Assembly (NCBI RefSeq): GCF_027587195.1
Contig: NZ_JAPDDP010000015.1
Span: 1 to 64,000, forward strand
Origin: Solirubrobacter phytolaccae
GTDB taxonomy: Bacteria; Actinomycetota; Thermoleophilia; Solirubrobacterales; Solirubrobacteraceae
Direction of reading: 5' to 3'
DNA: 64,000 bases
Part shown: in pieces, positions 1 to 64,000 of the stretch
How positions within the stretch are numbered: position 1 is the first letter of the stretch
Layout of the letters: each line of letters begins with the position of its first letter
Notes under the pieces: generated by a model
Told to the model about the DNA's origin: nothing
The model's database searches: none
Seen by the model: only the letters and a program-made list of their open reading frames with translations
Program-made: the position numbers and the translations under genes

Positions 1-73
1 CCGCGGGCGGCCACGCCGCGAGTCGCGGCGGCGCGCCGCGCCGCCGCGTCGGGGCGCGCTCCTCCCCTGGGCG

Positions 74-1345
74 GTGTCCGTGACCCTTCGCGCCCGCGTC
101 GCCGCGGCCGCGGCGGCCGCGATCGCCCTTGCCGTCCTGCTGCTCGTCGTGGCGGTCCCGAAGCTCCTCTCGGACGACCTGCGCGGCGAGCTCGACGGGA
201 GCCTGCGGCGCCAGGCGGCGGAGGTCGCCCGCCTGAACGCGACCGTCCCCGGGCAGCTCACCGAGGCCGGCGCGATCGAGGGCAGCGGACTGCTCGTGCA
301 GGTCGTCGATCGCAGCGGCCGGATCGTGGCGAGGTCCTCCGCGCTCGGTGGGCGCGTGCTTCCCATCGATCAGGCCGTTCTTCGCGATCGCCAGCCGCGG
401 CTCGCCGACGGGCGGCTCGGCACCGACCCGGTCCGGGTCTACACCGCCCCGTTGGGTGAGCTCGGAGCGGGCGAGGCGTCCGGTGGCGCGGTCGTGGTCG
501 CGTCCGATCTCGCCACCGTGGACAGCACGGTCGACCGGGCGCGCGTGCTGATCGCGATCTGCGCGCTCGTCGCCGCGCTGCTCGCCGCCGCCTTCGCGAC
601 CTGGATCACCCGCCGTGCCCTGCTGCCACTGACCCGCCTGTCGGCCGGCGCCCGCGCGATCGGCCGTTCGGGCGACGCGTCCCAGCGGCTCCCGGAGCCA
701 CCGATCGCGGACGAGATCGGCGAGCTGGCGCACACGCTCAACGCCATGCTCGCTTCGCTCGAACGTGCGCAGGAGGCCGAGCACCGCTTCGTCGGCGACG
801 CCTCGCACGAGCTGCGCACGCCGCTCACCGCGCTGCGCGGCAACGCCGCCTACCTCGCTAAGCATGGCCCCGACGAGGCGGTCGTCCAGGACATCGCCGA
901 CGGCGCCGAGCGCCTGACCGTCCTCCTCGACGACCTGCTCGCGCTGGCCCGCGAGGACGCCGCCGCGCCGCTCCAGGCCGAGCGCGTGCGCCTCGCGGAC
1001 CTGGCGCCGGACGCGATCATCGAACAGGACGCCTGGGTCGAGGGCGAGCGCGACGCGCTCCAGCGCGCCGTCGACAACCTCGTCCGCAACGCCCACAAGC
1101 ACGGCGCCGGGGCGGTCACGGTGACCGTCGGCGGCGACGGCACGCACGCGTTCGTGGCCGTCGAGGACGAGGGCGACGGTCCGTCCGATCCCGACCGCGT
1201 CTTTGAGCGCTTCCACCGTGGCCCGCAGGCCCAGGGCGAAGGCTCGGGCCTCGGCCTGGCGATCGTCAAGGCGATCGCGGAGCGCCACGGCGGCCGCGTC
1301 ACCGTCGACGGCGCCCGATTCACGCTCGTGCTGGACGAGCGCTAG
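74..1345 (+). CDS. Two-component sensor histidine kinase
   Basis: Membrane sensor kinase that autophosphorylates on histidine and passes the phosphate to a response regulator; the signal is unknown. The 423-aa protein shows TM1 at about 9-30, an extracytoplasmic part at 31-157, TM2 at 158-177, a HAMP linker to about 232, HisKA with H245 in DASHELRTP, and a HATPase domain with N335/N339 in DNLVRNAHKHG, the DEGDGP box and GSGLGL at 390-395. This is the EnvZ/OmpR-type orthodox layout. The chosen start is GTG; the frame stays open to the left window edge, so an earlier start is possible. A partner regulator would normally lie just upstream, outside the window; the first 73 bases do not resolve into a recognisable C-terminus. 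The 3' end overlaps the next convergent gene by 4 nt. Confidence 0.9.
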   Translation: MSVTLRARVAAAAAAAIALAVLLLVVAVPKLLSDDLRGELDGSLRRQAAEVARLNATVPGQLTEAGAIEGSGLLVQVVDRSGRIVARSSALGGRVLPIDQAVLRDRQPRLADGRLGTDPVRVYTAPLGELGAGEASGGAVVVASDLATVDSTVDRARVLIAICALVAALLAAAFATWITRRALLPLTRLSAGARAIGRSGDASQRLPEPPIADEIGELAHTLNAMLASLERAQEAEHRFVGDASHELRTPLTALRGNAAYLAKHGPDEAVVQDIADGAERLTVLLDDLLALAREDAAAPLQAERVRLADLAPDAIIEQDAWVEGERDALQRAVDNLVRNAHKHGAGAVTVTVGGDGTHAFVAVEDEGDGPSDPDRVFERFHRGPQAQGEGSGLGLAIVKAIAERHGGRVTVDGARFTLVLDER

Positions 1346-1620
1346 ATCAGCGGCACGCCGAAGACGCGGCGGATGCCGTCCTCCTCGGAGACCTCGTCGT
1401 CGTCCAGCTCGTCGTAGTCGTCCGGGTGGACGAGGATCTCGACCGCGCGCTCGGTCATCTGCGCGTCGAGGTCCAGCGCCTCGGCGCGTTCGGGCGACAG
1501 GGAGACCGCGGCCACCGCGCCGGGCAGGGCGCTCTCGGTCACGCGGACGGACGCCACCGGCCGCTCGGCACGGCGCGCTTCATCGAGTTCGCGCCGGATG
1601 GCGTCGGCAACCTGGGTCAT
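1342..1620 (-). CDS. Small acidic protein of unknown function
   Basis: A 92-aa cytoplasmic protein with no signal peptide or membrane segment. The N-terminal third is charged and probably helical (AIRRELDEARRAERP); the C-terminal third is strongly acidic (DDYDELDDDEVSEEDG). I do not recognise a family. It reads toward the sensor kinase and overlaps its stop codon by 4 nt; it is divergent from the LolA-like gene with a 62-bp gap that must hold both promoters. Coding status rests on typical codon bias, an ATG start and the neat fit between neighbours. Confidence 0.6.
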   Translation of the reverse strand: MTQVADAIRRELDEARRAERPVASVRVTESALPGAVAAVSLSPERAEALDLDAQMTERAVEILVHPDDYDELDDDEVSEEDGIRRVFGVPLI

Positions 1621-1682
1621 CGGGTGACATCCTGGTTCGTTGTCAAAGAACTCTCAAGGTCCGCCCGTAGAACTGGCCCACG

Positions 1683-2849
1683 ATGAGACGACTCCGCACC
1701 GCATCCACCCGCCGCCTGCTGACGATCGTCGCTGTCCTCGTCGCCGCCGTCACCGGCGCCGGGATCGCCCAGGCCGCGCTCACCACGGGTGAGAAGCCCG
1801 CTCCCAAGCCGCTGGACCGCGCGCTCTTCGACGCCGCCAACGCCAAGCCCGTCGAGGGCGTGACCGCGCGCATCAAGTTCTCCAACAACCTGCTCCCGTC
1901 CGGGTCGCTGCCGCAGGGCACCGCCTCCCCGGTGCTCACGGGCGCGACCGGCCGTCTGTGGCTGTCCGACGACGGCAAGCTGCGGCTCGAGCTGCAGTCG
2001 GAGAACGGCGACGCGCAGATCGTCGCCGACGGCAAGCGCTACCTGATCTACGACGCGGCCACGAAGACCGCGATCACGGGCAAGCTGCACACCGCTGACA
2101 AGACGCCGCAGACCCAGAAGCAGCCAGGCCTGTCGGGCATCCAGGCCGCGCTCGACCAGCTCGGCCAGGCGTGGACGTTCTCCGGCGCGCAGCCGTCGAA
2201 CACCGCCGGGCAGCCGAGCTACACCGTGCGGATCGCCCCCAAGGACGACGGCGGCCTCCTTGGCGCTGCCGAGCTGGCCTGGGACGCGGCCCGCGGGGTC
2301 CCGCTGCGCGCCGCGATCTACGCGCAGGGCGACGCGAACCCCGTGCTCGAGCTCGAGGCGACCGACGTCAGCTACGGCGAGATCCCGGCCGCCAAGGTCT
2401 CCACCACGCCGCCCGCCGGCGCGCGCGTGACGGAGATCGACCCGGCGCTGCGGATGGACGCGCAGGGCAAGCCGACCGCCGTCGAGGGCGTCGAGGCCGT
2501 GCAGCGGGAGCTGGACTTCCCGCTCGCCGCGCCCGCCGAGCTGGCCGGCCTGCCGCGCCGGGCCGTGCGGTTGATCAAGTCGGGCGACCAGACCGGCGCG
2601 ATCAGCACCTACGGCCAGGGCCTGGGCCAGATCCTGGTGTTCCAGTCCAAGGCCCAGCCGGGCAAGAACTCGGCGCTGGCGCCCGGTGGGCTCACGCTCC
2701 CGCAGGTCAACATCGACGGCGCGACGGGCTCCGAGCTCGCGACCGCCCTCGGCACGCTGCTGACCTTCACGCGCGAAGGCGTGCAGTACATCGTGCTCGG
2801 CTCGGTGCCGCCGATCGCGGCCGAGAACGCCGCACGGGACCTGAAGTGA
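1683..2849 (+). CDS. LolA/RseB-like exported protein
   Basis: Exported 388-aa protein with an N-terminal signal or anchor segment (about residues 12-32, ending in GIAQA). The body reads as a LolA/MucB-type half-barrel: a GRLWLSDDGKLRLELQ strand pair, an IVADGKRYLIYD strand pair, and later an AELAWDAARGVPLRAAIYA strand pair. Such folds bind lipids or act as periplasmic sensors. The C-terminal 120 residues (LVFQSKAQPG, YIVLGSVPP) form a second alpha/beta region. Its stop overlaps the start of the ABC ATPase (GTGA), so it is the first gene of a three-gene operon and may sense or deliver the exporter's substrate. The family call is from fold-like patterns, the transporter link from gene order; the substrate is unknown. 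Confidence 0.7.
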   Translation: MRRLRTASTRRLLTIVAVLVAAVTGAGIAQAALTTGEKPAPKPLDRALFDAANAKPVEGVTARIKFSNNLLPSGSLPQGTASPVLTGATGRLWLSDDGKLRLELQSENGDAQIVADGKRYLIYDAATKTAITGKLHTADKTPQTQKQPGLSGIQAALDQLGQAWTFSGAQPSNTAGQPSYTVRIAPKDDGGLLGAAELAWDAARGVPLRAAIYAQGDANPVLELEATDVSYGEIPAAKVSTTPPAGARVTEIDPALRMDAQGKPTAVEGVEAVQRELDFPLAAPAELAGLPRRAVRLIKSGDQTGAISTYGQGLGQILVFQSKAQPGKNSALAPGGLTLPQVNIDGATGSELATALGTLLTFTREGVQYIVLGSVPPIAAENAARDLK

Positions 2850-3784
2850 CCGCAGCGATCGAGGCTCGCGGCCTCGTCAAGCGCTACGGCGAGCTGACGG
2901 CAGTCGACCACGTCGACCTGACCGTCCGCTCCGGCGACGTCTACGGCTACCTCGGGCCGAACGGCGCCGGGAAGACGACGTCGCTGCGGATGCTGCTCGG
3001 CCTGATCCGGCCGGATGAGGGCAGCGCGAAGCTGTTCGGCCATGACCCGCTCGTCGAGGGCGCCCGCGCCCTCGACGGCGTGGCCGGGTTCGTGGAGGCG
3101 CCGCGCTTCTACCCGTACCTGTCCGCGCGCAAGAACCTCGAGCTCGTCGCCGCCCTCGACGGCGGCGACGCGAAGGACCGCATCGAGGACGCGCTCGAGA
3201 CGGTCGACCTGACCGGCCGCCAGCACGACAAGGTCCGCGGCTATTCGCACGGCATGAAGCAGCGCCTCGGGATCGCCGGGGCGCTGCTGCGCGACCCGAG
3301 GCTGCTGCTGCTCGACGAGCCGACCACCGGCCTCGACCCCGCGGGCATGCGCGACATGCGCGCGCTCGTGCACCGCCTCGCCGAGGACGGCCTGACGGTC
3401 CTGCTCTCCAGCCACCTGATGAGCGAGGTCGAGGACCTGTGCGACCGGGTCGCGATCGTCACCCGCGGGCGCGTCGTCTACGAGGGCGCGCTGGACGAGC
3501 TAATCGCCACGACCGCCGGCCGCTACGACGTCCGCACCACCGACGACGCCGAGGCGGCGCTGATCGCCCGCCGCGCGCGCGGCATCCGCGGCGTGACCGT
3601 CTCCCGCGCCGGCCTCTCGCTCGAGGGCGACGAGACCGCCGTCGCGCACCTGACGCTGGACCTCGCCCAGGCCGGCATCGGCCTGCGCGCGCTCGTCCCC
3701 CGCACCGCCACGCTCGAGGAGCTGTTCTTCCGCATGACCGAAGGCTCGGCGGACGCCGAGGCCCCCGCGCTGGTGCCTGCATGA
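2846..3784 (+). CDS. ABC transporter ATP-binding protein
   Basis: Cytoplasmic ATPase subunit of a two-component ABC exporter, 312 aa. It carries Walker A GPNGAGKT at about 37-44, the signature YSHGMKQRL (SHGMKQ in place of LSGGQ, usual in this exporter class), Walker B LLLLDEPTTGLD, and the switch histidine in LSSHLMSEVE. The C-terminal 80 residues resemble the accessory region of CcmA/NatA-type ATPases. The GTG start at 2846 overlaps the upstream stop as GTGA, which is why I prefer it over the longer open frame extending back to 2171. The stop overlaps the permease start as ATGA. All three genes therefore appear translationally coupled. Confidence 0.92.
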   Translation: MTAAIEARGLVKRYGELTAVDHVDLTVRSGDVYGYLGPNGAGKTTSLRMLLGLIRPDEGSAKLFGHDPLVEGARALDGVAGFVEAPRFYPYLSARKNLELVAALDGGDAKDRIEDALETVDLTGRQHDKVRGYSHGMKQRLGIAGALLRDPRLLLLDEPTTGLDPAGMRDMRALVHRLAEDGLTVLLSSHLMSEVEDLCDRVAIVTRGRVVYEGALDELIATTAGRYDVRTTDDAEAALIARRARGIRGVTVSRAGLSLEGDETAVAHLTLDLAQAGIGLRALVPRTATLEELFFRMTEGSADAEAPALVPA

Positions 3785-4608
3785 GTGCCGCGGCGGTCCA
3801 CACGCGCACGATCTACACGTGGGAGGTCCGCAAGCTCGCGGCCCAGAAGCGCACCTACATCGGGCTGGCCTGCGCGCTGCTCGTCCCGCTGATCTTCATC
3901 GTCTCGCTGCTCGCCGACGATGGGAGCCCAGAAGGCGTCCCGTTCGCCGACACCGTGCGCGAGACCGGCCTCACGATCCCGCTCGTCGGCCTGTTCTTCG
4001 GCGCGTTCTGGTTCTTCCCGCTCGTCACCGCGCTCGTCGCGGGCGACATCGTCGCGGCCGAGGACGGCCACGGCACGCTGAAGACGATCCTCACCCGCTC
4101 CGCCGACCGCTGGCAGATCTTCGTCGCCAAAGTCCTCGCGGCGCTCACGTACTCGTTCGGCGCCCTCGTGCTGTTCGTGCTCGTCAGCACGGTGCTCGGC
4201 GGGATCTTCTGGGGCTTCGACCCGCTCGTCTCGCTGTCCGGCACCGAGATCTCGATGGGCCGCTCGCTGCTGCTCGTCGGCGGAGCGACGCTCGCCTACG
4301 CCCTCCCCATCTTCGCCGTCACCTCGATCGCGATCCTGCTGTCCACTACGACCAAGAACAGCGCCGCGGCCGTCGTCACGACCCTGATGCTGTCGCTGAT
4401 CATGCAGCTGCTCGGGATCGTCTCGGCGCTGGACTTCCTCCGCCCCTACCTCCTCCCCCAGCAGTTCAACGCCTGGCAAGGCCTGCTGCGCGAGCCGATC
4501 GACTGGGGCCCGATCGTCCGCGCCGCCTGGGTTTCCGCCCTCTACGGCATCCCGTGCCTGGCCTGGGCGTTCGCGCACTTCCTCCGCCGCGACGTGACGG
4601 GTGGGTGA
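3781..4608 (+). CDS. ABC transporter permease (ABC-2 type)
   Basis: Integral membrane partner of the preceding ATPase, 275 aa. A short cytoplasmic N-terminus (YTWEVRKLAAQKRTYIG) leads into about six membrane segments: residues ~28-45, 65-87, 117-140, 160-185, 195-215 and 245-265. It carries the typical ABC-2 motif EDGHGTLKTILTRS just after the second segment. ATG at 3781 overlaps the ATPase stop by 4 nt. The closest match in layout is the bacitracin/sodium exporter type, but substrate cannot be read from sequence. It is the last gene of the LolA-like/ATPase/permease operon. Confidence 0.88.
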   Translation: MSAAAVHTRTIYTWEVRKLAAQKRTYIGLACALLVPLIFIVSLLADDGSPEGVPFADTVRETGLTIPLVGLFFGAFWFFPLVTALVAGDIVAAEDGHGTLKTILTRSADRWQIFVAKVLAALTYSFGALVLFVLVSTVLGGIFWGFDPLVSLSGTEISMGRSLLLVGGATLAYALPIFAVTSIAILLSTTTKNSAAAVVTTLMLSLIMQLLGIVSALDFLRPYLLPQQFNAWQGLLREPIDWGPIVRAAWVSALYGIPCLAWAFAHFLRRDVTGG

Positions 4609-4673
4609 GCCGCAGCGGTAAGCGTCCGCCCCGCTATACACGAAGCCCTGAGCGCTGTGCTCAGAATAGCGCC

Positions 4674-5324
4674 ATGAAACTTCCTGCGTTGAACTGGCTC
4701 GCGCGGCTCATCTGCTCCCTCCGGTTGACGCGCCTCGCGAGCTTTGGCCTCGTAGGCGCGATCCTCATCGCTGGACTCGGGCACGCCGGCGTCGACGAGG
4801 GCTGGGGCGTTCGCAGTCCGTGGGTCGGGATCGCGATCACGGTCACCGGCCTGTCGGCTGCAGCTGCGGCCGGTTCGCGAAACCGCGGGACTGTTGACCG
4901 CGACCGGCGCGACGAGGCGTTCGCGACCCTTGTTCTGGTGGTTCTCGCCTTGGCGGCGGTGTGCGTGAGCCGAGAGCAACTTCCGCCTCGTCCCATCATC
5001 TTCCTGGTCCTTGGCGTGCTCGCCGTGGCGGGCGCGATCATCGGGTGCAACCAGCGCACACCGGCCGCGTGCAAGCGCGAGGAGAACTCGACCCTGAGCC
5101 ACTGGGCGGCGTCGTGGGAAGTCGTCAAACGCCCGCTGGTGTGGCGCGGGCTCACGCTGCTCGGCGTGATGCTCGCGGCGTCCGCCCAGATCTTCGAGAG
5201 CAGTGACCGCGACAGCGCGCGGCAAGCGATTGCGAACGTGTGCGAAGGACTCGACACGCGCCCGAGTGGCGGATGCGACGCGCTCGCGCTCCGTGCGCTC
5301 CCGAAGGCACCGGGTGAACAATGA
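4674..5324 (+). CDS. Multi-pass membrane protein of unknown function
   Basis: A 216-aa protein with a short positively charged N-terminus and about five hydrophobic segments (residues ~20-40, 48-66, 85-101, 108-126, 160-175), ending in a hydrophilic tail with two cysteines (NVCEGLD, GGCDALA). No family is recognised. The codon choice is somewhat less GC-biased than its neighbours (for example ATAGCGCCATGAAACTT around the start), which may hint at a more recent arrival. It stands alone: 65 bp after the permease and 47 bp before the Bax-inhibitor gene, same strand. Confidence 0.6.
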   Translation: MKLPALNWLARLICSLRLTRLASFGLVGAILIAGLGHAGVDEGWGVRSPWVGIAITVTGLSAAAAAGSRNRGTVDRDRRDEAFATLVLVVLALAAVCVSREQLPPRPIIFLVLGVLAVAGAIIGCNQRTPAACKREENSTLSHWAASWEVVKRPLVWRGLTLLGVMLAASAQIFESSDRDSARQAIANVCEGLDTRPSGGCDALALRALPKAPGEQ

Positions 5325-5371
5325 TCGGTGAGCGGCTCTGAAACCGCTGATCGCGGGTATATCCTCGCCCC

Positions 5372-6022
5372 ATGAGTTTCATCGAGGCCTCATCTACCGG
5401 CGTCCGCGAGCGCAGCGTCGCCACGATCATGGGTCAGGTCCTGACCCTCGTCGCCGCCGCGATCGGCCTGTTCGCGTTCGCGACCTACCTCGGCCGTGAC
5501 CTGACGTTCGAGACGGCGCGGATCTTCTCCATCGTCGGCCTGGTCATGCTCGTCGCGACCTGGTTCGTCTCCGCCCTGCGCGTCGGCTCGCTGGGCATCT
5601 TCTGGCTGATGGCGATCGCGTCCGCGATCGGCTTCGGGTTCGCTCCCGTGCTGGCCTTCTACGCGGAGGCCAACCCGAGCTCGGTGACGAGCGCCGCCGC
5701 CATCACCACGCTCACCGTGCTCGGCATGGCCGCCGCGGGCTTCGTCACGAGCAAGGACCTCGTCGGCTGGATGAAGCCGCTGTCGTTCATCGTGCTCGGC
5801 GCGGTCGTCGTCTCCCTCGGCGCGCTGATCTTCGGCGGCCTGGGCACGCTGTCGCCGTTCATCTCGATCGTGATCCTGCTCGCCTCGGCGCTGCTGATCC
5901 TGGTCGACTTCAACTACGTGCGCAAGCACGCCACCGAGGACGACGTCGTGTGGCTCGCGACGGGCATCTTCGTCTCGATCATCAACATCTTCATGAGCCT
6001 GTTGAACCTGTTCAACCGGTGA
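5372..6022 (+). CDS. Bax inhibitor-1 / YbhL family membrane protein
   Basis: 216-aa protein with seven hydrophobic segments spread over the whole length, fitting the BI-1/TMBIM fold, a family of membrane channels or stress-related proteins. Supporting features are the length, the run of short transmembrane helices, the LVDFNYVRK stretch after the sixth helix (family: aspartate in a D-x-x-x-I/V context) and the C-terminal FVSIINIFMSLLNLFNR helix, typical of the family. Its last 11 nt overlap the end of the convergent NHL-repeat gene. Function in bacteria of this group is not established; calcium leak or membrane stress is the family-level expectation. Confidence 0.8.
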   Translation: MSFIEASSTGVRERSVATIMGQVLTLVAAAIGLFAFATYLGRDLTFETARIFSIVGLVMLVATWFVSALRVGSLGIFWLMAIASAIGFGFAPVLAFYAEANPSSVTSAAAITTLTVLGMAAAGFVTSKDLVGWMKPLSFIVLGAVVVSLGALIFGGLGTLSPFISIVILLASALLILVDFNYVRKHATEDDVVWLATGIFVSIINIFMSLLNLFNR

Positions 6023-8180
6023 CGTTGATCCGCCGCGTGACGACCCTCGGCGAGGTGTCGGTGGTCGTGGCGGTGACCTGAACGTCCGCGGTCAGCGCGC
6101 GCTTGCCCTTGAGCGCGCGCGCCAGCGACCGCACGCCGGCCTGGCTCAGCCGCGGCCGCACCGTCACCGTGTTGCCCGCCGGCAGCGTCTGCGGCGTGAA
6201 GGCGAGCTTGACGGCCGGCTTCTTCTTGCCCCGAGGTGTGAGCGTGACCACCGCGGTGATGCGGCAGCGCACGTCGCAACGCACCCGCAGCGGGAACTGG
6301 CGGACGCCGAGGATGCCGCTCGTGCGCGTCGGCTCGAGGAAGACCTCCGGCGGGACCGGGTCCGGCTGGGTCGCGAGGATCGGGTTCGGCGGCGGCGTGA
6401 TCGCCGGCAGCGAGGCGCACGCGCCCGTCGGCGGGACCTGGAACTGCTGCAGGCGGTTGTTGTCGGCCTCGGCCACGGTCACGGTCCCGTTGCAGGAGAC
6501 GGAGATGCCGGTCGGCTCGATGAACTGGCCCGGGCCGGTGCCGCGCGTGCCGAACGCGGCCAGCGCCACGCCGTCGGGCGAGTAGGAGACCACGCGGTCG
6601 TTGCCGCGGTCGGCCACCCACACGTTGCCCGCGCCGTCGAGCGTGACTTCCGCCGGGGACTTGAGCTCGCCGACGCCGATCTCGGCCAGGTCGCCGCCCG
6701 AACCCGTCATCACGGAGATGCGATTCGTGCCGGCGTCGCTGGCGTAGACGCGGCTGCCGTCAGCGGATACGGCGACACCCCGGAGGGCGCGGAAGCGGCC
6801 GATCGAGCCGATGTGCGTGCCGCTCGTCCGGAAGCGCACGATCCGCCCGTTGCCGGTGTCGGCGACGTAGACGACGCCCTGCGGGGAGACGGCGACCGCG
6901 CTCGGCGCGAGCAGCTGCCCGGCCTTGGTGCCGCGTGAGCCGATCGTGCGGATGATCTTGCCCCCGCGGTCGAAGACGAGCACGCGCGAGCGCTGCTGAT
7001 CGAGCACGTACAGCATTCCGCTCGCGTCAAAAGCGACGGACACCGGATCCGGGAGCAGCGTCGGCCCGGGTGCCGGCGCGCCGAACGCGGCGACGACGCC
7101 GCCGTCCGGGCGCAGCAGCTGGACGCGGCCGTTGACCGAGTCGGCGACGGCCCGCACACCGCTCGCGTCGGCCGCGACCCCGAGCGGGCGGATGAACTGC
7201 CCGGTCACGCGGCCGCTCGAGCCGAGCCAGCCCTTCGGCGCGCCACCCACGTCGAAGACGTCGATCCGGTTGCCGCCCGGGTCGGCCACGTACGTGTTGC
7301 CGGTGTTGTCGACGCTCAGCCCGCGCGGGTACTGCAGCTGCCCGAGCTTGGAGCCGTAGGAGCCCCAGCGGCCGCGGTAGGTGTAGTTCGGCGCGGGGCC
7401 GTAGCGGACGACGCGGTGGTTGATGTTGTCGGCCACGAAGACGCGCCCGAGCGGGTCGATCGCGACGTCGTACGGGAAGCTCAGCTGCTCGGGCTTGGGG
7501 CCGGGCCCGGAGCCGAACGTCGTGAGCTGGTTGCCGTTGTAGTCGAAGACCACCATCCGGTGGCCGTTGTCGTCGGCCACGATCAGCCGTCCGCCGCGCG
7601 CGGCCAGCCCCTGCGGGCGCTTGACCGTGCCCTTCGGGACGATCACGCTCGGGTTGCTGCCGTCCAGCGCCATCCGCTGGATCCGGTCGTTGCGCGTGTC
7701 GGCGACGAAGAGGTAGCCGTCCGCGATCGCGAGCCCGCCGCCCGCGCCGGAGTCGTTGCCACCGCCGGCCCCGAACCGGAACGAGATCGGCGAGTCCGGG
7801 CCGCCCCACTCCCCCAGGAGCGTCCCGTCGGCGGCGAAGCGCACGATCCGGTCGTTGCCGTCCGCGATGTAGACCGAGCTGTCCGGGCCGACGACGACCG
7901 CGCCGACCGAGCTCAGCTGGTCCGGGCCGCCCAGCTCACGCGCGAACTTGCCGTCCGGGCCGAAGACCTGGATGGCGTGCGAGTACTGGTCGGCGACGTA
8001 CACCGAGCCGTCGGGGCCGACGGCGGACGCCTGCGGGAAGCGCAGGACGCCACCCGTGCGGTTGCCGACGACCGAGGACGCGGAGTACGGGCAGGGATCG
8101 GCGCCCGGGCAGGGCGCGGCGGTGGCGGTCGCGGGCACGACCATGAGCGCAGCGAGAATCACGACGACGAGTCGAAGCAT
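6012..8180 (-). CDS. Secreted NHL-repeat beta-propeller protein
   Basis: 722-aa exported protein: signal peptide at 1-22 (VVVILAALMVVPATATAA), then about ten NHL repeats of the pattern G.F..P.GVAVD..G.VYVADT.N.RI..F (for example VYVADTGNGRIVRF, VFVADNINHRVVRY), enough for one or two propellers. The last ~100 residues are a separate beta-sandwich module with a Cys pair (CDVRC) and the LPAGNTVTVRPRL segment, shared with other secreted proteins here. The ATG at 8180 has a good ribosome-binding site (GGGAGCCC, 5-7 nt away); the TTG at 8183 does not improve it. It lies 47 bp downstream of the LCP gene on the same strand and may be co-transcribed, which suggests an envelope location. Ligand unknown. 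Confidence 0.88.
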   Translation of the reverse strand: MLRLVVVILAALMVVPATATAAPCPGADPCPYSASSVVGNRTGGVLRFPQASAVGPDGSVYVADQYSHAIQVFGPDGKFARELGGPDQLSSVGAVVVGPDSSVYIADGNDRIVRFAADGTLLGEWGGPDSPISFRFGAGGGNDSGAGGGLAIADGYLFVADTRNDRIQRMALDGSNPSVIVPKGTVKRPQGLAARGGRLIVADDNGHRMVVFDYNGNQLTTFGSGPGPKPEQLSFPYDVAIDPLGRVFVADNINHRVVRYGPAPNYTYRGRWGSYGSKLGQLQYPRGLSVDNTGNTYVADPGGNRIDVFDVGGAPKGWLGSSGRVTGQFIRPLGVAADASGVRAVADSVNGRVQLLRPDGGVVAAFGAPAPGPTLLPDPVSVAFDASGMLYVLDQQRSRVLVFDRGGKIIRTIGSRGTKAGQLLAPSAVAVSPQGVVYVADTGNGRIVRFRTSGTHIGSIGRFRALRGVAVSADGSRVYASDAGTNRISVMTGSGGDLAEIGVGELKSPAEVTLDGAGNVWVADRGNDRVVSYSPDGVALAAFGTRGTGPGQFIEPTGISVSCNGTVTVAEADNNRLQQFQVPPTGACASLPAITPPPNPILATQPDPVPPEVFLEPTRTSGILGVRQFPLRVRCDVRCRITAVVTLTPRGKKKPAVKLAFTPQTLPAGNTVTVRPRLSQAGVRSLARALKGKRALTADVQVTATTTDTSPRVVTRRINVTG

Positions 8181-8227
8181 CAAGGGCTCCCAACCCGAGG
8201 AAGGCGTGGAAGTCGCGCTTGCCGCGC

Positions 8228-9784
8228 TTATTGCTTCAAACGGCGCAGCGAAGCCGCGATCTCGATCATGCGCGTGTTCGAGACCTTGCGCCCGATCGTG
8301 TTCGCGATCCAGTACGCGGCACGCGGCGTGCGCCAGGCCACCATGCGGATCTTCGAGCCGTCGTAGTAGACCATCAGCTCGCGCCCGCTCGCCGTCTTGC
8401 GGATGCGATCCGGGTTCTCGAGGATCGGCGGGTTGCGCCAGGTCATGCCCTGGACGCCCCAGTACTCGCCGGACTCGCCGATCGAGGCGACCATCCGGTA
8501 GGCGCGGTGCAGCTTGCCCTCCTCGTCGCGCAGCGAGTAGATCCGCGGCGTCTCATTGACGTACTGCGAGCGGTTCGTGATCTTGCCGGGGAAGTAGAAC
8601 GGCAGCTTCTTCAGACGCGGCGCGGCGACCACGGCGAGGTCCTCGCCGAGGCGCTTGGCGTCGACGAGCCCACTGGTCGTCGCGACCTTGCCCTTCTTCT
8701 TGGGCGCCTTCGACGGCTGGTCGTCGCGCTCGGGGTTCTTCGCGCCGCCCTCGCCCGTCATGAAGGACTCGTACGCCTTCGTGATGTTGTCGTTGGACAG
8801 GTACAGGCGCGTGTCGGCCGTCGGGTCCTCGGACTCCATGACGCCGGTCAGCGCGACCTGGTTGACGACGGTGTCGTTCATCGCGAGGTTGACCGCGGTC
8901 TTGATCAAGCCCGCGAGGTTCTTACGGCCGAGGAACTTCTTGTCGAACCGGAAGTACTCCTGGAGGATCGCGAACAGGTCGTTGGCCTCGCCGATGCTCT
9001 TCATCTCGCGCACGCTCTTCTGCGCGGTCGCCATGCGGAGGAAGTCCTGCTGGCGGGCGTTGCGGAACAGATCGGAGTCCGTGTGGCGGTAGCGCACGTA
9101 GTCGAGCGCGTCCGAGCCGACGAGCCGCTGGTAGCCGGCCTCGATGTCGATCGAGGCGAAGCCCGTGCCCTCGGGGTTGTAGTACTTGCGGTCGACGTCG
9201 ACGTAGACGCCGCCGACGTGGTTGACAGCGCGCTGGAAGCCGTCGAAGTTGACGTCGATGACGCCGTTGATGTTGAACTTCTTGGCCGTCGCCGTCTCGA
9301 AGAAGGCCTTGACCGTCTTCGTCGTGAGCCCGGCGCCGCCCTCGTCGTAGGCCTGGTTGATCTTCGTGTTGTCGGCGTATCCGGGGATCGTCACCGCGAG
9401 ATCGCGCGGGAGCGACAGCACCGCGACGCGATGGCGCTTCGGGTCGAGGCGGATCAGCACGATCGTGTCCGAGTGCGGAGTCTCGCGCTGGCCCAGCTGG
9501 GCGTCCTTGGACAGCTTCGAGCGGCGGTCGGAGCCGAGCACGAGGATCGTGCGCGGACCGCCGGGCTCGGGCGGCACGATGATCTCCGCGAGCTCGGGAT
9601 CCTTCTCGTCGATCGGCGGCTGGACCGGTCCGATGGGCTTCGGCGGCGCGATCATCAGGTAGCCCGCGATCGCCACCCCCGCGCCGGTCGACAGGAACAC
9701 GAGGAACACGCCGATGAAGGCCTTCGCCAACACGGCCGAGCCCACGCGCGGCGGGCGCTCCTCGTTCCTATAACGCCGGCGCAT
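8228..9784 (-). CDS. LytR-CpsA-Psr (LCP) family cell-wall ligase
   Basis: 518-aa membrane-anchored enzyme of the family that attaches wall glycopolymers to peptidoglycan. One membrane segment lies at about 17-45; the LCP core follows with ILVLGSDRR, the SDTIVLIRLDP strand, VLSLPRDLAV and the YRHTDSDLFRNARQQDFL helix, matching the conserved Arg/Asp lipid-phosphate and magnesium-binding positions of the family. A long C-terminal extension (about residues 320-518) contains lysine-rich KAPKKKGK and a second folded region ending in YWIANTIGRKVSNTRM. Divergent from the peptidoglycan-binding protein gene, with about 60 bp between starts. A wall role for both is consistent. Confidence 0.9.
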   Translation of the reverse strand: MRRRYRNEERPPRVGSAVLAKAFIGVFLVFLSTGAGVAIAGYLMIAPPKPIGPVQPPIDEKDPELAEIIVPPEPGGPRTILVLGSDRRSKLSKDAQLGQRETPHSDTIVLIRLDPKRHRVAVLSLPRDLAVTIPGYADNTKINQAYDEGGAGLTTKTVKAFFETATAKKFNINGVIDVNFDGFQRAVNHVGGVYVDVDRKYYNPEGTGFASIDIEAGYQRLVGSDALDYVRYRHTDSDLFRNARQQDFLRMATAQKSVREMKSIGEANDLFAILQEYFRFDKKFLGRKNLAGLIKTAVNLAMNDTVVNQVALTGVMESEDPTADTRLYLSNDNITKAYESFMTGEGGAKNPERDDQPSKAPKKKGKVATTSGLVDAKRLGEDLAVVAAPRLKKLPFYFPGKITNRSQYVNETPRIYSLRDEEGKLHRAYRMVASIGESGEYWGVQGMTWRNPPILENPDRIRKTASGRELMVYYDGSKIRMVAWRTPRAAYWIANTIGRKVSNTRMIEIAASLRRLKQ

Positions 9785-9846
9785 GAGTCGGAAAGCGTAA
9801 CCATCGCACCGGAACTTCCGACCGCCACTGCGGTTTGGTGCCGGTG

Positions 9847-11226
9847 ATGAGAGGACGTTGCGTGCTGTCCCTTACGGCCTGCATGGCCGGACTCCTGGTT
9901 CCTGCGAGCGCTGATGCAGCGCGCAAACGGCCCCCTGAGCTGACGCGGATCCGGTGCGTCCCGGCCGCGTCGGCGACCTGCAAGGCGGGCATCAAGGTCA
10001 CCGTGGGCCGTCAGCTGCAGCTCAGCGGCAAGCGGGTCACGAAGGGCATGCGGGTCTCGTTCCGCTGGACGGGCGGCGCGCTGGCCACCAAGCTGGACCG
10101 CTCGCGCGTCGGCTACGTCGCCCGGGTTCCCGCCGGCACGCGCGCCGGCGCCGTGAACGTGACCGTGTCCGACCGTGCGGGCCGGCGCTCGAACGCGATC
10201 AAGATCACCGTCACCGCGCCGCCGCGGGTCGCCCCCACGCCCGCCCCGCAGCCCGGCGCGCTGCCCGAGATCTTCCGTGGCAACGGGATGTGGATCTGGG
10301 AGCTCAACCGCTCCGATGGCGGTGACCTCAACGCGATCGTCGCGCGCGCCCGCGCCGCCGGCATCTCCACCGTCTTCGTCAAGAGCTCCGACGGCGCCGG
10401 CAGCCGCTGGGCGCAGTTCTCGCCCGAGCTCGTGACCGCGCTCAAGGCCCAGGGTCTGCGCGTGTGCGCGTGGCAGTTCGTGTACGGCAACGACCCGGCC
10501 GGCGAGGCCGCGCTCGGCGCCGACGCGGTCGCCGCCGGCGCCGACTGCCTGGTCGTGGACGCCGAGAGCGCGTACGAGAACAAGTACTCGCAGGCCACGC
10601 AGTACATGGGCGCGCTCCGTGCCGCGGTCGGCCCGACGTACCCGATCGGCTTCACGAGCTTCCCGTACGTCGATTACCACAGCCGGATCCCGTACTCGGT
10701 GTTCCTCGCCCCGGGCGCGGCCAACGCGAACCTCCCGCAGATCTACTGGAAGGACATCGGCGGGACGGTCGACGCGGTCTCCGGCCGCACGCTCGCCCAC
10801 AACCGCATCTACGGCACGCCGATCGCGCCGATCGGGCAGACCTACGGCAGCGTCCCGCCTGAGGACATCGGCCGCTTCCGCGCGCTGTGGGCGGCGTACG
10901 GCAGCGCCGGCCTGTCCTGGTGGTCGTGGCAGGCGACGACCGAGCCGGGCTGGGCGGCGCTCGCGCAGCCGGTCGGCGGCCTCGCACTCCCGCCCTCGGA
11001 CCCGGGCTGGCCCGCGTTGGCCAAGGGCAACAAGGGCGACCAGGTGCTGTGGCTCCAGCGCCACCTGCAGTCCGCGTACCCGAGCGTGTCCCCCACGAGC
11101 ACGTTCGACGCCGCCACCGACGCCGCCCTGCGTGAGCTCCAGACTGCCCGCTCGCTCCCGGTCACGGGCACCACGGACGCGCTGACGTGGCAAGCCGTGC
11201 TCGCGCTTCCCCTCGCTCCGGCGTAG
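9847..11226 (+). CDS. Secreted TIM-barrel-like protein with peptidoglycan-binding domain
   Basis: 459-aa exported protein. Signal peptide at 1-24 (ends PASADA), an Ig-like domain with a Cys pair (RCVPAASATCKAG), a Pro/Ala linker (APTPAPQPG), then a glycoside-hydrolase-like barrel: GMWIWELNRSDGG, STVFVKSSDG, RVCAWQFVYGND, DCLVVDAESAYE, LPQIYWKDIGG, GLSWWSWQATT. The acidic DAES sits where the catalytic acid of GH25-like barrels lies. The C-terminus is a PG_binding_1 domain (KGNKGDQVLWLQRHLQ, TFDAATDAALRELQ). Probable wall-associated hydrolase; actual catalysis is inferred. ATG 9847 is chosen; GTG 9844, GTG 9838 and TTG 9835 are in frame just upstream. Convergent with the flavoprotein gene with a 9-bp gap. 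Confidence 0.82.
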   Translation: MRGRCVLSLTACMAGLLVPASADAARKRPPELTRIRCVPAASATCKAGIKVTVGRQLQLSGKRVTKGMRVSFRWTGGALATKLDRSRVGYVARVPAGTRAGAVNVTVSDRAGRRSNAIKITVTAPPRVAPTPAPQPGALPEIFRGNGMWIWELNRSDGGDLNAIVARARAAGISTVFVKSSDGAGSRWAQFSPELVTALKAQGLRVCAWQFVYGNDPAGEAALGADAVAAGADCLVVDAESAYENKYSQATQYMGALRAAVGPTYPIGFTSFPYVDYHSRIPYSVFLAPGAANANLPQIYWKDIGGTVDAVSGRTLAHNRIYGTPIAPIGQTYGSVPPEDIGRFRALWAAYGSAGLSWWSWQATTEPGWAALAQPVGGLALPPSDPGWPALAKGNKGDQVLWLQRHLQSAYPSVSPTSTFDAATDAALRELQTARSLPVTGTTDALTWQAVLALPLAPA

Positions 11227-11235
11227 GACTTTATG

Positions 11236-12378
11236 TCAATCTCGAATTGATCGGAACGGGCCTCGAGCCCGCCCCGACAGCACGGCCAGCGCGCGGCCAC
11301 GCACCCACGGCAGCCGCGCGACCGGGCCCATCAGCGCGTCGCGCGGCCACGCCATCACGTCCCAGTCGCTCTGGAAGACCGCGTTCAGCCCGCGGGCGCT
11401 GAACGCGTAGAAGCGCGCCTGCGCCCGCCGGGCGGCCTCGAACGCCTCCAGCGACGACGCGTCGGCCAGCGCCGCCGCGTCCATCAGCGCGAGGTTCGCG
11501 CCCTGCCCCAGCTGTGGGCTGAGCGCGTGCGCGGCGTCCCCGAGCAGCACGAGCCGACCCGAGTGCCAGCGCGGCAGCGACACCTGGCGGTACGAGGCGG
11601 GCAGCAGCGTGTCCATCGACTCGATCCGCAGCCGCGCGGCGGGCGGCGCCAGCGCACAGAGCTCACGCCGGAACGCGTCGATCCCCGCGGCCCGCACGGC
11701 CGGGATCCGGTCCAGCCGGACCGACCAGAACAGCGACACCGCGCCGCTGCCCGTCGGCAGGAAGCCCGCCATTCGCGACGCGCCGTCGAAGTACTGGTCG
11801 AGCACGCCGCCGAAGGCGCCGTCCGGGTCGTCGAACACGCCCCACAGCGCGCCCCAGCGGTGCTCGTGGATGCGCGCCTTCACGTCCAGGAACCGGCGCA
11901 GCGTCGAGCGCGCGCCGTCCGCGCCGACGACGAGGTCGTACGGGCCGTAGGACGCGCCGCCCGCGTCGGTCAGCACGCCGTCGCGGTAGTCGACGATCTC
12001 CGCGCCCGGCCGCAGCACCGCGCCGGCCTCCACCGCCGCGTCGCGCAGCGCCGCGAAGAGCGCCCCGCGGTGCACGCCGAGCCCGTGCTCCCCCGCGTAG
12101 CCGAGATCCATGAACCGCTTGCCGCCCACGGTCGTGCCGACCACCCGCGCGATCGGCGAGGCGCCCGCCTCCACCCGCTCGAGCACGCCCAACCGACGCA
12201 GCACGGCCATTCCCGTCGGCTGGAGCAGCAGGCCCGCGCCGACCGGCCCGGGGTTCGGCGCGCGCTCGAGGACATCGACCTTCGCGCCTGCGCGAGCGAA
12301 GAAGGCAGCGGCTGCGAGCCCGGCGGTCCCCGCCCCGACCACGCCCACCCTGGGCAAAGTTGACAAACCGGACGACAA
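11236..12378 (-). CDS. FAD-dependent monooxygenase (UbiH/salicylate-hydroxylase type)
   Basis: About 380-aa class A flavin monooxygenase. The N-terminal dinucleotide fold [20 protein letters not shown] binds [18 protein letters not shown] is the family DG motif; [19 protein letters not shown] is the GD motif that contacts the FAD ribityl chain. Such enzymes hydroxylate aromatic or other small substrates with NAD(P)H and oxygen; the substrate is not evident. The start is ambiguous: TTG codons at 12378, 12366 and 12357 and GTG at 12348 precede the GAGTAGL motif. Divergent from the chemoreceptor gene with a 49-bp gap. Confidence 0.85.
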
Positions 12379-12427
12379 ACCTCACGTCGCCTTTATGAGA
12401 GGACGATGTAAGCCGACGGACAAGGGT

Positions 12428-14278
12428 ATGACCGCGATCCGCAATCTGCCACTCGCCGCGCGCCTCGGAGGCGCCTTCGGCGTCCTGTGCCTGGCGTTGG
12501 CAATTGTCGCCTTCGCGGGCATCAACTCAATGAACAACCTGCGCGACAAGGCCGACGAGCTCGGCGAGCGCCATATCGAAGCCGCGCAGCATCTGGGCTA
12601 CATGCAGGAGCGCGCGAAGGACAACGTCTCACTCATCACCCAGCATCTTTACGTGCGTGACGGCGACCTCGCCGCCGAGGACAAGATCCTCAAGGAGATC
12701 GAGGCCAACTGGGCCGCCAGCAAGAAGGACGGCGCCGTCATCGCCAAGCTCTTCGAGGGCACGCCCGCGCAGGAGGAGCTCGACACGTTCGTCAACGTCC
12801 GCGCCGAGATCCTCGAGGTGCAGAAGTCGGTGCTCTCGAGCTCGCGCGACGAGACCGCCCGCAACGCCGAGGACCGCAGCGGCTCGCGCACCGAGTTCGA
12901 GACGAAGCTGCTCGCGCTCGACGCCGAGCTCGAGGCGGCCGGCGACGGCCTCGCCGAGGCCACCAACACGTTCGCCGCGGAGGGCGTCGAGGCCGCGCAC
13001 GCCGCCGACACCACCGGCAAGCGCTTCATCCTCCTGGTCGCGATCTTCGCCATCCTCGCGGCGATCGGCCTGGCCGTCTGGGTCACGCGCTCGGTCGTCC
13101 GCCCCGTCCGTCAGCTCAGCGACCGCCTCACCAGCCTCAACGACCACTGCCTCAACGACCTCTCGATCGCGATGGAGCGTATGTCGGAGGGCGACCTGAC
13201 GTTCCCGATCGAGCCGGTCACCACCCCGATCGAGGTCACCGCGACCGACGAGCTCGGCCGCCTCTCCACCACCTTCAACACGATGCTCGGCAAGGCCCAG
13301 CACTCGATCGCCGGCTACGAGGCGATGCGCAGCTCGCTCGGCGAGGTCATCGCCGAGGTCGCCGCGGGCGCCGGCACCGTCGCCTCCGCTTCGCAGGAGA
13401 TGGCCGCCACGTCCGACGAGGCCGGCCGCGCCGTCGGTGAGATCGCCGCCGCCGTGACCGACGTCGCCCAGGGCGCCGAGCGCCAGGTGCGCATGGTCGA
13501 GTCCACCCGTGAGGCCGTCCAGGAGGCCGCCCGCGCCGCGACGGCCAGCGCCGAGACCGCCACGGCCACGGCCGACGCCGCCAAGGAGGCCCGCACGGTC
13601 GCCGAGCAGGGCGTCGCCTCCGCGGCGCACGCCACGGACGCGATCCGCCAGGTCGCCGAGTCCTCCGCCAACGTCGGCACCGCGATGGAGGGTCTCGCCG
13701 AGAAGTCCGCGCAGATCGGCGGGATCGTGACCACGATCACCGGCCTGGCCGAGCAGACCAACCTGCTCGCGCTCAACGCCGCGATCGAGGCCGCCCGCGC
13801 CGGCGAGCAGGGCAAGGGCTTCGCCGTCGTCGCCGAGGAAGTGCGCAAGCTCGCCGAGGAGTCCCAGACCGCCGCGGGCCAGATCTCGTCGCTGATCGGT
13901 GAGATCCAGTCCGAGACGCAGAACGTCGTCGGCGTGGTCGCCGAGGGCGGCCGTCGCACGGCGGACGGCGTCGCGACCGTCGAGCAGACCCGTGAGGCCT
14001 TCGAGGCCATCGGGCACGCCGTCGAGGACGTCACCGGCCGCGTGAGCGAGATCGCCACGGCCGTGCACCAGATCTCCGCCGAGGCGACGCGCGCCGAGAC
14101 GGACATCGCCGAGGTCGCCGCGGTGGCCGAGCAGTCGTCCGCGTCCGCCGAGCAGGTGTCGGCGTCCACGCAGCAGACGAGCGCCTCCACGCAGGAGATC
14201 GCCGCGTCCGCCCAGACGCTCGCCGCCACGGCCGAGACGCTCAACGGCCTGGTTGGCCGATTCAAGCTGACCGTGTAG
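12428..14278 (+). CDS. Methyl-accepting chemotaxis protein
   Basis: 616-aa chemoreceptor. TM1 at about 13-35, an all-helical periplasmic domain (about 36-198, rich in AxxE and coiled-coil patterns, with no Cache/PAS features), TM2 at about 199-222, HAMP, then a long Ala/Glu-rich coiled coil. The signalling tip is classical: [20 protein letters not shown] followed by [16 protein letters not shown]. No CheA, CheW or flagellar gene is nearby, so it is an orphan receptor here. I prefer ATG 12428 ([18 protein letters not shown], a typical receptor N-terminus) over the in-frame ATG at 12395. Two stem-loops follow the stop. Confidence 0.92.
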
Positions 14279-14291
14279 CCTCTGTCGGGAT

Positions 14292-14328
14292 GAAGCCGTT
14301 CGCCACACCTCGCGTGACGAACGGCTTC
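14292..14328 (+). terminator. Stem-loop after the chemoreceptor gene
   Basis: Perfect 11-bp inverted repeat GAAGCCGTTCG / CGAACGGCTTC at 14292-14302 and 14318-14328, with a 15-nt loop, starting 13 nt after the chemoreceptor stop. No T-run follows, so it may slow or protect the 3' end while the second hairpin terminates. Confidence 0.5.
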
Positions 14329-14354
14329 GCCTGCATCGCCATCATTATTCGCTA

Positions 14355-14385
14355 GGCCCGCGGCCGTCATACCGCGGGCCTTTGT
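14355..14385 (+). terminator. Rho-independent terminator candidate
   Basis: Perfect 9-bp GC stem GGCCCGCGG / CCGCGGGCC (14355-14363 and 14372-14380), 8-nt loop, followed by TTTGTCGTTCCTT. This is the most terminator-like structure downstream of the chemoreceptor and lies before the ACT protein gene. Confidence 0.6.
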
Positions 14386-14456
14386 CGTTCCTTGGGGAAC
14401 GTCTGGCGAATCGGCGGGCGCGCAAACCGGGGAACGAGAAAGGTCTGAGTTCCCCC

Positions 14457-14702
14457 ATGCTGCTCCTTCCCCCCGGCGTCGCCCCTTCGTCCGTCACCCG
14501 GCTCTCCGTCCAGGTGCTCGACCAGCCCGGCGTGCTGCTGCGCGTGCTCGGCATCTGCCAGCGGCGCGGCGCACGAGTCCTTGCAATGACGTATGCGGCG
14601 GACCGGATCGAGCTCGCCGTGAGCGCCGACGAGCGTCATCTGAACCTGCTCCGAGGCCGTTTGGAGGGCGCAGTCGACGTCCTCGGGGTGGTGGCCCGTT
14701 GA
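14457..14702 (+). CDS. Small ACT-domain protein
   Basis: 81-aa single-domain protein. The core VTRLSVQVLDQPGVLLRVLG is a strand-turn-helix with the D-x-PGVL motif of ACT domains, closest to the acetolactate-synthase small subunit (IlvN/IlvM) class that binds branched amino acids; the second half (RIELAVSADERHLNLLRGRL) completes the fold. No acetolactate synthase gene lies nearby, so this is a stand-alone ACT regulator. The ATG at 14457 is chosen because the domain starts there and an AAAGG lies 14 nt upstream; an upstream in-frame start at 14382 would add a basic 25-aa leader that falls in the terminator region. Confidence 0.65.
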   Translation: MLLLPPGVAPSSVTRLSVQVLDQPGVLLRVLGICQRRGARVLAMTYAADRIELAVSADERHLNLLRGRLEGAVDVLGVVAR

Positions 14703-14758
14703 GAGGTCTCCGCGACTTCTCACTTGGCGCGGCGGCGTGAACGGGTTACGAATGCGGT

Positions 14759-15817
14759 GTGTTGGTCGCGGAAGGGGCCAGGCCACGCTGCGTGCGGGTC
14801 CTGGTGGTCGAAGGTCATGAGGTGCTGGGCAACGGGTTGCGCTGGCTGCTGACGCGCGTGCCGTGGATCGAGCGATGCACGCTCGCCCACGAGCCGCAGG
14901 GCGGTTACGACCTGGCGCTGGTCGACGTCGGTCTCGGCTTGCCGATGTGCGAGCGCGTGGCCGCGACGGGCGCCCGCACCGCGCTGCTCACGTCCCGCTG
15001 GGACGACGTCTCGCTGCGCACCGCCCGGTCCGCCGGCGCGTTCGGCGTGATCTCCCGCGACCTCCCGGCCCGCGACCTCCTCGCCGCCGTGCGCACGCTC
15101 GCCCGCGGCGGGATGCCCGAGCCGCGCCCCGTCGCCGCCGGCGGCGGCACCCGCTTCACGCCACGCGAGCGCGAGATCCTGCGCCTGGTCGGCGCCGGCC
15201 TGACCAACGCCGAGATCGGCGCGGAGATGTTCCTCGCGCCCGGCACCGTCAAGCACCACATGCTCGGCATCTACGACAAGCTCGGCGCCCGCAACCGCGC
15301 CGGCGCCGTCCACGCCGCGCGCCGCCTGGGCATCGTCGCCGACCGCCGCGAGCCGTTCACGCCGCCCCTGGACCCCTTGCGAGTACTCGTCGCCGACCCG
15401 GTGGACGTGCGCCGCGCCGGCGTCCTGCTCGCGCTGCACGGCCGCCCGTGGGTCGAGGCCTGCGCGGGCGCGCGGACCCTCGAAGACGCGCGTGCCATGG
15501 CCGAGCGTCTTGATCCGCAGCTGGTCCTGGCCGGCACCCCTGACCTGCGCCTGCCCGGCATCCCGACGCTCGCCCTGCGTGAGGACGGGACGATTGAGCA
15601 GCGCGTCGAGAGCGACACGGGCTCGGTCTCCCCGCGTGAACGGGACGTGCTGTTCGCGTTCGCGGCGGGCGCGACGAACCCGGTCATCGCCACGCAGCTG
15701 GGCCTCTCACCGAACACGGTGAAGCAGCACGCTTCCTCGATCTTCCGCAAGCTCGGTGTGCGGAATCGCGCTGAAGCGGTGCGCCGGGCCGATGAGCTCG
15801 GCCTTTTGGCCGCGTAG
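14759..15817 (+). CDS. Double NarL-type response regulator (REC-HTH-REC-HTH)
   Basis: 352-aa protein that is two NarL/LuxR-type regulators fused head to tail. Half 1: receiver-like domain ~13-118 with a candidate phospho-acceptor D56 (DLALVDVGLG), then HTH ~131-190 (FTPREREILRLVGAGLTNAE, GTVKHHMLGIYDKLGARNRA). Half 2: receiver-like ~206-285, shortened and with A258/G259 where the aspartate should be (PQLVLAGTPDL), then HTH ~289-348 (VSPRERDVLFAFAAGATNPV, NTVKQHASSIFRKLGVRNRA). The two HTHs are clear paralogues. Receiver 1 also lacks the usual lysine (GVISRDLP). No kinase is adjacent. The start is uncertain: GTG 14759 or GTG 14795. The stop lies 5 bp before the large palindrome. Confidence 0.85.
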   Translation: MLVAEGARPRCVRVLVVEGHEVLGNGLRWLLTRVPWIERCTLAHEPQGGYDLALVDVGLGLPMCERVAATGARTALLTSRWDDVSLRTARSAGAFGVISRDLPARDLLAAVRTLARGGMPEPRPVAAGGGTRFTPREREILRLVGAGLTNAEIGAEMFLAPGTVKHHMLGIYDKLGARNRAGAVHAARRLGIVADRREPFTPPLDPLRVLVADPVDVRRAGVLLALHGRPWVEACAGARTLEDARAMAERLDPQLVLAGTPDLRLPGIPTLALREDGTIEQRVESDTGSVSPRERDVLFAFAAGATNPVIATQLGLSPNTVKQHASSIFRKLGVRNRAEAVRRADELGLLAA

Positions 15818-15822
15818 TTCGC

Positions 15823-16286
15823 ACGAACAACGGCCATCGAGGGGGAAGGGAGCTGCAGCGCCGCCCGCGCTGGCTTCGGTGGGCGCTCGCTCGGGCTCCG
15901 CGCGGTTCTTCCCTCGTGCCCGCGTGCCGGGATACCGTCAAGTTACGGGCACCGGAGATCGCGAGGAGCGGTTGTGGTTGCTTTCGTCCGCTACACGTCC
16001 GGTCGACCAAGGTCGCGCACGACCGCGCTCCGAACAAAGGGGTGTGGTCACAAACTCCCGCATAGCGGGAGTTTCCGACCACACCCCCTCCCCGCGCCCG
16101 TTCGTCGACCGGAAATCGATCACGCCGAGCCCAAGCGGGACGGCCGAGGGACGATCTTCGATGACCGTAACTTGACGGTAGGCCTGCACGGCGATTCTTC
16201 CCCGCCGCGCGGAGCCCGAGGGGCGATGTTCACCGCAGCGCGAGTGGCGCTGCCGCTCCCTTCCCCCCTCGATGGCCGTTGTTCGT
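15823..16286. repeat. 464-bp imperfect palindrome between convergent genes
   Basis: The only gap above 300 bp (15818-16302) is almost entirely one diverged inverted repeat. Matching blocks, outside to inside: 15823-15853 with 16255-16286 (31/32 nt, one-base gap in a G run), continuing through TGCAGCGCC / GGCGCTGCC; 15890-15905 with 16205-16220 (16/16, core GGGCTCCGCGCGG); 15933-15948 with 16165-16180 (16/16, TACCGTCAAGTTACGG); and 16039-16061 with 16065-16087 (21 of 23 paired, only ATA between them). Intervening DNA also aligns, with substitutions and small indels. It sits 5 bp after the double-regulator stop and 16 bp before the M28 stop. Open frames inside it look like by-products of the symmetry. 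It may be a MITE-like element or a very long RNA hairpin. Confidence 0.9.
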
Positions 16287-16302
16287 CCCTTAGAAGCGAA
16301 CC

Positions 16303-17829
16303 CTAGTTGTCCGTTCGCACCGGCAGCTCGATCGCGTCCTGACCGATGCCGCCGAACGAGCCCACGGCGTGCGCGAGCACGTCCGCGAAGTTGTCCATGC
16401 CGAACTCGCTCAGGTTGAAGATCGTGTCGCACCACTCGTGGTAGCAAGGATCGGCCTGGATGCCGACCTGGCCGCCGTACTTGGCGACGTGGTCCGCGGT
16501 CTTGACCGTCTCGGCGCCCGTGTAGAGGCCGGTCGCCGGGATGCCGCGGGTGCGGAAGCCCGCGTAGTCGGAGCGGTTGTCGAAGATGTACGGCGTCGAG
16601 TCGATGCCGAACTTCTGCTTGAGGTAGTCGATGTGGAGGCCGCCGAGGATGGTCTCGGCGCTGGGCACCGTGGCGCCGTCGGTGTAGACGAACGGGATGT
16701 AGTTCGTCGAGGCGATCATGTCGTAGTCGAGCATGCCCGCGAACTTGGACGTCTCCAGCGTGTTGAGCTGGTTGGCGTAGAACTGGGAGCCGTAGAGGCC
16801 CTGCTCCTCGCCGGAGAACCAGCCGAAGCGGATCCGGTACTTGGTCTGGATTCCGAGCTTCTTGAGCTGGCTGGCGATCGTGAGGTTCATCGCCGTGCCG
16901 GAGCCGTCGTCGTTGATGCCCGGGCCGGCGGCGACGCCGTCGATGTGGGCGCCGACCATCAGGATCCGGTTCGGGTCACCGGTGGTGGTCTCGGTGATGA
17001 TGTCGTAGTCGATCCGCTGGTTGATGTTGTTGTCGGTCTTGAAGTGGACCGTCAGCGGGGTGCCGGCCTGGGCGGCGTCGTAGAACTCCTTGCCGGTGGC
17101 GTAGGAGAGCGTCGCGGCCATCAGGCCCGGGTAGGTCTGGCCGACGACGCGCGTGAACGTCGTGCCGTTGGTGGTCGTGCCCGGCGCGGTGCGCAGCGGG
17201 GCCTGGCCCTCGTTCATGATGAAGACGGCCTTGGCGCCGTTGGCGCGGGCGTTGATCGCCTTCTCCAGGAACGTGCAGCCGCCGCGCTGGACCAGCGCGA
17301 TGTTGTCCTTCACAGCCGCCGGGAAGTCGCTCATCGCGCAGCCGGCGCGGGTGCCGTCAGCCGTGCCGACCGGCGGGACCGTGATCCGGTTGGCCGGGAT
17401 CACCTGGGCGGTGAGGTCACCGGTGTGGCCCCAGGTCATCTGGGAGAAGTCGCCCGTCAGGTTGAGGGCGTTCACGTAGGTCTTGGTGGTGCCGTCGGCC
17501 AGGGTCCGCTCGAGCACCGGCGGGGTGCGCTCGGCCCAGGTGTTCGGCGACGCCGTGTTCGCATAGGGCGTCAGCGTCGGGTTGTAGCCGAGGTCGCGCA
17601 GCTCGGAGATGACGTAGTCGATGCTCTCGAGGTTGCCGGCCGAAGCGGTCAGGCGATTGTTCTCGTTCGCCAGGCCGATCGACTGCAGGCGCTGCGCGTA
17701 ACGGAGGATCTCGCCACGCGTGACGCCGTCTCTCAGCGCCGTGGTGTCCGGGTCTGCCGCGTGCGCCGTGGCTGGGGCTGTGGCCCCGAGCACGGCGACG
17801 GCGAGCACCGCAAGGGTGGTCTTTCGCAC
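16303..17829 (-). CDS. Secreted M28-family aminopeptidase with PA domain
   Basis: 508-aa exported zinc peptidase. Signal peptide 1-24 (ends ATAHA). A PA (protease-associated) insert spans about 130-260 (DNIALVQRGGCTFLEKAINA, GAKAVFIMNE). The M28 core has its metal ligands in order: H295 in VGAHIDG, D307 in INDDGSG, the catalytic pair E341-E342 in FSGEEQG, D368 or D370 in LDYDMI, and H464 in CYHEWCDT, flanked by a probable disulfide C462-C467. Family members cleave N-terminal amino acids from peptides outside the cell. Convergent with the double regulator across the palindrome and divergent from the FG-GAP gene. Confidence 0.92.
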   Translation of the reverse strand: MRKTTLAVLAVAVLGATAPATAHAADPDTTALRDGVTRGEILRYAQRLQSIGLANENNRLTASAGNLESIDYVISELRDLGYNPTLTPYANTASPNTWAERTPPVLERTLADGTTKTYVNALNLTGDFSQMTWGHTGDLTAQVIPANRITVPPVGTADGTRAGCAMSDFPAAVKDNIALVQRGGCTFLEKAINARANGAKAVFIMNEGQAPLRTAPGTTTNGTTFTRVVGQTYPGLMAATLSYATGKEFYDAAQAGTPLTVHFKTDNNINQRIDYDIITETTTGDPNRILMVGAHIDGVAAGPGINDDGSGTAMNLTIASQLKKLGIQTKYRIRFGWFSGEEQGLYGSQFYANQLNTLETSKFAGMLDYDMIASTNYIPFVYTDGATVPSAETILGGLHIDYLKQKFGIDSTPYIFDNRSDYAGFRTRGIPATGLYTGAETVKTADHVAKYGGQVGIQADPCYHEWCDTIFNLSEFGMDNFADVLAHAVGSFGGIGQDAIELPVRTDN

Positions 17830-18010
17830 GTTCCTGTGTCTTTCATCCGATGTGAACTGGATGCGAGCTCGACGGGACGGGCGGTGCTCACAGACGACCC
17901 ACGCTACCTACGCCCTGGCTCTCATGTGGTTCTCCAGACCGTTCGGGTTCCCCCGATGGTCCAGTTCTACGACGCTGCGTAGTACTAGACGCCATAGTTG
18001 GCGTGGGGAC

Positions 18011-18036
18011 GGGCTGATCGGTCAGTGAATCAGCCC
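18011..18036 (+). promoter_or_regulatory. 5' leader stem-loop before FG-GAP gene
   Basis: Perfect 8-bp inverted repeat GGGCTGAT / ATCAGCCC (18011-18018 and 18029-18036) with a 10-nt loop. It ends just before the ribosome-binding stretch AAGAGAGGGA and 17 nt before the GTG start at 18053. It could be an operator or an mRNA-stabilising leader hairpin. Confidence 0.4.
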
Positions 18037-18052
18037 AAGAGAGGGATTCGGA

Positions 18053-20185
18053 GTGTTGAACACAAGACGACGGCGCGCGTTTGCCAGCGCCGGCGCAGCG
18101 GCTGCTGTGAGCGCGATGCTCGCGCCGGCAGCCTTCGCGGGAACCCTCGCCACCGGTGGGCCCGTGGACCTGCTCACCGAGGCGAACCTGCGCGTGGACG
18201 GCCTGGCCGCCAACGCCAAGCTGGGCGACAAGATCGCCTCCGCGGGAGACTTCAACGGCGACGGCATCAACGACGTCGCGCTGGCCGTGTGGATGGTCAA
18301 CGGCGACAGCCCGACCCGCACGCAGGGCGGCGCCGTGTACGTGGTGTACGGCAAGGCCTCCCCCACCAACGTGAACCTCGGCGCGCTCGGCGCCAACGGC
18401 GTCCGCATCGAGGGTGCGCTCGCCGGTGACCACCTCGGCTGGTCACTCGCGCCCGCGGGTGACGTCAACAACGACGGCAAGGGCGACCTGCTGCTCGGCA
18501 CGCCGTGGAGCGACCCCTCCTCGCGCATCAGCGCGGGCGGCGCGCACGTCGTCTACGGCCGCGCCTCCACGACCGAGATCGACCTCGCCAGCAACACGGC
18601 GGGCTTCCGGATCGACGGCGCCGCCGCGGGCGACCGCACGGGCTACTCCGTCGCCACCGGCGACGTCAACGGCGACGGCCGCCGCGACTACATCCTCGGC
18701 GCGATCGGCGCCCAGCCGGGCGCCAAGAAGGACGCGGGCGCGGCCTACGTCGTCTACGGCAAGGCCGACCAGGCCAACACCGACCTCGGCGGCAGCTACG
18801 ACGGCTTCCGCCTCGACGGCGAGTCGGCCGGCGCGCGCACGGGCTGGTCGGTCGCCGCGGGCGACTTCGACGGCGACGGCAAGAGCGACGTCGCGGTCGG
18901 CGCGATCGGCGCCAAGGACGCCGCGGGCTCGACGTTCGTCGTCAAGGGCGGCACGACCGGCATCGCGTACCGCTTCGACGGTGACGCCGACGACCAGTCC
19001 GGCTGGTCGCTGGCCGCCGGCGACGTCGACGGCGACAAGAAGGCCGAGCTCGTGATCGGCGTCCCGTTCCACAACCCCGCGAGCGGCCTGATGGCCGGCT
19101 CGGCGTACGTGCTCAAGCCCGCCGCGAGCCACACGCTGGCCGCGCTGCCCGCCGGCTCGTACCGGATCGACGGCGCCAAGTCCCAGGACGGCGCCGGCTG
19201 GGCGGTCGCCACGAGCGGCGACCTCAACGGTGACGGCCTCGGCGAGATCATCCTCGGCGCGCCGGGCGCGGACCGCCCGGCGATCCCGCAGGAGTCGATC
19301 GGCGCGGCCTACGCCGTGTACGGCTCCAAGACGCCCGCCAACGTCGCGCTGGCCACGCTCGGCACGAAGGGCGCGACCATCAACGGCGGCGGCAGCTTCA
19401 AGTGGGGCGACCAGGCCGGCTGGAGCGTCGCCGGCCTCGGTGACATCACCGGCACGGGCGTGAACGTCGTCGCCGTCGGCGTCCCGGGGCTCGACACGGG
19501 CCCGACCACGGCCAACCGTGACCGCGGCGCGGGTCTCCTGCTCAACGGCGTCGTCGACCCGAACGCGCCGACGATCACGATCTCCACGCCGCTCGACGGC
19601 GCGAAGATCCCGGTCGGCACGCCGGCCACGGTCGCGTTCAGCTGCGACGACGACAACACGCTCGTCTCGTGCTTCGCGTCCGACAGCGGGCGTCCGATCC
19701 TCAATGGCGAGGCGCTGACGACCGGCCCCGACGCCATCGGCCCGCACACCATCGTCGTCACGGCGAAGGACGCGGCCGGCAACACGACCACGAAGTCGGT
19801 CACCTACAACGTGGTCGTCGTCGCGACCACCCCGGTCGGCGGCACCGTGCCGGCCGTGCTGTCGCTCTCGCTCGGCGCTCCCGCGACGTTCCCGACGTTC
19901 GTCCCGGGCGTGGCGCGCGAGTACTCGGCGATCACGAAGGCGACCGTGCTCACCACCGCCGGTGACGCCACGCTCTCCTACAGCGATCCCGGCCACCTGA
20001 CCAACGGCGCGTTCTCCCTCGCGGAGCCGCTGCGCATCGAGCTGGCCAAGAGCGTGTGGACCGGCCCCGCCTCCAACGAGGACGTGAACATCACGTTCAA
20101 GCAGCTGATCAAGGCGACCGACCCGCTCCGGACCGGCACCTACAGCAAGACGGTGACGTTCACGCTGGCGACGAACAACCCGTAG
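18053..20185 (+). CDS. Secreted FG-GAP (integrin-alpha-like) propeller protein
   Basis: 710-aa exported protein. Signal peptide 1-29 (AMLAPAAFAG). Seven FG-GAP repeats follow, each with a calcium-loop core such as DFNGDGINDVALA, DVNNDGKGDLLLG, DVNGDGRRDYILG, DFDGDGKSDVAVG, DVDGDKKAELVIG, DLNGDGLGEIILG and the degenerate DITGTGVNVVAVG, enough for a seven-bladed propeller. An Ig-like domain with a Cys pair (about 505-590, ending KDAAGNTTTKSVTYNVVV) and a C-terminal beta domain (SLSLGAPATFPTFVPG to KTVTFTLATNN) complete it. GTG 18053 follows GAGAGGGA. It abuts the convergent DUF4190 gene with no spacer. Likely surface-associated; ligand unknown. Confidence 0.88.
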   Translation: MLNTRRRRAFASAGAAAAVSAMLAPAAFAGTLATGGPVDLLTEANLRVDGLAANAKLGDKIASAGDFNGDGINDVALAVWMVNGDSPTRTQGGAVYVVYGKASPTNVNLGALGANGVRIEGALAGDHLGWSLAPAGDVNNDGKGDLLLGTPWSDPSSRISAGGAHVVYGRASTTEIDLASNTAGFRIDGAAAGDRTGYSVATGDVNGDGRRDYILGAIGAQPGAKKDAGAAYVVYGKADQANTDLGGSYDGFRLDGESAGARTGWSVAAGDFDGDGKSDVAVGAIGAKDAAGSTFVVKGGTTGIAYRFDGDADDQSGWSLAAGDVDGDKKAELVIGVPFHNPASGLMAGSAYVLKPAASHTLAALPAGSYRIDGAKSQDGAGWAVATSGDLNGDGLGEIILGAPGADRPAIPQESIGAAYAVYGSKTPANVALATLGTKGATINGGGSFKWGDQAGWSVAGLGDITGTGVNVVAVGVPGLDTGPTTANRDRGAGLLLNGVVDPNAPTITISTPLDGAKIPVGTPATVAFSCDDDNTLVSCFASDSGRPILNGEALTTGPDAIGPHTIVVTAKDAAGNTTTKSVTYNVVVVATTPVGGTVPAVLSLSLGAPATFPTFVPGVAREYSAITKATVLTTAGDATLSYSDPGHLTNGAFSLAEPLRIELAKSVWTGPASNEDVNITFKQLIKATDPLRTGTYSKTVTFTLATNNP

Positions 20186-20428
20186 TCAACCCAACCACAC
20201 GAGCATGCTGATCACGATCGCGCCGAGCCCGAGCAGGGCTCCCGCGATCGCCAGCTGCTCGCCGTGGTAGCCGTGCAGGCGCGTGTCGTGCCAGGCCTGT
20301 CCGCCCATCAGCGCGGCGGACAGGCCCGCGGCGAGGACGAGCGCCGGGCCGAGGAAGATCGCCAGCGCCAGCGCGAGCACGCCCGCGACCAGCGCCGGGA
20401 TGGCCAGCGGCGCGCGCTGCTCCGGCAT
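20186..20428 (-). CDS. DUF4190-type small membrane protein (copy 1)
   Basis: 80-aa protein with two hydrophobic hairpins (about 12-40 and 58-78) around AALMGGQAWHDTRLHGYHG, the DUF4190 layout. It is a clear paralogue of the protein encoded at 21254-21562: both begin RAPLA.P.LV.G and share the GG.AW.DTR.HGY.G core. The two copies flank the CYTH gene. Last gene of the minus-strand operon; 14 bp after the CYTH stop. Confidence 0.7.
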   Translation of the reverse strand: MPEQRAPLAIPALVAGVLALALAIFLGPALVLAAGLSAALMGGQAWHDTRLHGYHGEQLAIAGALLGLGAIVISMLVWLG

Positions 20429-20442
20429 GCCGAGAACCGTAG

Positions 20443-21198
20443 TCAGTTGCGGCTGAAGAACTCGAGCGCCTGGCGCGTCTTGGTCTGCTGCTCGCCCGAG
20501 GTGTCGATCCCGCAGCCGGCCAGGAACGCCCGCGTCTCCGCTACGACCGTGAACGCTTCTGGCGGTGCGCATTTGGTCGAGAGCTCGAGGATCCGCGTGC
20601 CGTCGGGGTAGAACCACACCTCGGTCACGAGCCGGCGGGCGAACTCGGGCGGCGTCATCCGCAGCTTGAGGACGAACACCGGGCCCATCATCGTCAGGTC
20701 GTCGAGCTCGAGCCCGTCGGGCGCGTGGTCGGCGAAGAACGCGCGCTGCTCCTTCGAAAACAGCTTGCGCGTGGCGCGCGCGCCGGCCTGCACGTCGCGG
20801 ACGCACGCGCGGGGGATCGCGCGCTTCATCGTGCCCGAGCAGACGAACCCGCCCGGCATCGCGTCGACCTCGACGACGAAGCTCGGTGACTCGCGGACCT
20901 TGCGCGGCAGCTCGTCCGGCACGACCGGACGCAGCTTGACGACGCTGTCGTCGCCCTTGCCCTGCACGCGCCGGGCGCGCACCACCAGTCCCGCCTGGCT
21001 GAGCGCGAGGTCGGGGGTTTCGAAGAAGAAGACCTGGCGGATCTGCGCGTCGAGCGGGTCCAGGCGCAGGCCGTGGAGCGCCGACTGCTGGTGCGGCTCG
21101 TCGATCGTGAGCTTGAGCTCGACGCTGTCCGCCTGCTTGATCAGGTCGAGCAGCGTCGACAGCTGCTCGTCCGAGAGACGCGGCGCGATCGTGGACAT
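20443..21198 (-). CDS. CYTH-like domain protein
   Basis: 251-aa cytoplasmic protein resembling the CYTH/triphosphate tunnel fold. N-terminal strand SVELKLTID keeps only part of the ExExK signature; next come RQVFFFETPDLALSQAGLVV, VRARRVQGKGDDSVVKLRPV and, later, VTEVWFYPDGTRILELSTKC, the alternating charged strands that build the tunnel. Family members hydrolyse triphosphates or polyphosphate, or bind phosphorylated ligands. The incomplete N-terminal motif makes enzyme activity uncertain. It lies between two DUF4190 genes in the same operon. Confidence 0.72.
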   Translation of the reverse strand: MSTIAPRLSDEQLSTLLDLIKQADSVELKLTIDEPHQQSALHGLRLDPLDAQIRQVFFFETPDLALSQAGLVVRARRVQGKGDDSVVKLRPVVPDELPRKVRESPSFVVEVDAMPGGFVCSGTMKRAIPRACVRDVQAGARATRKLFSKEQRAFFADHAPDGLELDDLTMMGPVFVLKLRMTPPEFARRLVTEVWFYPDGTRILELSTKCAPPEAFTVVAETRAFLAGCGIDTSGEQQTKTRQALEFFSRN

Positions 21199-21253
21199 GC
21201 CGCAGTGTCGGCACGAGACGGGTGAGCCCGCCTCATGCCGATCGGGTGAAGCG

Positions 21254-21562
21254 TCAGAGGTTGATCGCGACCATGCCGAGGATGCCGAGCGCCACCGCGC
21301 AGGCGCCGAGGATGATGCCCGCGACCGCGAACCCGTGGCCCTGGTAGCCGTGGCTCCTGGTGTCCGACCAGGCGATCCCGCCCATCATCGCGGCGCCGAT
21401 CCCGGCGAGCATGCCGAACAGCGCGGAGAAGGTGAAGAGCAGCAGGATGGCGACGATCCCGACGACCAGCGACGGCAGGGCCAGCGGCGCGCGCGTCGTG
21501 ATCTGCATTCGCATCGGAGGAGTGCTCATGACAGGTGAGTGCCCCGAAAGTGGTGTGTTCAT
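21254..21562 (-). CDS. DUF4190-type small membrane protein (copy 2)
   Basis: 102-aa protein with two hydrophobic segments (about 31-55 and 75-100) around AAMMGGIAWSDTRSHGYQG, a paralogue of the 80-aa protein at 20186-20428. I choose the ATG at 21562 because it forms an ATGA overlap with the stop of the small acidic gene; an in-frame ATG at 21529 would give 91 aa but has no ribosome-binding site. Fourth-from-last position in the operon: aminotransferase, 45-aa protein, this gene, CYTH, DUF4190 copy 1. Confidence 0.7.
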   Translation of the reverse strand: MNTPLSGHSPVMSTPPMRMQITTRAPLALPSLVVGIVAILLLFTFSALFGMLAGIGAAMMGGIAWSDTRSHGYQGHGFAVAGIILGACAVALGILGMVAINL

Positions 21563-21696
21563 TCCGCGTCCGGGTCGTCCGTCTCGGCCGCTTCGCGGTC
21601 GTCCTCGGACGGCTCCACCGGGTCGTCGTCGACGCGGTCGTCGTGGTCGCGCATGGCTTCTCGGACGCGGTTCATGTCGGGACGTGGGCGCTCCAT
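21559..21696 (-). CDS. 45-aa acidic protein
   Basis: Short gene with an ATG at 21696 preceded by AGGGACAGG at good spacing, starting 9 bp after the aminotransferase stop and ending in an ATGA overlap with DUF4190 copy 2. The peptide starts MERPRPDMNRVREAMRDH and ends in an Asp/Glu-rich tail (EPSEDDREAAETDDPDAE). No family is recognised. Its tight fit between two genes and its ribosome-binding site argue that it is real. Confidence 0.6.
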   Translation of the reverse strand: MERPRPDMNRVREAMRDHDDRVDDDPVEPSEDDREAAETDDPDAE

Positions 21697-21705
21697 GCCC
21701 TGTCC

Positions 21706-22905
21706 CTACCCCCGGCAGGCCGCTCCGAGACGGGCGGCGCCCTCGCGCAGCTCGTCCGGCGTGGCGGTGGCGAAGGAGACGCGCAACGTCCCGCGCGGCG
21801 CCTCGCCCGCGTAGAAGTACTTGCCGGGGACGAACGCCACGCCGCGGTCCAGCGCGCGCGGGAGGATCGCCTCGGCGTCGTGGCCGTCCGGCAGCTCGAC
21901 CCAGATGAACAGGCCGCCCTCGGGCTCGGTCAGCTTCGAACCTTCCGGGAGGTGCGTGCGCAGCCCTTCCAGGAGCGCGTCGCGGCGCGGGCGGTAATGC
22001 GCGGCGAGCGCGGCGATGTGGTCGCTCAGGTCGTGGGTCGCCAGCCAGCGCTCCGCGGCGAGCTGATTGACCGTCGACGTGTGCAGGTCCGCCGCCTGCT
22101 TGGCCACGGCCAGCGGCCCGCGCAGCGCCCGGGGCGCCCGCACGTAGCCGATCCGCAGGCCCGGCGAGAGCACCTTCGACAGCGTCTGGATGACGATCGT
22201 GCGCTCCGGCGCGTGGGCGGCGAGCAGGTCCTGGTGCTCGCCCTCCAGGCGCAGCGCGCTGTACGGGTCGTCCTCCACCAGCCACAGCCCGGCCTGCGCG
22301 GCGGCCTCCGCGATCGCGGCGCGGCGCTCGGCGGGCATCGTCCGGCCGGTCGGGTTCTGGAAGGTCGGGATCAGGTAGGCGACCTTCGCGCCCTCGCGGC
22401 GCGCGATCTCCAGCAGCGCCTCCGGGTCCGGGCCATGCTCGTCCGACGGCACGGCGACCGCGCGTAAGTCGGCGAGCTGGAACGCCTGCAGCGCGGCCAG
22501 GTAGGTCGGGTCCTCGACGAGCACGACGTCGCCCTGGTTGAGCAGCGCGCTCGCGATCAGGCCGAGCGCCTGCTGGGAGCCGGTCGTGATCAGCAGGTCG
22601 TCGCCGGCGACCGGGAGCCCGCGCTTGGACATGAACGCCGCCAGGCGGTCGCGTAAGCCCGGGTCGCCCTCGGTGGTCGAGTACTGCAGCGCGCGGATCG
22701 CGTCCGGGCCGGAAAGAACCTCGTCGAACGCGGCGCGCAGGCCGGGCACGTCGAACGTGTCCGGCGCGGGCAGGCCGCCGGCGAGCGAGATGATCTCCGG
22801 CCGCATCGCGATCTGCAGCAGCTCGCGCACGGGCGAGGACTGCGTGGCGGCGAGACGGTCCGACAGGGGGGCGCCGACGAGCGGCGCGGGAGGCGAGATG
22901 GCCAT
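21706..22905 (-). CDS. PLP-dependent aminotransferase (2-aminoadipate/LysN-like)
   Basis: 399-aa fold-type I aminotransferase of the MocR-related, HTH-lacking class. Family features include SLAGGLPAPDTF near residue 40, ITTGSQQALGLI (cofactor phosphate region), EDPTYLAALQAF, PTFQNPTGRTMP, VEDDPYSALR (the aspartate that contacts the pyridine N) and the Schiff-base lysine in IQTLSKVLSPGLRIGYV. Relatives transaminate 2-aminoadipate, aromatic or branched amino acids with 2-oxoglutarate. It heads a five-gene minus-strand operon whose other members are not obviously metabolic. The 188-bp gap upstream should carry the promoter. Confidence 0.88.
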   Translation of the reverse strand: MAISPPAPLVGAPLSDRLAATQSSPVRELLQIAMRPEIISLAGGLPAPDTFDVPGLRAAFDEVLSGPDAIRALQYSTTEGDPGLRDRLAAFMSKRGLPVAGDDLLITTGSQQALGLIASALLNQGDVVLVEDPTYLAALQAFQLADLRAVAVPSDEHGPDPEALLEIARREGAKVAYLIPTFQNPTGRTMPAERRAAIAEAAAQAGLWLVEDDPYSALRLEGEHQDLLAAHAPERTIVIQTLSKVLSPGLRIGYVRAPRALRGPLAVAKQAADLHTSTVNQLAAERWLATHDLSDHIAALAAHYRPRRDALLEGLRTHLPEGSKLTEPEGGLFIWVELPDGHDAEAILPRALDRGVAFVPGKYFYAGEAPRGTLRVSFATATPDELREGAARLGAACRG

Positions 22906-23093
22906 GGTTCGTAGAGCTCCGGGAACGTGCTTGACGGGGACACCCGCCGCCCTCCCGGCATGTATGGCCAGGTCTTACAGGGCGACGGAGCGGGCTACTC
23001 GCCTCATCTGGATCAATGGTACGCGGTCCGTCAATCGGACTTCCACGTATGTGCCGCCCGGCGCTGGAGTCCGAGCCGCCAGGCGAGAACTCC

Positions 23094-24047
23094 TCACGAA
23101 CGCGAGCCGCTAGGCGAGGGTTCGTCGTCCAATCCGAAGTACGTGAAGAGGTCTTCGTCCAGGAAGGCCACGGCGTCCGTGATGTGGCCGCGGGAGTCCA
23201 GCGTGATCACGTGGATCGCGTTGCGCTGCCACTCGCCGTCGATCAGCTTGTAGGTGCCGAACGCGGGCTGGCCGTTCGCGCGCGTCGGGACGAAGATGCG
23301 TGGGATCGACAGCGGGCCGGTCGGCAGGAACGCGCGGATAGGCTCGTGGCCGCGGAACCACTGGGTGAGCGGCGGCATGCTGAACGTGGCGTCCTCGGCG
23401 AGCATCGCGACGACGGCGTCGACGTCGCCGCGGTTCCAGGCCTCGACGTAGCGCTCGACGATGGCCGTGATCGCGTCGTCGCCCAGGGCCTGGAGCGTCG
23501 CCTGCTGGGATTGGCTCGGGAGCCGCTCGTCGACGGCCGCCCGCGCCCGCTGCATCGCGCTGTTCACGGACGCCGGCGTGGTGTCGCAGATCTCCGCGAC
23601 CTCCTTCGCGCTGAAGCCGAGCACCTCGCGCAGGATCAGCACGGCGCGCTGCGTGGCCGGGAGGTGCTGGAGCGCGGCGATGAAGGCGAGCTCGACGCTC
23701 TCTCGTTGCTCGTAGGTCGCGTCCGGGGCGTCCGGGTACGGCTCGAGCCAGACCGTCTCGGTCAGCGGCGGCTCGTCCGGCCCGCGGTCGATCGGCAGCT
23801 CGCGCTTGCCCTTGCGGCGGGCGATCGCATCGAGGCACGTGTTGGTCGCGATCCGGTACAGCCACGTCTTCGGCTGCGCGCGACCCTCGAAGCGATCGAA
23901 GGCCTTCCAGGCGCGCAGCAACGCTTCTTGCAGCGCGTCCTCCGCGTCCTGCACGGAGCCCAGCATCCGGTAGCAGTGCGCGTGAAGCTCCCGCCGGTGC
24001 GGCTCGACGAGGCGCTGATACTCGGCCTCGTAGGCGGCGGTGCTCAT
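23094..24047 (-). CDS. ECF-type sigma factor with SnoaL-like C-terminal domain
   Basis: 317-aa sigma-70 family factor. Region 2 is at about 10-80 (HAHCYRMLGSVQDAEDALQE, GRAQPKTWLYRIATNTCLD) and region 4 at about 130-180 (LQHLPATQRAVLILREVLGF, SAKEVAEICDTTPASVNSAM). An extra domain from about 195 to 310 (IVERYVEAWNRGDVDAVVAM, GEWQRNAIHVITLD) is an NTF2/SnoaL fold, as in SigG-like and SigJ-like ECF groups, where it replaces a separate anti-sigma factor in controlling activity. No anti-sigma gene is adjacent, which agrees. Divergent from the penicillin-binding protein gene with a 42-bp gap, so it may control that gene. Confidence 0.88.
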   Translation of the reverse strand: MSTAAYEAEYQRLVEPHRRELHAHCYRMLGSVQDAEDALQEALLRAWKAFDRFEGRAQPKTWLYRIATNTCLDAIARRKGKRELPIDRGPDEPPLTETVWLEPYPDAPDATYEQRESVELAFIAALQHLPATQRAVLILREVLGFSAKEVAEICDTTPASVNSAMQRARAAVDERLPSQSQQATLQALGDDAITAIVERYVEAWNRGDVDAVVAMLAEDATFSMPPLTQWFRGHEPIRAFLPTGPLSIPRIFVPTRANGQPAFGTYKLIDGEWQRNAIHVITLDSRGHITDAVAFLDEDLFTYFGLDDEPSPSGSRS

Positions 24048-24080
24048 CCGCTGAGGGTAAACGGTCCGGCCGACCCGCTA

Positions 24081-24087
24081 GAAAGGG
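24081..24087 (+). promoter_or_regulatory. Strong ribosome-binding site fixing the PBP start
   Basis: GAAAGGG lies 2-8 nt before ATG 24090. It decides the start of the penicillin-binding protein; the open frame extends back to 23016 but that part is antisense to the sigma factor gene. Confidence 0.6.
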
Positions 24088-24089
24088 AC

Positions 24090-25763
24090 ATGGTGGCCCG
24101 CCGTCGTCGACGTCGTTCAGGGGGACTCGGGTACTCGCCCCGAGCCGGTTCCCTGTTCCTGTCGCCGCCCAAGAGTGCCCGCCGCCGGCGCCGCCGCGGG
24201 CCGTCCTTGAGCATCCTCTTCGTGGCGCTGGTTGCAGTCGCCGCGGTCGGGTTCGGCGGGTACGCGCTGGTCCGCGCGCAGCTGGACAACGACGAGCGCC
24301 GGCCCGCGGTCGTCGCGTACGTGGAGGCGTGGAAGCGCGGCGACTACGAGGCGATGTACCGGCTCGTGGACGCCAAGAGCCAGGCCGCCAACCCGCGGAT
24401 CTCGTTCCTCGCCGACTACAAGCGCGCCAACGAGGCCGCGACGACCGAGAAGATCGCCCCCGGCCGTGTCGGGCCGCTGCTCAGCGGCGGCAAGGTCCGG
24501 GTGCCGGTGACGGTGCAGACCGACGACTTCGGGCCGATCCGGGGCGAGATCGAGTTCTCCGCCTCCGAGGACAAGGAGGGCGTCGGCCACGTGGCCTGGA
24601 CGCCCGCTTTGAGACTCCCCGGCCTGAAGGAGGGCGAGGACGTGACCCGCAAGTCCGGCGCCGCGCCGACCCGCGGGAACATCTACGCCGCGGGCGGCAA
24701 GCTGCTGGACTCGGATCCTCTGGGCGCCTCGATCGCGGGCACCGTGGGCGAGAAGCCGACCGGCCTGAACCGGATCTACGACGAGCGGCTGTCCGGCAAG
24801 CGCTCCTCGACGCTGCGCTTCGGCGACCGTGTGATCTCGCGCGTGAAGGGCACGAAGGGCAAGTCGGTCACCACGACGATCCGGCTCGGCCTGCAGCGGA
24901 CCGCGAACGACGCGTTGGGCGAGTCGCTCGGCGGCATCGCCGTCATCAAGCCGTCCGACGGCTCGGTCCTGGCGCTGGCGGGGCTCGCGGTGTCCGCGCC
25001 CCAGCCGCCCGGTTCGTCCTTCAAGATCATCACCGCCGCCGCCGCGCTGCAGTACAAGAAGGCGACGATGGGGTCGAGCTACCCCGAGCGCACCTACGCG
25101 ACCTTGAGCGGCGCCAAGCTCCGCAACGCGAGCGACGAGGTCTGCGGCGGCTCGCTCACCAACTCCTTCGCGCACTCCTGCAACAGCGTCTTCGGGCCTT
25201 TGGGCGCGAAGGTCGGCGCGAAGCGGATGTACGACATCGCCAAGAAGTTCGGCTTCATGGAGCAGCCCGACATCCCCGCCGCGAAGGTCTCCACGATCCC
25301 GACGGTCAAGGAGTTGAAGGACGCGATCGCCGTCGGCTCGGCCGCCATCGGCCAGAACACCGACAACGCGACGCCGCTCCAGATGGCCTCGGTCGCCGCC
25401 ACGATCGCCAACAAGGGCGTCCGCGTGAAGCCCCACCTCTCCGGCACCAAGCGCGTCCGCAAGCGCGTCGTGAGCGCCAAGGTCGCCGGCCAGGTCCGCG
25501 ACATGATGGTCGCCGTCGTCCAGTCCGGCACCGGCCGCGCCGCCGCCATCCCGGGCGTCACCGTCGCCGGCAAGACCGGCACGGCCGAGCTCGTCTCCAC
25601 GGCCGACATCGCCCAGAACGCCGCCAACACCACGGCCTGGTTCGTCGCCTTCGCCCCGGCCTCGAACCCCAAGGTCGCGGTCGCCGTGATGCTCCCCAAG
25701 GCGGGCCAGGGCGGCACTTCAGCCGCCCCGATCGCCAAGCGCGTCCTGCAGGCCGCGCTCTAA
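24090..25763 (+). CDS. Penicillin-binding protein, class B-like transpeptidase
   Basis: 557-aa membrane-anchored peptidoglycan cross-linking enzyme. A very basic N-terminus ([14 protein letters not shown]) precedes TM ~39-63. An NTF2-like domain (about 70-175, VVAYVEAWKRGDYEAMYRLV) matches the MecA-type N-terminal domain. After a short linker with TRGNIYA comes the transpeptidase domain: S309-S-F-K312 (SxxK nucleophile), S363-C-N365 (SxN) and K495-T-G (KTG in VAGKTGTAEL). All three active-site motifs are present. The classic dimerisation domain is shortened. Divergent from the ECF sigma gene; its stop overlaps the end of the frameshifted secreted gene on the other strand. Confidence 0.92.
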   Translation: MVARRRRRRSGGLGYSPRAGSLFLSPPKSARRRRRRGPSLSILFVALVAVAAVGFGGYALVRAQLDNDERRPAVVAYVEAWKRGDYEAMYRLVDAKSQAANPRISFLADYKRANEAATTEKIAPGRVGPLLSGGKVRVPVTVQTDDFGPIRGEIEFSASEDKEGVGHVAWTPALRLPGLKEGEDVTRKSGAAPTRGNIYAAGGKLLDSDPLGASIAGTVGEKPTGLNRIYDERLSGKRSSTLRFGDRVISRVKGTKGKSVTTTIRLGLQRTANDALGESLGGIAVIKPSDGSVLALAGLAVSAPQPPGSSFKIITAAAALQYKKATMGSSYPERTYATLSGAKLRNASDEVCGGSLTNSFAHSCNSVFGPLGAKVGAKRMYDIAKKFGFMEQPDIPAAKVSTIPTVKELKDAIAVGSAAIGQNTDNATPLQMASVAATIANKGVRVKPHLSGTKRVRKRVVSAKVAGQVRDMMVAVVQSGTGRAAAIPGVTVAGKTGTAELVSTADIAQNAANTTAWFVAFAPASNPKVAVAVMLPKAGQGGTSAAPIAKRVLQAAL

Positions 25764-26692
25764 CAGGCCGTCTTCACGCCGGCCCGCGCGGCCTGGCTGC
25801 TTGCGCGCGTTCGCCCGCGTGCGCACCGCGGTCTTGTAGCTTTGCCGATAGGTCTTCGGCTTGCGCTTGACGAGCTTGCGGAAGCGCTTGACGGCCGCGT
25901 CGGCGAGCCTCATCGTCTTCTGGGCTTTCGCGAGTGTCGACTTCGCGGCCACGCACGGGTCGGGCCCGACGATGAACGTCGCCGAGGCCGTCGCCTCGGG
26001 TTCGAGGTCGTCCGAGTTCTCCTGCACGTACGCGCATAGGAGATAGCTGCCGGAAGTCGTCGTCGCGGTGCGCTCGACGGCAATGGTCCGGGTGCCTTGG
26101 ACGTCGTCCCAGAAGACGTCGTCCGAGTTCGGAGCGTCGAGCGAGTACGCCGGTTCACAGCCGCGTCCGCCGGCCGGTTTGACCGTCAAGTAGACGCGTC
26201 TCGCGAGCTCAGCGGTGACCGGAAGGTTGATCCCGAATCGTTGGCCCGCCGAGACGTGTGGCGGCGTCGCGATGCCGACGCTCGCGTGCGCCTGCCGGAT
26301 GTTGAGCGTCACCGGACCCGAGGCCGCAGAGGCCGACGGCGCGTCGTAGCGGGTCTGCAGATAGGCGCACAACGTGTGCGTTCCGGGCTCCTTGAACGTC
26401 TCTTCCTCGGTCGCTGTCCCGGTCGCGGCACCGTTGCCGGCGGTGAACATGATCCAGGTGCTCCCGGAGATCTCGAGGTCGTCGAGGAACGTCGCCCCGC
26501 ACCCCATCGAGCCGGGCTTGATCGTCATCGAAACAGTTGTTCGGGCGCTCCGGCCCAGCTCACGGAGATCGTGACGGGAACCTCCTCCGTCGGGTCCGGT
26601 GCTGACACCGTGATCGTGTCGGCGGAGGCGGTGGCCTCGCCCGTCGTCGCCAGCGCCAACGCGAGCGCCGCCATCTTGATCGACTTCCTCAT
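25719..26692 (-). pseudogene. Frameshifted secreted protein with two Ig-like repeats
   Basis: One gene split by indels. ATG 26692 opens a signal peptide (KMAALALALATTGEATASA) and the start of repeat 1, ending at a TGA at 26525-26527 after WAGAPEQLFR. The next frame restarts as an ATGA overlap at 26528 and continues repeat 1 (MTIKPGSMGCGATF) and repeat 2 (VYLTVKPAGGRGCEPAYSLD), so the break falls inside a repeated domain, at a place the intact repeat 2 reads through. After repeat 2 is a basic coiled coil that starts at a Cys (PCVAAKSTLAKAQ). Another frame near 25800 would end AARAGVKTAC with a stop at 25760, next to the PBP stop, rather than running to 25719 inside the PBP gene. Decayed gene or sequencing errors. 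Confidence 0.65.
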
Positions 26693-26728
26693 GTCGACCA
26701 ATAGGCGGCGCGGGCGGAAACTCTCCCC

Positions 26729-27670
26729 CTAGAGCAGCTCGATCGGGAAGATCGCCTCCGGCAGGACGGCGGACACGACGAACTGGCCCGCGTCGACGAT
26801 CTCGGAGATCTTCAGGTCGACGACCAGCGAGCACAGCAGGTAGGCGTCCTCGCGGGAGAGGTCCTTTTCGGTCACGAGGTAGTCGATCATCGCGCGGGTC
26901 GCGTTCTGGGCGTTCGCGTAGAGGTCCGGGCCGACGCCGGTGGTCGCGAAGAACGTGCCCTCGTCGACGGCGGGCGTGAGCGGGCCCGGGGCCGTGCGCC
27001 ACTGGGGCGCCGGGATCGAGCGCTTCTGGACGGCGAAGCGCATGGTCGCGTACATCGGGGCTTCGAGGCCGGTGACGCAGATCTCGCCGTCGCCCTGGCA
27101 GCCGTGGGCGTCGCCGGTGGAGAAGAGGGCGCCGCGCTCCTGGATCGGCAGGTAGAGCGTCGTGCCGCGGACGAGCTGGCGGGTGTCCATGTTCCCGCCG
27201 AACACGCCGGGCGGCATGATCGGGGTGCCGCTCGCGCCGGCCGGGCAGACGCCCATCGTGCCCATGAAGGGGTCCAGCGGGACGGTGATGTCGTCGCGGA
27301 AGTGGGTGACGTCGCCCTCGGTGAGGTCGAAGATGCGCAGGTAGGGCTCGGTGAAGTCGTCGGCCAGCAGCCCGAGGCCGGGCAGGATCGCGGTCCAGCC
27401 CCAGCCCTTGGTGTGGATGTCGAGGATCTCGATCGCGAGCGTGTCCCCCGGCTCGGCGCCCTCCACGTAGACCGGGCCGGCGAGCGGGTAGACGCGGTCC
27501 CAGTCGAGCGTCGCGATCACGCTCACGTCCGAGTCCGGGCCGATCTGGTTGTCGGACACGTCACGGGTCTCGAAGACGACGGTGTCGCCGTCGGCGATCG
27601 TCAGGATCGGCTCATTGCTCGCGTCCCACGTGTAATGGACCTGATCCGTGGGGAAGTAGTGCGTGGCCAT
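26729..27670 (-). CDS. Acetamidase/formamidase family amidohydrolase
   Basis: 313-aa cytoplasmic enzyme of the FmdA/AmdA family, which releases ammonia from short amides. Visible features are ILTIADGDTVVFETRDVSDN near residue 25, PVYVEGAEPGDTLAIEILDI, the glycine-rich PPGVFGGNMDTRQLVRGTTL, the His/Asp site STGDAHGCQGDGEICVTGLE, and the C-terminal DAYLLCSLVVDLKISEIVD. This is the full family length. ATG 27670 is chosen; the open frame extends to 27877 but this part is antisense to the neighbouring gene. Its start codon overlaps the opposite-strand start of the next gene. Confidence 0.9.
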   Translation of the reverse strand: MATHYFPTDQVHYTWDASNEPILTIADGDTVVFETRDVSDNQIGPDSDVSVIATLDWDRVYPLAGPVYVEGAEPGDTLAIEILDIHTKGWGWTAILPGLGLLADDFTEPYLRIFDLTEGDVTHFRDDITVPLDPFMGTMGVCPAGASGTPIMPPGVFGGNMDTRQLVRGTTLYLPIQERGALFSTGDAHGCQGDGEICVTGLEAPMYATMRFAVQKRSIPAPQWRTAPGPLTPAVDEGTFFATTGVGPDLYANAQNATRAMIDYLVTEKDLSREDAYLLCSLVVDLKISEIVDAGQFVVSAVLPEAIFPIELL

Positions 27671-29042
27671 GACCGCACGATATTCGTCGCGCCGTTCCCA
27701 CACGTACGCCGCGGCGCTCTGCGCGCTGCTGGTCCTCGCCGCCGCACCGCGAGCGGGGGCTGCGGCGATCCCGGTTCGCGACGACGTCGACGCCGCCGGC
27801 CTCGCGTTCGCCGGGCCGGAGCTGATCACGCTCCGCGAGCGCGACGACGGGTTGCAGCTGGTCGCGCAGCCGCGCAACGGCGGACCGGCACGGTCGCTGC
27901 TGACCGTGCGCCGCGGGCAGCTGGCGTCCGACCCCGCCCGGGAGATGACGGCCTCCGCGGAACGCGTGGCGCTGATCGCCGAGATCGAGGACGGGCCCTA
28001 CCGGGTCTACGCCGGCCCGCCCGCGGGCCCGCTCGCGGTCGTCCGCTCACTGCCCGAGCGCGAGGAGTGGGAGCCGCTGCTCGTCGACGCCGACGGCGAC
28101 CGGGTCCTGATCCTCGAAGCCAAGCCGACCGCGACCGGCGACGGCGAAGGCAGCGACGACGAGGACCAGGACGAGGCCCGCGCGTTCCTGCTCCACCCAA
28201 CGTTCGGCCTGGTCCCGATCGCGTGGGCGAACGGCACGCGCGCCCCGCTCGCGCTCGCGGGTGAACGGGCACTCGCCTACCTGCAGGCCCCCACCCGGCT
28301 CGCGGTCGTCGACCTCGCCACCGGCACCGAGCAGGTCGCGATCCCGCTCGACTCCGACTGGGAGCTGGACGCCGACCTCGCCCCGGACGGTCGCGTGCTC
28401 GTCTCCACCGGTGCCGGCGTCACCCTCGCCGCGCCTGGCGTGGCGCCGCAGCTCATCCCCAACTCGCGTGGGCTCACCCGCGCCCGGTTCGCGGGAAACG
28501 CCATCACCGCGATCGAGGGCAATCCGGTCCGGCAGCCGGTCCTCCTCGGCGCCGACGGCGCACGGACGCCGCTCGGCCTGCCGACACGCATCCTGCCCGG
28601 CTTCGCGGCCGACCCGGCCGGGTTCGCGTGGATCGCCAACGGCTGCATCCGCTCCGCCGCAATCCCGCTCACCCCCGCCGCTCCCGGCGGCAAGAACCCC
28701 TGCCCGACGACCGAGGCGTGGCTCTACGGCATCCCGGGCCCCAGCAAGCTCCGCGGACGCACGATCCAGGCCCCGGTCGGATGCGTGACCGCGCCGCGCG
28801 ACGTCTGCCGCGGCACCCTCGTCGCCCGCGTCTTCGAGGGCGGCCCCAAGATCATCGCCCGCGGGCGCTTCAGCGTCCCGGCCGGAAAGGAGCGCACCGT
28901 CAAGATGCGCGTCACCCGGGCCGCCGCCGCCCAGTTCCGGCGCAAGGGCTACGGCCAGCTCCTGCTCGACGCGCAGATCCGCAACGGGCGGGTCGGCTCC
29001 GGCGGCAACGGGGCCGCCGAGCTCACCGTGGAGATCGACTAG
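27669..29042 (+). CDS. Secreted protein, probable beta-propeller with C-terminal beta module
   Basis: 457-aa exported protein. Signal peptide at 1-29 (LCALLVLAAAPRAGAAA). The body has repeated short strands typical of a degenerate propeller (PYRVYAGPPAGPLAVVRSLP, TRLAVVDLATGTEQVAIPLD, DLAPDGRVLVSTGAGVTL), an acidic loop (GEGSDDEDQDEAR), and two Cys pairs. The last ~100 residues (GCVTAPRDVCRGTLVARVFE, GRFSVPAGKERTVKMRVTRA) form the beta-sandwich tail also seen in other secreted proteins of the window. No specific function recognised. The ATG at 27669 overlaps the start of the acetamidase on the other strand; GTG 27663 is also possible. Confidence 0.72.
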   Translation: MTARYSSRRSHTYAAALCALLVLAAAPRAGAAAIPVRDDVDAAGLAFAGPELITLRERDDGLQLVAQPRNGGPARSLLTVRRGQLASDPAREMTASAERVALIAEIEDGPYRVYAGPPAGPLAVVRSLPEREEWEPLLVDADGDRVLILEAKPTATGDGEGSDDEDQDEARAFLLHPTFGLVPIAWANGTRAPLALAGERALAYLQAPTRLAVVDLATGTEQVAIPLDSDWELDADLAPDGRVLVSTGAGVTLAAPGVAPQLIPNSRGLTRARFAGNAITAIEGNPVRQPVLLGADGARTPLGLPTRILPGFAADPAGFAWIANGCIRSAAIPLTPAAPGGKNPCPTTEAWLYGIPGPSKLRGRTIQAPVGCVTAPRDVCRGTLVARVFEGGPKIIARGRFSVPAGKERTVKMRVTRAAAAQFRRKGYGQLLLDAQIRNGRVGSGGNGAAELTVEID

Positions 29043-29179
29043 CGGTCGAGTGCGGTTTGGACCGCGAGACCATGTTGGTTCGGAGAACGTTCCCCCACAA
29101 TGCTTCCTATGCGGGAACCCCTGATCACCGCGACGTTGTTCTCGATCTACGTCGGCACCACGGGAACGGCGAAGGCTCT

Positions 29180-29200
29180 AGGCGCGCTACAGCGCCTTTA
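29180..29200 (+). terminator. Short terminator candidate
   Basis: AGGCGC / GCGCCT (29180-29185 and 29192-29197), 6-nt loop, followed by TTA. It lies 137 bp after the secreted protein gene and just before the stop of the convergent LAL regulator. Weak T-run. Confidence 0.35.
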
Positions 29201-29203
29201 TCC

Positions 29204-32134
29204 CTAGACCAGCCCAACGCGGTGGGCGACCGCCGCGGCCTCCGTGCGTGAGCGCACGTCGAGCTTCGAAAGGATCCGCGAGACGTGGACGCTCGCGGTC
29301 TTCTCGGCCATATACAGCGCGTTGCCGATCTCTCGGTTCGTGCGTCCGTCGGCGAGCAGGGCGAGTACCTGCCGCTCTCGCGGTGTGAGCCCGAACGGGT
29401 CTTCGCCGTCATCCGTGGCAGTCGGCGCGGATGGCGGCGAAGGCTCGTCCGGGTCATCCATCCGCAGGCGGGCGCGCAGCGCGAAGCCCTCGATCTCCGA
29501 GGACAGCCACGCGGCGCCGATCGCCGAAGCCGAGGCCAGGGCTTCGGCGGCGGCCGCCGTGGCGGCTTCGCGTTCGCCGGCGGCGAGCAGCGCCTCCGCA
29601 CGGCGGCGCCGGGCCTGCGCGGCACGGTAAGGCCGACCCAGCGCGACCCACGCCTCGGTGGCCGCGGTCCACAGCTCCGGGTCCTCGTCCCCACGGGCGC
29701 GAGCGAGCTCCGCCTCCGCCAGCAGCAGGAACGCCGCCTCGACGGGCCGTTCGCCCTCAGCGCACGCCTCGACCCGCGCGAGCAGGCCTTCCGCCATCGC
29801 GATCGCGAGCGACGGATCCTCGCCGAGATCCCGTGCGCGCACGGCGGCGTCGGCGTGCACGCGCACGCCGGACGCGGCCACGCGCGCCATCCGGGGCACG
29901 TCCTGGGAGCAGAAGTCGAGCCGGTCGAGCGCGTTGTCGATCGCGGCCACGGCGGCGTCGAGGTCACCCGCGCGGCGTTCCAGCTCCGCCCGCAGCGCGC
30001 CGAGCGGCCCGATCCACTGCGGCTCGCGCGTGTCCGCGGCCACGTCCTCGGCCTGGTCGAGCAGCGTGCGCGCCGTCTCGTGGTCGCCGCGCCCGAGCGC
30101 CAGCTCGATCCGCCGCAGCGCGTCGTTGATGAAGGTCGTGCCCATCGCGGGCCGAGCGGGGGTCGGCAGGGCGGCCTCGGCCACCGCCCACTCCCCCGCC
30201 TCGAACGCGAGCTCCGCCCGCAGCAGCGCGAGCCATCGGCGCGGCACGCCGCGCTTGGCGGCCAGCTCGTGGCCCTCGTCGGCGACCGCACGCGCCTCGC
30301 CCAGCCGGCCGGCGACGGTCAGCGAGTCGGCCAGGTTGACGTGGACGCTCAGCTTGTAGAGCAGGTCGGCGTTGCGCGCTCGTTCCAGCGCCTCGCGCAG
30401 CGACACCTCGCCCTCCTCGAACCGCCCGAGGCCGAACAGCGCGACGCCCTTGGCGTCCAGCGCCCGCAGCTCCGACACGAGCTCGCCCGCCGCGCGGGCG
30501 ACCTCGATCGCGCAGTCGGCGGCCTCGACCGCTTCCTCGTGGCGGGACTCGAGCATCAGCTCCTTGGCCGTGCTGGCGAGCAGCGTGGCGCGCATCGGCG
30601 ACGGCGCGTCGGGCAGCAGGTCGAGCGCGGTGCGGCGCGTCTCCGCGGCCGCGGCGGAGCGGCCCTGGTTGAACTGCTCGCGCGCGACCAGCTCGAGCAG
30701 GTCGGCGGTGCGCTCGGGGTCGGAGTCGCCGAGCTCGTTCAGCGCGGCGCGCAGGTAGGACTCCGCGCGGCCCGGCTCGTGCTCGCGCCCGGTCGACCAC
30801 GCGGCGTTGCGGAGCAGCTGCACGTGATCGAGGCCGGCGAGCGACTCCGCGTCCGCCACCCGGTCCCACAGCTGGAGCGCGCGCGAGTAGAGCGCGGCCG
30901 CCTCGCCGTTCGCGTGGACCGCCTCGGCGGCCTGCGCGGCCCGGACCGAGGCGACCAACGCCGCGGGCTGGTCGCCCGACTGCAGGTAGTGGTGCGCGAT
31001 GCCCGCCGCGAGGTGCGCGCCCGGCAGCCCTTCGGCGCGCTTCTCCATCGCCCGCGCGAGCGCGAGGTGCAGCGCGGCGCGCTCGCCCGGCAGCAGGTCG
31101 TCGACGACCACTTCCCGCAGCAGCGCGTGCCGGAAGCTGTAGAAGCCCTCCTCGTCCGCCACCACGAGCTGCGCCGCGACCGCTTCACGCACGGGCACGC
31201 GGGGATCGACCCCGGAGGCCTCGACGAGCAGCTCGTGGTCCAGTCGCCGCCCGGCCGCGATCACCCGCAGCAGCTCCTGCGCGTCCGGCGAGAGCCGCTC
31301 GATCCGCAGCATCAGCGCGTCGCGCAGCGTCGGCGGGAGCGAGCCACGCCCGTCGATCCCGGCGGCGAGCAGCTCCTCGGCGAACAGCGGGTTGCCCTCC
31401 GAGCGGGCGAACAGGCGCTCGAGCAGGTCGGCGCGCGGCGCGGCGCCGAGGATGTCGCTCAGCTGCGCGGCCAGCTCCTCGCGCGTCAGCGGCCGCAGCT
31501 CGACGCGGCGGGCGCGCGAGTCACGCTCCAGCTCGGCCAGCAGCGGCCGCAGCGGGTGCCGGCGATGCAGCTCGTCCGGGCGGTACGTGGTGACGACGAG
31601 CACCTTCTCGCGGCACAGCGACGAGGCCAGGTAGACCAGGAACGCCCGCGTGGAGCGGTCGGCCCAGTGCAGGTCCTCGATCGTCAGCAGCAGACCTTCG
31701 TCGCCCGCGAGCAGCTCCAGCAGCTCGAGCAGGCCGTCGAACAGGCGTGCCTGGGCGGTCGCCTCGTCGTCGACGCGGCCCTCCGCGCGGCCGAGCCCGG
31801 GGAGGATCTGGGCGAGCGCGGCGCGGGCAGGCTCCGAGAGCTGCCCGAACGCCTCGTGCCCGGAGCGCGCGAGTGGCCGCAACGCGCCGACGAGCGGCGC
31901 GTAGGGCAGCTCGCCCTCGCCCAGCTCCACGCAGTCGCCGCCGATCACGCGCACGCCGTCCTCGCGCGCGACCCGCTCGAGCTCGCTCAGCAGGCGCGTC
32001 TTGCCGAGGCCCGACTCGCCCGCGACGAACGCGAGCCCGGGCCGGCCGTTGAGCGCTTCGGTGAGGCCCGCCCGCAGCTCGGTGAGCTCCGGCGCGCGGC
32101 CGACGAACGTCGTGCTGGTCACTCGGGAAGCCAC
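29204..32134 (-). CDS. Large ATP-binding LuxR (LAL/MalT-like) transcription regulator
   Basis: About 976-aa STAND-type activator. It begins TSTTFVGRAPELTELRAGL, followed by Walker A AGESGLGKTRLL and Walker B GLLLTIEDLHWAD, an AAA region to about 330, a long helical TPR-like middle (repeats of about 36-40 residues, e.g. RHEEAVEAADCAIEVARAAG), and a C-terminal LuxR HTH (FGLTPRERQVLALLADGRTN, VHVSRILSKLDVRSRTEAAA). Such proteins bind ATP and an inducer, oligomerise and activate transcription. Start chosen at GTG 32134 (or GTG 32122), because the domain starts there and the longer frame to 32371 would run into the divergent peptidase gene. The inducer and targets are unknown; the adjacent S9 peptidase is the obvious candidate. 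Confidence 0.87.
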   Translation of the reverse strand: MASRVTSTTFVGRAPELTELRAGLTEALNGRPGLAFVAGESGLGKTRLLSELERVAREDGVRVIGGDCVELGEGELPYAPLVGALRPLARSGHEAFGQLSEPARAALAQILPGLGRAEGRVDDEATAQARLFDGLLELLELLAGDEGLLLTIEDLHWADRSTRAFLVYLASSLCREKVLVVTTYRPDELHRRHPLRPLLAELERDSRARRVELRPLTREELAAQLSDILGAAPRADLLERLFARSEGNPLFAEELLAAGIDGRGSLPPTLRDALMLRIERLSPDAQELLRVIAAGRRLDHELLVEASGVDPRVPVREAVAAQLVVADEEGFYSFRHALLREVVVDDLLPGERAALHLALARAMEKRAEGLPGAHLAAGIAHHYLQSGDQPAALVASVRAAQAAEAVHANGEAAALYSRALQLWDRVADAESLAGLDHVQLLRNAAWSTGREHEPGRAESYLRAALNELGDSDPERTADLLELVAREQFNQGRSAAAAETRRTALDLLPDAPSPMRATLLASTAKELMLESRHEEAVEAADCAIEVARAAGELVSELRALDAKGVALFGLGRFEEGEVSLREALERARNADLLYKLSVHVNLADSLTVAGRLGEARAVADEGHELAAKRGVPRRWLALLRAELAFEAGEWAVAEAALPTPARPAMGTTFINDALRRIELALGRGDHETARTLLDQAEDVAADTREPQWIGPLGALRAELERRAGDLDAAVAAIDNALDRLDFCSQDVPRMARVAASGVRVHADAAVRARDLGEDPSLAIAMAEGLLARVEACAEGERPVEAAFLLLAEAELARARGDEDPELWTAATEAWVALGRPYRAAQARRRRAEALLAAGEREAATAAAAEALASASAIGAAWLSSEIEGFALRARLRMDDPDEPSPPSAPTATDDGEDPFGLTPRERQVLALLADGRTNREIGNALYMAEKTASVHVSRILSKLDVRSRTEAAAVAHRVGLV

Positions 32135-32281
32135 GACGGCAGTATCGCGCGCGCCGCCGCCGGACCGCGCGGGGCGCGGGGAAACGCCTAGGAGCGGCGA
32201 CGGTCCGGCGGCGGCGATGGAGGGGGACACGCCGCCCATCCTGGCCGGCCTGGCGCGCGCCTGCATCAGGCGGACGGATCG

Positions 32282-32301
32282 AGTTCGAACCCGTTCGAAC
32301 T
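32282..32301. promoter_or_regulatory. Operator-like palindrome between LAL regulator and S9 peptidase
   Basis: Perfect 9-bp inverted repeat AGTTCGAAC-CC-GTTCGAACT, 36 nt before the peptidase ATG and 148 nt before the regulator start. The half-sites resemble Gram-positive SOS boxes (CGAAC...GTTCG) but the spacer is 2 nt rather than 4, so LexA binding is doubtful. A dimeric regulator site is the simplest reading. Confidence 0.45.
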
Positions 32302-32336
32302 TACGCGCGCCGACCGGACCCCTTACGGTGGGCCGC

Positions 32337-34202
32337 ATGGAAGCTCCGTACGGCTCCTGGCCTTCTCCCATCAGCGGCGAGGTCGTCGCTCGCGACCCCG
32401 GCTGGCCCTACTCGGGCCTGGTCGCCGACCACGGCGCGCTCTACTGGATCGAAGCCCGCTCGCACGAGGACGGCCGCGACGTGGTCGTCGCCGACGGCGT
32501 CGACGCGATCCCCGCCGGCGCGAGCGCCCGCACCCGGGTCCACGAGTACGGCGGCGGCGCCTACACCGTCCACGCCGGCACGGTGTACTTCTGCGACGAC
32601 GCCGACCAGCGCGTCTACGCGACGCGCGACGGCGTGCCGGTCCCGCTCACGCCCGCACCGCCGCACAAGCACGGTGTGCGCTACGCCGACCTGCAGGTCA
32701 CGCCGGACGGCCGCACGCTGATCTGCGTGCGTGAGCGCGACGGCGACCCGGAGCACATCAACGACCTCGTCGCGTTCCCGACCGACGGGTCGGCGCCGCC
32801 GGTCGTGCTCGCCGAGGGCCACGACTTCTACTCCTCGCCCCGCATCTCACCCGACGGGTCTCGCTTGGCCTGGCTCGTCTGGGACCACCCCCGGATGCCG
32901 TGGGAGGGCACCGAGCTCCACGTCGCCGAACTTAAAGAGGGACTGTCCCTCTTTAAGAAGCGGCTCGTCGCCGGCGGGGCCGATGAGGCCATCGTGCAAC
33001 CGGCCTGGAGCCCTGACGGAGTGCTCCACTACAGCTCCGACCGCACGGGCTGGTGGAACCTCTACCGCGAAAGTGGCACGGTCGTCACCGCCCTGGAGGC
33101 CGAGGTCGGCGGGCCACTTTGGGTGTTCGGCGAGTCCTACTACGACTTCCTCGACGACGGCCGGATCGTGCTGACCTACTTCAGCGCCGGCGCGGATCAC
33201 CTCGCGGTGGTCGAGCGCGACGGCACGCTGCGGGACATCGCGCTCGACTGCACGCGGATCGTCGACCTCACCGCGGACGGGCGGCGCGCGCTGTTCGTCG
33301 GCGCCTCCCCCACTCGCTCCCTGCGCGTCTACGCGCTCGACGTGGACGACGGCGGGCTGGAGACGCTGAGCCCGGACGCCGACGAGCTCGTCCCGGAGCC
33401 GTACGTGTCCGTGCCGCGCGCGCTCGAGTTCCCGACCACCGGCGGCAAGACCGCGCACGCGATCTTCTATCCCCCGCACCACCCCGAGTACGAGGGCCCG
33501 CCGGACGAGCGCCCGCCGCTCGTCGTCCGCATCCACGGCGGGCCGACCGCGCACGTCTCCTCGATCCTGCGCCCGGAGATCCAGTTCTTCACGAGCCGCG
33601 GGATCGCGGTCGTCGACGTCAACTACGGCGGCAGCACGGGCTACGGGCGCGAGTACCGCGACCGCCTGCGCGGGACGTGGGGCATCGTCGACACCGACGA
33701 CGCGGTCAACTGCGCCCGCCACCTCGCGCAGTCCGGCGAGGTCGACGGCGCCCGCATGACGATCACCGGCGGAAGCGCGGGCGGCTGGACCGTCCTGTGC
33801 GCGCTGACGCAGTACCCGGACGTGTTCGCCTGCGGCGCCGACTACTACGGCGTGGCCGAGCTGACCGCGTTCGTCGACGACACGCACAAGTTCGAGTCGC
33901 GCTACTTCGACTACCTGATCGGCCCGTTCGATGAGGCCGCCTGGACCGAGCGCTCGCCGCTCACGCACGCCGACAAGATCCGCGTGCCGGTGATCGTGCT
34001 CCAGGGCGACGAGGACAAGGTCGTCCCGCCCGCCCAGTCGGAGGTGATCGTCGCCGCGCTCGAGCGCAACGGCATCGACCACGAGTACATCGTCTTCTCG
34101 GGCGAGCAGCACGGCTTCCGCAAGGCCGACAGCCTCCGCCGCGCCGCCGAAGCGGAGCTCGCGTTCTACGGCCGCGTCCTCGGATTCGACGTCCACCGAT
34201 GA
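32337..34202 (+). CDS. S9-family prolyl oligopeptidase-like peptidase
   Basis: 621-aa dipeptidyl/acylaminoacyl-peptidase type enzyme, no signal peptide, so cytoplasmic. Residues ~1-370 form a TolB/WD-like propeller (VHEYGGGAYTVHAGTVYFCD, ISPDGSRLAWLVWDHPRMPW, WSPDGVLHYSSDRTGWWNLY). The C-terminal alpha/beta hydrolase has VRIHGGPTAH, nucleophile S480 in TGGSAGGWTVL, D558 in LQGDEDKVVPP and H592 in EQHGFRKAD: a complete triad. Oddity: codons 199-207 (LKEGLSLFK) are exactly a 27-bp palindrome, locally AT-richer than the rest, and a second inverted pair AAAGTGGC/GCCACTTT lies at 33070-33120. Divergent from the LAL regulator with an operator-like palindrome between. Confidence 0.92.
   Translation: MEAPYGSWPSPISGEVVARDPGWPYSGLVADHGALYWIEARSHEDGRDVVVADGVDAIPAGASARTRVHEYGGGAYTVHAGTVYFCDDADQRVYATRDGVPVPLTPAPPHKHGVRYADLQVTPDGRTLICVRERDGDPEHINDLVAFPTDGSAPPVVLAEGHDFYSSPRISPDGSRLAWLVWDHPRMPWEGTELHVAELKEGLSLFKKRLVAGGADEAIVQPAWSPDGVLHYSSDRTGWWNLYRESGTVVTALEAEVGGPLWVFGESYYDFLDDGRIVLTYFSAGADHLAVVERDGTLRDIALDCTRIVDLTADGRRALFVGASPTRSLRVYALDVDDGGLETLSPDADELVPEPYVSVPRALEFPTTGGKTAHAIFYPPHHPEYEGPPDERPPLVVRIHGGPTAHVSSILRPEIQFFTSRGIAVVDVNYGGSTGYGREYRDRLRGTWGIVDTDDAVNCARHLAQSGEVDGARMTITGGSAGGWTVLCALTQYPDVFACGADYYGVAELTAFVDDTHKFESRYFDYLIGPFDEAAWTERSPLTHADKIRVPVIVLQGDEDKVVPPAQSEVIVAALERNGIDHEYIVFSGEQHGFRKADSLRRAAEAELAFYGRVLGFDVHR
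32931..32957. repeat. In-frame 27-bp palindrome inside the S9 peptidase gene
   Basis: Perfect 12-bp inverted repeat CTTAAAGAGGGA / TCCCTCTTTAAG around CTG, exactly nine codons (199-207) in a surface loop of the propeller. At 11 of 27 GC, it contrasts with the surrounding ~70% GC coding sequence. It resembles the short dispersed palindromes that spread in bacterial genomes, here tolerated in a coding region. Confidence 0.8.
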
Positions 34203-34232
34203 GTTGCTGACCCGAGGATCGTTCTAGCCACC

Positions 34233-34832
34233 ATGACCAAGATCACCACCGGCGCCAGCGTCTCGCTCGACGGCTTCATCGCCGGCCCCGCCGAGTCCGG
34301 CTTCGAGCACCTCTTCCAGTGGTACGAGAACGGCGACGTCGAGTTCAAGACGACGAGCTCGAGCATCGCGATCAACGTGACCGAGGCGAGCGCGGAGATC
34401 ATGCGCGAGATCGTCGCGACCACCGGCTGCTTCGTCGTCGGCCGGCACCTGTTCGACATCACCAACGGCTGGGGTGGCAAGCACACGCTCGGCATCCCGT
34501 GCGTCGTCCTCACCCACTCCGTGCCGGACGGCTGGGAGCAGGACGGCGAGTGGATGTCCTTCTGCACCGGCACCCTCGAGGACGCGATCGAGCTCGCCAA
34601 GACCAAGGCGAACGGCAAGAACGTCGGCCTCAACGGCGGCACGATCGCCTCTCAAGCCCTCGACCTCGGCCTGCTGGACGAGGTCGAGCTGGACCTCGTC
34701 CCGGTCATCCTCGGCGGCGGCACGCCGTTCTTCGGCCGGCTCGGCAACGGCCCGTTCGTCCTGGAGGGACCGATCAAGTCGATCCAGGGCGACCGCGTCA
34801 CCCACCTGCGCTACCGCGTGGTCAAGGCCTGA
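34233..34832 (+). CDS. Dihydrofolate-reductase-like (RibD C-terminal) protein
   Basis: 199-aa single-domain protein of the RibD_C/DHFR-like family. It starts MTKITTGASVSLDGFIAGP, with the S.DG.I.G motif; FVVGRHLFDITNGWGG and VGLNGGTIASQALDLGLLDE fit the NADPH-binding region; LVPVILGGGTPFFGRLG is the conserved C-terminal strand motif. Stand-alone members are common in actinobacteria; most have no proven substrate, and some reduce folate or flavin-type compounds. Its last 22 nt overlap the convergent XRE regulator gene. Confidence 0.87.
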   Translation: MTKITTGASVSLDGFIAGPAESGFEHLFQWYENGDVEFKTTSSSIAINVTEASAEIMREIVATTGCFVVGRHLFDITNGWGGKHTLGIPCVVLTHSVPDGWEQDGEWMSFCTGTLEDAIELAKTKANGKNVGLNGGTIASQALDLGLLDEVELDLVPVILGGGTPFFGRLGNGPFVLEGPIKSIQGDRVTHLRYRVVKA

Positions 34833-35659
34833 TCCGCGGTCGGCAGGGAGGCGGAGGCGAGCAGCGCCAGCTTGTCTGCGGCACTGGAGCCGGCGTCCGG
34901 GTGATAGACGACGAGCATCTGGCCCTCGGCGCCGCTGATCGCCAGGCGCTCCCGGTTGAGCGTCAGCTCGCCCACCTGCGGGTGGTCGAGCCGGATCGGC
35001 GAGCCGAACTGCCCGCGGACCTCGTGCCGCGCCCAGAGCTGGCGGAAGCGCGGGCTGCCGAGGGACAGCTCGCCGGTGAGCTCGATGAAGCGCGGGTCGT
35101 CGATGTCGTTGCCGACGGCCTGGCGCAGGTTCGCGACGAAGCACTCGGTGACGCGCTCCCACTCCGGGTGCAGCGCCTGTTCGGCGGGGTCCAAGAAGAG
35201 GCTCCGCAGCTGGTTGCCACCCGCGGCCAGCGCCGGGGAGAGCACCCGCGCGGCGTGGTTGGCGGCGAGGATGTCGAAGTAGCGGCCCTCTATGAACGCG
35301 GGCTGCTCGAGGGACTCCATGAACTTGCGCGCGCCGGCCGGCACGGTTTCCTTACGCGGGCGGCGCTTGCGCGGACGCGGCACCCCGGCGACCAGCGTCA
35401 GCAGGTGCGCGAGGTGCTCGTCGTCGAGCTGCAGGACGCGCGCGATCGACTCCAGCACCTGCACGGACGGGTTGCGATCGCGGCCCCGTTCCAGCCGCAG
35501 GTAGTAGTCGGCGCTGATGCCGGCGAGCATCGCGACCTCCTCGCGCCGCAGGCCGGGCACGCGCCGCACGCCGCCGTCGGGGATCCCGGCCTGCTGCGGC
35601 GTGACCAGCTCGCGCCGGGCGCGCAGGAACTCCCCGAGGACATTCGCTGACTGGCTCAC
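34811..35659 (-). CDS. XRE-family regulator with MmyB-like ligand domain
   Basis: About 282-aa regulator. N-terminal HTH_XRE at about 10-70 (VPGLRREEVAMLAGISADYY, LRLERGRDRNPSVQVLESIA), then the MmyB-like PAS/ligand domain (FDILAANHAARVLSP, RSLFLDPAEQALHPEWERVT, HPQVGELTLNRERLAI). In this family the C-terminal domain binds small lipids or fatty acids and the regulator often controls an adjacent oxidoreductase. That is the arrangement here: it is divergent from an SDR gene with a 106-bp gap. GTG 35659 is chosen as start because a typical N-terminus (SQSANVLGEFLRARRELV) begins there; a longer frame reaches 35707. Confidence 0.88.
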   Translation of the reverse strand: MSQSANVLGEFLRARRELVTPQQAGIPDGGVRRVPGLRREEVAMLAGISADYYLRLERGRDRNPSVQVLESIARVLQLDDEHLAHLLTLVAGVPRPRKRRPRKETVPAGARKFMESLEQPAFIEGRYFDILAANHAARVLSPALAAGGNQLRSLFLDPAEQALHPEWERVTECFVANLRQAVGNDIDDPRFIELTGELSLGSPRFRQLWARHEVRGQFGSPIRLDHPQVGELTLNRERLAISGAEGQMLVVYHPDAGSSAADKLALLASASLPTADQALTTR

Positions 35660-35765
35660 GAAATCCAGGATAGGTCGCTTACGACGGATTAGAGGGGGTC
35701 CTGTCACACCCCAGGCTGAACGGGGCTCTGGCTACGCGCCACCACCGTTCTTAGCGTGTCCCGAT

Positions 35766-36452
35766 ATGACCGTGACCCTGATCACCGGTGCCAACAAGGG
35801 CATCGGCTACGAGACCGCCTCCCAGCTCCTGGAGCTGGGACACACCGTCTACATCGGCGCGCGTGACGTCGAACGCGGGGAGACCGCCGCCGCCGCGCTC
35901 GACGGAGCGCGCTTCGTGCAGCTCGACGTGACCGACGAGGACTCGGTGACCCGCGCGCTGAGCACGATCGAAGCCGCCGAGGGCCGCCTCGACGTGCTCG
36001 TCCACAACGCGGGCGTCCTGCACACCGAGCTGAGCGGCGCCGCGGCGCAGCAGGCGTTCGACACCAACGCGGTCGGCATCGTCCGCGTCACCGAGGCCGC
36101 GCTGCCGCTGCTGCGGCGCTCCGCGCACCCCAACGTCGTCACGATCTCCAGCAGCATGGGGTCGTTCTGGGCGGTGAACAACCCCGAGCGACCGGAGTCG
36201 GGCATGCCGCTGGCGCTCTACGCGGCGTCCAAGGCGGCGGCCACGATGCTCACGATTCAGTACGCCAAGGCGCACCCTGACATCAAGTTCAACGCGCTGG
36301 AGCCGGGCACGACCGCCACCGACATGACCGCCGCGTTCGGCATCGGCCGGCCGGTCGAGGAGAGCGCGCGCGTCGTCGTGCGCCTGGCGACGCTCAACGG
36401 CGACGGTCCAACCGGCACGCTCCAGGACGAGGACGGCATCCTGGCGTTCTGA
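35766..36452 (+). CDS. Short-chain dehydrogenase/reductase
   Basis: 228-aa classical-type SDR that uses NAD(P)(H). TLITGANKGIGYETASQL is the TGxxxGIG cofactor motif (an NK in place of the more common SS/SR); LDVTDED and LVHNAGVL (NAG-type) follow; catalytic S is in VTISSSMGSF and the active site YxxxK is Y-AASK in LYAASKAAATML. The substrate is unknown. Divergent neighbour of the XRE-MmyB regulator, which probably represses it and responds to its substrate. Confidence 0.9.
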   Translation: MTVTLITGANKGIGYETASQLLELGHTVYIGARDVERGETAAAALDGARFVQLDVTDEDSVTRALSTIEAAEGRLDVLVHNAGVLHTELSGAAAQQAFDTNAVGIVRVTEAALPLLRRSAHPNVVTISSSMGSFWAVNNPERPESGMPLALYAASKAAATMLTIQYAKAHPDIKFNALEPGTTATDMTAAFGIGRPVEESARVVVRLATLNGDGPTGTLQDEDGILAF

Positions 36453-36453
36453 A

Positions 36454-36846
36454 TCAGCCGATCGCCGCGCGGACCACGTCCTCGTCCTGCTGGCCGGTGC
36501 CGCCGCTCGCGCCGATCGCCCCGATGACCGAGCCGCCGTCGGTGATCGGCAGCCCGCCGATCTGCGGCGTGTAGCGGCCACCGGTGGCGACGGAGATCGA
36601 GGCCGAGAACGCGTGCAGCGAGGCCATCTTCTCGCCCTGGGCGGCGCTCGGAGCGCCATAGGCGGCGGCGGTCCAGGCCTTGCCCAGCGCCACTTCCGGA
36701 GCGATCCAGGGCGCGCCGTCCATGCGGGCGGAGGCGACCAGATGGCCGGCCGGGTCGACGACCGCGAAGGCCAGGTTCAACCCCTGGCTGCGGGCCTCTT
36801 CGATGCCGGCGGTGATGAGCGCCTGGGCGCGGTCAAGCGTGAGCAT
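36454..36846 (-). CDS. GlcG/HbpS-like heme- or cofactor-binding protein
   Basis: 130-aa cytoplasmic protein of the GlcG/HbpS/PduO-C family. Visible features are LTLDRAQALITAGIEEARSQ, AFAVVDPAGHLVASARMDGA, KAWTAAAYGAPSAAQG and the C-terminal GGLPITDGGSVIGAIGASGG. Members bind heme or cobalamin or act in oxidative stress. It starts inside the 3' end of the SMP-30 gene (14-nt overlap), so the two are co-expressed. Confidence 0.85.
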   Translation of the reverse strand: MLTLDRAQALITAGIEEARSQGLNLAFAVVDPAGHLVASARMDGAPWIAPEVALGKAWTAAAYGAPSAAQGEKMASLHAFSASISVATGGRYTPQIGGLPITDGGSVIGAIGASGGTGQQDEDVVRAAIG

Positions 36847-37732
36847 GAGCGGAAACCTCCACGGTGGTGGTGAGCAGGACGGCCTCGCGGGCGTCACGAC
36901 GGCTGACTTCGAGGAAGTCGGGCGCGGCGCACAGCAGCAGCTCGCGGCCGTCGTGGCCGCCGAGCTGGCAGGCGAACACGGCAAGGCCTTCGGGCAGCTC
37001 GATCTCGTCGACGATGTCGCCGCCGGGCGCGATCCGGCACGTCGGGCCGCCGAGCCCGTCCGCGGCCCAGATGTGGCCGGCGGCGTCCAGGGTGCAGCCG
37101 TCGGGCGCGTAGCCGAGGTTCGGGAGCATCTCCTCGACGCTGCCGGGCGCCACGCGCGGGGCGACCTGGCCCCAGATGCGCTGGTCGATGAGGGACCCGT
37201 CGGGCTCGATCGTGAACTCGGTGAAGCCGCCGCCGAACGTCTCGGCGACGATCAGCAGGTTCCCGGAGATCATCATCGCGTTCGGGAACCACAGGTGCTC
37301 GCCCTCGCGGTGCACCGTGCCGTCGGGGTCGACGCGCACGAGCGACGTCGGCTCGGGGTGGGCCATGTTCATCAGGTCGAAGCCGAAGTTGCCGGCATAG
37401 GCCCGGCCTTCCCCGTCGACGATCAGGTCATTCAGGTGCCCGCCGCAGTACTCGGTGACGTCGGCGTGGACGGACACCGCGCCGTCGACGGTCCGCCGCA
37501 GCAGCCGGTGGTCGGTCATCGAGTTGACGATCAGCGACCCGTCGGGCAGCCAGCCGAGCCCGGACGGCTGGCCGGGCACCTCGAGGATCACCTCCTCCGC
37601 CCCGGTCTCCGGGTCGATCGCCCGCACCGTGTGGGTGTAGAAGTCCGACACCCACCAGCGTCCTTCGTGCCAGCGCGGGCCCTCGAAGAAGGACCCGCCC
37701 TCGACCAGCGTGCGCAGCTCTCTCGCTCCCAT
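36833..37732 (-). CDS. SMP-30/gluconolactonase-type lactonase
   Basis: 299-aa six-bladed propeller enzyme. Metal- and substrate-site motifs include FFEGPRWHEGRWWVSDFYTH (first Glu ligand), GHLNDLIVDGEGRAYAGNFG (Asn ligand, ND.. motif), WFPNAMMISGNLLIVAETFG (second Asn) and DGCTLDAAGHIWAADGLGG (Asp ligand). This is the standard set for divalent-metal lactonases that open sugar or phenolic lactones. Overlaps the GlcG-like gene, and is divergent from the luciferase-like monooxygenase with a 25-bp gap. ATG 37732 chosen; a start at 37759 would overlap the divergent gene. Confidence 0.9.
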   Translation of the reverse strand: MGARELRTLVEGGSFFEGPRWHEGRWWVSDFYTHTVRAIDPETGAEEVILEVPGQPSGLGWLPDGSLIVNSMTDHRLLRRTVDGAVSVHADVTEYCGGHLNDLIVDGEGRAYAGNFGFDLMNMAHPEPTSLVRVDPDGTVHREGEHLWFPNAMMISGNLLIVAETFGGGFTEFTIEPDGSLIDQRIWGQVAPRVAPGSVEEMLPNLGYAPDGCTLDAAGHIWAADGLGGPTCRIAPGGDIVDEIELPEGLAVFACQLGGHDGRELLLCAAPDFLEVSRRDAREAVLLTTTVEVSAHAHA

Positions 37733-37757
37733 GCGGCCGGACCCTATCCTGGATCGC

Positions 37758-38789
37758 ATGCTGCTCAGCGTCCTCGATCAATCGCCGATCGCGGAAGGGA
37801 CGACCGGGTCGCAGGCGCTGCAGAACACGCTCGACCTCGCGCGCCTGACCGATCAGCTCGGCTATCACCGCTACTGGGTCGCCGAGCATCACGGCGGCCC
37901 GATGCTCGCCGGCCCGAGTCCTGAAGCGCTGATCGGCCCGATCGCCGCGGCCACGGAGAGCATCCGCGTCGGCAGCGGCGGCGTGATGCTCCCGCACTAC
38001 AGCCCGTTCAAGGTCGCGGAGACGTTCAGCGTCCTCGCGGGCCTGTACCCCGGCCGGATCGACCTCGGGCTCGGCCGCGCCGCCGGGACCGACCCGATGA
38101 CCACGCACGCGCTCCAGCGCGACCGCACCCATGCGCTCCCCGACGACTTCCCGCAGCAGCTGGACGAGCTGCTCGCCTACTTCGAGGGGACCGTCAAGGT
38201 CTCGAGCCCGCTCGCGCGCCTGCAGAAGGTCCTGCCCGGCCGGCCCGAACGGCCCGAGCCGTGGCTGCTCGGCTCCTCACCGCAGTCCGCCGTGTGGGCG
38301 GCGGACCTGGGCCTCCCCTACGCGTTCGCGGACTTCATCAACCCCAAGGGCGCCGACATCGCCCAGCTGTACGCGAAGCAGTTCAAGGAGGGCGTGCGGC
38401 TCGACGCTCCGCGCACCGCCGTCGCCGTGTGGGCGCTGGCCGCCGACACCGAGGAAGAGGCCGTCCACCTCGCCACCTCGAGCAAGATGGCGTTCGCGAT
38501 GCTCCGCAAGGGCCGGCTGATCGAGGTCCCGCCGCCGGAGACCGCCACCCGCTTCCTCGAGCAGCTGGATGAAGCCGACAAGCGCAAGACGCAGGGCCGC
38601 CGCGCGCTCGTCGGCACGCCCGATCAGGTCAAGGCGGGCATCGAGGCGGTCGCCGCCGAGTACGGCGCGCAGGAGGTGATCGTGGTCACGATCACCTATG
38701 ACCACGAGGCCCGGCGCCGTTCCTATGCCCATCTGGCCGAGGCGTTCGCTCTGCGCCCTGCGGCCGTGGCTTCCCGCTCCGGCAGCTGA
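37758..38789 (+). CDS. Luciferase-like (LLM class) flavin-dependent oxidoreductase
   Basis: 343-aa F420- or FMN-dependent monooxygenase of the bacterial luciferase TIM-barrel family, group with the MsnO8-like pattern: LSVLDQSPIAEGTTGSQALQ, LGYHRYWVAEHHGGPMLAGP, IRVGSGGVMLPHYSPFKVAE, GRIDLGLGRAAGTDP and LGSSPQSAVWAADLGLPYAF. The length and motif order are complete. Substrate unknown. Its 3' end overlaps the convergent beta-helix gene by about 98 nt. Confidence 0.9.
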   Translation: MLLSVLDQSPIAEGTTGSQALQNTLDLARLTDQLGYHRYWVAEHHGGPMLAGPSPEALIGPIAAATESIRVGSGGVMLPHYSPFKVAETFSVLAGLYPGRIDLGLGRAAGTDPMTTHALQRDRTHALPDDFPQQLDELLAYFEGTVKVSSPLARLQKVLPGRPERPEPWLLGSSPQSAVWAADLGLPYAFADFINPKGADIAQLYAKQFKEGVRLDAPRTAVAVWALAADTEEEAVHLATSSKMAFAMLRKGRLIEVPPPETATRFLEQLDEADKRKTQGRRALVGTPDQVKAGIEAVAAEYGAQEVIVVTITYDHEARRRSYAHLAEAFALRPAAVASRSGS

Positions 38790-39711
38790 CGTTCGCGCAG
38801 CGCGCCGCGCGGTTCTCGCCGCCGCCGACCACCGTTCCCGGCTCGGCGAAGATCTCGAACGGCCCCGCCGACCGCGTGACCAGGTTCGCCTTGACCACGT
38901 TGCCCGTGCCCGCCGTGACGCCGATCCCGTAGCCGAAGCAGCCCTCGCAGCCGCCGACCGAGCGGTCGATCACGTTGCCGGCGACGACGTTGCCGGCCCC
39001 GGCCACGAGCACGCCGTCACCGCCGCCGGAGACCTTGTTGAGCGTGAGCAGGTTGCGGTCGGACGTGTCGATCCACAGGCTCGTGACCGACCCCTGGACG
39101 ACGTTCGCGGACGCCTCGTTGCCGGTCGAGCCCTCGACGAACGCGATCCCGTTGCCCGCGTTGTTCACCACGCGGTTGCCCTGGACCTTCGTCTTCGCGG
39201 AGCCGAACACGAGCACGCCGGTGACCGCGTTGTCGCTGAGGTTGCTGAGCCGGAGCCGGTTGCCCGTCGAGGCGGTGACCGCGAACCCGGTGCGGTTGCC
39301 GGTCGAGCTCACGGCGGTGAAGTCGTTGCCGTCGCTGCCGTTCACCAGATCGATCCCGCGCCCGGCGATCCCGGTCACGGTCACCCCGCTCACGCGGTTG
39401 CCGTCGGCGCCGTCGAGCGCGAGGCCGACGCCGAACTCGCGCACGGTCCCGCCCTTGATCTTCACGCCGCGATGCCCGGCGAGCCTGATGCCGACGCCCG
39501 CGCCGGTGCCGTCGACCGTGCGCCGGCCGAGGTCGAGCGTGACGTTGTCCGCGCCGATCACGAGCCCGTCGGCCGGGCAGTCGACGAGGTCGCCGCGCAG
39601 GCGCGTGTCCGACGTGATCGTGGCGCCGCAGGCCGGGCCTGTGGCCTGCGCGGCCGCGGGAGCGGCGAGCGCGAGCAGCCCGGCGGCCGCGACGTACCTG
39701 AATCCGGTCAT
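38692..39711 (-). CDS. Secreted right-handed beta-helix protein
   Basis: 339-aa exported protein. Signal peptide 1-23 (LLALAAPAAAQATG). The body has about ten turns of a parallel beta-helix with NosD/pectate-lyase-like repeats: GVGIRLAGHRGVKIKGGTVR, GLALDGADGNRVSGVTVTGI, GRGIDLVNGSDGNDFTAV, GVLVFGSAKTKVQGNRVVNN, GDGVLVAGAGNVVAGNVIDR. Two Cys pairs (CEGCFG; CANVSC) probably cap the helix. The last ~30 residues (RPQGAERTPRPDG...) lie antisense to the LLM gene and look unstructured, so the protein may really end near CRSGKPRPQ by a frame change. Such helices bind or cleave polysaccharides; no catalytic residues can be assigned. Confidence 0.8.
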   Translation of the reverse strand: MTGFRYVAAAGLLALAAPAAAQATGPACGATITSDTRLRGDLVDCPADGLVIGADNVTLDLGRRTVDGTGAGVGIRLAGHRGVKIKGGTVREFGVGLALDGADGNRVSGVTVTGIAGRGIDLVNGSDGNDFTAVSSTGNRTGFAVTASTGNRLRLSNLSDNAVTGVLVFGSAKTKVQGNRVVNNAGNGIAFVEGSTGNEASANVVQGSVTSLWIDTSDRNLLTLNKVSGGGDGVLVAGAGNVVAGNVIDRSVGGCEGCFGYGIGVTAGTGNVVKANLVTRSAGPFEIFAEPGTVVGGGENRAARCANVSCRSGKPRPQGAERTPRPDGHRNGAGPRGHR

Positions 39712-39733
39712 CGGCTTCAGGTACCCGGCCGGT

Positions 39734-40420
39734 TCAGACGATCAACAGCACCTTGCCGCTTTCGGGTGTCTCGCGGCCCCGCGCGGCGTCGCGCAGCGGC
39801 ACGCGTTCCAGGATCTCCGGCTCGACCCGCTCGAGCACGAACCGCAGCGCCATCGCCCGTGCGGCGGGCGTCGCGAGGTAGTGCGCGGTGTCCACCCAGT
39901 GGACGCTGAGCTGGCGCTCGGCGAGCCGCTCGACGTCGATCCGCCCGTGCGGGTTGCCGCCGTGCAGGATGAGCGTGCCGCGCGAGGCGAGCTGCTCGAG
40001 CCCACCGCCGTAGGCGATCTTCGCGTTCTCGGTGACCAGCTCGGCGCCGGCCAGCTCGGCCAGCTGCGCGACCAGCCCGGTCGCCGCCACGCGATCTCCC
40101 GCCCGTAGCCGGAAGCCGACGTGGGTGAGCACGTACGCGGCCGTGCCGTCGAACGCGAGCGCCGCCGCCACGTCCAGCGGCGTGCCCGGCTCCAGCGGGA
40201 CGAGCTCCTCGACGGGCACCGCCGCGTACTCCGCGTAGCGGCCGCCACCGGGGAAGTACACGACGGCCTGCCCGATGAGCGCGGGGTCGGCCGCCGCAAC
40301 GACCTCCCCGGCGGCCTCACCACCGGGCGTCCCGATGAAGCGGTTGCGGACCAGCACCTCGCCGACCCCGGGCCGCGGCTCGGGACGCTGGACGGCCTCG
40401 CTCTCCTCGATGGCCAGCAT
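39734..40420 (-). CDS. Shortened zinc-free alcohol dehydrogenase/quinone oxidoreductase-like protein
   Basis: 228-aa member of the MDR superfamily, about 100 residues shorter than usual (320-330). The N-terminal part keeps GVGEVLVRNRFIG then jumps to TPGGEAAGEVVAAAD, missing about 25 residues of the catalytic domain. The cofactor domain has RAGDRVAATGLVAQLAELAG, where AATG-L replaces the glycine-rich GAAGGVG loop, and loses the following ~40 residues; the C-terminus (IDVERLAERQLSV, ESGKVLLIV) is normal. It may be a compacted or non-enzymatic remnant. The frame is intact with normal codon use. It lies 12 bp downstream of the ABC-F gene on the same strand. Confidence 0.72.
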   Translation of the reverse strand: MLAIEESEAVQRPEPRPGVGEVLVRNRFIGTPGGEAAGEVVAAADPALIGQAVVYFPGGGRYAEYAAVPVEELVPLEPGTPLDVAAALAFDGTAAYVLTHVGFRLRAGDRVAATGLVAQLAELAGAELVTENAKIAYGGGLEQLASRGTLILHGGNPHGRIDVERLAERQLSVHWVDTAHYLATPAARAMALRFVLERVEPEILERVPLRDAARGRETPESGKVLLIV

Positions 40421-40432
40421 TGCGGCTCGACG

Positions 40433-42049
<1,617 letters not shown>

Positions 42050-42054
42050 GTGGT

Positions 42055-42074
42055 GGTCCTTTCGAACGAGGACC
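42055..42074 (-). promoter_or_regulatory. Shine-Dalgarno-sequestering hairpin before ABC-F gene
   Basis: On the coding strand GGTCCT-cgttcgaa-AGGACC, a perfect 6-bp stem whose right arm contains the ribosome-binding site (AAAGGA, 7-8 nt before ATG). Further upstream, GGGCGTGCG and CGCACGCCC can form a second, competing stem. This suggests translational control of the downstream gene. Confidence 0.5.
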
Positions 42075-42201
42075 GGACCTACGGGCGTGCGCGGACGAAC
42101 GAAGAGGTCGGTCGAAGCCGCCTACGCCACCGCACGCCCGGCCCAGAGGGTCGGATTGGTCAAACAAGGTGCGGTGGCTGGCTACTCCACGGCTTACGAG
42201 A

Positions 42202-43113
42202 CTAGCGCGGGCACGGCACCCCGGGAAGGCACACGTACGCAGAGAAGTCCCCGTAGTGCCGCGTGCCGGCCTGGTCGCGCCAGGTCAACAGCCGTGGGAG
42301 CAGGCGCGTCGTGCGCTGGAGGCCGTTGTCGGGCGTGGCGAGCGTGCGCCAGCGGCCGCCGTGGTCGAGCAGTCGGACCTCGGTCACGCCGTCGGCGACC
42401 GTCCCCCACGTGGCCACGCCGCCGGGGACGCGCGTCACGGCGGCCTGGACGCCGATCATGCGGTCGGCGTCGGTGCACGCGACCACCGCCGCGGTCGTGA
42501 TCTCCAGCCCCGTGCAGAGCCCGGTCCGGTTGCGGAACGCCCACATCCCGTCGCCGACCCGGCGCGTGTTCTCGGCGTCGAGCCCGCTTCCCTGCGTGTT
42601 CTCGTAGGCGATCAGCGAGCGCACCCGCGCGGCGGGGACGTCGGCGTCGACCTTCGCGCGATCGAAGACGGCGAAGTGCGCCGCGACCGGGCGGATGCGA
42701 GCGAGCTTCGTCCGCTGCAGCCGCTTCCCGGCTCCCGCGTTGAACTGGCTCGCGATCCCCACCTCGCAGCGGGTCTCCTGCCGCAGCTCGTGGCTGAGGG
42801 CCTTGAAGGCGCGGCGCAGCACCGTGCGTGGGTAACGGCGGGTGAGCGCGCCGCCGTGGACGAGGCAGTCGTCGACGATGCCCGCCGCGCGGCCGGGGCG
42901 GCGCGCGAGCCGGCTCGCGATCGCCTTCGCGCAGTCCGTGTTCTGCCGCTGCGCTGCCCGCAGGCGGGCAGCCTCGCGCTCGAGCGCCGCGTCCGTGTGG
43001 GTGTCCGCGAGCACCCCGCGATGACGCTCGCAGTCCCGTTGCGGGGTCGCGGCCTGGGCCGACGCAGCCGGAAGCAGTAGTGCGAGCACGCACACCAAGA
43101 AGCCATTCCTCAT
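42202..43113 (-). CDS. Secreted protein of unknown function
   Basis: About 303-aa exported protein. Signal peptide 1-21 (LVCVLALLLPAASAQA). The mature part has six Cys residues (CERHRG, TDCAKA, DDCLVH, RCEVGI, LCTGLE, ACTDAD), a central helical region (TVLRRAFKALSHELRQETRC, GIASQFNAGAGKRLQ), and a C-terminal beta-rich part (MWAFRNRTGLCTGLEITTAA, VTEVRLLDHGGRWRT). No family is recognised. ATG 43113 is chosen; GTG 43119 and TTG 43125 are in frame upstream. Divergent from the MBL-like gene with a 47-bp gap. Confidence 0.65.
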   Translation of the reverse strand: MRNGFLVCVLALLLPAASAQAATPQRDCERHRGVLADTHTDAALEREAARLRAAQRQNTDCAKAIASRLARRPGRAAGIVDDCLVHGGALTRRYPRTVLRRAFKALSHELRQETRCEVGIASQFNAGAGKRLQRTKLARIRPVAAHFAVFDRAKVDADVPAARVRSLIAYENTQGSGLDAENTRRVGDGMWAFRNRTGLCTGLEITTAAVVACTDADRMIGVQAAVTRVPGGVATWGTVADGVTEVRLLDHGGRWRTLATPDNGLQRTTRLLPRLLTWRDQAGTRHYGDFSAYVCLPGVPCPR

Positions 43114-43160
43114 CGCCACCGTCAACGCGGGCCGCCCACCGGGGTTGCGAGGATGCGGGT

Positions 43161-43763
43161 GTGCCCATCACCGAACACCCGCTCGGCCTGACCTGGGTCG
43201 CCGACGACGCACTCCAACGCGCTGCGCACGCGCTCGCCCACGACGGCAAGGTCTGGCTCGTCGACCCGTTCGAACAGGGCGACGCGATCGAGCGCGCCGC
43301 CGCGCTCGGCGAGGTCGCGGGCGTGCTGCAGCTGTTCGTCGCCCACGAGCGCGACGGCAAGGCGATCGCCGACCGGCTCGACGCGCCGTTCTTCTCCCTG
43401 CCGAGCAACGTCCCCGACGCGCCGTTCGACGTCGTCGACGTGAGCCTGCTGGTCTGGAAGGAGCGCGCGCTGTGGTGGCCCGAGCGGCGTGGCCTGGTCG
43501 TCGCGGAGTCGATCGGCACCGCGCCACACCTCGCGGTCGGCCCCGGGCCAGCGGGCGTGCACCCGCTCCGCCGTGGCTTCCCGCCGGCCGGGCCGCTGAA
43601 GGCGCTCGCCCCGGAGCACCTGCTCGTCGGCCACGGCCACCCGGTCCACGGCCCGGACGCCACGACCGCGCTCCAGGAGGCGCTTCACCGTTCGAGACGT
43701 GACATACCGACGCTCGTCGTGAAGCTCCCGGGCATCTTCCGGAGCATGCAAGGCCGACGCTGA
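43161..43763 (+). CDS. Degenerate metallo-beta-lactamase-like protein
   Basis: 200-aa protein with the strand order of the MBL fold: WLVDPFEQGDAIERAAALGE, VLQLFVAHERDGKAIADRLD, FFSLPSNVP, GLVVAESIGT and LLVGHGHPVHGPDA. The usual HxHxDH metal site is replaced by AHERDGKA, and only the last motif (GHGHPVHG) looks intact, so it probably lacks the two-metal centre. The GTG start at 43161 follows GAGGATGCGGG. It is followed 15 bp later by the STAS gene on the same strand. Confidence 0.6.
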   Translation: MPITEHPLGLTWVADDALQRAAHALAHDGKVWLVDPFEQGDAIERAAALGEVAGVLQLFVAHERDGKAIADRLDAPFFSLPSNVPDAPFDVVDVSLLVWKERALWWPERRGLVVAESIGTAPHLAVGPGPAGVHPLRRGFPPAGPLKALAPEHLLVGHGHPVHGPDATTALQEALHRSRRDIPTLVVKLPGIFRSMQGRR

Positions 43764-43778
43764 GGTAGGTTGCGACCC

Positions 43779-44114
43779 ATGTTCACCCTCGACCACGACC
43801 CCGTCGACGGCAGCCACCTGATCGTCGCCGGCGGCGAACTCGACCTCGGCGCCACTTCGGAGATGAGCGCGATCTTCGCGATGGCGGCCGCCGGCCCGCA
43901 GGACGCGGTGGTCCTCGACCTCTCAGCGGTGGACTTCATCGACTCGAGCGCGCTCGGCACGATCCTCCGCGCCGCGCAGTCCCTTGAAGCGTCCGGCAAG
44001 CGCCTGCACGTCGTCGTACCGGACGGTCCGGTGCGCCGCCTGCTGGAGATCACGGGCACCGCCTCGCGCTTCTCCCTGCACGGGACGCGCGACGACGCGT
44101 TCGCGGCTGCTTAG
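43779..44114 (+). CDS. STAS-domain anti-anti-sigma factor
   Basis: 111-aa single STAS domain, SpoIIAA/RsbV-like. Core: LIVAGGELDLGATSEMSAIF, AVVLDLSAVDFIDSSALGTI, where the serine in the DFIDSSALG motif is the usual phosphorylation site of an anti-sigma kinase. GAGGTAGG at 43762-43769 supports ATG 43779; a TTG at 43770 is less well placed. No anti-sigma kinase is adjacent. It may act with a sigma-B-type partner switch elsewhere. The stop overlaps the convergent TPR/SEL1 gene by 4 nt. Confidence 0.88.
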   Translation: MFTLDHDPVDGSHLIVAGGELDLGATSEMSAIFAMAAAGPQDAVVLDLSAVDFIDSSALGTILRAAQSLEASGKRLHVVVPDGPVRRLLEITGTASRFSLHGTRDDAFAAA

Positions 44115-44665
44115 AGCCGTTCCTGCTCCGCACGGACGCGCTCGAGCCCGCTCAGCGCGTCGGTGTTCCCCTCGGCCGCCGCTTGCTCGTACAGCAACGC
44201 GGCGTCGTCCAACCGGTCCTGGTTCTCGCGCACGAGGCCCAGCCAATACAGCGCGTCGGCGTCGCCCCGGGCGACCGCCGGCGCGAGCACCGACGCCGCC
44301 TCGGCCTCGCGGCCGTGACCGATCAGGAAGCGGCCCAGGCCGGTGTCGGCCTCGCTCGAGCCGGCCGCCAGCGCCGTGCGCCACGCCGCCTCGGCCTCTT
44401 CCTCACGGCCTTCGATCTCCTCGAGCAGGTCGGCGAGCAGCCACCAACCGTCGGGGTCGCCGGCCTCCGCCGCGGCGCGGCACGCGTCCTCGGCGTCTTC
44501 CTCACGCCCCGGGAGCCGTGTGAGCAGCTCGGCGAGGTTGTAGGCCGCGGTGACGTGCCCGGACTCGGCCGCCTCGCGGTAGAGCTCCTCCGCCTCTTCG
44601 ACCTGCCCCGCCTGGACCGCGATGTAGGCGCGGGCGAAGAGCCCGTCAGCCTCTGAGGACCACAT
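44111..44665 (-). CDS. SEL1/TPR-like repeat protein
   Basis: 184-aa cytoplasmic protein made of about five helical repeats of ~36 residues: GQVEEAEELYREAAESGHVT, DAEDACRAAAEAGDPDGWWL, EAEAAWRTALAAGSSEADTG, EAASVLAPAVARGDADALYW and DAALLYEQAAAEGNTDALSG. This is the Sel1/TPR pattern used for protein scaffolding. It starts 20 nt inside the 3' end of the HAD gene and may be co-transcribed with it. Confidence 0.82.
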   Translation of the reverse strand: MWSSEADGLFARAYIAVQAGQVEEAEELYREAAESGHVTAAYNLAELLTRLPGREEDAEDACRAAAEAGDPDGWWLLADLLEEIEGREEEAEAAWRTALAAGSSEADTGLGRFLIGHGREAEAASVLAPAVARGDADALYWLGLVRENQDRLDDAALLYEQAAAEGNTDALSGLERVRAEQERL

Positions 44666-45287
44666 CGCGCGTGAGGGCGTCGAGGTCCGGCAGCGTCACG
44701 TCCGCGAGCGCCAGCGCTGCGTCGGACGGCGGGAAGTGCGGGTTCGGGATCGCGATCACGTACAGGCCCGCGGCGTGTGCGGAGCGCAGGCCGGCGTCGG
44801 AGTCCTCGATCGCGGTCGCGGTGTCGGCGCCGAGGCGGCGCAGCGCCTCCTGGTAGACGTCGGGCGCCGGCTTGCCGCGCGCGACCTCCTCGGAGGAGAC
44901 CGTGGCCTTGAAGCGGTCGGCGACGCCCATCTCGCTGAGCACGAGGTCGATGATCGGGCGGTTGGAGGACGACGCGAGCCCGAGCGTGAACGCGTCGGCC
45001 ATCCGCTCGACGGCCTCACGCGCGCCGGGCAGCAGCGGCAGCTCGGCCTGGTACTCGCGCAGCATCGCGGCCACGACCGCCTCGTTGATCTCGTCGACCG
45101 TGAGCTGCACGTGGAGTTGCTCGATCAGGTAGACCGGCCACTCCTTCGAGCTCATCCCGAGCATGTCCGTGGTGGCGCTGTCGGTCCACTCGCCGCCATG
45201 CTCGGCGACGACGTCCTTGCGCGACTGGTCCCAGACCTGCTCGGAGTCCACGAGCACGCCGTCGAGGTCGAAGATGACGGTGGTCAT
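44646..45287 (-). CDS. HAD-superfamily hydrolase (beta-phosphoglucomutase/phosphatase-like)
   Basis: 213-aa soluble phosphatase or phosphomutase. Motif I VIFDLDGVLVDSE (nucleophile Asp plus D+2), motif II LGLASSSNRPI, motif III lysine in VARGKPAPDVYQEA, and motif IV AIEDSDAGLRSAHAAG are all present. The alpha-helical cap (residues ~20-85) is the C1 type of the CbbY/PGM-like group. Its ATG overlaps the LysR stop as ATGA, so translation is coupled to the regulator. Substrate unknown. Confidence 0.9.
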   Translation of the reverse strand: MTTVIFDLDGVLVDSEQVWDQSRKDVVAEHGGEWTDSATTDMLGMSSKEWPVYLIEQLHVQLTVDEINEAVVAAMLREYQAELPLLPGAREAVERMADAFTLGLASSSNRPIIDLVLSEMGVADRFKATVSSEEVARGKPAPDVYQEALRRLGADTATAIEDSDAGLRSAHAAGLYVIAIPNPHFPPSDAALALADVTLPDLDALTRDVVLRG

Positions 45288-46180
45288 GCCACCACTCCGG
45301 CGACGGCGTCGAGCACGGCGCGGACCGCGGGGTTGGACTCGGCGCCGCCACGGCAGGCGGCGAAGACGTGGCGCTTGGGCGGTTCTCCGGTCAAGGGGAT
45401 GATGGTGACACCCGGCGGGGTCACCGAGTGCGCGAGCCGGGGCACGAGCGAGACGCCGAGCTCGGCGGCGACGAGCCCCATCACGGCCTGCCAGTCGCCC
45501 GAGCGGTGCACGATCCGCGGCGTGTAGCCCGCGCGCTGGCAGCCGGCCATGAACACCTCGTCGCACGACCAGCCGACCGGCGGCGCGACCCACTCCGCGT
45601 CCTGCAGCTCGGCGAGGTCGAGCGTCTCGCGGCCGGCGAGCGGATGGTCGACCCCGAGCACCGCGTCCAGCACGTCGCCGAGCAGCTCCTCGCGGTGAAA
45701 GCGCGGATCGTCGCGGCGCGGCGCGGAGCGGCACTCCATGCTGAGGATCACGTCCACGTCGCGGTTGCTGAGCAGCACCATCGACTCGTCCGTCTCGGCC
45801 TCGTGGACGCACAGCTTCACGTTCGGCGCGGCCTCGCGGAGCGAGCGGACGGCGGGCGCGAGCAGGCCCGCGAGCGCGGTCGGGAAGCCGCTGACGCGCA
45901 CCTCCCCGCGCGGCGTCTGGTCCTGTGCCGCGAGCTCGCCCTCCATCTGCTCGACGCGGGCGAACAACGCGTCGGCGTGGCCGAGCAGCACGTGGGCGGC
46001 GCCGGTGAGCCGGACGGTGCGGCCGTTCGGCTCGAGCACGGCGTGCCCGACCTCACGTTCGAGCGCGGAGAGCTGTTGGGAGACCGCGCTTGACGTCAAG
46101 TGCAACGCGTCAGCGGCCTTGGCGAGCGTTCCGTGGTCGGCCACGGCGCGCAGCGCGCGGAGCTTGCGGAGATCGACCAT
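45284..46180 (-). CDS. LysR-family transcription regulator
   Basis: 298-aa regulator. HTH at 1-60 (LRKLRALRAVADHGTLAKAA, DALHLTSSAVSQQLSALERE) and an effector-binding domain (RGEVRVSGFPTALAGLLAPA, DVDVILSMECRS, ELGVSLVPRLAHS). ATG 46180 fits the family start; a longer frame to 46324 overlaps the divergent transporter gene. It is divergent from the EamA exporter with a 72-bp gap, so the exporter is its likely target, and it is translationally coupled to the HAD phosphatase. Confidence 0.9.
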   Translation of the reverse strand: MVDLRKLRALRAVADHGTLAKAADALHLTSSAVSQQLSALEREVGHAVLEPNGRTVRLTGAAHVLLGHADALFARVEQMEGELAAQDQTPRGEVRVSGFPTALAGLLAPAVRSLREAAPNVKLCVHEAETDESMVLLSNRDVDVILSMECRSAPRRDDPRFHREELLGDVLDAVLGVDHPLAGRETLDLAELQDAEWVAPPVGWSCDEVFMAGCQRAGYTPRIVHRSGDWQAVMGLVAAELGVSLVPRLAHSVTPPGVTIIPLTGEPPKRHVFAACRGGAESNPAVRAVLDAVAGVVA

Positions 46181-46252
46181 CAAGGCGATCTTACGGGTTC
46201 CGTTCAGAAAGTCCACTCGCTCTTGCCGGTTGGAGCCGTCACCGTCTGGTCC

Positions 46253-47161
46253 ATGCCCCGCCGTCATGTCGCCATCGCCGTCCTCGTCGCGCTGACCTGG
46301 GGCGTGAACTTCGTCGTGCTCCACGTGGGTCTGGAGTCCTTCCCTCCCCTGCTCTTCACCGCCCTGCGCTTCACCCTCGTGGCGCTGCTGATCCCGTTCG
46401 TGCCGCGACCGGGCGTCTCCATTCCAGCCGTGATCGCCGTGGGCCTATTGATGTCCGCCGGGCACCACGGGCTCGTCACGCTGGGCATGCACGAGGGCAT
46501 GCCGGCGGGCCTGGCCTCGCTGGTGCTGCAGCTGCAGGCGGCGTTCACGATCGGCTTCGCCGTGCTGCTGCTCGGCGAGCGGCCGCGGCGCACGCAGCTG
46601 CTGGGCGGCGTGATCGCGTTCGCCGGGATCGCGATCATCGCCGCGGGGCGCGGCTCCCACGTCCCGCTCGGCGCGGTCCTGCTGACGATCGGCGCGGCGT
46701 GCTCGTGGGGCATGGGCAACGTCGCGGCGCGCAAGGCGGCCTCCCCCAACCCGCTCGGCCTGCTGGTGTGGTCGAGCCTGGTGCCGCCGATCCCGCTCTT
46801 CTCGCTGTCGGCGATCTTCGAGCGCGGCGAAGTGGTGTCGATGGACGCGTCGGGCGTCGCGGCGCTCGCGTACGTCGTGATCCTCTCCACGCTCGGCGGG
46901 TTCGGCGCGTGGGTGTGGCTGCTCAAGCAGCACCCGGCCTCGACGGTCGCGCCGTTCACGCTGCTCGTGCCGGTGTTCGGGATCGCCTCCGCGTGGCTGT
47001 TCCTGAGCGAGGTGCCGACGGTGACGGAGCTGCTCGGCGCGGGGGTCGTATTGGTCGGGCTTTCCTTCACGGTGGGGTTGACAGCGCCGCGACGCAAGCG
47101 CGAGGCTGAGCCATGCGCCTCTCCCGTTGCGTCGCCCTTGCCGCAGCCGTCGTCGCCCTGA
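46253..47161 (+). CDS. EamA/DMT-family exporter
   Basis: 302-aa inner-membrane permease with ten predicted segments in two five-helix EamA halves. [20 protein letters not shown] and [20 protein letters not shown] are the typical first repeat; [20 protein letters not shown] begins the second. Members (RhtA/YdcZ-like) export amino acids or metabolites. The 3' end ([18 protein letters not shown]) overlaps the signal-peptide codons of the next gene by 49 nt. Divergent from, and probably controlled by, the LysR regulator. Confidence 0.9.
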
Positions 47162-48855
47162 TCGCCGCTCCATCGGCCCAGGCGGCCGTCTCCAGCTACC
47201 GCGTCGACGGGGTACGCACGCAGGCGCAGCGGGCGGCGGTCGCGCGGACGGGTGCCGCGATCGTGGCCGTCGACCACGGCTCGGTGACCGTGACGGCGTC
47301 GCGTTCTGACCGGCGCGCACTCCGACGCGCCGGGTTCAAGGTGGTGTCTCGCGCCCGGGCGAGCGACTTCCCGGCCGCCGACGCGGCGTACCACAACTAC
47401 GCGGAGGTCTCGTCCGAGACCGCGGCGTTGATGACCAACTACCCGACGCTGGTCTCGCGCTTCAGCCTCGGGACGACGTACGAGGGGCGCGAGATCTGGG
47501 CGCTGAAGATCTCCGACAACGTCGGGCTGGACGAGAGCGAGCCCGAGGTCCTGTTCACCGCCAACCAGCATGCGCGGGAGCACCTGACGGTCGAGATGGC
47601 GCTCTATCAGGCCAACGAGCTGACGTCCAAGTACGCGACCGACGCGCAGATCCGGGCGCTGGTGGACTCGCGGGAGATCTGGATCGTGCCGTCGGTGAAC
47701 CCTGACGGCGCCGAGTACGACGTCGCCACCGGGTCCTACCGCTCGTGGCGCAAGAACCGGCAGCCCAACGCGGGCTCGAGCGCGGTCGGCACGGACCTGA
47801 ACCGCAACTGGGCGTTTCAGTGGGGCTGCTGCGGCGGGTCTTCAGGGACGACGTCGTCGGAGACCTACCGCGGGCCGTCCGCGTTCTCGGCGCCCGAGAC
47901 GCAGCGGGTGCGGGACTTCGTGAACTCGCGCGTGGTCGGCGGCGCGCAGCAGATCAAAGCCCACATCGACTGGCACACCTACTCCGAGCTGATCCTGTGG
48001 CCGTACGGCTACACGACCGCCAACACGACCTCGACGCTGACCGCCAACGACCAGGCGGCGCTGTCCCGGCTCGGTCAGAACATGGCCGCCACCAACGGCT
48101 ACACGCCCGAGCAGTCCAGCGACCTCTACATCGCCGACGGCACGATCAACGACTGGCTCTGGGGCCAGTACAAGATCTTCAGCTACACGTTCGAGATGTA
48201 CCCGCGCACCTCGAACCCGGGCTTCTATCCGCCCGGCTCGGTGATCGGGCGCGAGACGACCCGCAACCGCGCGGCGTTCATCCAGCTGCTCGACGCCGCC
48301 GACTGCCCGTACGAGGTCCTGAGCCAGACGTGCGGGACCACTCCGCCGCCGACGACGGTCTACAGCGACACGTTCGAGTCGGCCACGGGCTGGACCGTGC
48401 TGAGCGACACCGCCACGACCGGGCGCTGGGAGCGGGCGAACCCGGCTGACACGAACTCCTCGGGCGCGAAGCAGCTCGGCACGACGGTCAGCGGCTCGTT
48501 CGACCTCGTGACGGGGCCGCTGGCGGGCTCCGACGCGGGAACGTACGACGTCGACGGCGGCCAGACGTCGATCCGCTCCCCGCAGATCACGCTGCCCGCC
48601 GGCAACCGGACGCTGACCTTCAGCTGGTACCTCGCGCACGGCTCGAACGCTTCCTCGGCGGACTACTTCCGCGTGCGGGTGAACGGCACGGTCGTCTTCC
48701 AGCAGCTCGGCGCCGCCGTGAACCGCAACGGCGCGTGGGCGACGGCGAGCGTCCCGCTGACCGGCGGCCAAACGGTCACGATCACCTTCGAGGCCGCCGA
48801 CGCCGGCGCTGCCTCGCTCGTAGAGGCCGGCGTCGACGACGTGAGGATCAGCTAG
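47113..48855 (+). CDS. Secreted M14 zinc carboxypeptidase
   Basis: 580-aa exported metallopeptidase. Signal peptide 1-24 ([14 protein letters not shown]), a short pro-region to about 90, then the M14 catalytic domain ([20 protein letters not shown]). Zinc ligands H153 and E156 in NQHAREHLT and H288 in [10 protein letters not shown]-binding [11 protein letters not shown]; general base E361 in YTFEMYP. All are in place. A Pro/Thr linker ([13 protein letters not shown]) leads to a jelly-roll/CUB-like C-terminal domain (about 425-580, [14 protein letters not shown]) that probably binds a surface or substrate. It overlaps the EamA gene by 49 nt and is convergent with the next gene (4-nt overlap). 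Confidence 0.93.
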
Positions 48856-50606
48856 TTCGGCGCGTGGACCCCCGGCGCGTCGTAGCTGTGGTTGCGCCCG
48901 AAGACCTGGATCCGGGCGTCGCCCTGGCCGGGGGTGGCGCCGGCGGACACGAGCTGGCAGACGCCGCCGGGAAACGGGGTCGGTGAGGCGTTGCGGCCGT
49001 ACGGGTCGGTCCACCATAGGCGCGTGCCGCCGGGGTTCTCGACCTTCGTGCCCGCCAGGTAGACGTCGCGGCGCGTGCCGTCGAAGGGCGAGCGGGCGTC
49101 GTCGAACGGGGTGCCGGTGATGGCGTTCGCGCAGTCGACGCCGTTGGCCTTGTCGCCGTCCGCCGCCGTCTCCCAGCACAGCGGGAGCGTGCGGCCGATC
49201 GTCGTCCCGGTCGACGCGTAGCGGCTCGGGTTGAAGACGCCGAAGCTCGTCTCGAAGCGCGCGAGCGGTGCGCCACCGGGCAGCTCGAGGGCATTGATCG
49301 ACGTCCACTTCTCGTACAGCGCCCAGACGGAGGTGGTGCGGCCGGACGGGACGAGCACGTTGCGCTCGACGCACTCGCGGTCCGGGATGAGCCGCGCGCC
49401 CGGGCCGGCCGGATAGCCGTTGTCGACCGTCGTGATGCGCGTCTCGGGCTCGCAGCCGCGTCCGTACACGCCCGGCTCGCCGAAGCGGGAGACGGTGGTC
49501 GAGATGACCTCGGTGCCGTCGCTGCAGCGGACCGCGTACACGAGCTCGTGCGCGTTGTTGGAGAGCGCGTCGGGCGAGTGACTGCCCTGGTGGACCGACG
49601 TCAGGTAGTCGCACGTCGTCCCGAGCGCGGCGCCGTCGGGCCCGAGCAGCGCGACGTCGTTCGCGACCGACACCTTGTAGCCGACGTGATCCTCGCTGCG
49701 CTTGGCCGTGCCGGGGTTGGCCGCGGCGAACGCGTCCAGCGCCTCGGTCGAGGTGCCGAACGGCAGCCCGGCGTACTGCTCGTAGCCGGGAGCTTGGAGA
49801 TGGTCGGCGACCCAGGCCTCGATGTCCGACGTCTTCGGGTCGTCGCCGTGCTCATGGCCGAACGTGCAGGCGCGGCCGGTGCCGGGATCGATCGTGGTCG
49901 GCGGGTGCCACGTCGGGTAGCGACGCCCGTCGGGCCCGACGACCGAGTAGCGGTCGTGCACGGCGGCCGGGCACGTGTCCGCGGCCGCCGCGACCCATGC
50001 GCGCGTGCTCGACGCGACCGACGCGGGCACGGCCGGCAGCGGCTCCGGCAGCCCGTCGCCGGGCGTCGGCGTCGGCGTCGGCGTGACCACCGGGTCCGGC
50101 GTCGCCGTCGCGTTCGGAACCGGAGCGGGCAGCGTCACGCTCGGCGTGATCGCCGGCACGGGCGCGAGCGGCCGCGCGGCGATCCGCAGCACGATCGCGC
50201 CTTGGTAGCTGCGAGTGCGGGACCGAACCCGGAAGCGCACGACGTCACGCCCGGCCACGCGCGCCGTGTACGCGATGCGCCCGGTCCGCTTGGTGAGCGC
50301 CCCGAGCTTGCCGAGCTTCGGCTTGACCACGACCGTCGTCTGCACGCGCCCGCGGCTGCCCAGAACCGCGTTGGTCCGCCCGACCCGGCAATCGAGCTTC
50401 AGCGTGACCTTCGCGCCGGCCGTCGTGCTCACCGTGGTCGTCCGGCACGTCCCGGTGGCCGCGCCGGCCGTGTCCGGCGAGAGCGCGGCGACGCCCGCGA
50501 GCGCGAGCGCAACGAGCCCGGCGCGCGCCGGGCTGCGACGAGCGCAGCCGCCGGCGGCATCGCCGCGCCAGGTCACGGCGCGGCGTGCGTTGTTCGTGCG
50601 CGTCAT
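48852..50606 (-). CDS. Secreted protein with Ig-like N-domain and unknown C-domain
   Basis: 584-aa exported protein. Signal region 1-49 ([19 protein letters not shown]). An Ig-like domain (Cys pair: [19 protein letters not shown]) spans about 52-150. A Pro/Thr linker ([14 protein letters not shown]) follows, then a ~370-residue domain with several Cys and conserved-looking motifs ([49 protein letters not shown]). I do not recognise that domain; the HEHGDD and HQGSHSPD clusters suggest a metal site. It is coupled to the upstream FG-GAP gene by an ATGA overlap (50603-50606). Confidence 0.75.
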
Positions 50607-53551
50607 CGGGCGCGGCCTCGGACCGTGATCGTCACGGTCCGCGTCGTCGTCGTGCCGTCCGGGTTCGTCACCGCGAGCGTGGCCTTGCCGGACACGCGCT
50701 TGTGGCGGCCCAGCGAGCGGCGCTGCGCCGCGGTCAGCGCGACCGTGACGCGCATCGTCTTGCCCGGCTGCGCGGTGAAGCGCACGCTGCGGGAGACGCC
50801 CGCGAGCTTGACCGTCGCGCGGCCCGTGCAGGCGCCGCCCGTCGCGGCGCAGCGCAGCGACAGCGCGACGCGGCCCCGCGCGTCAGGCGTGAGTGACCGG
50901 GCCGCGAGCGAGACCGAGGCGCGTTTCGGGGCCGGCGCGACGGGGGTCGGCGTGGGCGTCGGGACTGCCGGGATCGGCGTCGCCGTGACCGTCGGCTCCA
51001 CCGTCGGCGTGGCCGTGGGGGTCGCGGTCGGCGTCGGGGCCGGCGGCGCGGCGCCCGGGACGAGCGCGACCGTGACCTCGCCCGCGCGGGTGCGGTTCTG
51101 GCGGTAGGCCATGTCGGCCCCGAACGCGAAGTCCGCGGCGCCGTTGCCGTCGATGTCGCCGACGTTGGCGACCTGGCGGCCGAACCGCTCGCCGCCGCTC
51201 ACGCCGGCCAGCGGCGCGAGGTCGGCGAGCGCGACGTAGCGGGTCGCGTCGTTCAGGTTGGCCGGGACGATCGCCGACACGCCGGCCGCGTTGTTGGTCT
51301 TCAGGGTGCTCACGTCCGCGACGCCCGGGACGAGATAGGCGCTGCCGGCCGTGCCCGCGCCGTACGCCCCGACCAACACGTCGTCGCGGCCGTCGTGGTC
51401 GACGTCGCCGGCGGGCGCGATCGAGTAGCCCGCCGAGGAGCCCGGCGCGCCGAGGATGCGGAAGCCGCGCGTGCCGAGGTCCGCCGTGTCCAGCGTCCCG
51501 GTCGCGCCGCCGAAGATCACGTACGCGGCGTCGCTGTTGGCGGCCGCGGTCGAGTCGGCGCCGAGCAGCACGTCCGCGCGCCCGTCGTCGTTGACGTCGC
51601 CGGCCGCGGCGACGCCGATCCCCAGCCGGTGGCCCGCGAACGCGCCGCCGACGCTGAACAGCGCGTTCTCCTCGACCGCCAGATCCACGACCCCGCGCTT
51701 CGCACCGCTGATCGCGAAGGCCCGGCCCGACGCGGTGGAGCGGCCCGAGAAGACCCCGGTGTACGCGCCGACCACGAGGTCGCCGACCCCGTCGGCGTTC
51801 AGGTCGCCGACCGGCGCGACCGCGGACAGCTGCCCCGGCGTGACGCCGATCAGCGTCAGGAGCGAGCTCGCGGACGCGTCGACCGTGCCCGTCCCCGCCT
51901 GCCCGCGCACCACGTAGATGCGGCCGTTGCTGGTGCGTGCCGGCGTCGTGTCCGAGCTGTCGGCGGTGTTCGCCATCAGCGCGACCTCGCCGCGGCCGTC
52001 GCCGTCGAGGTCGCCGACGCCAGTCACCACGTAGCCGAGGTGGTCGTACTCGAACGCGTTCGGCGCCACGATCCGGAACCCGCGGGCGCCGAGCAGCCCA
52101 AGATCGAGCGGCCCGGCCGAAGCGAGATCACGCGCGCCGAAGACCACGTACGCGGCGCCGCGCGGCGCGCCCGTGCCGGCCGGACGGCCGTCGTACTCGT
52201 ACGCCCAGGCGCCGATCGCCAGGTCCTCGATCCCGTCGCCGTTCACGTCACCCGCGCACGCCGCGCTGGTGCCGGTCTGGGCGCGCACCTTCTCGCCCTC
52301 GATCCGGATCGTGCGCCCGGCCACCGTCGCCGCCAGGTCGGAGCTGCCGAACCGCGGCCCGCCGAAGGTCACGTAGGTCGCGCCCTCCCAGGAGGACTCG
52401 GCCGGCGACACCGACCACAGCGAAGCGCCCGTGATCACGTCGTCGAAGCCGTCGCCGTTGACGTCGCAGCCGCCCGACAGCGCGGCTCCGAGGTTGTCGC
52501 CACCGTCACCGACGAGCCGGGCCACCGGCTGCTGCGCGAGCACGAACGGCCCGAACGGGTCAGCGTCGAGGCCGCCGATGCCGACCCGCCCGCTGACCCG
52601 CGCCAGCACCGGCGCCAGCCCGGGCACCGGCAGCTCGAGCCGCGCGGTCCGCCAACCGGGGTCACCCGCCGTCAACGCCACCGTCAGAGCACAGCTCCCA
52701 CCCGGCGCGACCGTCTGCCCGGAGCACCCGTCCGCAGACGCGACGAACCCGGCCGCCGAGAACTTCGCCGCGCCCAGCACCAGCGCCTCGTTGCCCGTGT
52801 TGCGCACGGTGAACGTCTCGCCACCCGCCACGTCGGCACTCGCGGGTGAGATCGCGGCGATCGGCTCCGTGCCCTCGCCGGCCAGCGCGACCAGGTGCGG
52901 CTTGTGGCCGGCGATCATCACGAAGCCGGACTTCACGCCCGCCGTCGTCGGCGCGAACGACACCTCGACGTCGCACGACGCGCCCGCCTCCAGCGTCTTG
53001 GAGCCGCAGCCGTCGGTGCCCTTGACCCACTGCGACGAGAGCGTGACCGCGCCCAGCGGGTACGGCTCGGCGCCGTCGTTCGTGATCCGCACGACGCGCT
53101 TGACCGACGTCCCCACGCGCTGGCCCGCGAAGTCGACCGGCTGCGCCGACAGATGCCGCCCGAAGCCGGTGATCGCCCCCGTGACGAACGTCGGCCCATT
53201 GGTGACCGTGGTCAGCGTCGTGGACTTCGACCCCGTCGACGTCGGCTTGAACGCGACGATCACCGTGCAGGTCTGGCCCGCGGCGAGCGGGTTCCCGGCG
53301 CCACGGTCCGCGCAGGTCCCGGCGAGCGAGAACTGGTCGGTCTGCGCTCCGCCGAGCGTGCTCGAGATCACCCAGACGGGGTCGGTGCCCGTGTTCGTCA
53401 CCACGTACGACCGGCTCGCCGGTGCGGTGGCCGTGTTGATCTGCGCGTCGCCGAACGCCTGCGTGCCCGTCGGCCCGGTGGCCGTCGGATCGGCGAGCGC
53501 CGGTGGAGCGAACAGCAAGAGACCAGCGAGTGCGAGTGTCAATCCACGCAT
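50603..53551 (-). CDS. Secreted choice-of-anchor and FG-GAP propeller protein
   Basis: 982-aa exported protein. Signal peptide 1-20 (LALAGLLLFAPPALA). Residues ~21-320 are three ASPM/SPD-2/Hydin-like Ig domains of the choice-of-anchor-D type (AFGDAQINTATAPASRSYVV, TNTGTDPVW). Then seven FG-GAP repeats with Ca loops (DVNGDGFDDVITG, DVNGDGIEDLAIG, DLDGDGRGEVALM, DLNADGVGDLVVG, DVNDDGRADVLLG, DVDHDGRDDVLVG, DIDGNGAADFAFG). A Thr/Pro linker (PTPTATPTATPTVEPTVT) leads to a C-terminal beta-sandwich module with a Cys pair (RCAATGGACTG). AAAGG precedes the ATG. Upstream partner of the 584-aa gene (ATGA overlap). Confidence 0.88.
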   Translation of the reverse strand: MRGLTLALAGLLLFAPPALADPTATGPTGTQAFGDAQINTATAPASRSYVVTNTGTDPVWVISSTLGGAQTDQFSLAGTCADRGAGNPLAAGQTCTVIVAFKPTSTGSKSTTLTTVTNGPTFVTGAITGFGRHLSAQPVDFAGQRVGTSVKRVVRITNDGAEPYPLGAVTLSSQWVKGTDGCGSKTLEAGASCDVEVSFAPTTAGVKSGFVMIAGHKPHLVALAGEGTEPIAAISPASADVAGGETFTVRNTGNEALVLGAAKFSAAGFVASADGCSGQTVAPGGSCALTVALTAGDPGWRTARLELPVPGLAPVLARVSGRVGIGGLDADPFGPFVLAQQPVARLVGDGGDNLGAALSGGCDVNGDGFDDVITGASLWSVSPAESSWEGATYVTFGGPRFGSSDLAATVAGRTIRIEGEKVRAQTGTSAACAGDVNGDGIEDLAIGAWAYEYDGRPAGTGAPRGAAYVVFGARDLASAGPLDLGLLGARGFRIVAPNAFEYDHLGYVVTGVGDLDGDGRGEVALMANTADSSDTTPARTSNGRIYVVRGQAGTGTVDASASSLLTLIGVTPGQLSAVAPVGDLNADGVGDLVVGAYTGVFSGRSTASGRAFAISGAKRGVVDLAVEENALFSVGGAFAGHRLGIGVAAAGDVNDDGRADVLLGADSTAAANSDAAYVIFGGATGTLDTADLGTRGFRILGAPGSSAGYSIAPAGDVDHDGRDDVLVGAYGAGTAGSAYLVPGVADVSTLKTNNAAGVSAIVPANLNDATRYVALADLAPLAGVSGGERFGRQVANVGDIDGNGAADFAFGADMAYRQNRTRAGEVTVALVPGAAPPAPTPTATPTATPTVEPTVTATPIPAVPTPTPTPVAPAPKRASVSLAARSLTPDARGRVALSLRCAATGGACTGRATVKLAGVSRSVRFTAQPGKTMRVTVALTAAQRRSLGRHKRVSGKATLAVTNPDGTTTTRTVTITVRGRAR
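50940..51055 (-). repeat. Low-complexity Pro/Thr-linker repeat
   Basis: GTCGGCGT/GGCGTGG-type repeats that encode the alternating Thr-Pro linker between propeller and C-terminal module. Ordinary linker expansion, prone to length variation. Confidence 0.7.
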
Positions 53552-53597
53552 GGAAGCCTTTCCACGCGTCCGTGTCAGGTGACCTGGACGAAAGAAG

Positions 53598-53611
53598 TTA
53601 GGGTACCCTTA
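53598..53611. promoter_or_regulatory. Palindrome in the promoter region of the FG-GAP gene
   Basis: TTAGGGTACCCTTA, a 14-bp near-perfect palindrome (core AGGGTACCCT), 47 nt before the FG-GAP start. Its half-site vaguely resembles a DtxR/IdeR iron box but the fit is poor. Possible operator. Confidence 0.3.
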
Positions 53612-53633
53612 CAAGGCTACCCAAGCTCGCAAA

Positions 53634-55790
53634 TCACGCCACAGCGCGCAAACGGCGCAACGGCTTCCCGCGCAGCGCCCGGACCACCGACTGCAGCACG
53701 GCCTCGGACTCGTCCGCGCGGCCGTCGGTGATCGCGCCGACGATCCCGCGCTTGCGCGCCAGCACCTCGGACATCTGCTCGTCGATCGTCTCGGCGGCGA
53801 GCAGGTACCAGGCCGTGACGGCGTCGCGCTGGCCGATCCGGTGCAGGCGATCCTCGGCCTGGTCGTGCATGGCCGGCGACCACTCCAAGTCCAGGAAGGC
53901 GACGTTCGACGCGCGGGTCAGCGTGATGCCCTGCCCCGCGACGCGCGTGGAGCAGACGATCAGGTTCGGCCCGTCGGGGTCCTGGAAGGCCTGCACGGCC
54001 GCGTCGCGCTCGGTCACCTTGTCCGCGCCGACCACGTGCAGCGCGTCCGGGAAGCGCGCGACCACGCGCTCCTGCAGCTCCCGGTGCGACGCGAACACCA
54101 CCAAGGGCTCCTCGGACTGCATGAAGTCGTCGATCCACGCCAGCGCCGCGCCCAGCTTCCCGCGCCCCGCGAGCTGGCGCAGCGTGTTGAGCTGCGCGAG
54201 CCGCTCCGCGCGCAGCGTGGCCGCAACCTTCGCCTCCAGCTCCCCGAGCTCGATCGGCTGCTCCTGCAGCCACGCGACCACGTCCTTCTCGGCGAGCCGG
54301 TACTCCTTCTCGTTCTCGAGCGCGACCGGGACGATCACCTGGCGCTTCTCGGGCAGCTGCGGGAGCACTTCCTTCTTGAGCCGGCGCACGAAGCACGTGC
54401 GGCGCAGGTGCCAGTGGATGCGCTCCTCGGCGCCCGCGCCCTGGAAGCGCCGCTTGAAGCGCGCCCCGCTGCCGAACTCCTCCAGCCGGCCGAGGATCCG
54501 CAGCTGCGCGATCAGCTCGTCCGGGTGGTTCATCACCGGCGTGCCCGTCAGGCACAGCTTCAGCGCGCCCTCGGGCAGCGACTCGGCCAGCCGCCGGACC
54601 GCGCGCGTGCGCTTGGCGGCCGGGTTCTTGACGTAGTGGGACTCGTCGAGGATGAGCGCCTTCGGCCGCGCGACCGCCAGCCGCTCGCGGTGCGCGTGGA
54701 CGATCTCGTAGTTCAGGACCGTGATCTCGGCCTTCGGGATCGCCTTGCCGGTGCCCGACACCACGTGCAGCGTCCGGTGCGGCAGCCACGTCGCGGCCTC
54801 GCGCTCCCAGTTGAGCTTCAGCGAGGCCGGGCAGATGACGACGGCGGGATACGCGTCGTCCTCCTCCAGCGTCGCCAGCGCCTCGACCGTCTTGCCCAGG
54901 CCCTGCTCGTCGGCGATGAACAGCCGTCGCGACTGGAGCGCGTACCGCACGCCCGCGCGCTGGAACGGCCGCAACTCGCCGCCCAGACGGGGCTCGCAGC
55001 TCAGCACCTCGCCGTCGGCGGCGCGGGAGCGGCGGACGTCGTCGATCGCCGCGTCGTGCTCCGTGCGCAGCCGGCCGAGCGCCTCGCGGGCGTTGGAGCC
55101 GACGTCGATGTCGTGCAGGCGGATGAAGTGCTCGAGCGGCTCGAGCAGGTACGGGTCGATCGGCAGCGTGCGGCCGTGCGCCTCGGCGGCGGGCAGCTTG
55201 ACGAACGCCCCGACCGTGTCGGGGTCCCAGTTGACCTCGAGCTTGAAGCGCGACTCGCCGTAGCTCTCGACGAGCATCAGCGTCGCGGGCGCGGGGTCCA
55301 GCCCGACCTGCAGCTTGGTTGCGCATCGCAGCGCGCGCTGGTCCATCCGCGCGCCCGGCAGGTCCAGCAGCTGCTCGGCGACCTCCTGCGTGAACGGCAG
55401 CCAGCGCCGGTCCCCACGCTCCTCGGCGACGGCGGCGAGTTCCTCGTTCAGGTCGCCGGCGATGGCGTCGAGGACGAACCAGCCCTTCGCGTCCCGCCGC
55501 GCGGTGGTGACACGTCCGACCCAGCCCTTGACGGCCTTCGCGAGCCACTCGGAGACGTCCGGCGCGACGTCCAGCTCGGGGAAGCGCTCGAGTACGCCTT
55601 GCACGTACGGCGCGGTGGCCTCGGCGCGTGGCGCCCACCACTCCTTCGCTTGCCAGTCGAAGCGCCGGCCCGGGATCGAGCGCACGGCGTCGACGATGTC
55701 CGCCCGGTACGGGAAGCAGAACACCACCGAGTCGTGCCCTTGGGCGTTGACGCGGAGCTCGACGTGGTGGACCGGGTCGGCTTCTCGCAC
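53634..55790 (-). CDS. SNF2-family helicase, SMARCAL1/HARP-like
   Basis: 718-aa ATP-dependent DNA translocase. Residues ~1-250 form an N-terminal region that begins with a HARP-like beta unit (VVFCFPYRADIVDAVRSIPG, RRFDWQAKEWWAP). The motor starts near 268: RPFQRAGVRYALQ, motif I ADEQGLGKTVEAL, II ILDESHYVKN, III CLTGTPVMNH, IV-VI VFASHRELQERV, VAGQGITLTRASNVAFLD and AEDRLHRIGQRDAV. The short size and N-domain fit the SMARCAL1/ZRANB3-like group that anneals DNA at forks. GTG start. It is 13 bp downstream of the DnaJ-like gene on the same strand, probably one operon. Confidence 0.9.
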   Translation of the reverse strand: MREADPVHHVELRVNAQGHDSVVFCFPYRADIVDAVRSIPGRRFDWQAKEWWAPRAEATAPYVQGVLERFPELDVAPDVSEWLAKAVKGWVGRVTTARRDAKGWFVLDAIAGDLNEELAAVAEERGDRRWLPFTQEVAEQLLDLPGARMDQRALRCATKLQVGLDPAPATLMLVESYGESRFKLEVNWDPDTVGAFVKLPAAEAHGRTLPIDPYLLEPLEHFIRLHDIDVGSNAREALGRLRTEHDAAIDDVRRSRAADGEVLSCEPRLGGELRPFQRAGVRYALQSRRLFIADEQGLGKTVEALATLEEDDAYPAVVICPASLKLNWEREAATWLPHRTLHVVSGTGKAIPKAEITVLNYEIVHAHRERLAVARPKALILDESHYVKNPAAKRTRAVRRLAESLPEGALKLCLTGTPVMNHPDELIAQLRILGRLEEFGSGARFKRRFQGAGAEERIHWHLRRTCFVRRLKKEVLPQLPEKRQVIVPVALENEKEYRLAEKDVVAWLQEQPIELGELEAKVAATLRAERLAQLNTLRQLAGRGKLGAALAWIDDFMQSEEPLVVFASHRELQERVVARFPDALHVVGADKVTERDAAVQAFQDPDGPNLIVCSTRVAGQGITLTRASNVAFLDLEWSPAMHDQAEDRLHRIGQRDAVTAWYLLAAETIDEQMSEVLARKRGIVGAITDGRADESEAVLQSVVRALRGKPLRRLRAVA

Positions 55791-55803
55791 CCTCCAACGG
55801 TAC

Positions 55804-56382
55804 CTAGGCCAACACGTGGCGCTCGATCGTCGCCGCAGTATGCGGCCGAAGATCGTGGAACACGTGGCGCCGGCCCGCGAGCGTGCGGACCGTCAGCTGG
55901 GCGCGCTTGCGCCGGACGCGATGCTTGGCCTCGGCGACGTTGCGGAACGTGAGGCTGTGCACGCGGGACACGGGCGCGTCGTCGAGCAGCCACAGCAGCC
56001 GGCGGTCGGTGACGGCGAGGATGGCGCGCGGGGACGCCCAGGTGGACGTCGGCGTGACGAGCTTGACGTCCTCGCCGCGGAACAGGTGCGAGAGGAGCTC
56101 GGGGCCGAGCGCGAGCCGCAGCGCCGGCAGCAGCCAGTCGCCGGGTGCCTTGGCGACGCCGGCGGGCGACGTCTCGAAGCCGATGGGGCTCGCCTGGCCG
56201 TGCTGCGCGGCGGCGCGCGCGAGGTCGTAGGCGGCGTTGAGCTCCGCCATCCGCTCCGCGCCCTCCTCCCCCGCCTTGTCCGGGTGCCAGCGCTTCGCCG
56301 CCTCCCGGTACGCGGCCACGACTTCCGCCTCCGCCGAGCCGGGACGCACTCCGAGCACGGCGTACGGGTCCATGGCGGTCAT
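55804..56382 (-). CDS. DnaJ-domain protein with PH-like C-terminal domain
   Basis: 192-aa protein. J domain at about 4-65 with DPYAVLGVRPGSAEAEVVAA, the HPD motif in KRWHPDKAG, and ELNAAYDLARAA. The rest (ELLSHLFRGEDVKLVTPTST, RAILAVTDRRLLWLLDDAPV, RTLAGRRHVFHDLRP) looks like a PH/YokE-like beta-barrel, reported in other small J proteins of actinobacteria. Type III J protein: no G/F or zinc region. It would recruit DnaK to a bound partner. The pairing with the SNF2 helicase gene (13-bp gap) suggests a shared job. ATG 56382 or 56373. Confidence 0.83.
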   Translation of the reverse strand: MTAMDPYAVLGVRPGSAEAEVVAAYREAAKRWHPDKAGEEGAERMAELNAAYDLARAAAQHGQASPIGFETSPAGVAKAPGDWLLPALRLALGPELLSHLFRGEDVKLVTPTSTWASPRAILAVTDRRLLWLLDDAPVSRVHSLTFRNVAEAKHRVRRKRAQLTVRTLAGRRHVFHDLRPHTAATIERHVLA

Positions 56383-56415
56383 TGTGACGAGCAAGACCGG
56401 GTACCGTCCCCGGGC

Positions 56416-56985
56416 ATGCGGGTCCTGGCGCTTGCGGATCGCCCGTTCCACGCCGACGTGGCGAAGCTCGCGGCGAACTACGACGTGGACGCGATCCTGA
56501 CGCTCGGCGACCTCCAGCCCAGCTGGCTGGAGTCGCTGGACAAGTGCTGCCAGCCCAAGCTCGGCGTGTACGGCAACCACGACGACGAGCCGTACATGAC
56601 CTACTTCGGGATCGACAACCTGCACCTGAACCAGCTGGACCTCGGTGAGCTGTCGTTCGCGGGCTTCGAGGGTTGCGTGTCCTACAAGCGCTCGGGCATC
56701 GCCCGCGTCGGGCCGTCCTACACGCAGCGTCAGGCGAAGCGGCTCGTCCGCAAGCTCCCGGCGGCCGACGTGCTCTGCTGCCACTGCCCGCCGCGTGGCG
56801 TCAACGACGATCCCGAGGACCCCGCGCACATCGGCTACGAGGCGCTGCGCGAGTGGGTGGACAAGTACCGCCCGCGCTACCTCCTGCACGGGCACGTCCA
56901 CCCGCGCCCCGGCACGGTCCTCGACCACATCGGCGACACGAAGGTCGTCTACGTCAACGGGGCCAAGGTCCTGAACCTCGTCTAG
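56416..56985 (+). CDS. Metallophosphoesterase-like protein
   Basis: 189-aa calcineurin-type phosphoesterase. GDLQ in AILTLGDLQPSW, GNHDDE in GVYGNHDDEPY, histidine in LCCHCPPRG and GHVH in LLHGHVHPRPG match motifs II-V. Motif I (DxH) is altered: ALADRPFHADV has D followed by R-P-F-H, so the first metal His is displaced. Similar variants are seen among phage-like phosphoesterases. Substrate unknown. Divergent from the DnaJ gene with a 33-bp gap. Confidence 0.85.
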   Translation: MRVLALADRPFHADVAKLAANYDVDAILTLGDLQPSWLESLDKCCQPKLGVYGNHDDEPYMTYFGIDNLHLNQLDLGELSFAGFEGCVSYKRSGIARVGPSYTQRQAKRLVRKLPAADVLCCHCPPRGVNDDPEDPAHIGYEALREWVDKYRPRYLLHGHVHPRPGTVLDHIGDTKVVYVNGAKVLNLV

Positions 56986-57061
56986 AGGTGGGGACAACCG
57001 AACTCCGCGCTGACCTGCTGCCCGCATGTGCGCACGGTCGATCGTGGGCAATCTTGAAGGG

Positions 57062-57304
57062 GTGACCTCACGCAGTTCTGCCGCACTGACGTACGCCGGC
57101 GTGACCGGTGTCCTCGCGTTTCTCGCCTTTCTCGCCGGTGGCGGGACGTTGTGGGCGAGCGCCCGCTACGACGACGGCTTCTGGGCCACCGGCGGCGCCG
57201 CGTCGCTCGGCTGGGGCCTGCTCGCGCTCGGGTTCGCGGCGGTGGTCGCCACCGCGATGCTGACGCTCAACGCCACGCGCCCCGAGCCGCGCTCACCGCG
57301 CTAG
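57062..57304 (+). CDS. Small two-helix membrane protein
   Basis: About 80 aa with two hydrophobic segments (YAGVTGVLAFLAFLAGGGTL and GWGLLALGFAAVVATAMLTL) and a basic tail. Unknown function. The start is uncertain: GTG 57062 begins just before TM1 but its GAAGGG is too close; GTG 57044 and ATG 57026 are in frame upstream. Its last 12 nt overlap the convergent antiporter gene. Confidence 0.55.
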   Translation: MTSRSSAALTYAGVTGVLAFLAFLAGGGTLWASARYDDGFWATGGAASLGWGLLALGFAAVVATAMLTLNATRPEPRSPR

Positions 57305-59074
57305 CGCGCCGACCACTTCCTGCCACCAGGCCTTCTCGGCGGGCGAGGACGCGTTCGCCAGCCGCCGTCGCGCGAACGCCTGCAGCTCGCCGGCCGGTCC
57401 GATCGCCATCAGCGGCCCGGACACGCCGTAGCGCCCGTCCTCCATCGCCACCAGCGCGCCCGGCTCGTCGCGCCGCGTGCGGAGCTGCTCGACCACGTTC
57501 TGCCCCGCGAGGATCTTCGGCCGCTGCGGATCGCCTTCCTCGGAGGACCAGGGCCGAATCGTCGTCACCGAAGGGCGCGAGCGCGGCTGGCGGCGTGGCC
57601 GCTCGGGCGGGCCGACCGGGCCGGTGCGCCAGCGCCGCATCAGCTCGCGGAAGTCCATCGCGACCTCCTGGCGGACGAGCACGTGGAGCTGGTCGTGCTC
57701 CTGGATGATCGTGGACCCTCGTGGAGGGATCGCGCGGTCGCCGCGGACGATCACGTTCAGGAGCGCTTCCCGCGGCAGGCCGAGCTCGCGCACCGGCCGG
57801 CCCTCGATCGCGTCGCCGTTGCGCACCGGGAACTGCATGGTCTCCGCGCCGAGGCGGTTCAGCAGCACGGGCTCCACCAGCGGCGCCGGGATCGCGGCCT
57901 CGTCGCTCGTCACGCCCAGCCAGCGCGCGACGGGCTCGATCGTCAGCCCCTGCAGGACCGTCGAGAGCAGCACGACGAAGAACGCGACCTTGAAGATGTC
58001 CTCGCCGTGCGGGAGCCCTTCGGTGACCGGGAAGGTCGCGAACACGATCGGGGTCGCGCCACGCAGACCCGCCCAGCCGAGGATCAGCCGCTCCGGCAAC
58101 GAGAAGCCGTACGCGACGAGCACCGCCGCCAACGGGCGCGCGATCACCGCCGTGACGATGGCGATCGCCGTGCCCTCGGGGATGAACTCGATCAGCTCGC
58201 GCGGGTTCACGAGCAGGCCGAGCAGCAGGAAGAGCGCGAGCTGGGCGACCCACGCGAGCCCTTCGTGGAAGGTGATGATCGTGCGCCGTGCCGGCGACGA
58301 CGCGGACCCGATCACGAGCCCGGCGATGAAGACGGCGAGGAAGCCCGTGCCGTGCGCCTCCGCCGCGCCACCGTAGGCGAGCGCCGCGAACGCGACGGAC
58401 GCGACCGGGTACAGGCCGGCGGACGGCAGCGTGACCTGGCGCAGCACGAACACGCCGAGGAAGCCGACCGCCATGCCGACGGCCGCGCCGATCGCCAGCT
58501 CCGAGCCGGCGAGCCACAGCGCGTCCTCGATCCCGTAGTCGCTGTGCTTGATCGCCTCGATGCCGCCGATCACGAGCAAGATGGCGATCGGGTCGTTGAC
58601 GCCCGACTCGCCCTCCAGCGTGCGCGCGATCTTGCGCCGCAGCGTCGATCCGCGCAGCACCGCGAACACGGCGGCGGCGTCGGTCGCGGCCACGGTCGAG
58701 CCGAGCACGAACGCCTCGAGCGTCGTCAGCTCGCTGAACAGGAACAGCGCGGCGACCGCCGTCACGCCCGCGGTGATCAGCGTGCCGGCCGTGGCCAGCG
58801 CGATCGACGGCCCGATCACGGGCCGGATCTCCGCCCAGCCGGACGAGAGGCCGCCCTCGTACAGGATCAACGCGAGCGCGAGCACCGCGGCGCCCTGCGC
58901 GACCTCGTAGTCGTGGAAGTCGATCAGCGTCACGCCGTCGGTCCCGATGACCATGCCGAGCACGAGCACCAGCACCAGGCCGGGCAGGCGCAGACGGCCC
59001 GCGAGCAGCGAGGCGGCGATGCCCGCGGCGAGCAGTGAGCCCACCGCGAGTGCGAGGAAACCGACTTCTTCCAC
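57293..59074 (-). CDS. K+/Na+-proton antiporter (CPA1, NhaP2-like) with TrkA-C domain
   Basis: 593-aa membrane transporter. About 12-13 segments occupy residues 1-395, including the conserved STVAATDAAAVFAVL and LEGESGVNDPIAILLVIGGI stretches, where the ND aspartate is the exchange residue. A cytoplasmic TrkA_C/RCK_C domain (about 410-480, FPVRNGDAIEGRPVRELGLP) follows. The rest (480-593) is Arg/Pro-rich and then a small unidentified domain (GALVAMEDGRYGVSGPLMAI). CPA1 NhaP2 proteins export K+ and Na+ in exchange for protons; RCK_C often senses nucleotides. GTG start preceded by AAAGGG. Twelve bp downstream of the SRAP gene, same strand. Confidence 0.9.
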   Translation of the reverse strand: MEEVGFLALAVGSLLAAGIAASLLAGRLRLPGLVLVLVLGMVIGTDGVTLIDFHDYEVAQGAAVLALALILYEGGLSSGWAEIRPVIGPSIALATAGTLITAGVTAVAALFLFSELTTLEAFVLGSTVAATDAAAVFAVLRGSTLRRKIARTLEGESGVNDPIAILLVIGGIEAIKHSDYGIEDALWLAGSELAIGAAVGMAVGFLGVFVLRQVTLPSAGLYPVASVAFAALAYGGAAEAHGTGFLAVFIAGLVIGSASSPARRTIITFHEGLAWVAQLALFLLLGLLVNPRELIEFIPEGTAIAIVTAVIARPLAAVLVAYGFSLPERLILGWAGLRGATPIVFATFPVTEGLPHGEDIFKVAFFVVLLSTVLQGLTIEPVARWLGVTSDEAAIPAPLVEPVLLNRLGAETMQFPVRNGDAIEGRPVRELGLPREALLNVIVRGDRAIPPRGSTIIQEHDQLHVLVRQEVAMDFRELMRRWRTGPVGPPERPRRQPRSRPSVTTIRPWSSEEGDPQRPKILAGQNVVEQLRTRRDEPGALVAMEDGRYGVSGPLMAIGPAGELQAFARRRLANASSPAEKAWWQEVVGALAR

Positions 59075-59086
59075 CGGAGGACCCTT

Positions 59087-59749
59087 TCAGAAGAGCGTGT
59101 CGGACGGTGGCGTGGGTGGTGCGTCCGGCGGGTGCAGCAGCTCGGGACCTTCGACTCCGGCCCTATTGACCGCCGGATTCGCGGGTGCTACGGAGACCCG
59201 CTCGCTCGGGAACGGGATCAGCAGCCCTTCGGCCTCGGGGATGTCGACCGCCTCGGAGAGCCACATCGCCTCGGCCTCGGGCCCGTCCAGGATCACGGGC
59301 ATCCGGTCGTGCACGGGCGCGCAGATCTCGTTGGCCTCGGTGGTGAGGATGGCCACGCCCGTGCCGTCGTAGACGCCGGCGAACGCGAACAGCGACCCGT
59401 CGTCGACCGTGTAGCGGAACGGCAGCTTTGGCTGGCCCTTCTTCTCGGCCTTGAGCCACTCGTACCAGCCGTCGGCGAGCACGAGGCAGCGGCCGCGGTC
59501 CATCAGCCACTTGAAGCGCGTCGCCGCCGTCTCGGACCGCACGTTGATCGGCGCGAACTTGCCGCCCTTGAACGGCCGCAGCCCCCACTGCACGCCGTTG
59601 AAGTGGCCGGGCTCCGTCACCGCGGCCACGATCTCCGTCGGGCACACGTTGAAGCGCCCCAGCGTCTCCTCCGACGGCGGGTTGATGAGGCTGAAGCGCT
59701 GGGCGATCTCAGGACCGTCGACGGTCGAGAGCGTGTAGCGGCCGCACAC
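59087..59749 (-). CDS. SRAP-domain protein (HMCES/YedK-like abasic-site shield)
   Basis: 220-aa DNA-protein cross-linking protein. Cys2 after the initiator (MCGRYTLS) is the residue that links to abasic sites; also visible are APINVRSETA (Asn/Arg site), LADGWYEWL (Glu), and the His in CAPVHDRMPVIL. All family residues are present. HMCES/YedK protects abasic sites in single-stranded DNA. The start is GTG 59749, coupled to the stop of the acyl-CoA synthetase by TAGTG. Upstream partner is functionally unrelated. The Pro-rich tail (LLHPPDAPPTPPSDTLF) is an unusual addition. Confidence 0.92.
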   Translation of the reverse strand: MCGRYTLSTVDGPEIAQRFSLINPPSEETLGRFNVCPTEIVAAVTEPGHFNGVQWGLRPFKGGKFAPINVRSETAATRFKWLMDRGRCLVLADGWYEWLKAEKKGQPKLPFRYTVDDGSLFAFAGVYDGTGVAILTTEANEICAPVHDRMPVILDGPEAEAMWLSEAVDIPEAEGLLIPFPSERVSVAPANPAVNRAGVEGPELLHPPDAPPTPPSDTLF

Positions 59750-61377
59750 TAGGCCGTTTCGACCTCCGCCAGCCCGAGCGACTCGATCGCGGCGTCGCGC
59801 AGCTTGTACTTCTGGATCTTGCCGGTCACGGTCATCGGGAACTCATCCACCACCTGAACATAACGCGGCACCTTGTAGTGGGCGATCTTGCCCTTGCAGA
59901 ACTCGGCCACCGCGTCGCGGTCCAGCGCCGCGCCGGCGCGGGTCTGGACGTACGCCATCAGCTCCTCGCCGTAGCGCGGATCGGGCACGCCGACGACCTG
60001 CACGTCGGCGATGTCCGGGTGCCCCATCAGGAACTCCTCGATCTCCCGCGGATAGACGTTCTCGCCGCCGCGGATGACCATGTCCTTGATGCGGCCGACG
60101 ATCTTCACGTAGCCCTCGTCGTCCATCTGCGCCAGGTCGCCGGTGTGCATCCAGCGCGCGCGGTCGATCGCGTCGGCGGTCTTCTCGGGCTCCTCCCAGT
60201 AGCCCAGCATCACGCTGTAGGCGCGGGTGCAGAGCTCGCCGGGCTGGTTGCGAGGGACGATCGCACCGTTCTCGGGGTCGACGACCTTGACCTCGACGTG
60301 CGGATGGACGCGGCCGACGGTGCCGACGCGCTTCTCCAGCGGATCGTCGGCGCCCGTCTGCGTGGACACGGGTGAGGTCTCGGTCATGCCGTACGCGATC
60401 GTCACCTCCTCCATGTGCATCTCGTCGACGCAGCGCTTCATCGTCTCGATCGGGCACGGCGAGCCGGCCATGATCCCGGTCCGCAGGCTCGTGAGGTCGA
60501 ACTCGCCGAACTCCGGGTGCTCGAGCTCGGCGATGAACATCGTCGGCACGCCGTAGAGCGACGTGCAGCGCTCGTCCTGGACGGCCTGGAGCGTCGCCAC
60601 GGGGTCGAAGGCCGGCGCCGGGATGACCATGCAGGCGCCGTGCGACGTGCACGCGAGGTTCCCCATGACCATGCCGAAGCAGTGGTAGTACGGCACCGGG
60701 ATGCAGACGCGGTCCTGCTCGGTGTAGCGGCAGCCCTCCCCTACGAAGTAGCCGTTGTTGAGGATGTTGTGGTGGCTGAGCGTCGCGCCCTTGGGGAAGC
60801 CGGTGGTGCCGCTCGTGTACTGGATGTTGATGGCGTCGTCGAACTGGGTCGCGACCTGGCGCGCGTTGAGCTCCTCCGCGCTGACCCGCTCGCCGCCGCC
60901 GACGAACTCCTCCCAGTCGTGGCCGATGAACACGACCCGCTCGAGCCGCGGGCAGTCGTGGCGGACGTCGGCGACCATCCGCACGTAGTCGCTCGTCTTG
61001 AACGCGGTGGCCGCGACCAGCATCCGGATGCCGGACTGGTTGAGCACGTACGCGAGCTCGGACGTCCGGTAGGCCGGGTTGATGTTGACGAGGATGATCC
61101 CGGCCTTGGCGGTGGCGTACTGGACGAGCGCCCACTCCGCGCAGTTCGGGCTCCAGATGCCGACGCGCTCGCCCGGCTCGATCCCGGCGGCGATGAACGC
61201 CCGCGCGCAACGGTCCACGGCCTCGCCGAGCTGGGCGTACGTGTAGCGCAGGTCCTGGTGGACGGAGACGAGCGCCTCACGGTCCCCGAAGCGCGCGATC
61301 GTGCGGTCGAGGTTGTCGCCGATCGTGTCGCCGAGCAACGGCGTAGTCGACGTTCCGGATGCGTACGACTGCTCCAT
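59749..61377 (-). CDS. Fatty-acyl-CoA synthetase-like AMP-binding enzyme
   Basis: 542-aa adenylate-forming enzyme (ANL superfamily, FadD/AcsF-like) that activates fatty or related acids with ATP and Co[19 protein letters not shown] is the P-loop-like A3 motif; [12 protein letters not shown] is A5; [20 protein letters not shown] is A7/A8; [16 protein letters not shown] precedes the hinge, and the catalytic Lys is in [15 protein letters not shown]. Full length. A palindrome (61389-61407) lies just upstream. Its stop overlaps the SRAP start. Confidence 0.92.
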
Positions 61378-61388
61378 CGTGTCTCCAA

Positions 61389-61407
61389 TCTCTCCTTGTC
61401 GGAGAGA
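61389..61407. promoter_or_regulatory. Palindrome before the acyl-CoA synthetase gene
   Basis: TCTCTCC-TTGTC-GGAGAGA, a perfect 7-bp inverted repeat 12 nt upstream of the start. It may be an operator for a fatty-acid regulator, or a stem-loop near the ribosome-binding site. Confidence 0.4.
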
Positions 61408-61418
61408 CTAAAGGAGGC

Positions 61419-62081
61419 TCAGCTGCTGGTGCGCTGGAAACGCTCGTCGGCGGCCGGAACGGTGTCCAGCGCCGTGAGCGACGTGCCGTCGAGCCGGAAG
61501 CGCACGCGCTTGGTGCCGCTCGGGGAGCCCGCCTTATCGCCGTCCTTGTAGACGCCGTAGCGCAGCGTGATCGTCGCCTTGCCCTGCTTGGCGACCTTGA
61601 GCTCTGAGCTGCGGAACTGCGCGTCCTTGTCCAGGAAGCCGTCCTTGGTGAAGAAGTAGGCCGTGTAGCCGCCCGTGGCGTCGCCGACCGGCCGGCCGAT
61701 CAGCACCCGCAGCCGTGCGCGCGGGTCGTAGTCCTCCGCGCGCAGGGTCGTGTCGCCCTGCTCGCGGATCGTGTCCACGGCCGTCTCCCGCGCCCGCTTC
61801 TCCGACTTGGTCAGCGGCTTGGGCTTGGTCGTCTTCTGCTTGGACCCGCTCTTGGACTTCTTGGCCTTGGGCGTCGCGGTCGGCGTCGCCGAGGTCACGG
61901 CCGCGCCGACCGAATCGGTGCCTTCGGGGCGGACCATGTCGTAGATGGCGAAGCCGACGCCCAGGAATGCGGCCGTGGCCAGCAGGCCGAGGATCCGTCG
62001 GGTCCAGAGCGCCCAGGGGCTGCGCGCGGGCAGCCTCCGTCGATCCCTTTCCGCCTGCACCCTGCGCGCCTTCGAGTCCAT
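61419..62081 (-). CDS. Single-pass membrane-anchored protein of unknown function
   Basis: 220-aa protein. Basic N-terminus (RRVQAERDRRRLPARSPWAL), one TM at about 29-48 (ILGLLATAAFLGVGFAIYDM), a Thr/Pro/Lys linker (TSATPTATPKAKKSKSG), then an extracytoplasmic alpha/beta domain (VDTIREQGDTTLRAEDYDPR, VGDATGGYTAYFFTKDGFLD, ATITLRYGVYKDGDKAG) resembling the LppP/LprE lipoprotein fold. It is 41 bp upstream of the acyl-CoA synthetase gene, same strand, and 51 bp downstream of the next secreted protein gene. Confidence 0.7.
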   Translation of the reverse strand: MDSKARRVQAERDRRRLPARSPWALWTRRILGLLATAAFLGVGFAIYDMVRPEGTDSVGAAVTSATPTATPKAKKSKSGSKQKTTKPKPLTKSEKRARETAVDTIREQGDTTLRAEDYDPRARLRVLIGRPVGDATGGYTAYFFTKDGFLDKDAQFRSSELKVAKQGKATITLRYGVYKDGDKAGSPSGTKRVRFRLDGTSLTALDTVPAADERFQRTSS

Positions 62082-62132
62082 CCCGCCGGGATGGTCTACG
62101 AGTTGGAGCGCTGAGTCAATGGGTGACAGAAC

Positions 62133-64000
62133 CTATCCGCGCAGGACCACCCGCTTTGTGAGCGTCTCGGTGCCGACGCTGACCGTGAGCGTGGCCGTGA
62201 CCGTCACTTTTCTGAGACGCCGGCTCGGCTTGAGCGTGGCGCGTTCGAGCGTGTTGGCGGCCAGCTTGACCGTGCCGCGGGCGAGCACGCGCGATTTGAC
62301 GCCGAGCCGGCGGGCGTCCCGGGCGCTGACGAGCACGCGCGCGGCGGCCGTCGTCGCCACCGAGCTGCGCAGGCGCAGGTCCAGGCCGCGCTTGGCGAAG
62401 CGCGCGTGGCTCACGCGCGCAGGGACGCCGGTGAGCGTGTAGCTGGGCTTGGGCGCGGGCGTGGCCGCCGGGGGCTGCGGGGCCGGGGCCGGGATCGGGG
62501 TCGCCGTCGCGATGCTCCCCAGCGGCGTGGCCGTCGGGGTCGCGGTGGCGGTCGGCGTGGGCGTGGGCGTGGGCGTCGCGGTCCGCGTGGGCGTCGCGGT
62601 CGCCGTGGCGGTCGCGGTCGGCGTCGCCGTGGGCGTGACCGTCGCGGTCGGGGTGGGCGTCGCCACCTGCACGCTGCGGTAGCTCACGTCCGCGCCCGCG
62701 CCGTCGTTCTGGATCCCGAAGTACCCGGCGCTCGGGTCGCGCTCCGGGTGCGGCGACGTGTACTCGTTGATCTTGACCCCGTTGAGCCGGATCGTGATCA
62801 GCTGGTCGACGACCTGGACCTCCATCACGTTCCACTGCCCGTGCGGCTTGAGGGCGAGCGCGCGAGCCGCGGCGTCCGCGGCCCGGAACGAGTAGACGCC
62901 GCCGGTCGTGCGGCTCGGGTCGCCGTCCGTCGGGTCGATCTGGATCTCGTAGCCCTCGGCGACCGGCTTCCACGGGTCGTCGAACGGGTCCGGGAAGCCG
63001 ATGAACACACCGGAGTTGTCGTCGTCGCCGTAGATCCGCCACTCGGCGCGGATCGTGTAGGGCGAGACGAGCTGCTGCTTGGCGTACCAGAGCAGGCCCA
63101 TGCCGCCCCAGGCGTCGATCACGCACTCGCCGGCGCGCGGCTGGAAGCCGCCGGGGCCGGCCATCGTCCAGTCGCCCAGGCTGGGGATGGTGCCGTCGTA
63201 GAGCGCGCGGAAGCCGGGCTCGGGCGTCACCGGCGCGCAGGTTGGCACGGCGGCGATCGTCACGTCGAGCGTGGCGGCGGCGGACGTGTTGCCGGCCTTG
63301 TCGGTCGCCCGGTAGCGGACCGGGCCGGTCGCGGTGACCGTGATCGGGCCGCTGTAGGTGGCGAACGCGCCGTCGCCGAGCGCGTACTCGACCTTGGCCA
63401 CGCCCGAGCCGAGGTCCGTGGCGGCGAGCGTCACCGTGGCCTTGTTCAGGTAGGCGCCGGCCTGCGTGGGGATCCCGTCCGGCGCGGCCGTGACCGTCGG
63501 CGCGGTCGCGTCCGGGCCGCCGCCGCCCACGAGGCGGAAGTAGTCGAAGCTCGCGTTCGTGACCTGGGCGGGGTCGTTGGTGACCGCGGTCAGGCCGACG
63601 CGCGGGGTGCTGAACGAGGACGCGTTGCCCGGACGGCCGATCGGCTGCCACGTCAGGCCGTCGGCCGAACCTGAGGCCGTCACGGTGCCGTTGGCCTGCG
63701 CGAGCCGGACATGGAACGTCTTCGGGAAGTCCGCGGGGATGGCGAGCCGGTCCAGGGCCGCGTCGTAGCGCGGGCTGCCGCCGATCTCCTGGACGATCTC
63801 CATGAACCGCTCGGTCGGGCTGCGCGCGAGCAGCACGGCCTTGACGTAGTTGTCATCGTCGGCGTAGAGGATCAGCCCGGCCTGCTGGCTGCCCGCCTGC
63901 GCGTCGATCGTGACCTTCGTCGTCGCCTCCCACGCGCCGCTCGGCGCCTTCTGGAGGATGAGGTTGGGCGCGTCTCCGCCGCTGCCGTACAGGTCGCCGC
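62133..64000 (-). CDS. Secreted carbohydrate-binding protein with DUF1080-like domain, 5' end outside window
   Basis: Partial: the frame runs open through the right window edge (62133-63998 visible, about 621 residues). Order from the visible N-side: a concanavalin-like domain (ending near residue 140, FDYFRLVGG), an Ig/cadherin-like domain (KVEYALGDGAFATYSGPITV, RYRATDKAGNTSAAATL), a DUF1080/3-keto-glucoside-hydrolase-like domain (LYDGTIPSLGDWTMAG, YTIRAEWRIYGDDDNSGVFI, HGQWNVMEVQVVDQLITIRL), a long Thr/Pro/Ala linker and a C-terminal module (LRLRSSVATTAAARVLVSAR). DUF1080 proteins bind or cleave glycans. No signal peptide is visible because the start is missing. Confidence 0.82.
   Translation of the reverse strand, partial: GDLYGSGGDAPNLILQKAPSGAWEATTKVTIDAQAGSQQAGLILYADDDNYVKAVLLARSPTERFMEIVQEIGGSPRYDAALDRLAIPADFPKTFHVRLAQANGTVTASGSADGLTWQPIGRPGNASSFSTPRVGLTAVTNDPAQVTNASFDYFRLVGGGGPDATAPTVTAAPDGIPTQAGAYLNKATVTLAATDLGSGVAKVEYALGDGAFATYSGPITVTATGPVRYRATDKAGNTSAAATLDVTIAAVPTCAPVTPEPGFRALYDGTIPSLGDWTMAGPGGFQPRAGECVIDAWGGMGLLWYAKQQLVSPYTIRAEWRIYGDDDNSGVFIGFPDPFDDPWKPVAEGYEIQIDPTDGDPSRTTGGVYSFRAADAAARALALKPHGQWNVMEVQVVDQLITIRLNGVKINEYTSPHPERDPSAGYFGIQNDGAGADVSYRSVQVATPTPTATVTPTATPTATATATATPTRTATPTPTPTPTATATPTATPLGSIATATPIPAPAPQPPAATPAPKPSYTLTGVPARVSHARFAKRGLDLRLRSSVATTAAARVLVSARDARRLGVKSRVLARGTVKLAANTLERATLKPSRRLRKVTVTATLTVSVGTETLTKRVVLRG
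62500..62670 (-). repeat. Tandem GGCGTG/GCGGTC-type repeat (Thr/Pro/Ala linker)
   Basis: Imperfect hexamer and dodecamer repeats encoding an alternating Thr-Pro/Thr-Ala linker (PTPTATVTPTATPTATAT). A simple-sequence expansion, likely variable in copy number between strains. Confidence 0.75.

Follow-up and report, generated by a model that had tools for sequence, protein, structure and literature searches.

A 464-bp palindrome between convergent genes of Solirubrobacter phytolaccae is probably one copy of a REP-like family built around a 51-nt apical hairpin

The gap between two convergent genes in the window, which is the whole stretch of 64,000 nucleotides of Solirubrobacter phytolaccae analysed here, is occupied by an imperfect palindrome of 464 bp. 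Copies of this palindrome are dispersed in the genome, and orthologous sites of relatives are free of it. Sequence comparisons indicate that it is, on balance, probably a member of a REP-like family of Solirubrobacter that is non-coding and apparently mobile. An apical hairpin of 51 nt would be the core of this family and would be recognised by its shape. A further-reaching version is put forward tentatively: the hairpin may be a mobile or exchanged unit defined by shape alone, namely a fixed foot, a fixed length of 51 nt and self-complementarity, with a stem that is free to drift and a putative structure-reading enzyme, and several mutually unrelated long palindromes may be centred on it.

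Structure of the palindrome

The palindrome lies between the genes for a LuxR-type regulator and an M28-family peptidase (Table 1). The first-pass annotation had given its length and its distances from the two stop codons, and both are confirmed from the sequence (gene ends at 15817 and 16303). A reverse-strand self-match extends over the full length with 67% identity between the arms (E 2e-26). The two perfect 16-mers that had been reported as common to both arms are located at 15890/16205 and 15933/16165, in addition to a longer run at the ends. At the ends themselves, the earlier count of 31 matches in 32 positions holds when one G of the right arm is gapped, but without the gap only 26 of 32 positions match. 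The central hairpin had been described as 21 pairs in 23; the 21 pairs and the 3-nt loop stand, but the stem comprises 24 positions. Folding as RNA, which the first-pass annotation had proposed for both strands, gives -311.8 kcal/mol on the forward strand and -314.0 kcal/mol on the reverse strand (z -16.0 and -15.5), and none of 100 dinucleotide shuffles (0/100) is equally stable.

The arms are not uniform. An alignment of 18 copies shows that the 60-70 nt or so flanking the apex on either side are conserved across copies yet asymmetric. The apex of the window copy starts with A, as against the family form GGGGGTG-N37-CACCCCC. Within the window, covariance model R1 of this module matches the apex alone, on both strands (57.5 and 56.3 bits). 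A search of Rfam with the palindrome returned nothing at or above the gathering score and just two microRNA matches below the threshold, and phage and plasmid collections gave no match of weight. With the element removed, the flanks (window positions 15818-15822 and 16287-16302) read GTTCGC...TTAGAAGCGAAC, possibly a small target hairpin that could also have arisen by chance.

Table 1. Features of the palindrome and its two neighbours in the window
Feature	Position	Strand	Evidence or remark
Neighbouring LuxR-type regulator with two GerE stretches	14759..15817	+	Pfam PF00196; stop 5 bp from the element
Entire compound palindromic element ("A-type"), 464 bp	15823..16286	.	Fold z, genome copies, element-free relatives G003 and G006
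Left terminal inverted repeat, with AACGGCC-YCGAGGGGGAAGGGAGC as the outer end that recurs in the family	15823..15854	+	
Left perfect 16-mer TACCGTCAAGTTACGG, best-conserved arm segment	15933..15948	+	12 exact matches in the window genome (G000); reversed control 0; variants present across the genus
Left shoulder GACCGCGCTCCGAACAA, conserved, asymmetric, adjoining the apex; orients the element	16021..16037	+	18-copy alignment
Apical hairpin module, 51 nt, 21/24 pairs, loop ATA	16038..16088	.	Model R1, family analysis
Right shoulder, asymmetric, adjoining the apex (TCCCCGCGCCCGTTCGTCGACCGGAAATCGATCACG...)	16089..16130	+	18-copy alignment
Right copy of the 16-mer TACCGTCAAGTTACGG	16165..16180	-	
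Right terminal inverted repeat, one G more than the left	16254..16286	-	
Neighbouring M28-family peptidase with PA domain	16303..17829	-	Pfam PF04389, PF02225; end 16 bp from the element

Dispersed copies, element-free sites and placement of the module

About a dozen related long copies are present in the window genome (7.74 Mb in 169 contigs), with identities of up to 94% and in unrelated surroundings. Relatives of the long element are also present in S. deserti (G001 and G002, which are one strain counted twice), S. soli (G005) and S. taibaiensis (G006), and no match was found in the genus members G003 and G004. Among 146 genomes of the family searched, the arm pattern occurs in no genus besides Solirubrobacter. 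Identity between copies of the long element is 80-94%, versus the 67% between the arms inside one element. The first-pass annotation had staked its reading on a search for copies in this genome and its relatives and on compensatory changes; the copies are found in both, and the compensatory changes are found as well (see below).

Four contigs of the window genome (C90, C132, C123 and C107, with loci L013, L015, L119 and L120) have one end within the element, at nearly the same point. The assembly is thus broken there, and the real number of copies is probably higher. Long copies at L012 of the window genome and L046/L047 of S. deserti lack the apical module, as if it had been deleted from the tip. 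At L008, L038 and L120 the palindrome seems to extend outward as further mirrored shells, such as GAGCTCAGCTCGGGTGGCGCGC, giving it the look of nested layers.

Because a close relative, G003, has the same convergent gene pair without the element, with both neighbours 97% identical and the stops 21 bp apart, the 464-bp element was probably inserted between the two genes. The element is likewise absent from S. taibaiensis, in which the stops of the same pair touch. Subtraction of the 464 bp from the window leaves 21 bp too, but on visual inspection they do not align with the 21 bp found in G003, so that the exact join is unreadable and the insertion is not clean. Six species were compared at a second site, which lies 3' of a conserved gene. 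This site holds a compound plus module in the window genome and a lone 51-nt module in S. deserti; S. taibaiensis has a short, unrelated hairpin there (AACTTAAAGGGGCCTGGCCCCTTTAAGTT), and G003, S. soli and G004 lack a module at this position. This comparison suggests that such hairpins may enter 3' sites independently, and a difference between modules at one site is therefore no proof of conversion in place. Three species have their arms in common at the site L010/L034/L041, and the modules are nonetheless different.

The apical module is a GGGGGTG-N37-CACCCCC hairpin of near-constant length with fixed feet and a very variable stem. Its constant length is partly inherent in the search model, but the apices of those copies that were identified solely through arm similarity are nearly all 51-52 nt as well: the general length is 51 nt, most copies in S. 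soli have 52, and a single S. taibaiensis copy has 50. Model R1 was built from alignment A1, a few rows of which were completed to five terminal G/C, affecting the conserved foot only. It matches in all seven Solirubrobacter genomes (7/7) and in several further genera of the family; under stricter filters, no match beyond the family was obtained among 399 genomes of the class. About 40 module places (80 matches on two strands) are present in the window genome, although such per-genome counts are rough, with limited candidates scored and both strands reported.

Modules lie between genes and avoid divergent (promoter) regions. Over all genomes, 87 of 88 module places are intergenic according to a simple gene caller, and one is inside a predicted gene; 37 are convergent, 41 tandem, 4 divergent and 5 at locus edges. 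Divergent placement thus applies to 4 of 82 modules, versus 11 of the 51 gene pairs of the window, where 12 are convergent and 28 tandem (p 0.003). Besides lone modules and those within A-type arms, there are modules in compound palindromes of a second kind. This second kind was seen at L111, L113, L116, L174, L180 and L186 of the window genome and at L187, L188 and L190 of G003. Its shells include GGTGAGCCGGGTTCCCCGGACTGTGGAACGC and GTCGTCAGGAATTGCTTGACCCG, its crown bears one or two 51-nt modules, and the example at L116 folds with -274 kcal/mol over about 370 nt.

Location between convergent genes or after stops, and rarely between divergent genes, also speaks for a function as RNA, in which the transcribed module or super-hairpin would have to fold and would serve as a (bidirectional) terminator or as a protector of mRNA 3' ends. 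The very stable fold of the palindrome on both strands points the same way. However, a search for T-tract terminators, in which a GC-rich hairpin precedes a T run, found none on either strand, no Rfam family is matched at gathering level, a terminator needs neither a length of 51 nt nor a fixed GGGGGTG foot, and relatives carry the same genes without the element.

Pairing and turnover of the apical module

The comparison of module sequences strongly indicates that pairing in the apical module is under selection. Among 81 distinct modules, inner pairs 8-24 are Watson-Crick in 1138 of 1377 cells (83%), versus 632 ± 15 (46%) in shuffles, and the number falls to 271-436 when the partners are slid by 1-3 bases. 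The stem is variable at every inner position across these modules, and yet the arms agree at 14.3 of 18 positions inside one module versus 8.6 between different modules. The test for compensatory changes proposed in the first-pass annotation is clearly positive, with 424 two-sided changes in the modules versus 132 ± 9 in shuffles. Only a weak signal comes from the long arms, where 29 two-sided changes compare with 22.8 ± 3.3 in shuffles, so the earlier view of a pairing core kept by selection for structure holds strongly for the 51-nt apical hairpin but only weakly for the long arms.

G-T accounts for 39 of 239 non-Watson-Crick cells, which is about the level of random mismatches. On the sense strand of 41 tandem cases, G-T occurs 22 times versus 24 times for A-C (p 0.88), the power of this test being limited by its 46 mismatches. 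Because G-T is not favoured even on the sense strand, the pairing appears to be that of DNA rather than RNA. If an RNA hairpin were used in both directions, G-U would be disfavoured on one strand and A-C on its complement, and the absence of a wobble excess at convergent sites is accordingly not decisive in itself. Taken with the missing T-tract, this lack of tolerance for G-U over A-C on the sense strand speaks against the transcribed super-hairpin with a bidirectional 3' end that had been offered at first, and a function as RNA is rather unlikely.

Correction of quasi-palindromes by template switching or conversion is an established process. Template switching or conversion within the palindrome could alter both arms together with no selection on pairing, and the absent wobble preference fits such a process at the DNA level. 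However, modules that are 1-4 bases apart show 125 one-sided and 4 two-sided changes, and the two-sided share of changed bases grows only with divergence (6, 12, 32, 47, 56 and 66%), these counts being descriptive because the module pairs are non-independent. Such a rising share is what slow compensatory selection would predict, unlike instant arm-to-arm copying. The arms of the long element have not been homogenised, being less alike within an element than between copies, and self-correction leaves the dispersal, the fixed foot and the fixed length unexplained. We therefore consider an origin of the pairing in such correction alone improbable. Instant copying from arm to arm is disfavoured by the one-sided differences of close modules, although slow correction could occur.

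Modules share 21.5 of their 37 inner bases within a genome and 15.9 between genomes, in a comparison whose pairs are non-independent and whose p-value is nominal. At orthologous sites, modules share 12-23 of 37, which is about the between-genome mean, and with the closest paralogue of their own genome they share 20-37 of 37. Modules thus resemble paralogues more than their counterparts at orthologous sites, which suggests that the spread or conversion of copies within a genome outpaces their persistence at any one site. Module flanks were compared by blastn, all-versus-all tblastx being uninformative owing to low-complexity matches.

Candidate enzymes and related repeat families

The first-pass annotation had named a non-autonomous mobile element (MITE) among its readings. 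A classical MITE would be a deletion derivative of a DDE insertion sequence, with terminal repeats (the 25-nt arms or longer ends) that are read by its transposase, and the terminal inverted repeats, the dispersed copies and the absence of an evident coding role agree with it. However, the half-arm motif of the variants in the window genome has 51 genome matches that are essentially only inside 51-nt palindromes (reversed control 0), and this search revealed no insertion sequence sharing the module ends. Nor is there a target-site duplication at modules, where direct repeats at the ends are not above random pairing (the ends of the long elements were inspected by eye), and the arm sequence is not conserved as the site of a transposase should be. 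Thus, a non-autonomous mobile element is supported by the dispersed copies and the element-free gene pairs, but the strict sense of MITE does not hold for the modules, and there is only a slim chance that it describes the family. The idea that the module represents two insertion-sequence ends joined together was also considered and rejected, because the half-arm motif is essentially confined to the palindromes.

RAYT genes, which encode Y1 transposases, are present in 6 of 7 Solirubrobacter genomes; G004 has many modules and no RAYT. A search of the RAYT loci with R1 found no module in their flanks, where other hairpins of the TAAAGRGGGAC type are present. RAYT was therefore rejected as the cognate enzyme of the module, and the RAYT transposases present appear not to be the enzyme. 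No transposase or recombinase could be linked with the module. RAYT-like genes at L217-L229 and L236 have hairpins of their own, of type TAAAGAGGGACTGTCCCTCTTTA. In S. taibaiensis, a hairpin of this general type occupies a site that holds a 51-nt module in other species.

IS200/IS605-like transposases and integron integrases read folded DNA and leave no duplication. Because known enzymes of folded DNA leave no duplication, an enzyme that reads shape is preferred here. Integron attC sites are likewise folded single-stranded DNA read by structure, with little sequence conservation, but the module differs from them in its conserved feet and its dispersed placement. According to the preferred reading, copies would spread by insertion as units into 3' intergenic sites, through machinery that would act on folded single-stranded or cruciform DNA and read the foot, the length and the pairing rather than the inner sequence. 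The stem would drift, and either compensatory changes would restore its pairing or only well-paired copies would spread. The long arms would be further palindromic elements around the module.

RAYT-associated, GTAG-tagged REP/BIME sequences are short intergenic palindromes in many copies, mostly in convergent or unidirectional gaps near 3' ends, and have been proposed to be non-autonomous mobile units that are recognised as folded single-stranded DNA (PMC2817692, PMC3733652). The module resembles them in being intergenic, present in many copies, near 3' ends, represented by genome-specific variants and incorporated into compounds. In contrast, it is 51 nt long versus 20-40 for REP, it bears no GTAG tag, its inner stem is hypervariable with compensatory changes, other hairpins flank the RAYTs of these genomes, and in G004 modules occur in the absence of any RAYT. 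No common tag of the GTAG or CGTC type that defines REPs was found in the module flanks. The module works like a REP but is not classed as one, for want of the tag and of the association with a transposase. CGTC-tagged REPs are also REP-like palindromes without a dedicated transposase, but they have a stem of 8-9 bp, a CGTC tag and a CCA tail, whereas the module has a 24-bp stem and a GGGGGTG foot (PMC3733652).

Other stem-loop families, among them YPAL of Yersinia at about 169 bp, are likewise described as long intergenic palindromes forming one stable stem-loop; YPAL is far shorter than 464 bp, and the description consulted makes no mention of a separate hypervariable apical module of near-constant length (PMC2267715). 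Hairpin elements of mitochondria multiply in intergenic regions, singly or in larger copied blocks, with no known enzyme, but they are organellar, and their stems are conserved and their loops variable (two types), which is the reverse of the module (PMC2800124). Among open-licence papers, no description of the module family was found, nor anything relevant on palindromes in Solirubrobacter.

Long palindromes are expected to be unstable, and their survival here is of interest. The family raises testable questions as to which enzyme, if any, reads the folded DNA, and whether it is mobility, the ending of transcription or neither that maintains bacterial palindromes in convergent gene gaps. Most repeat families are read by their sequence, whereas in this family the sequence drifts and it is the length, the feet and the pairing that are retained. 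The module family would thus constitute a natural record of selection on folded chromosomal DNA.
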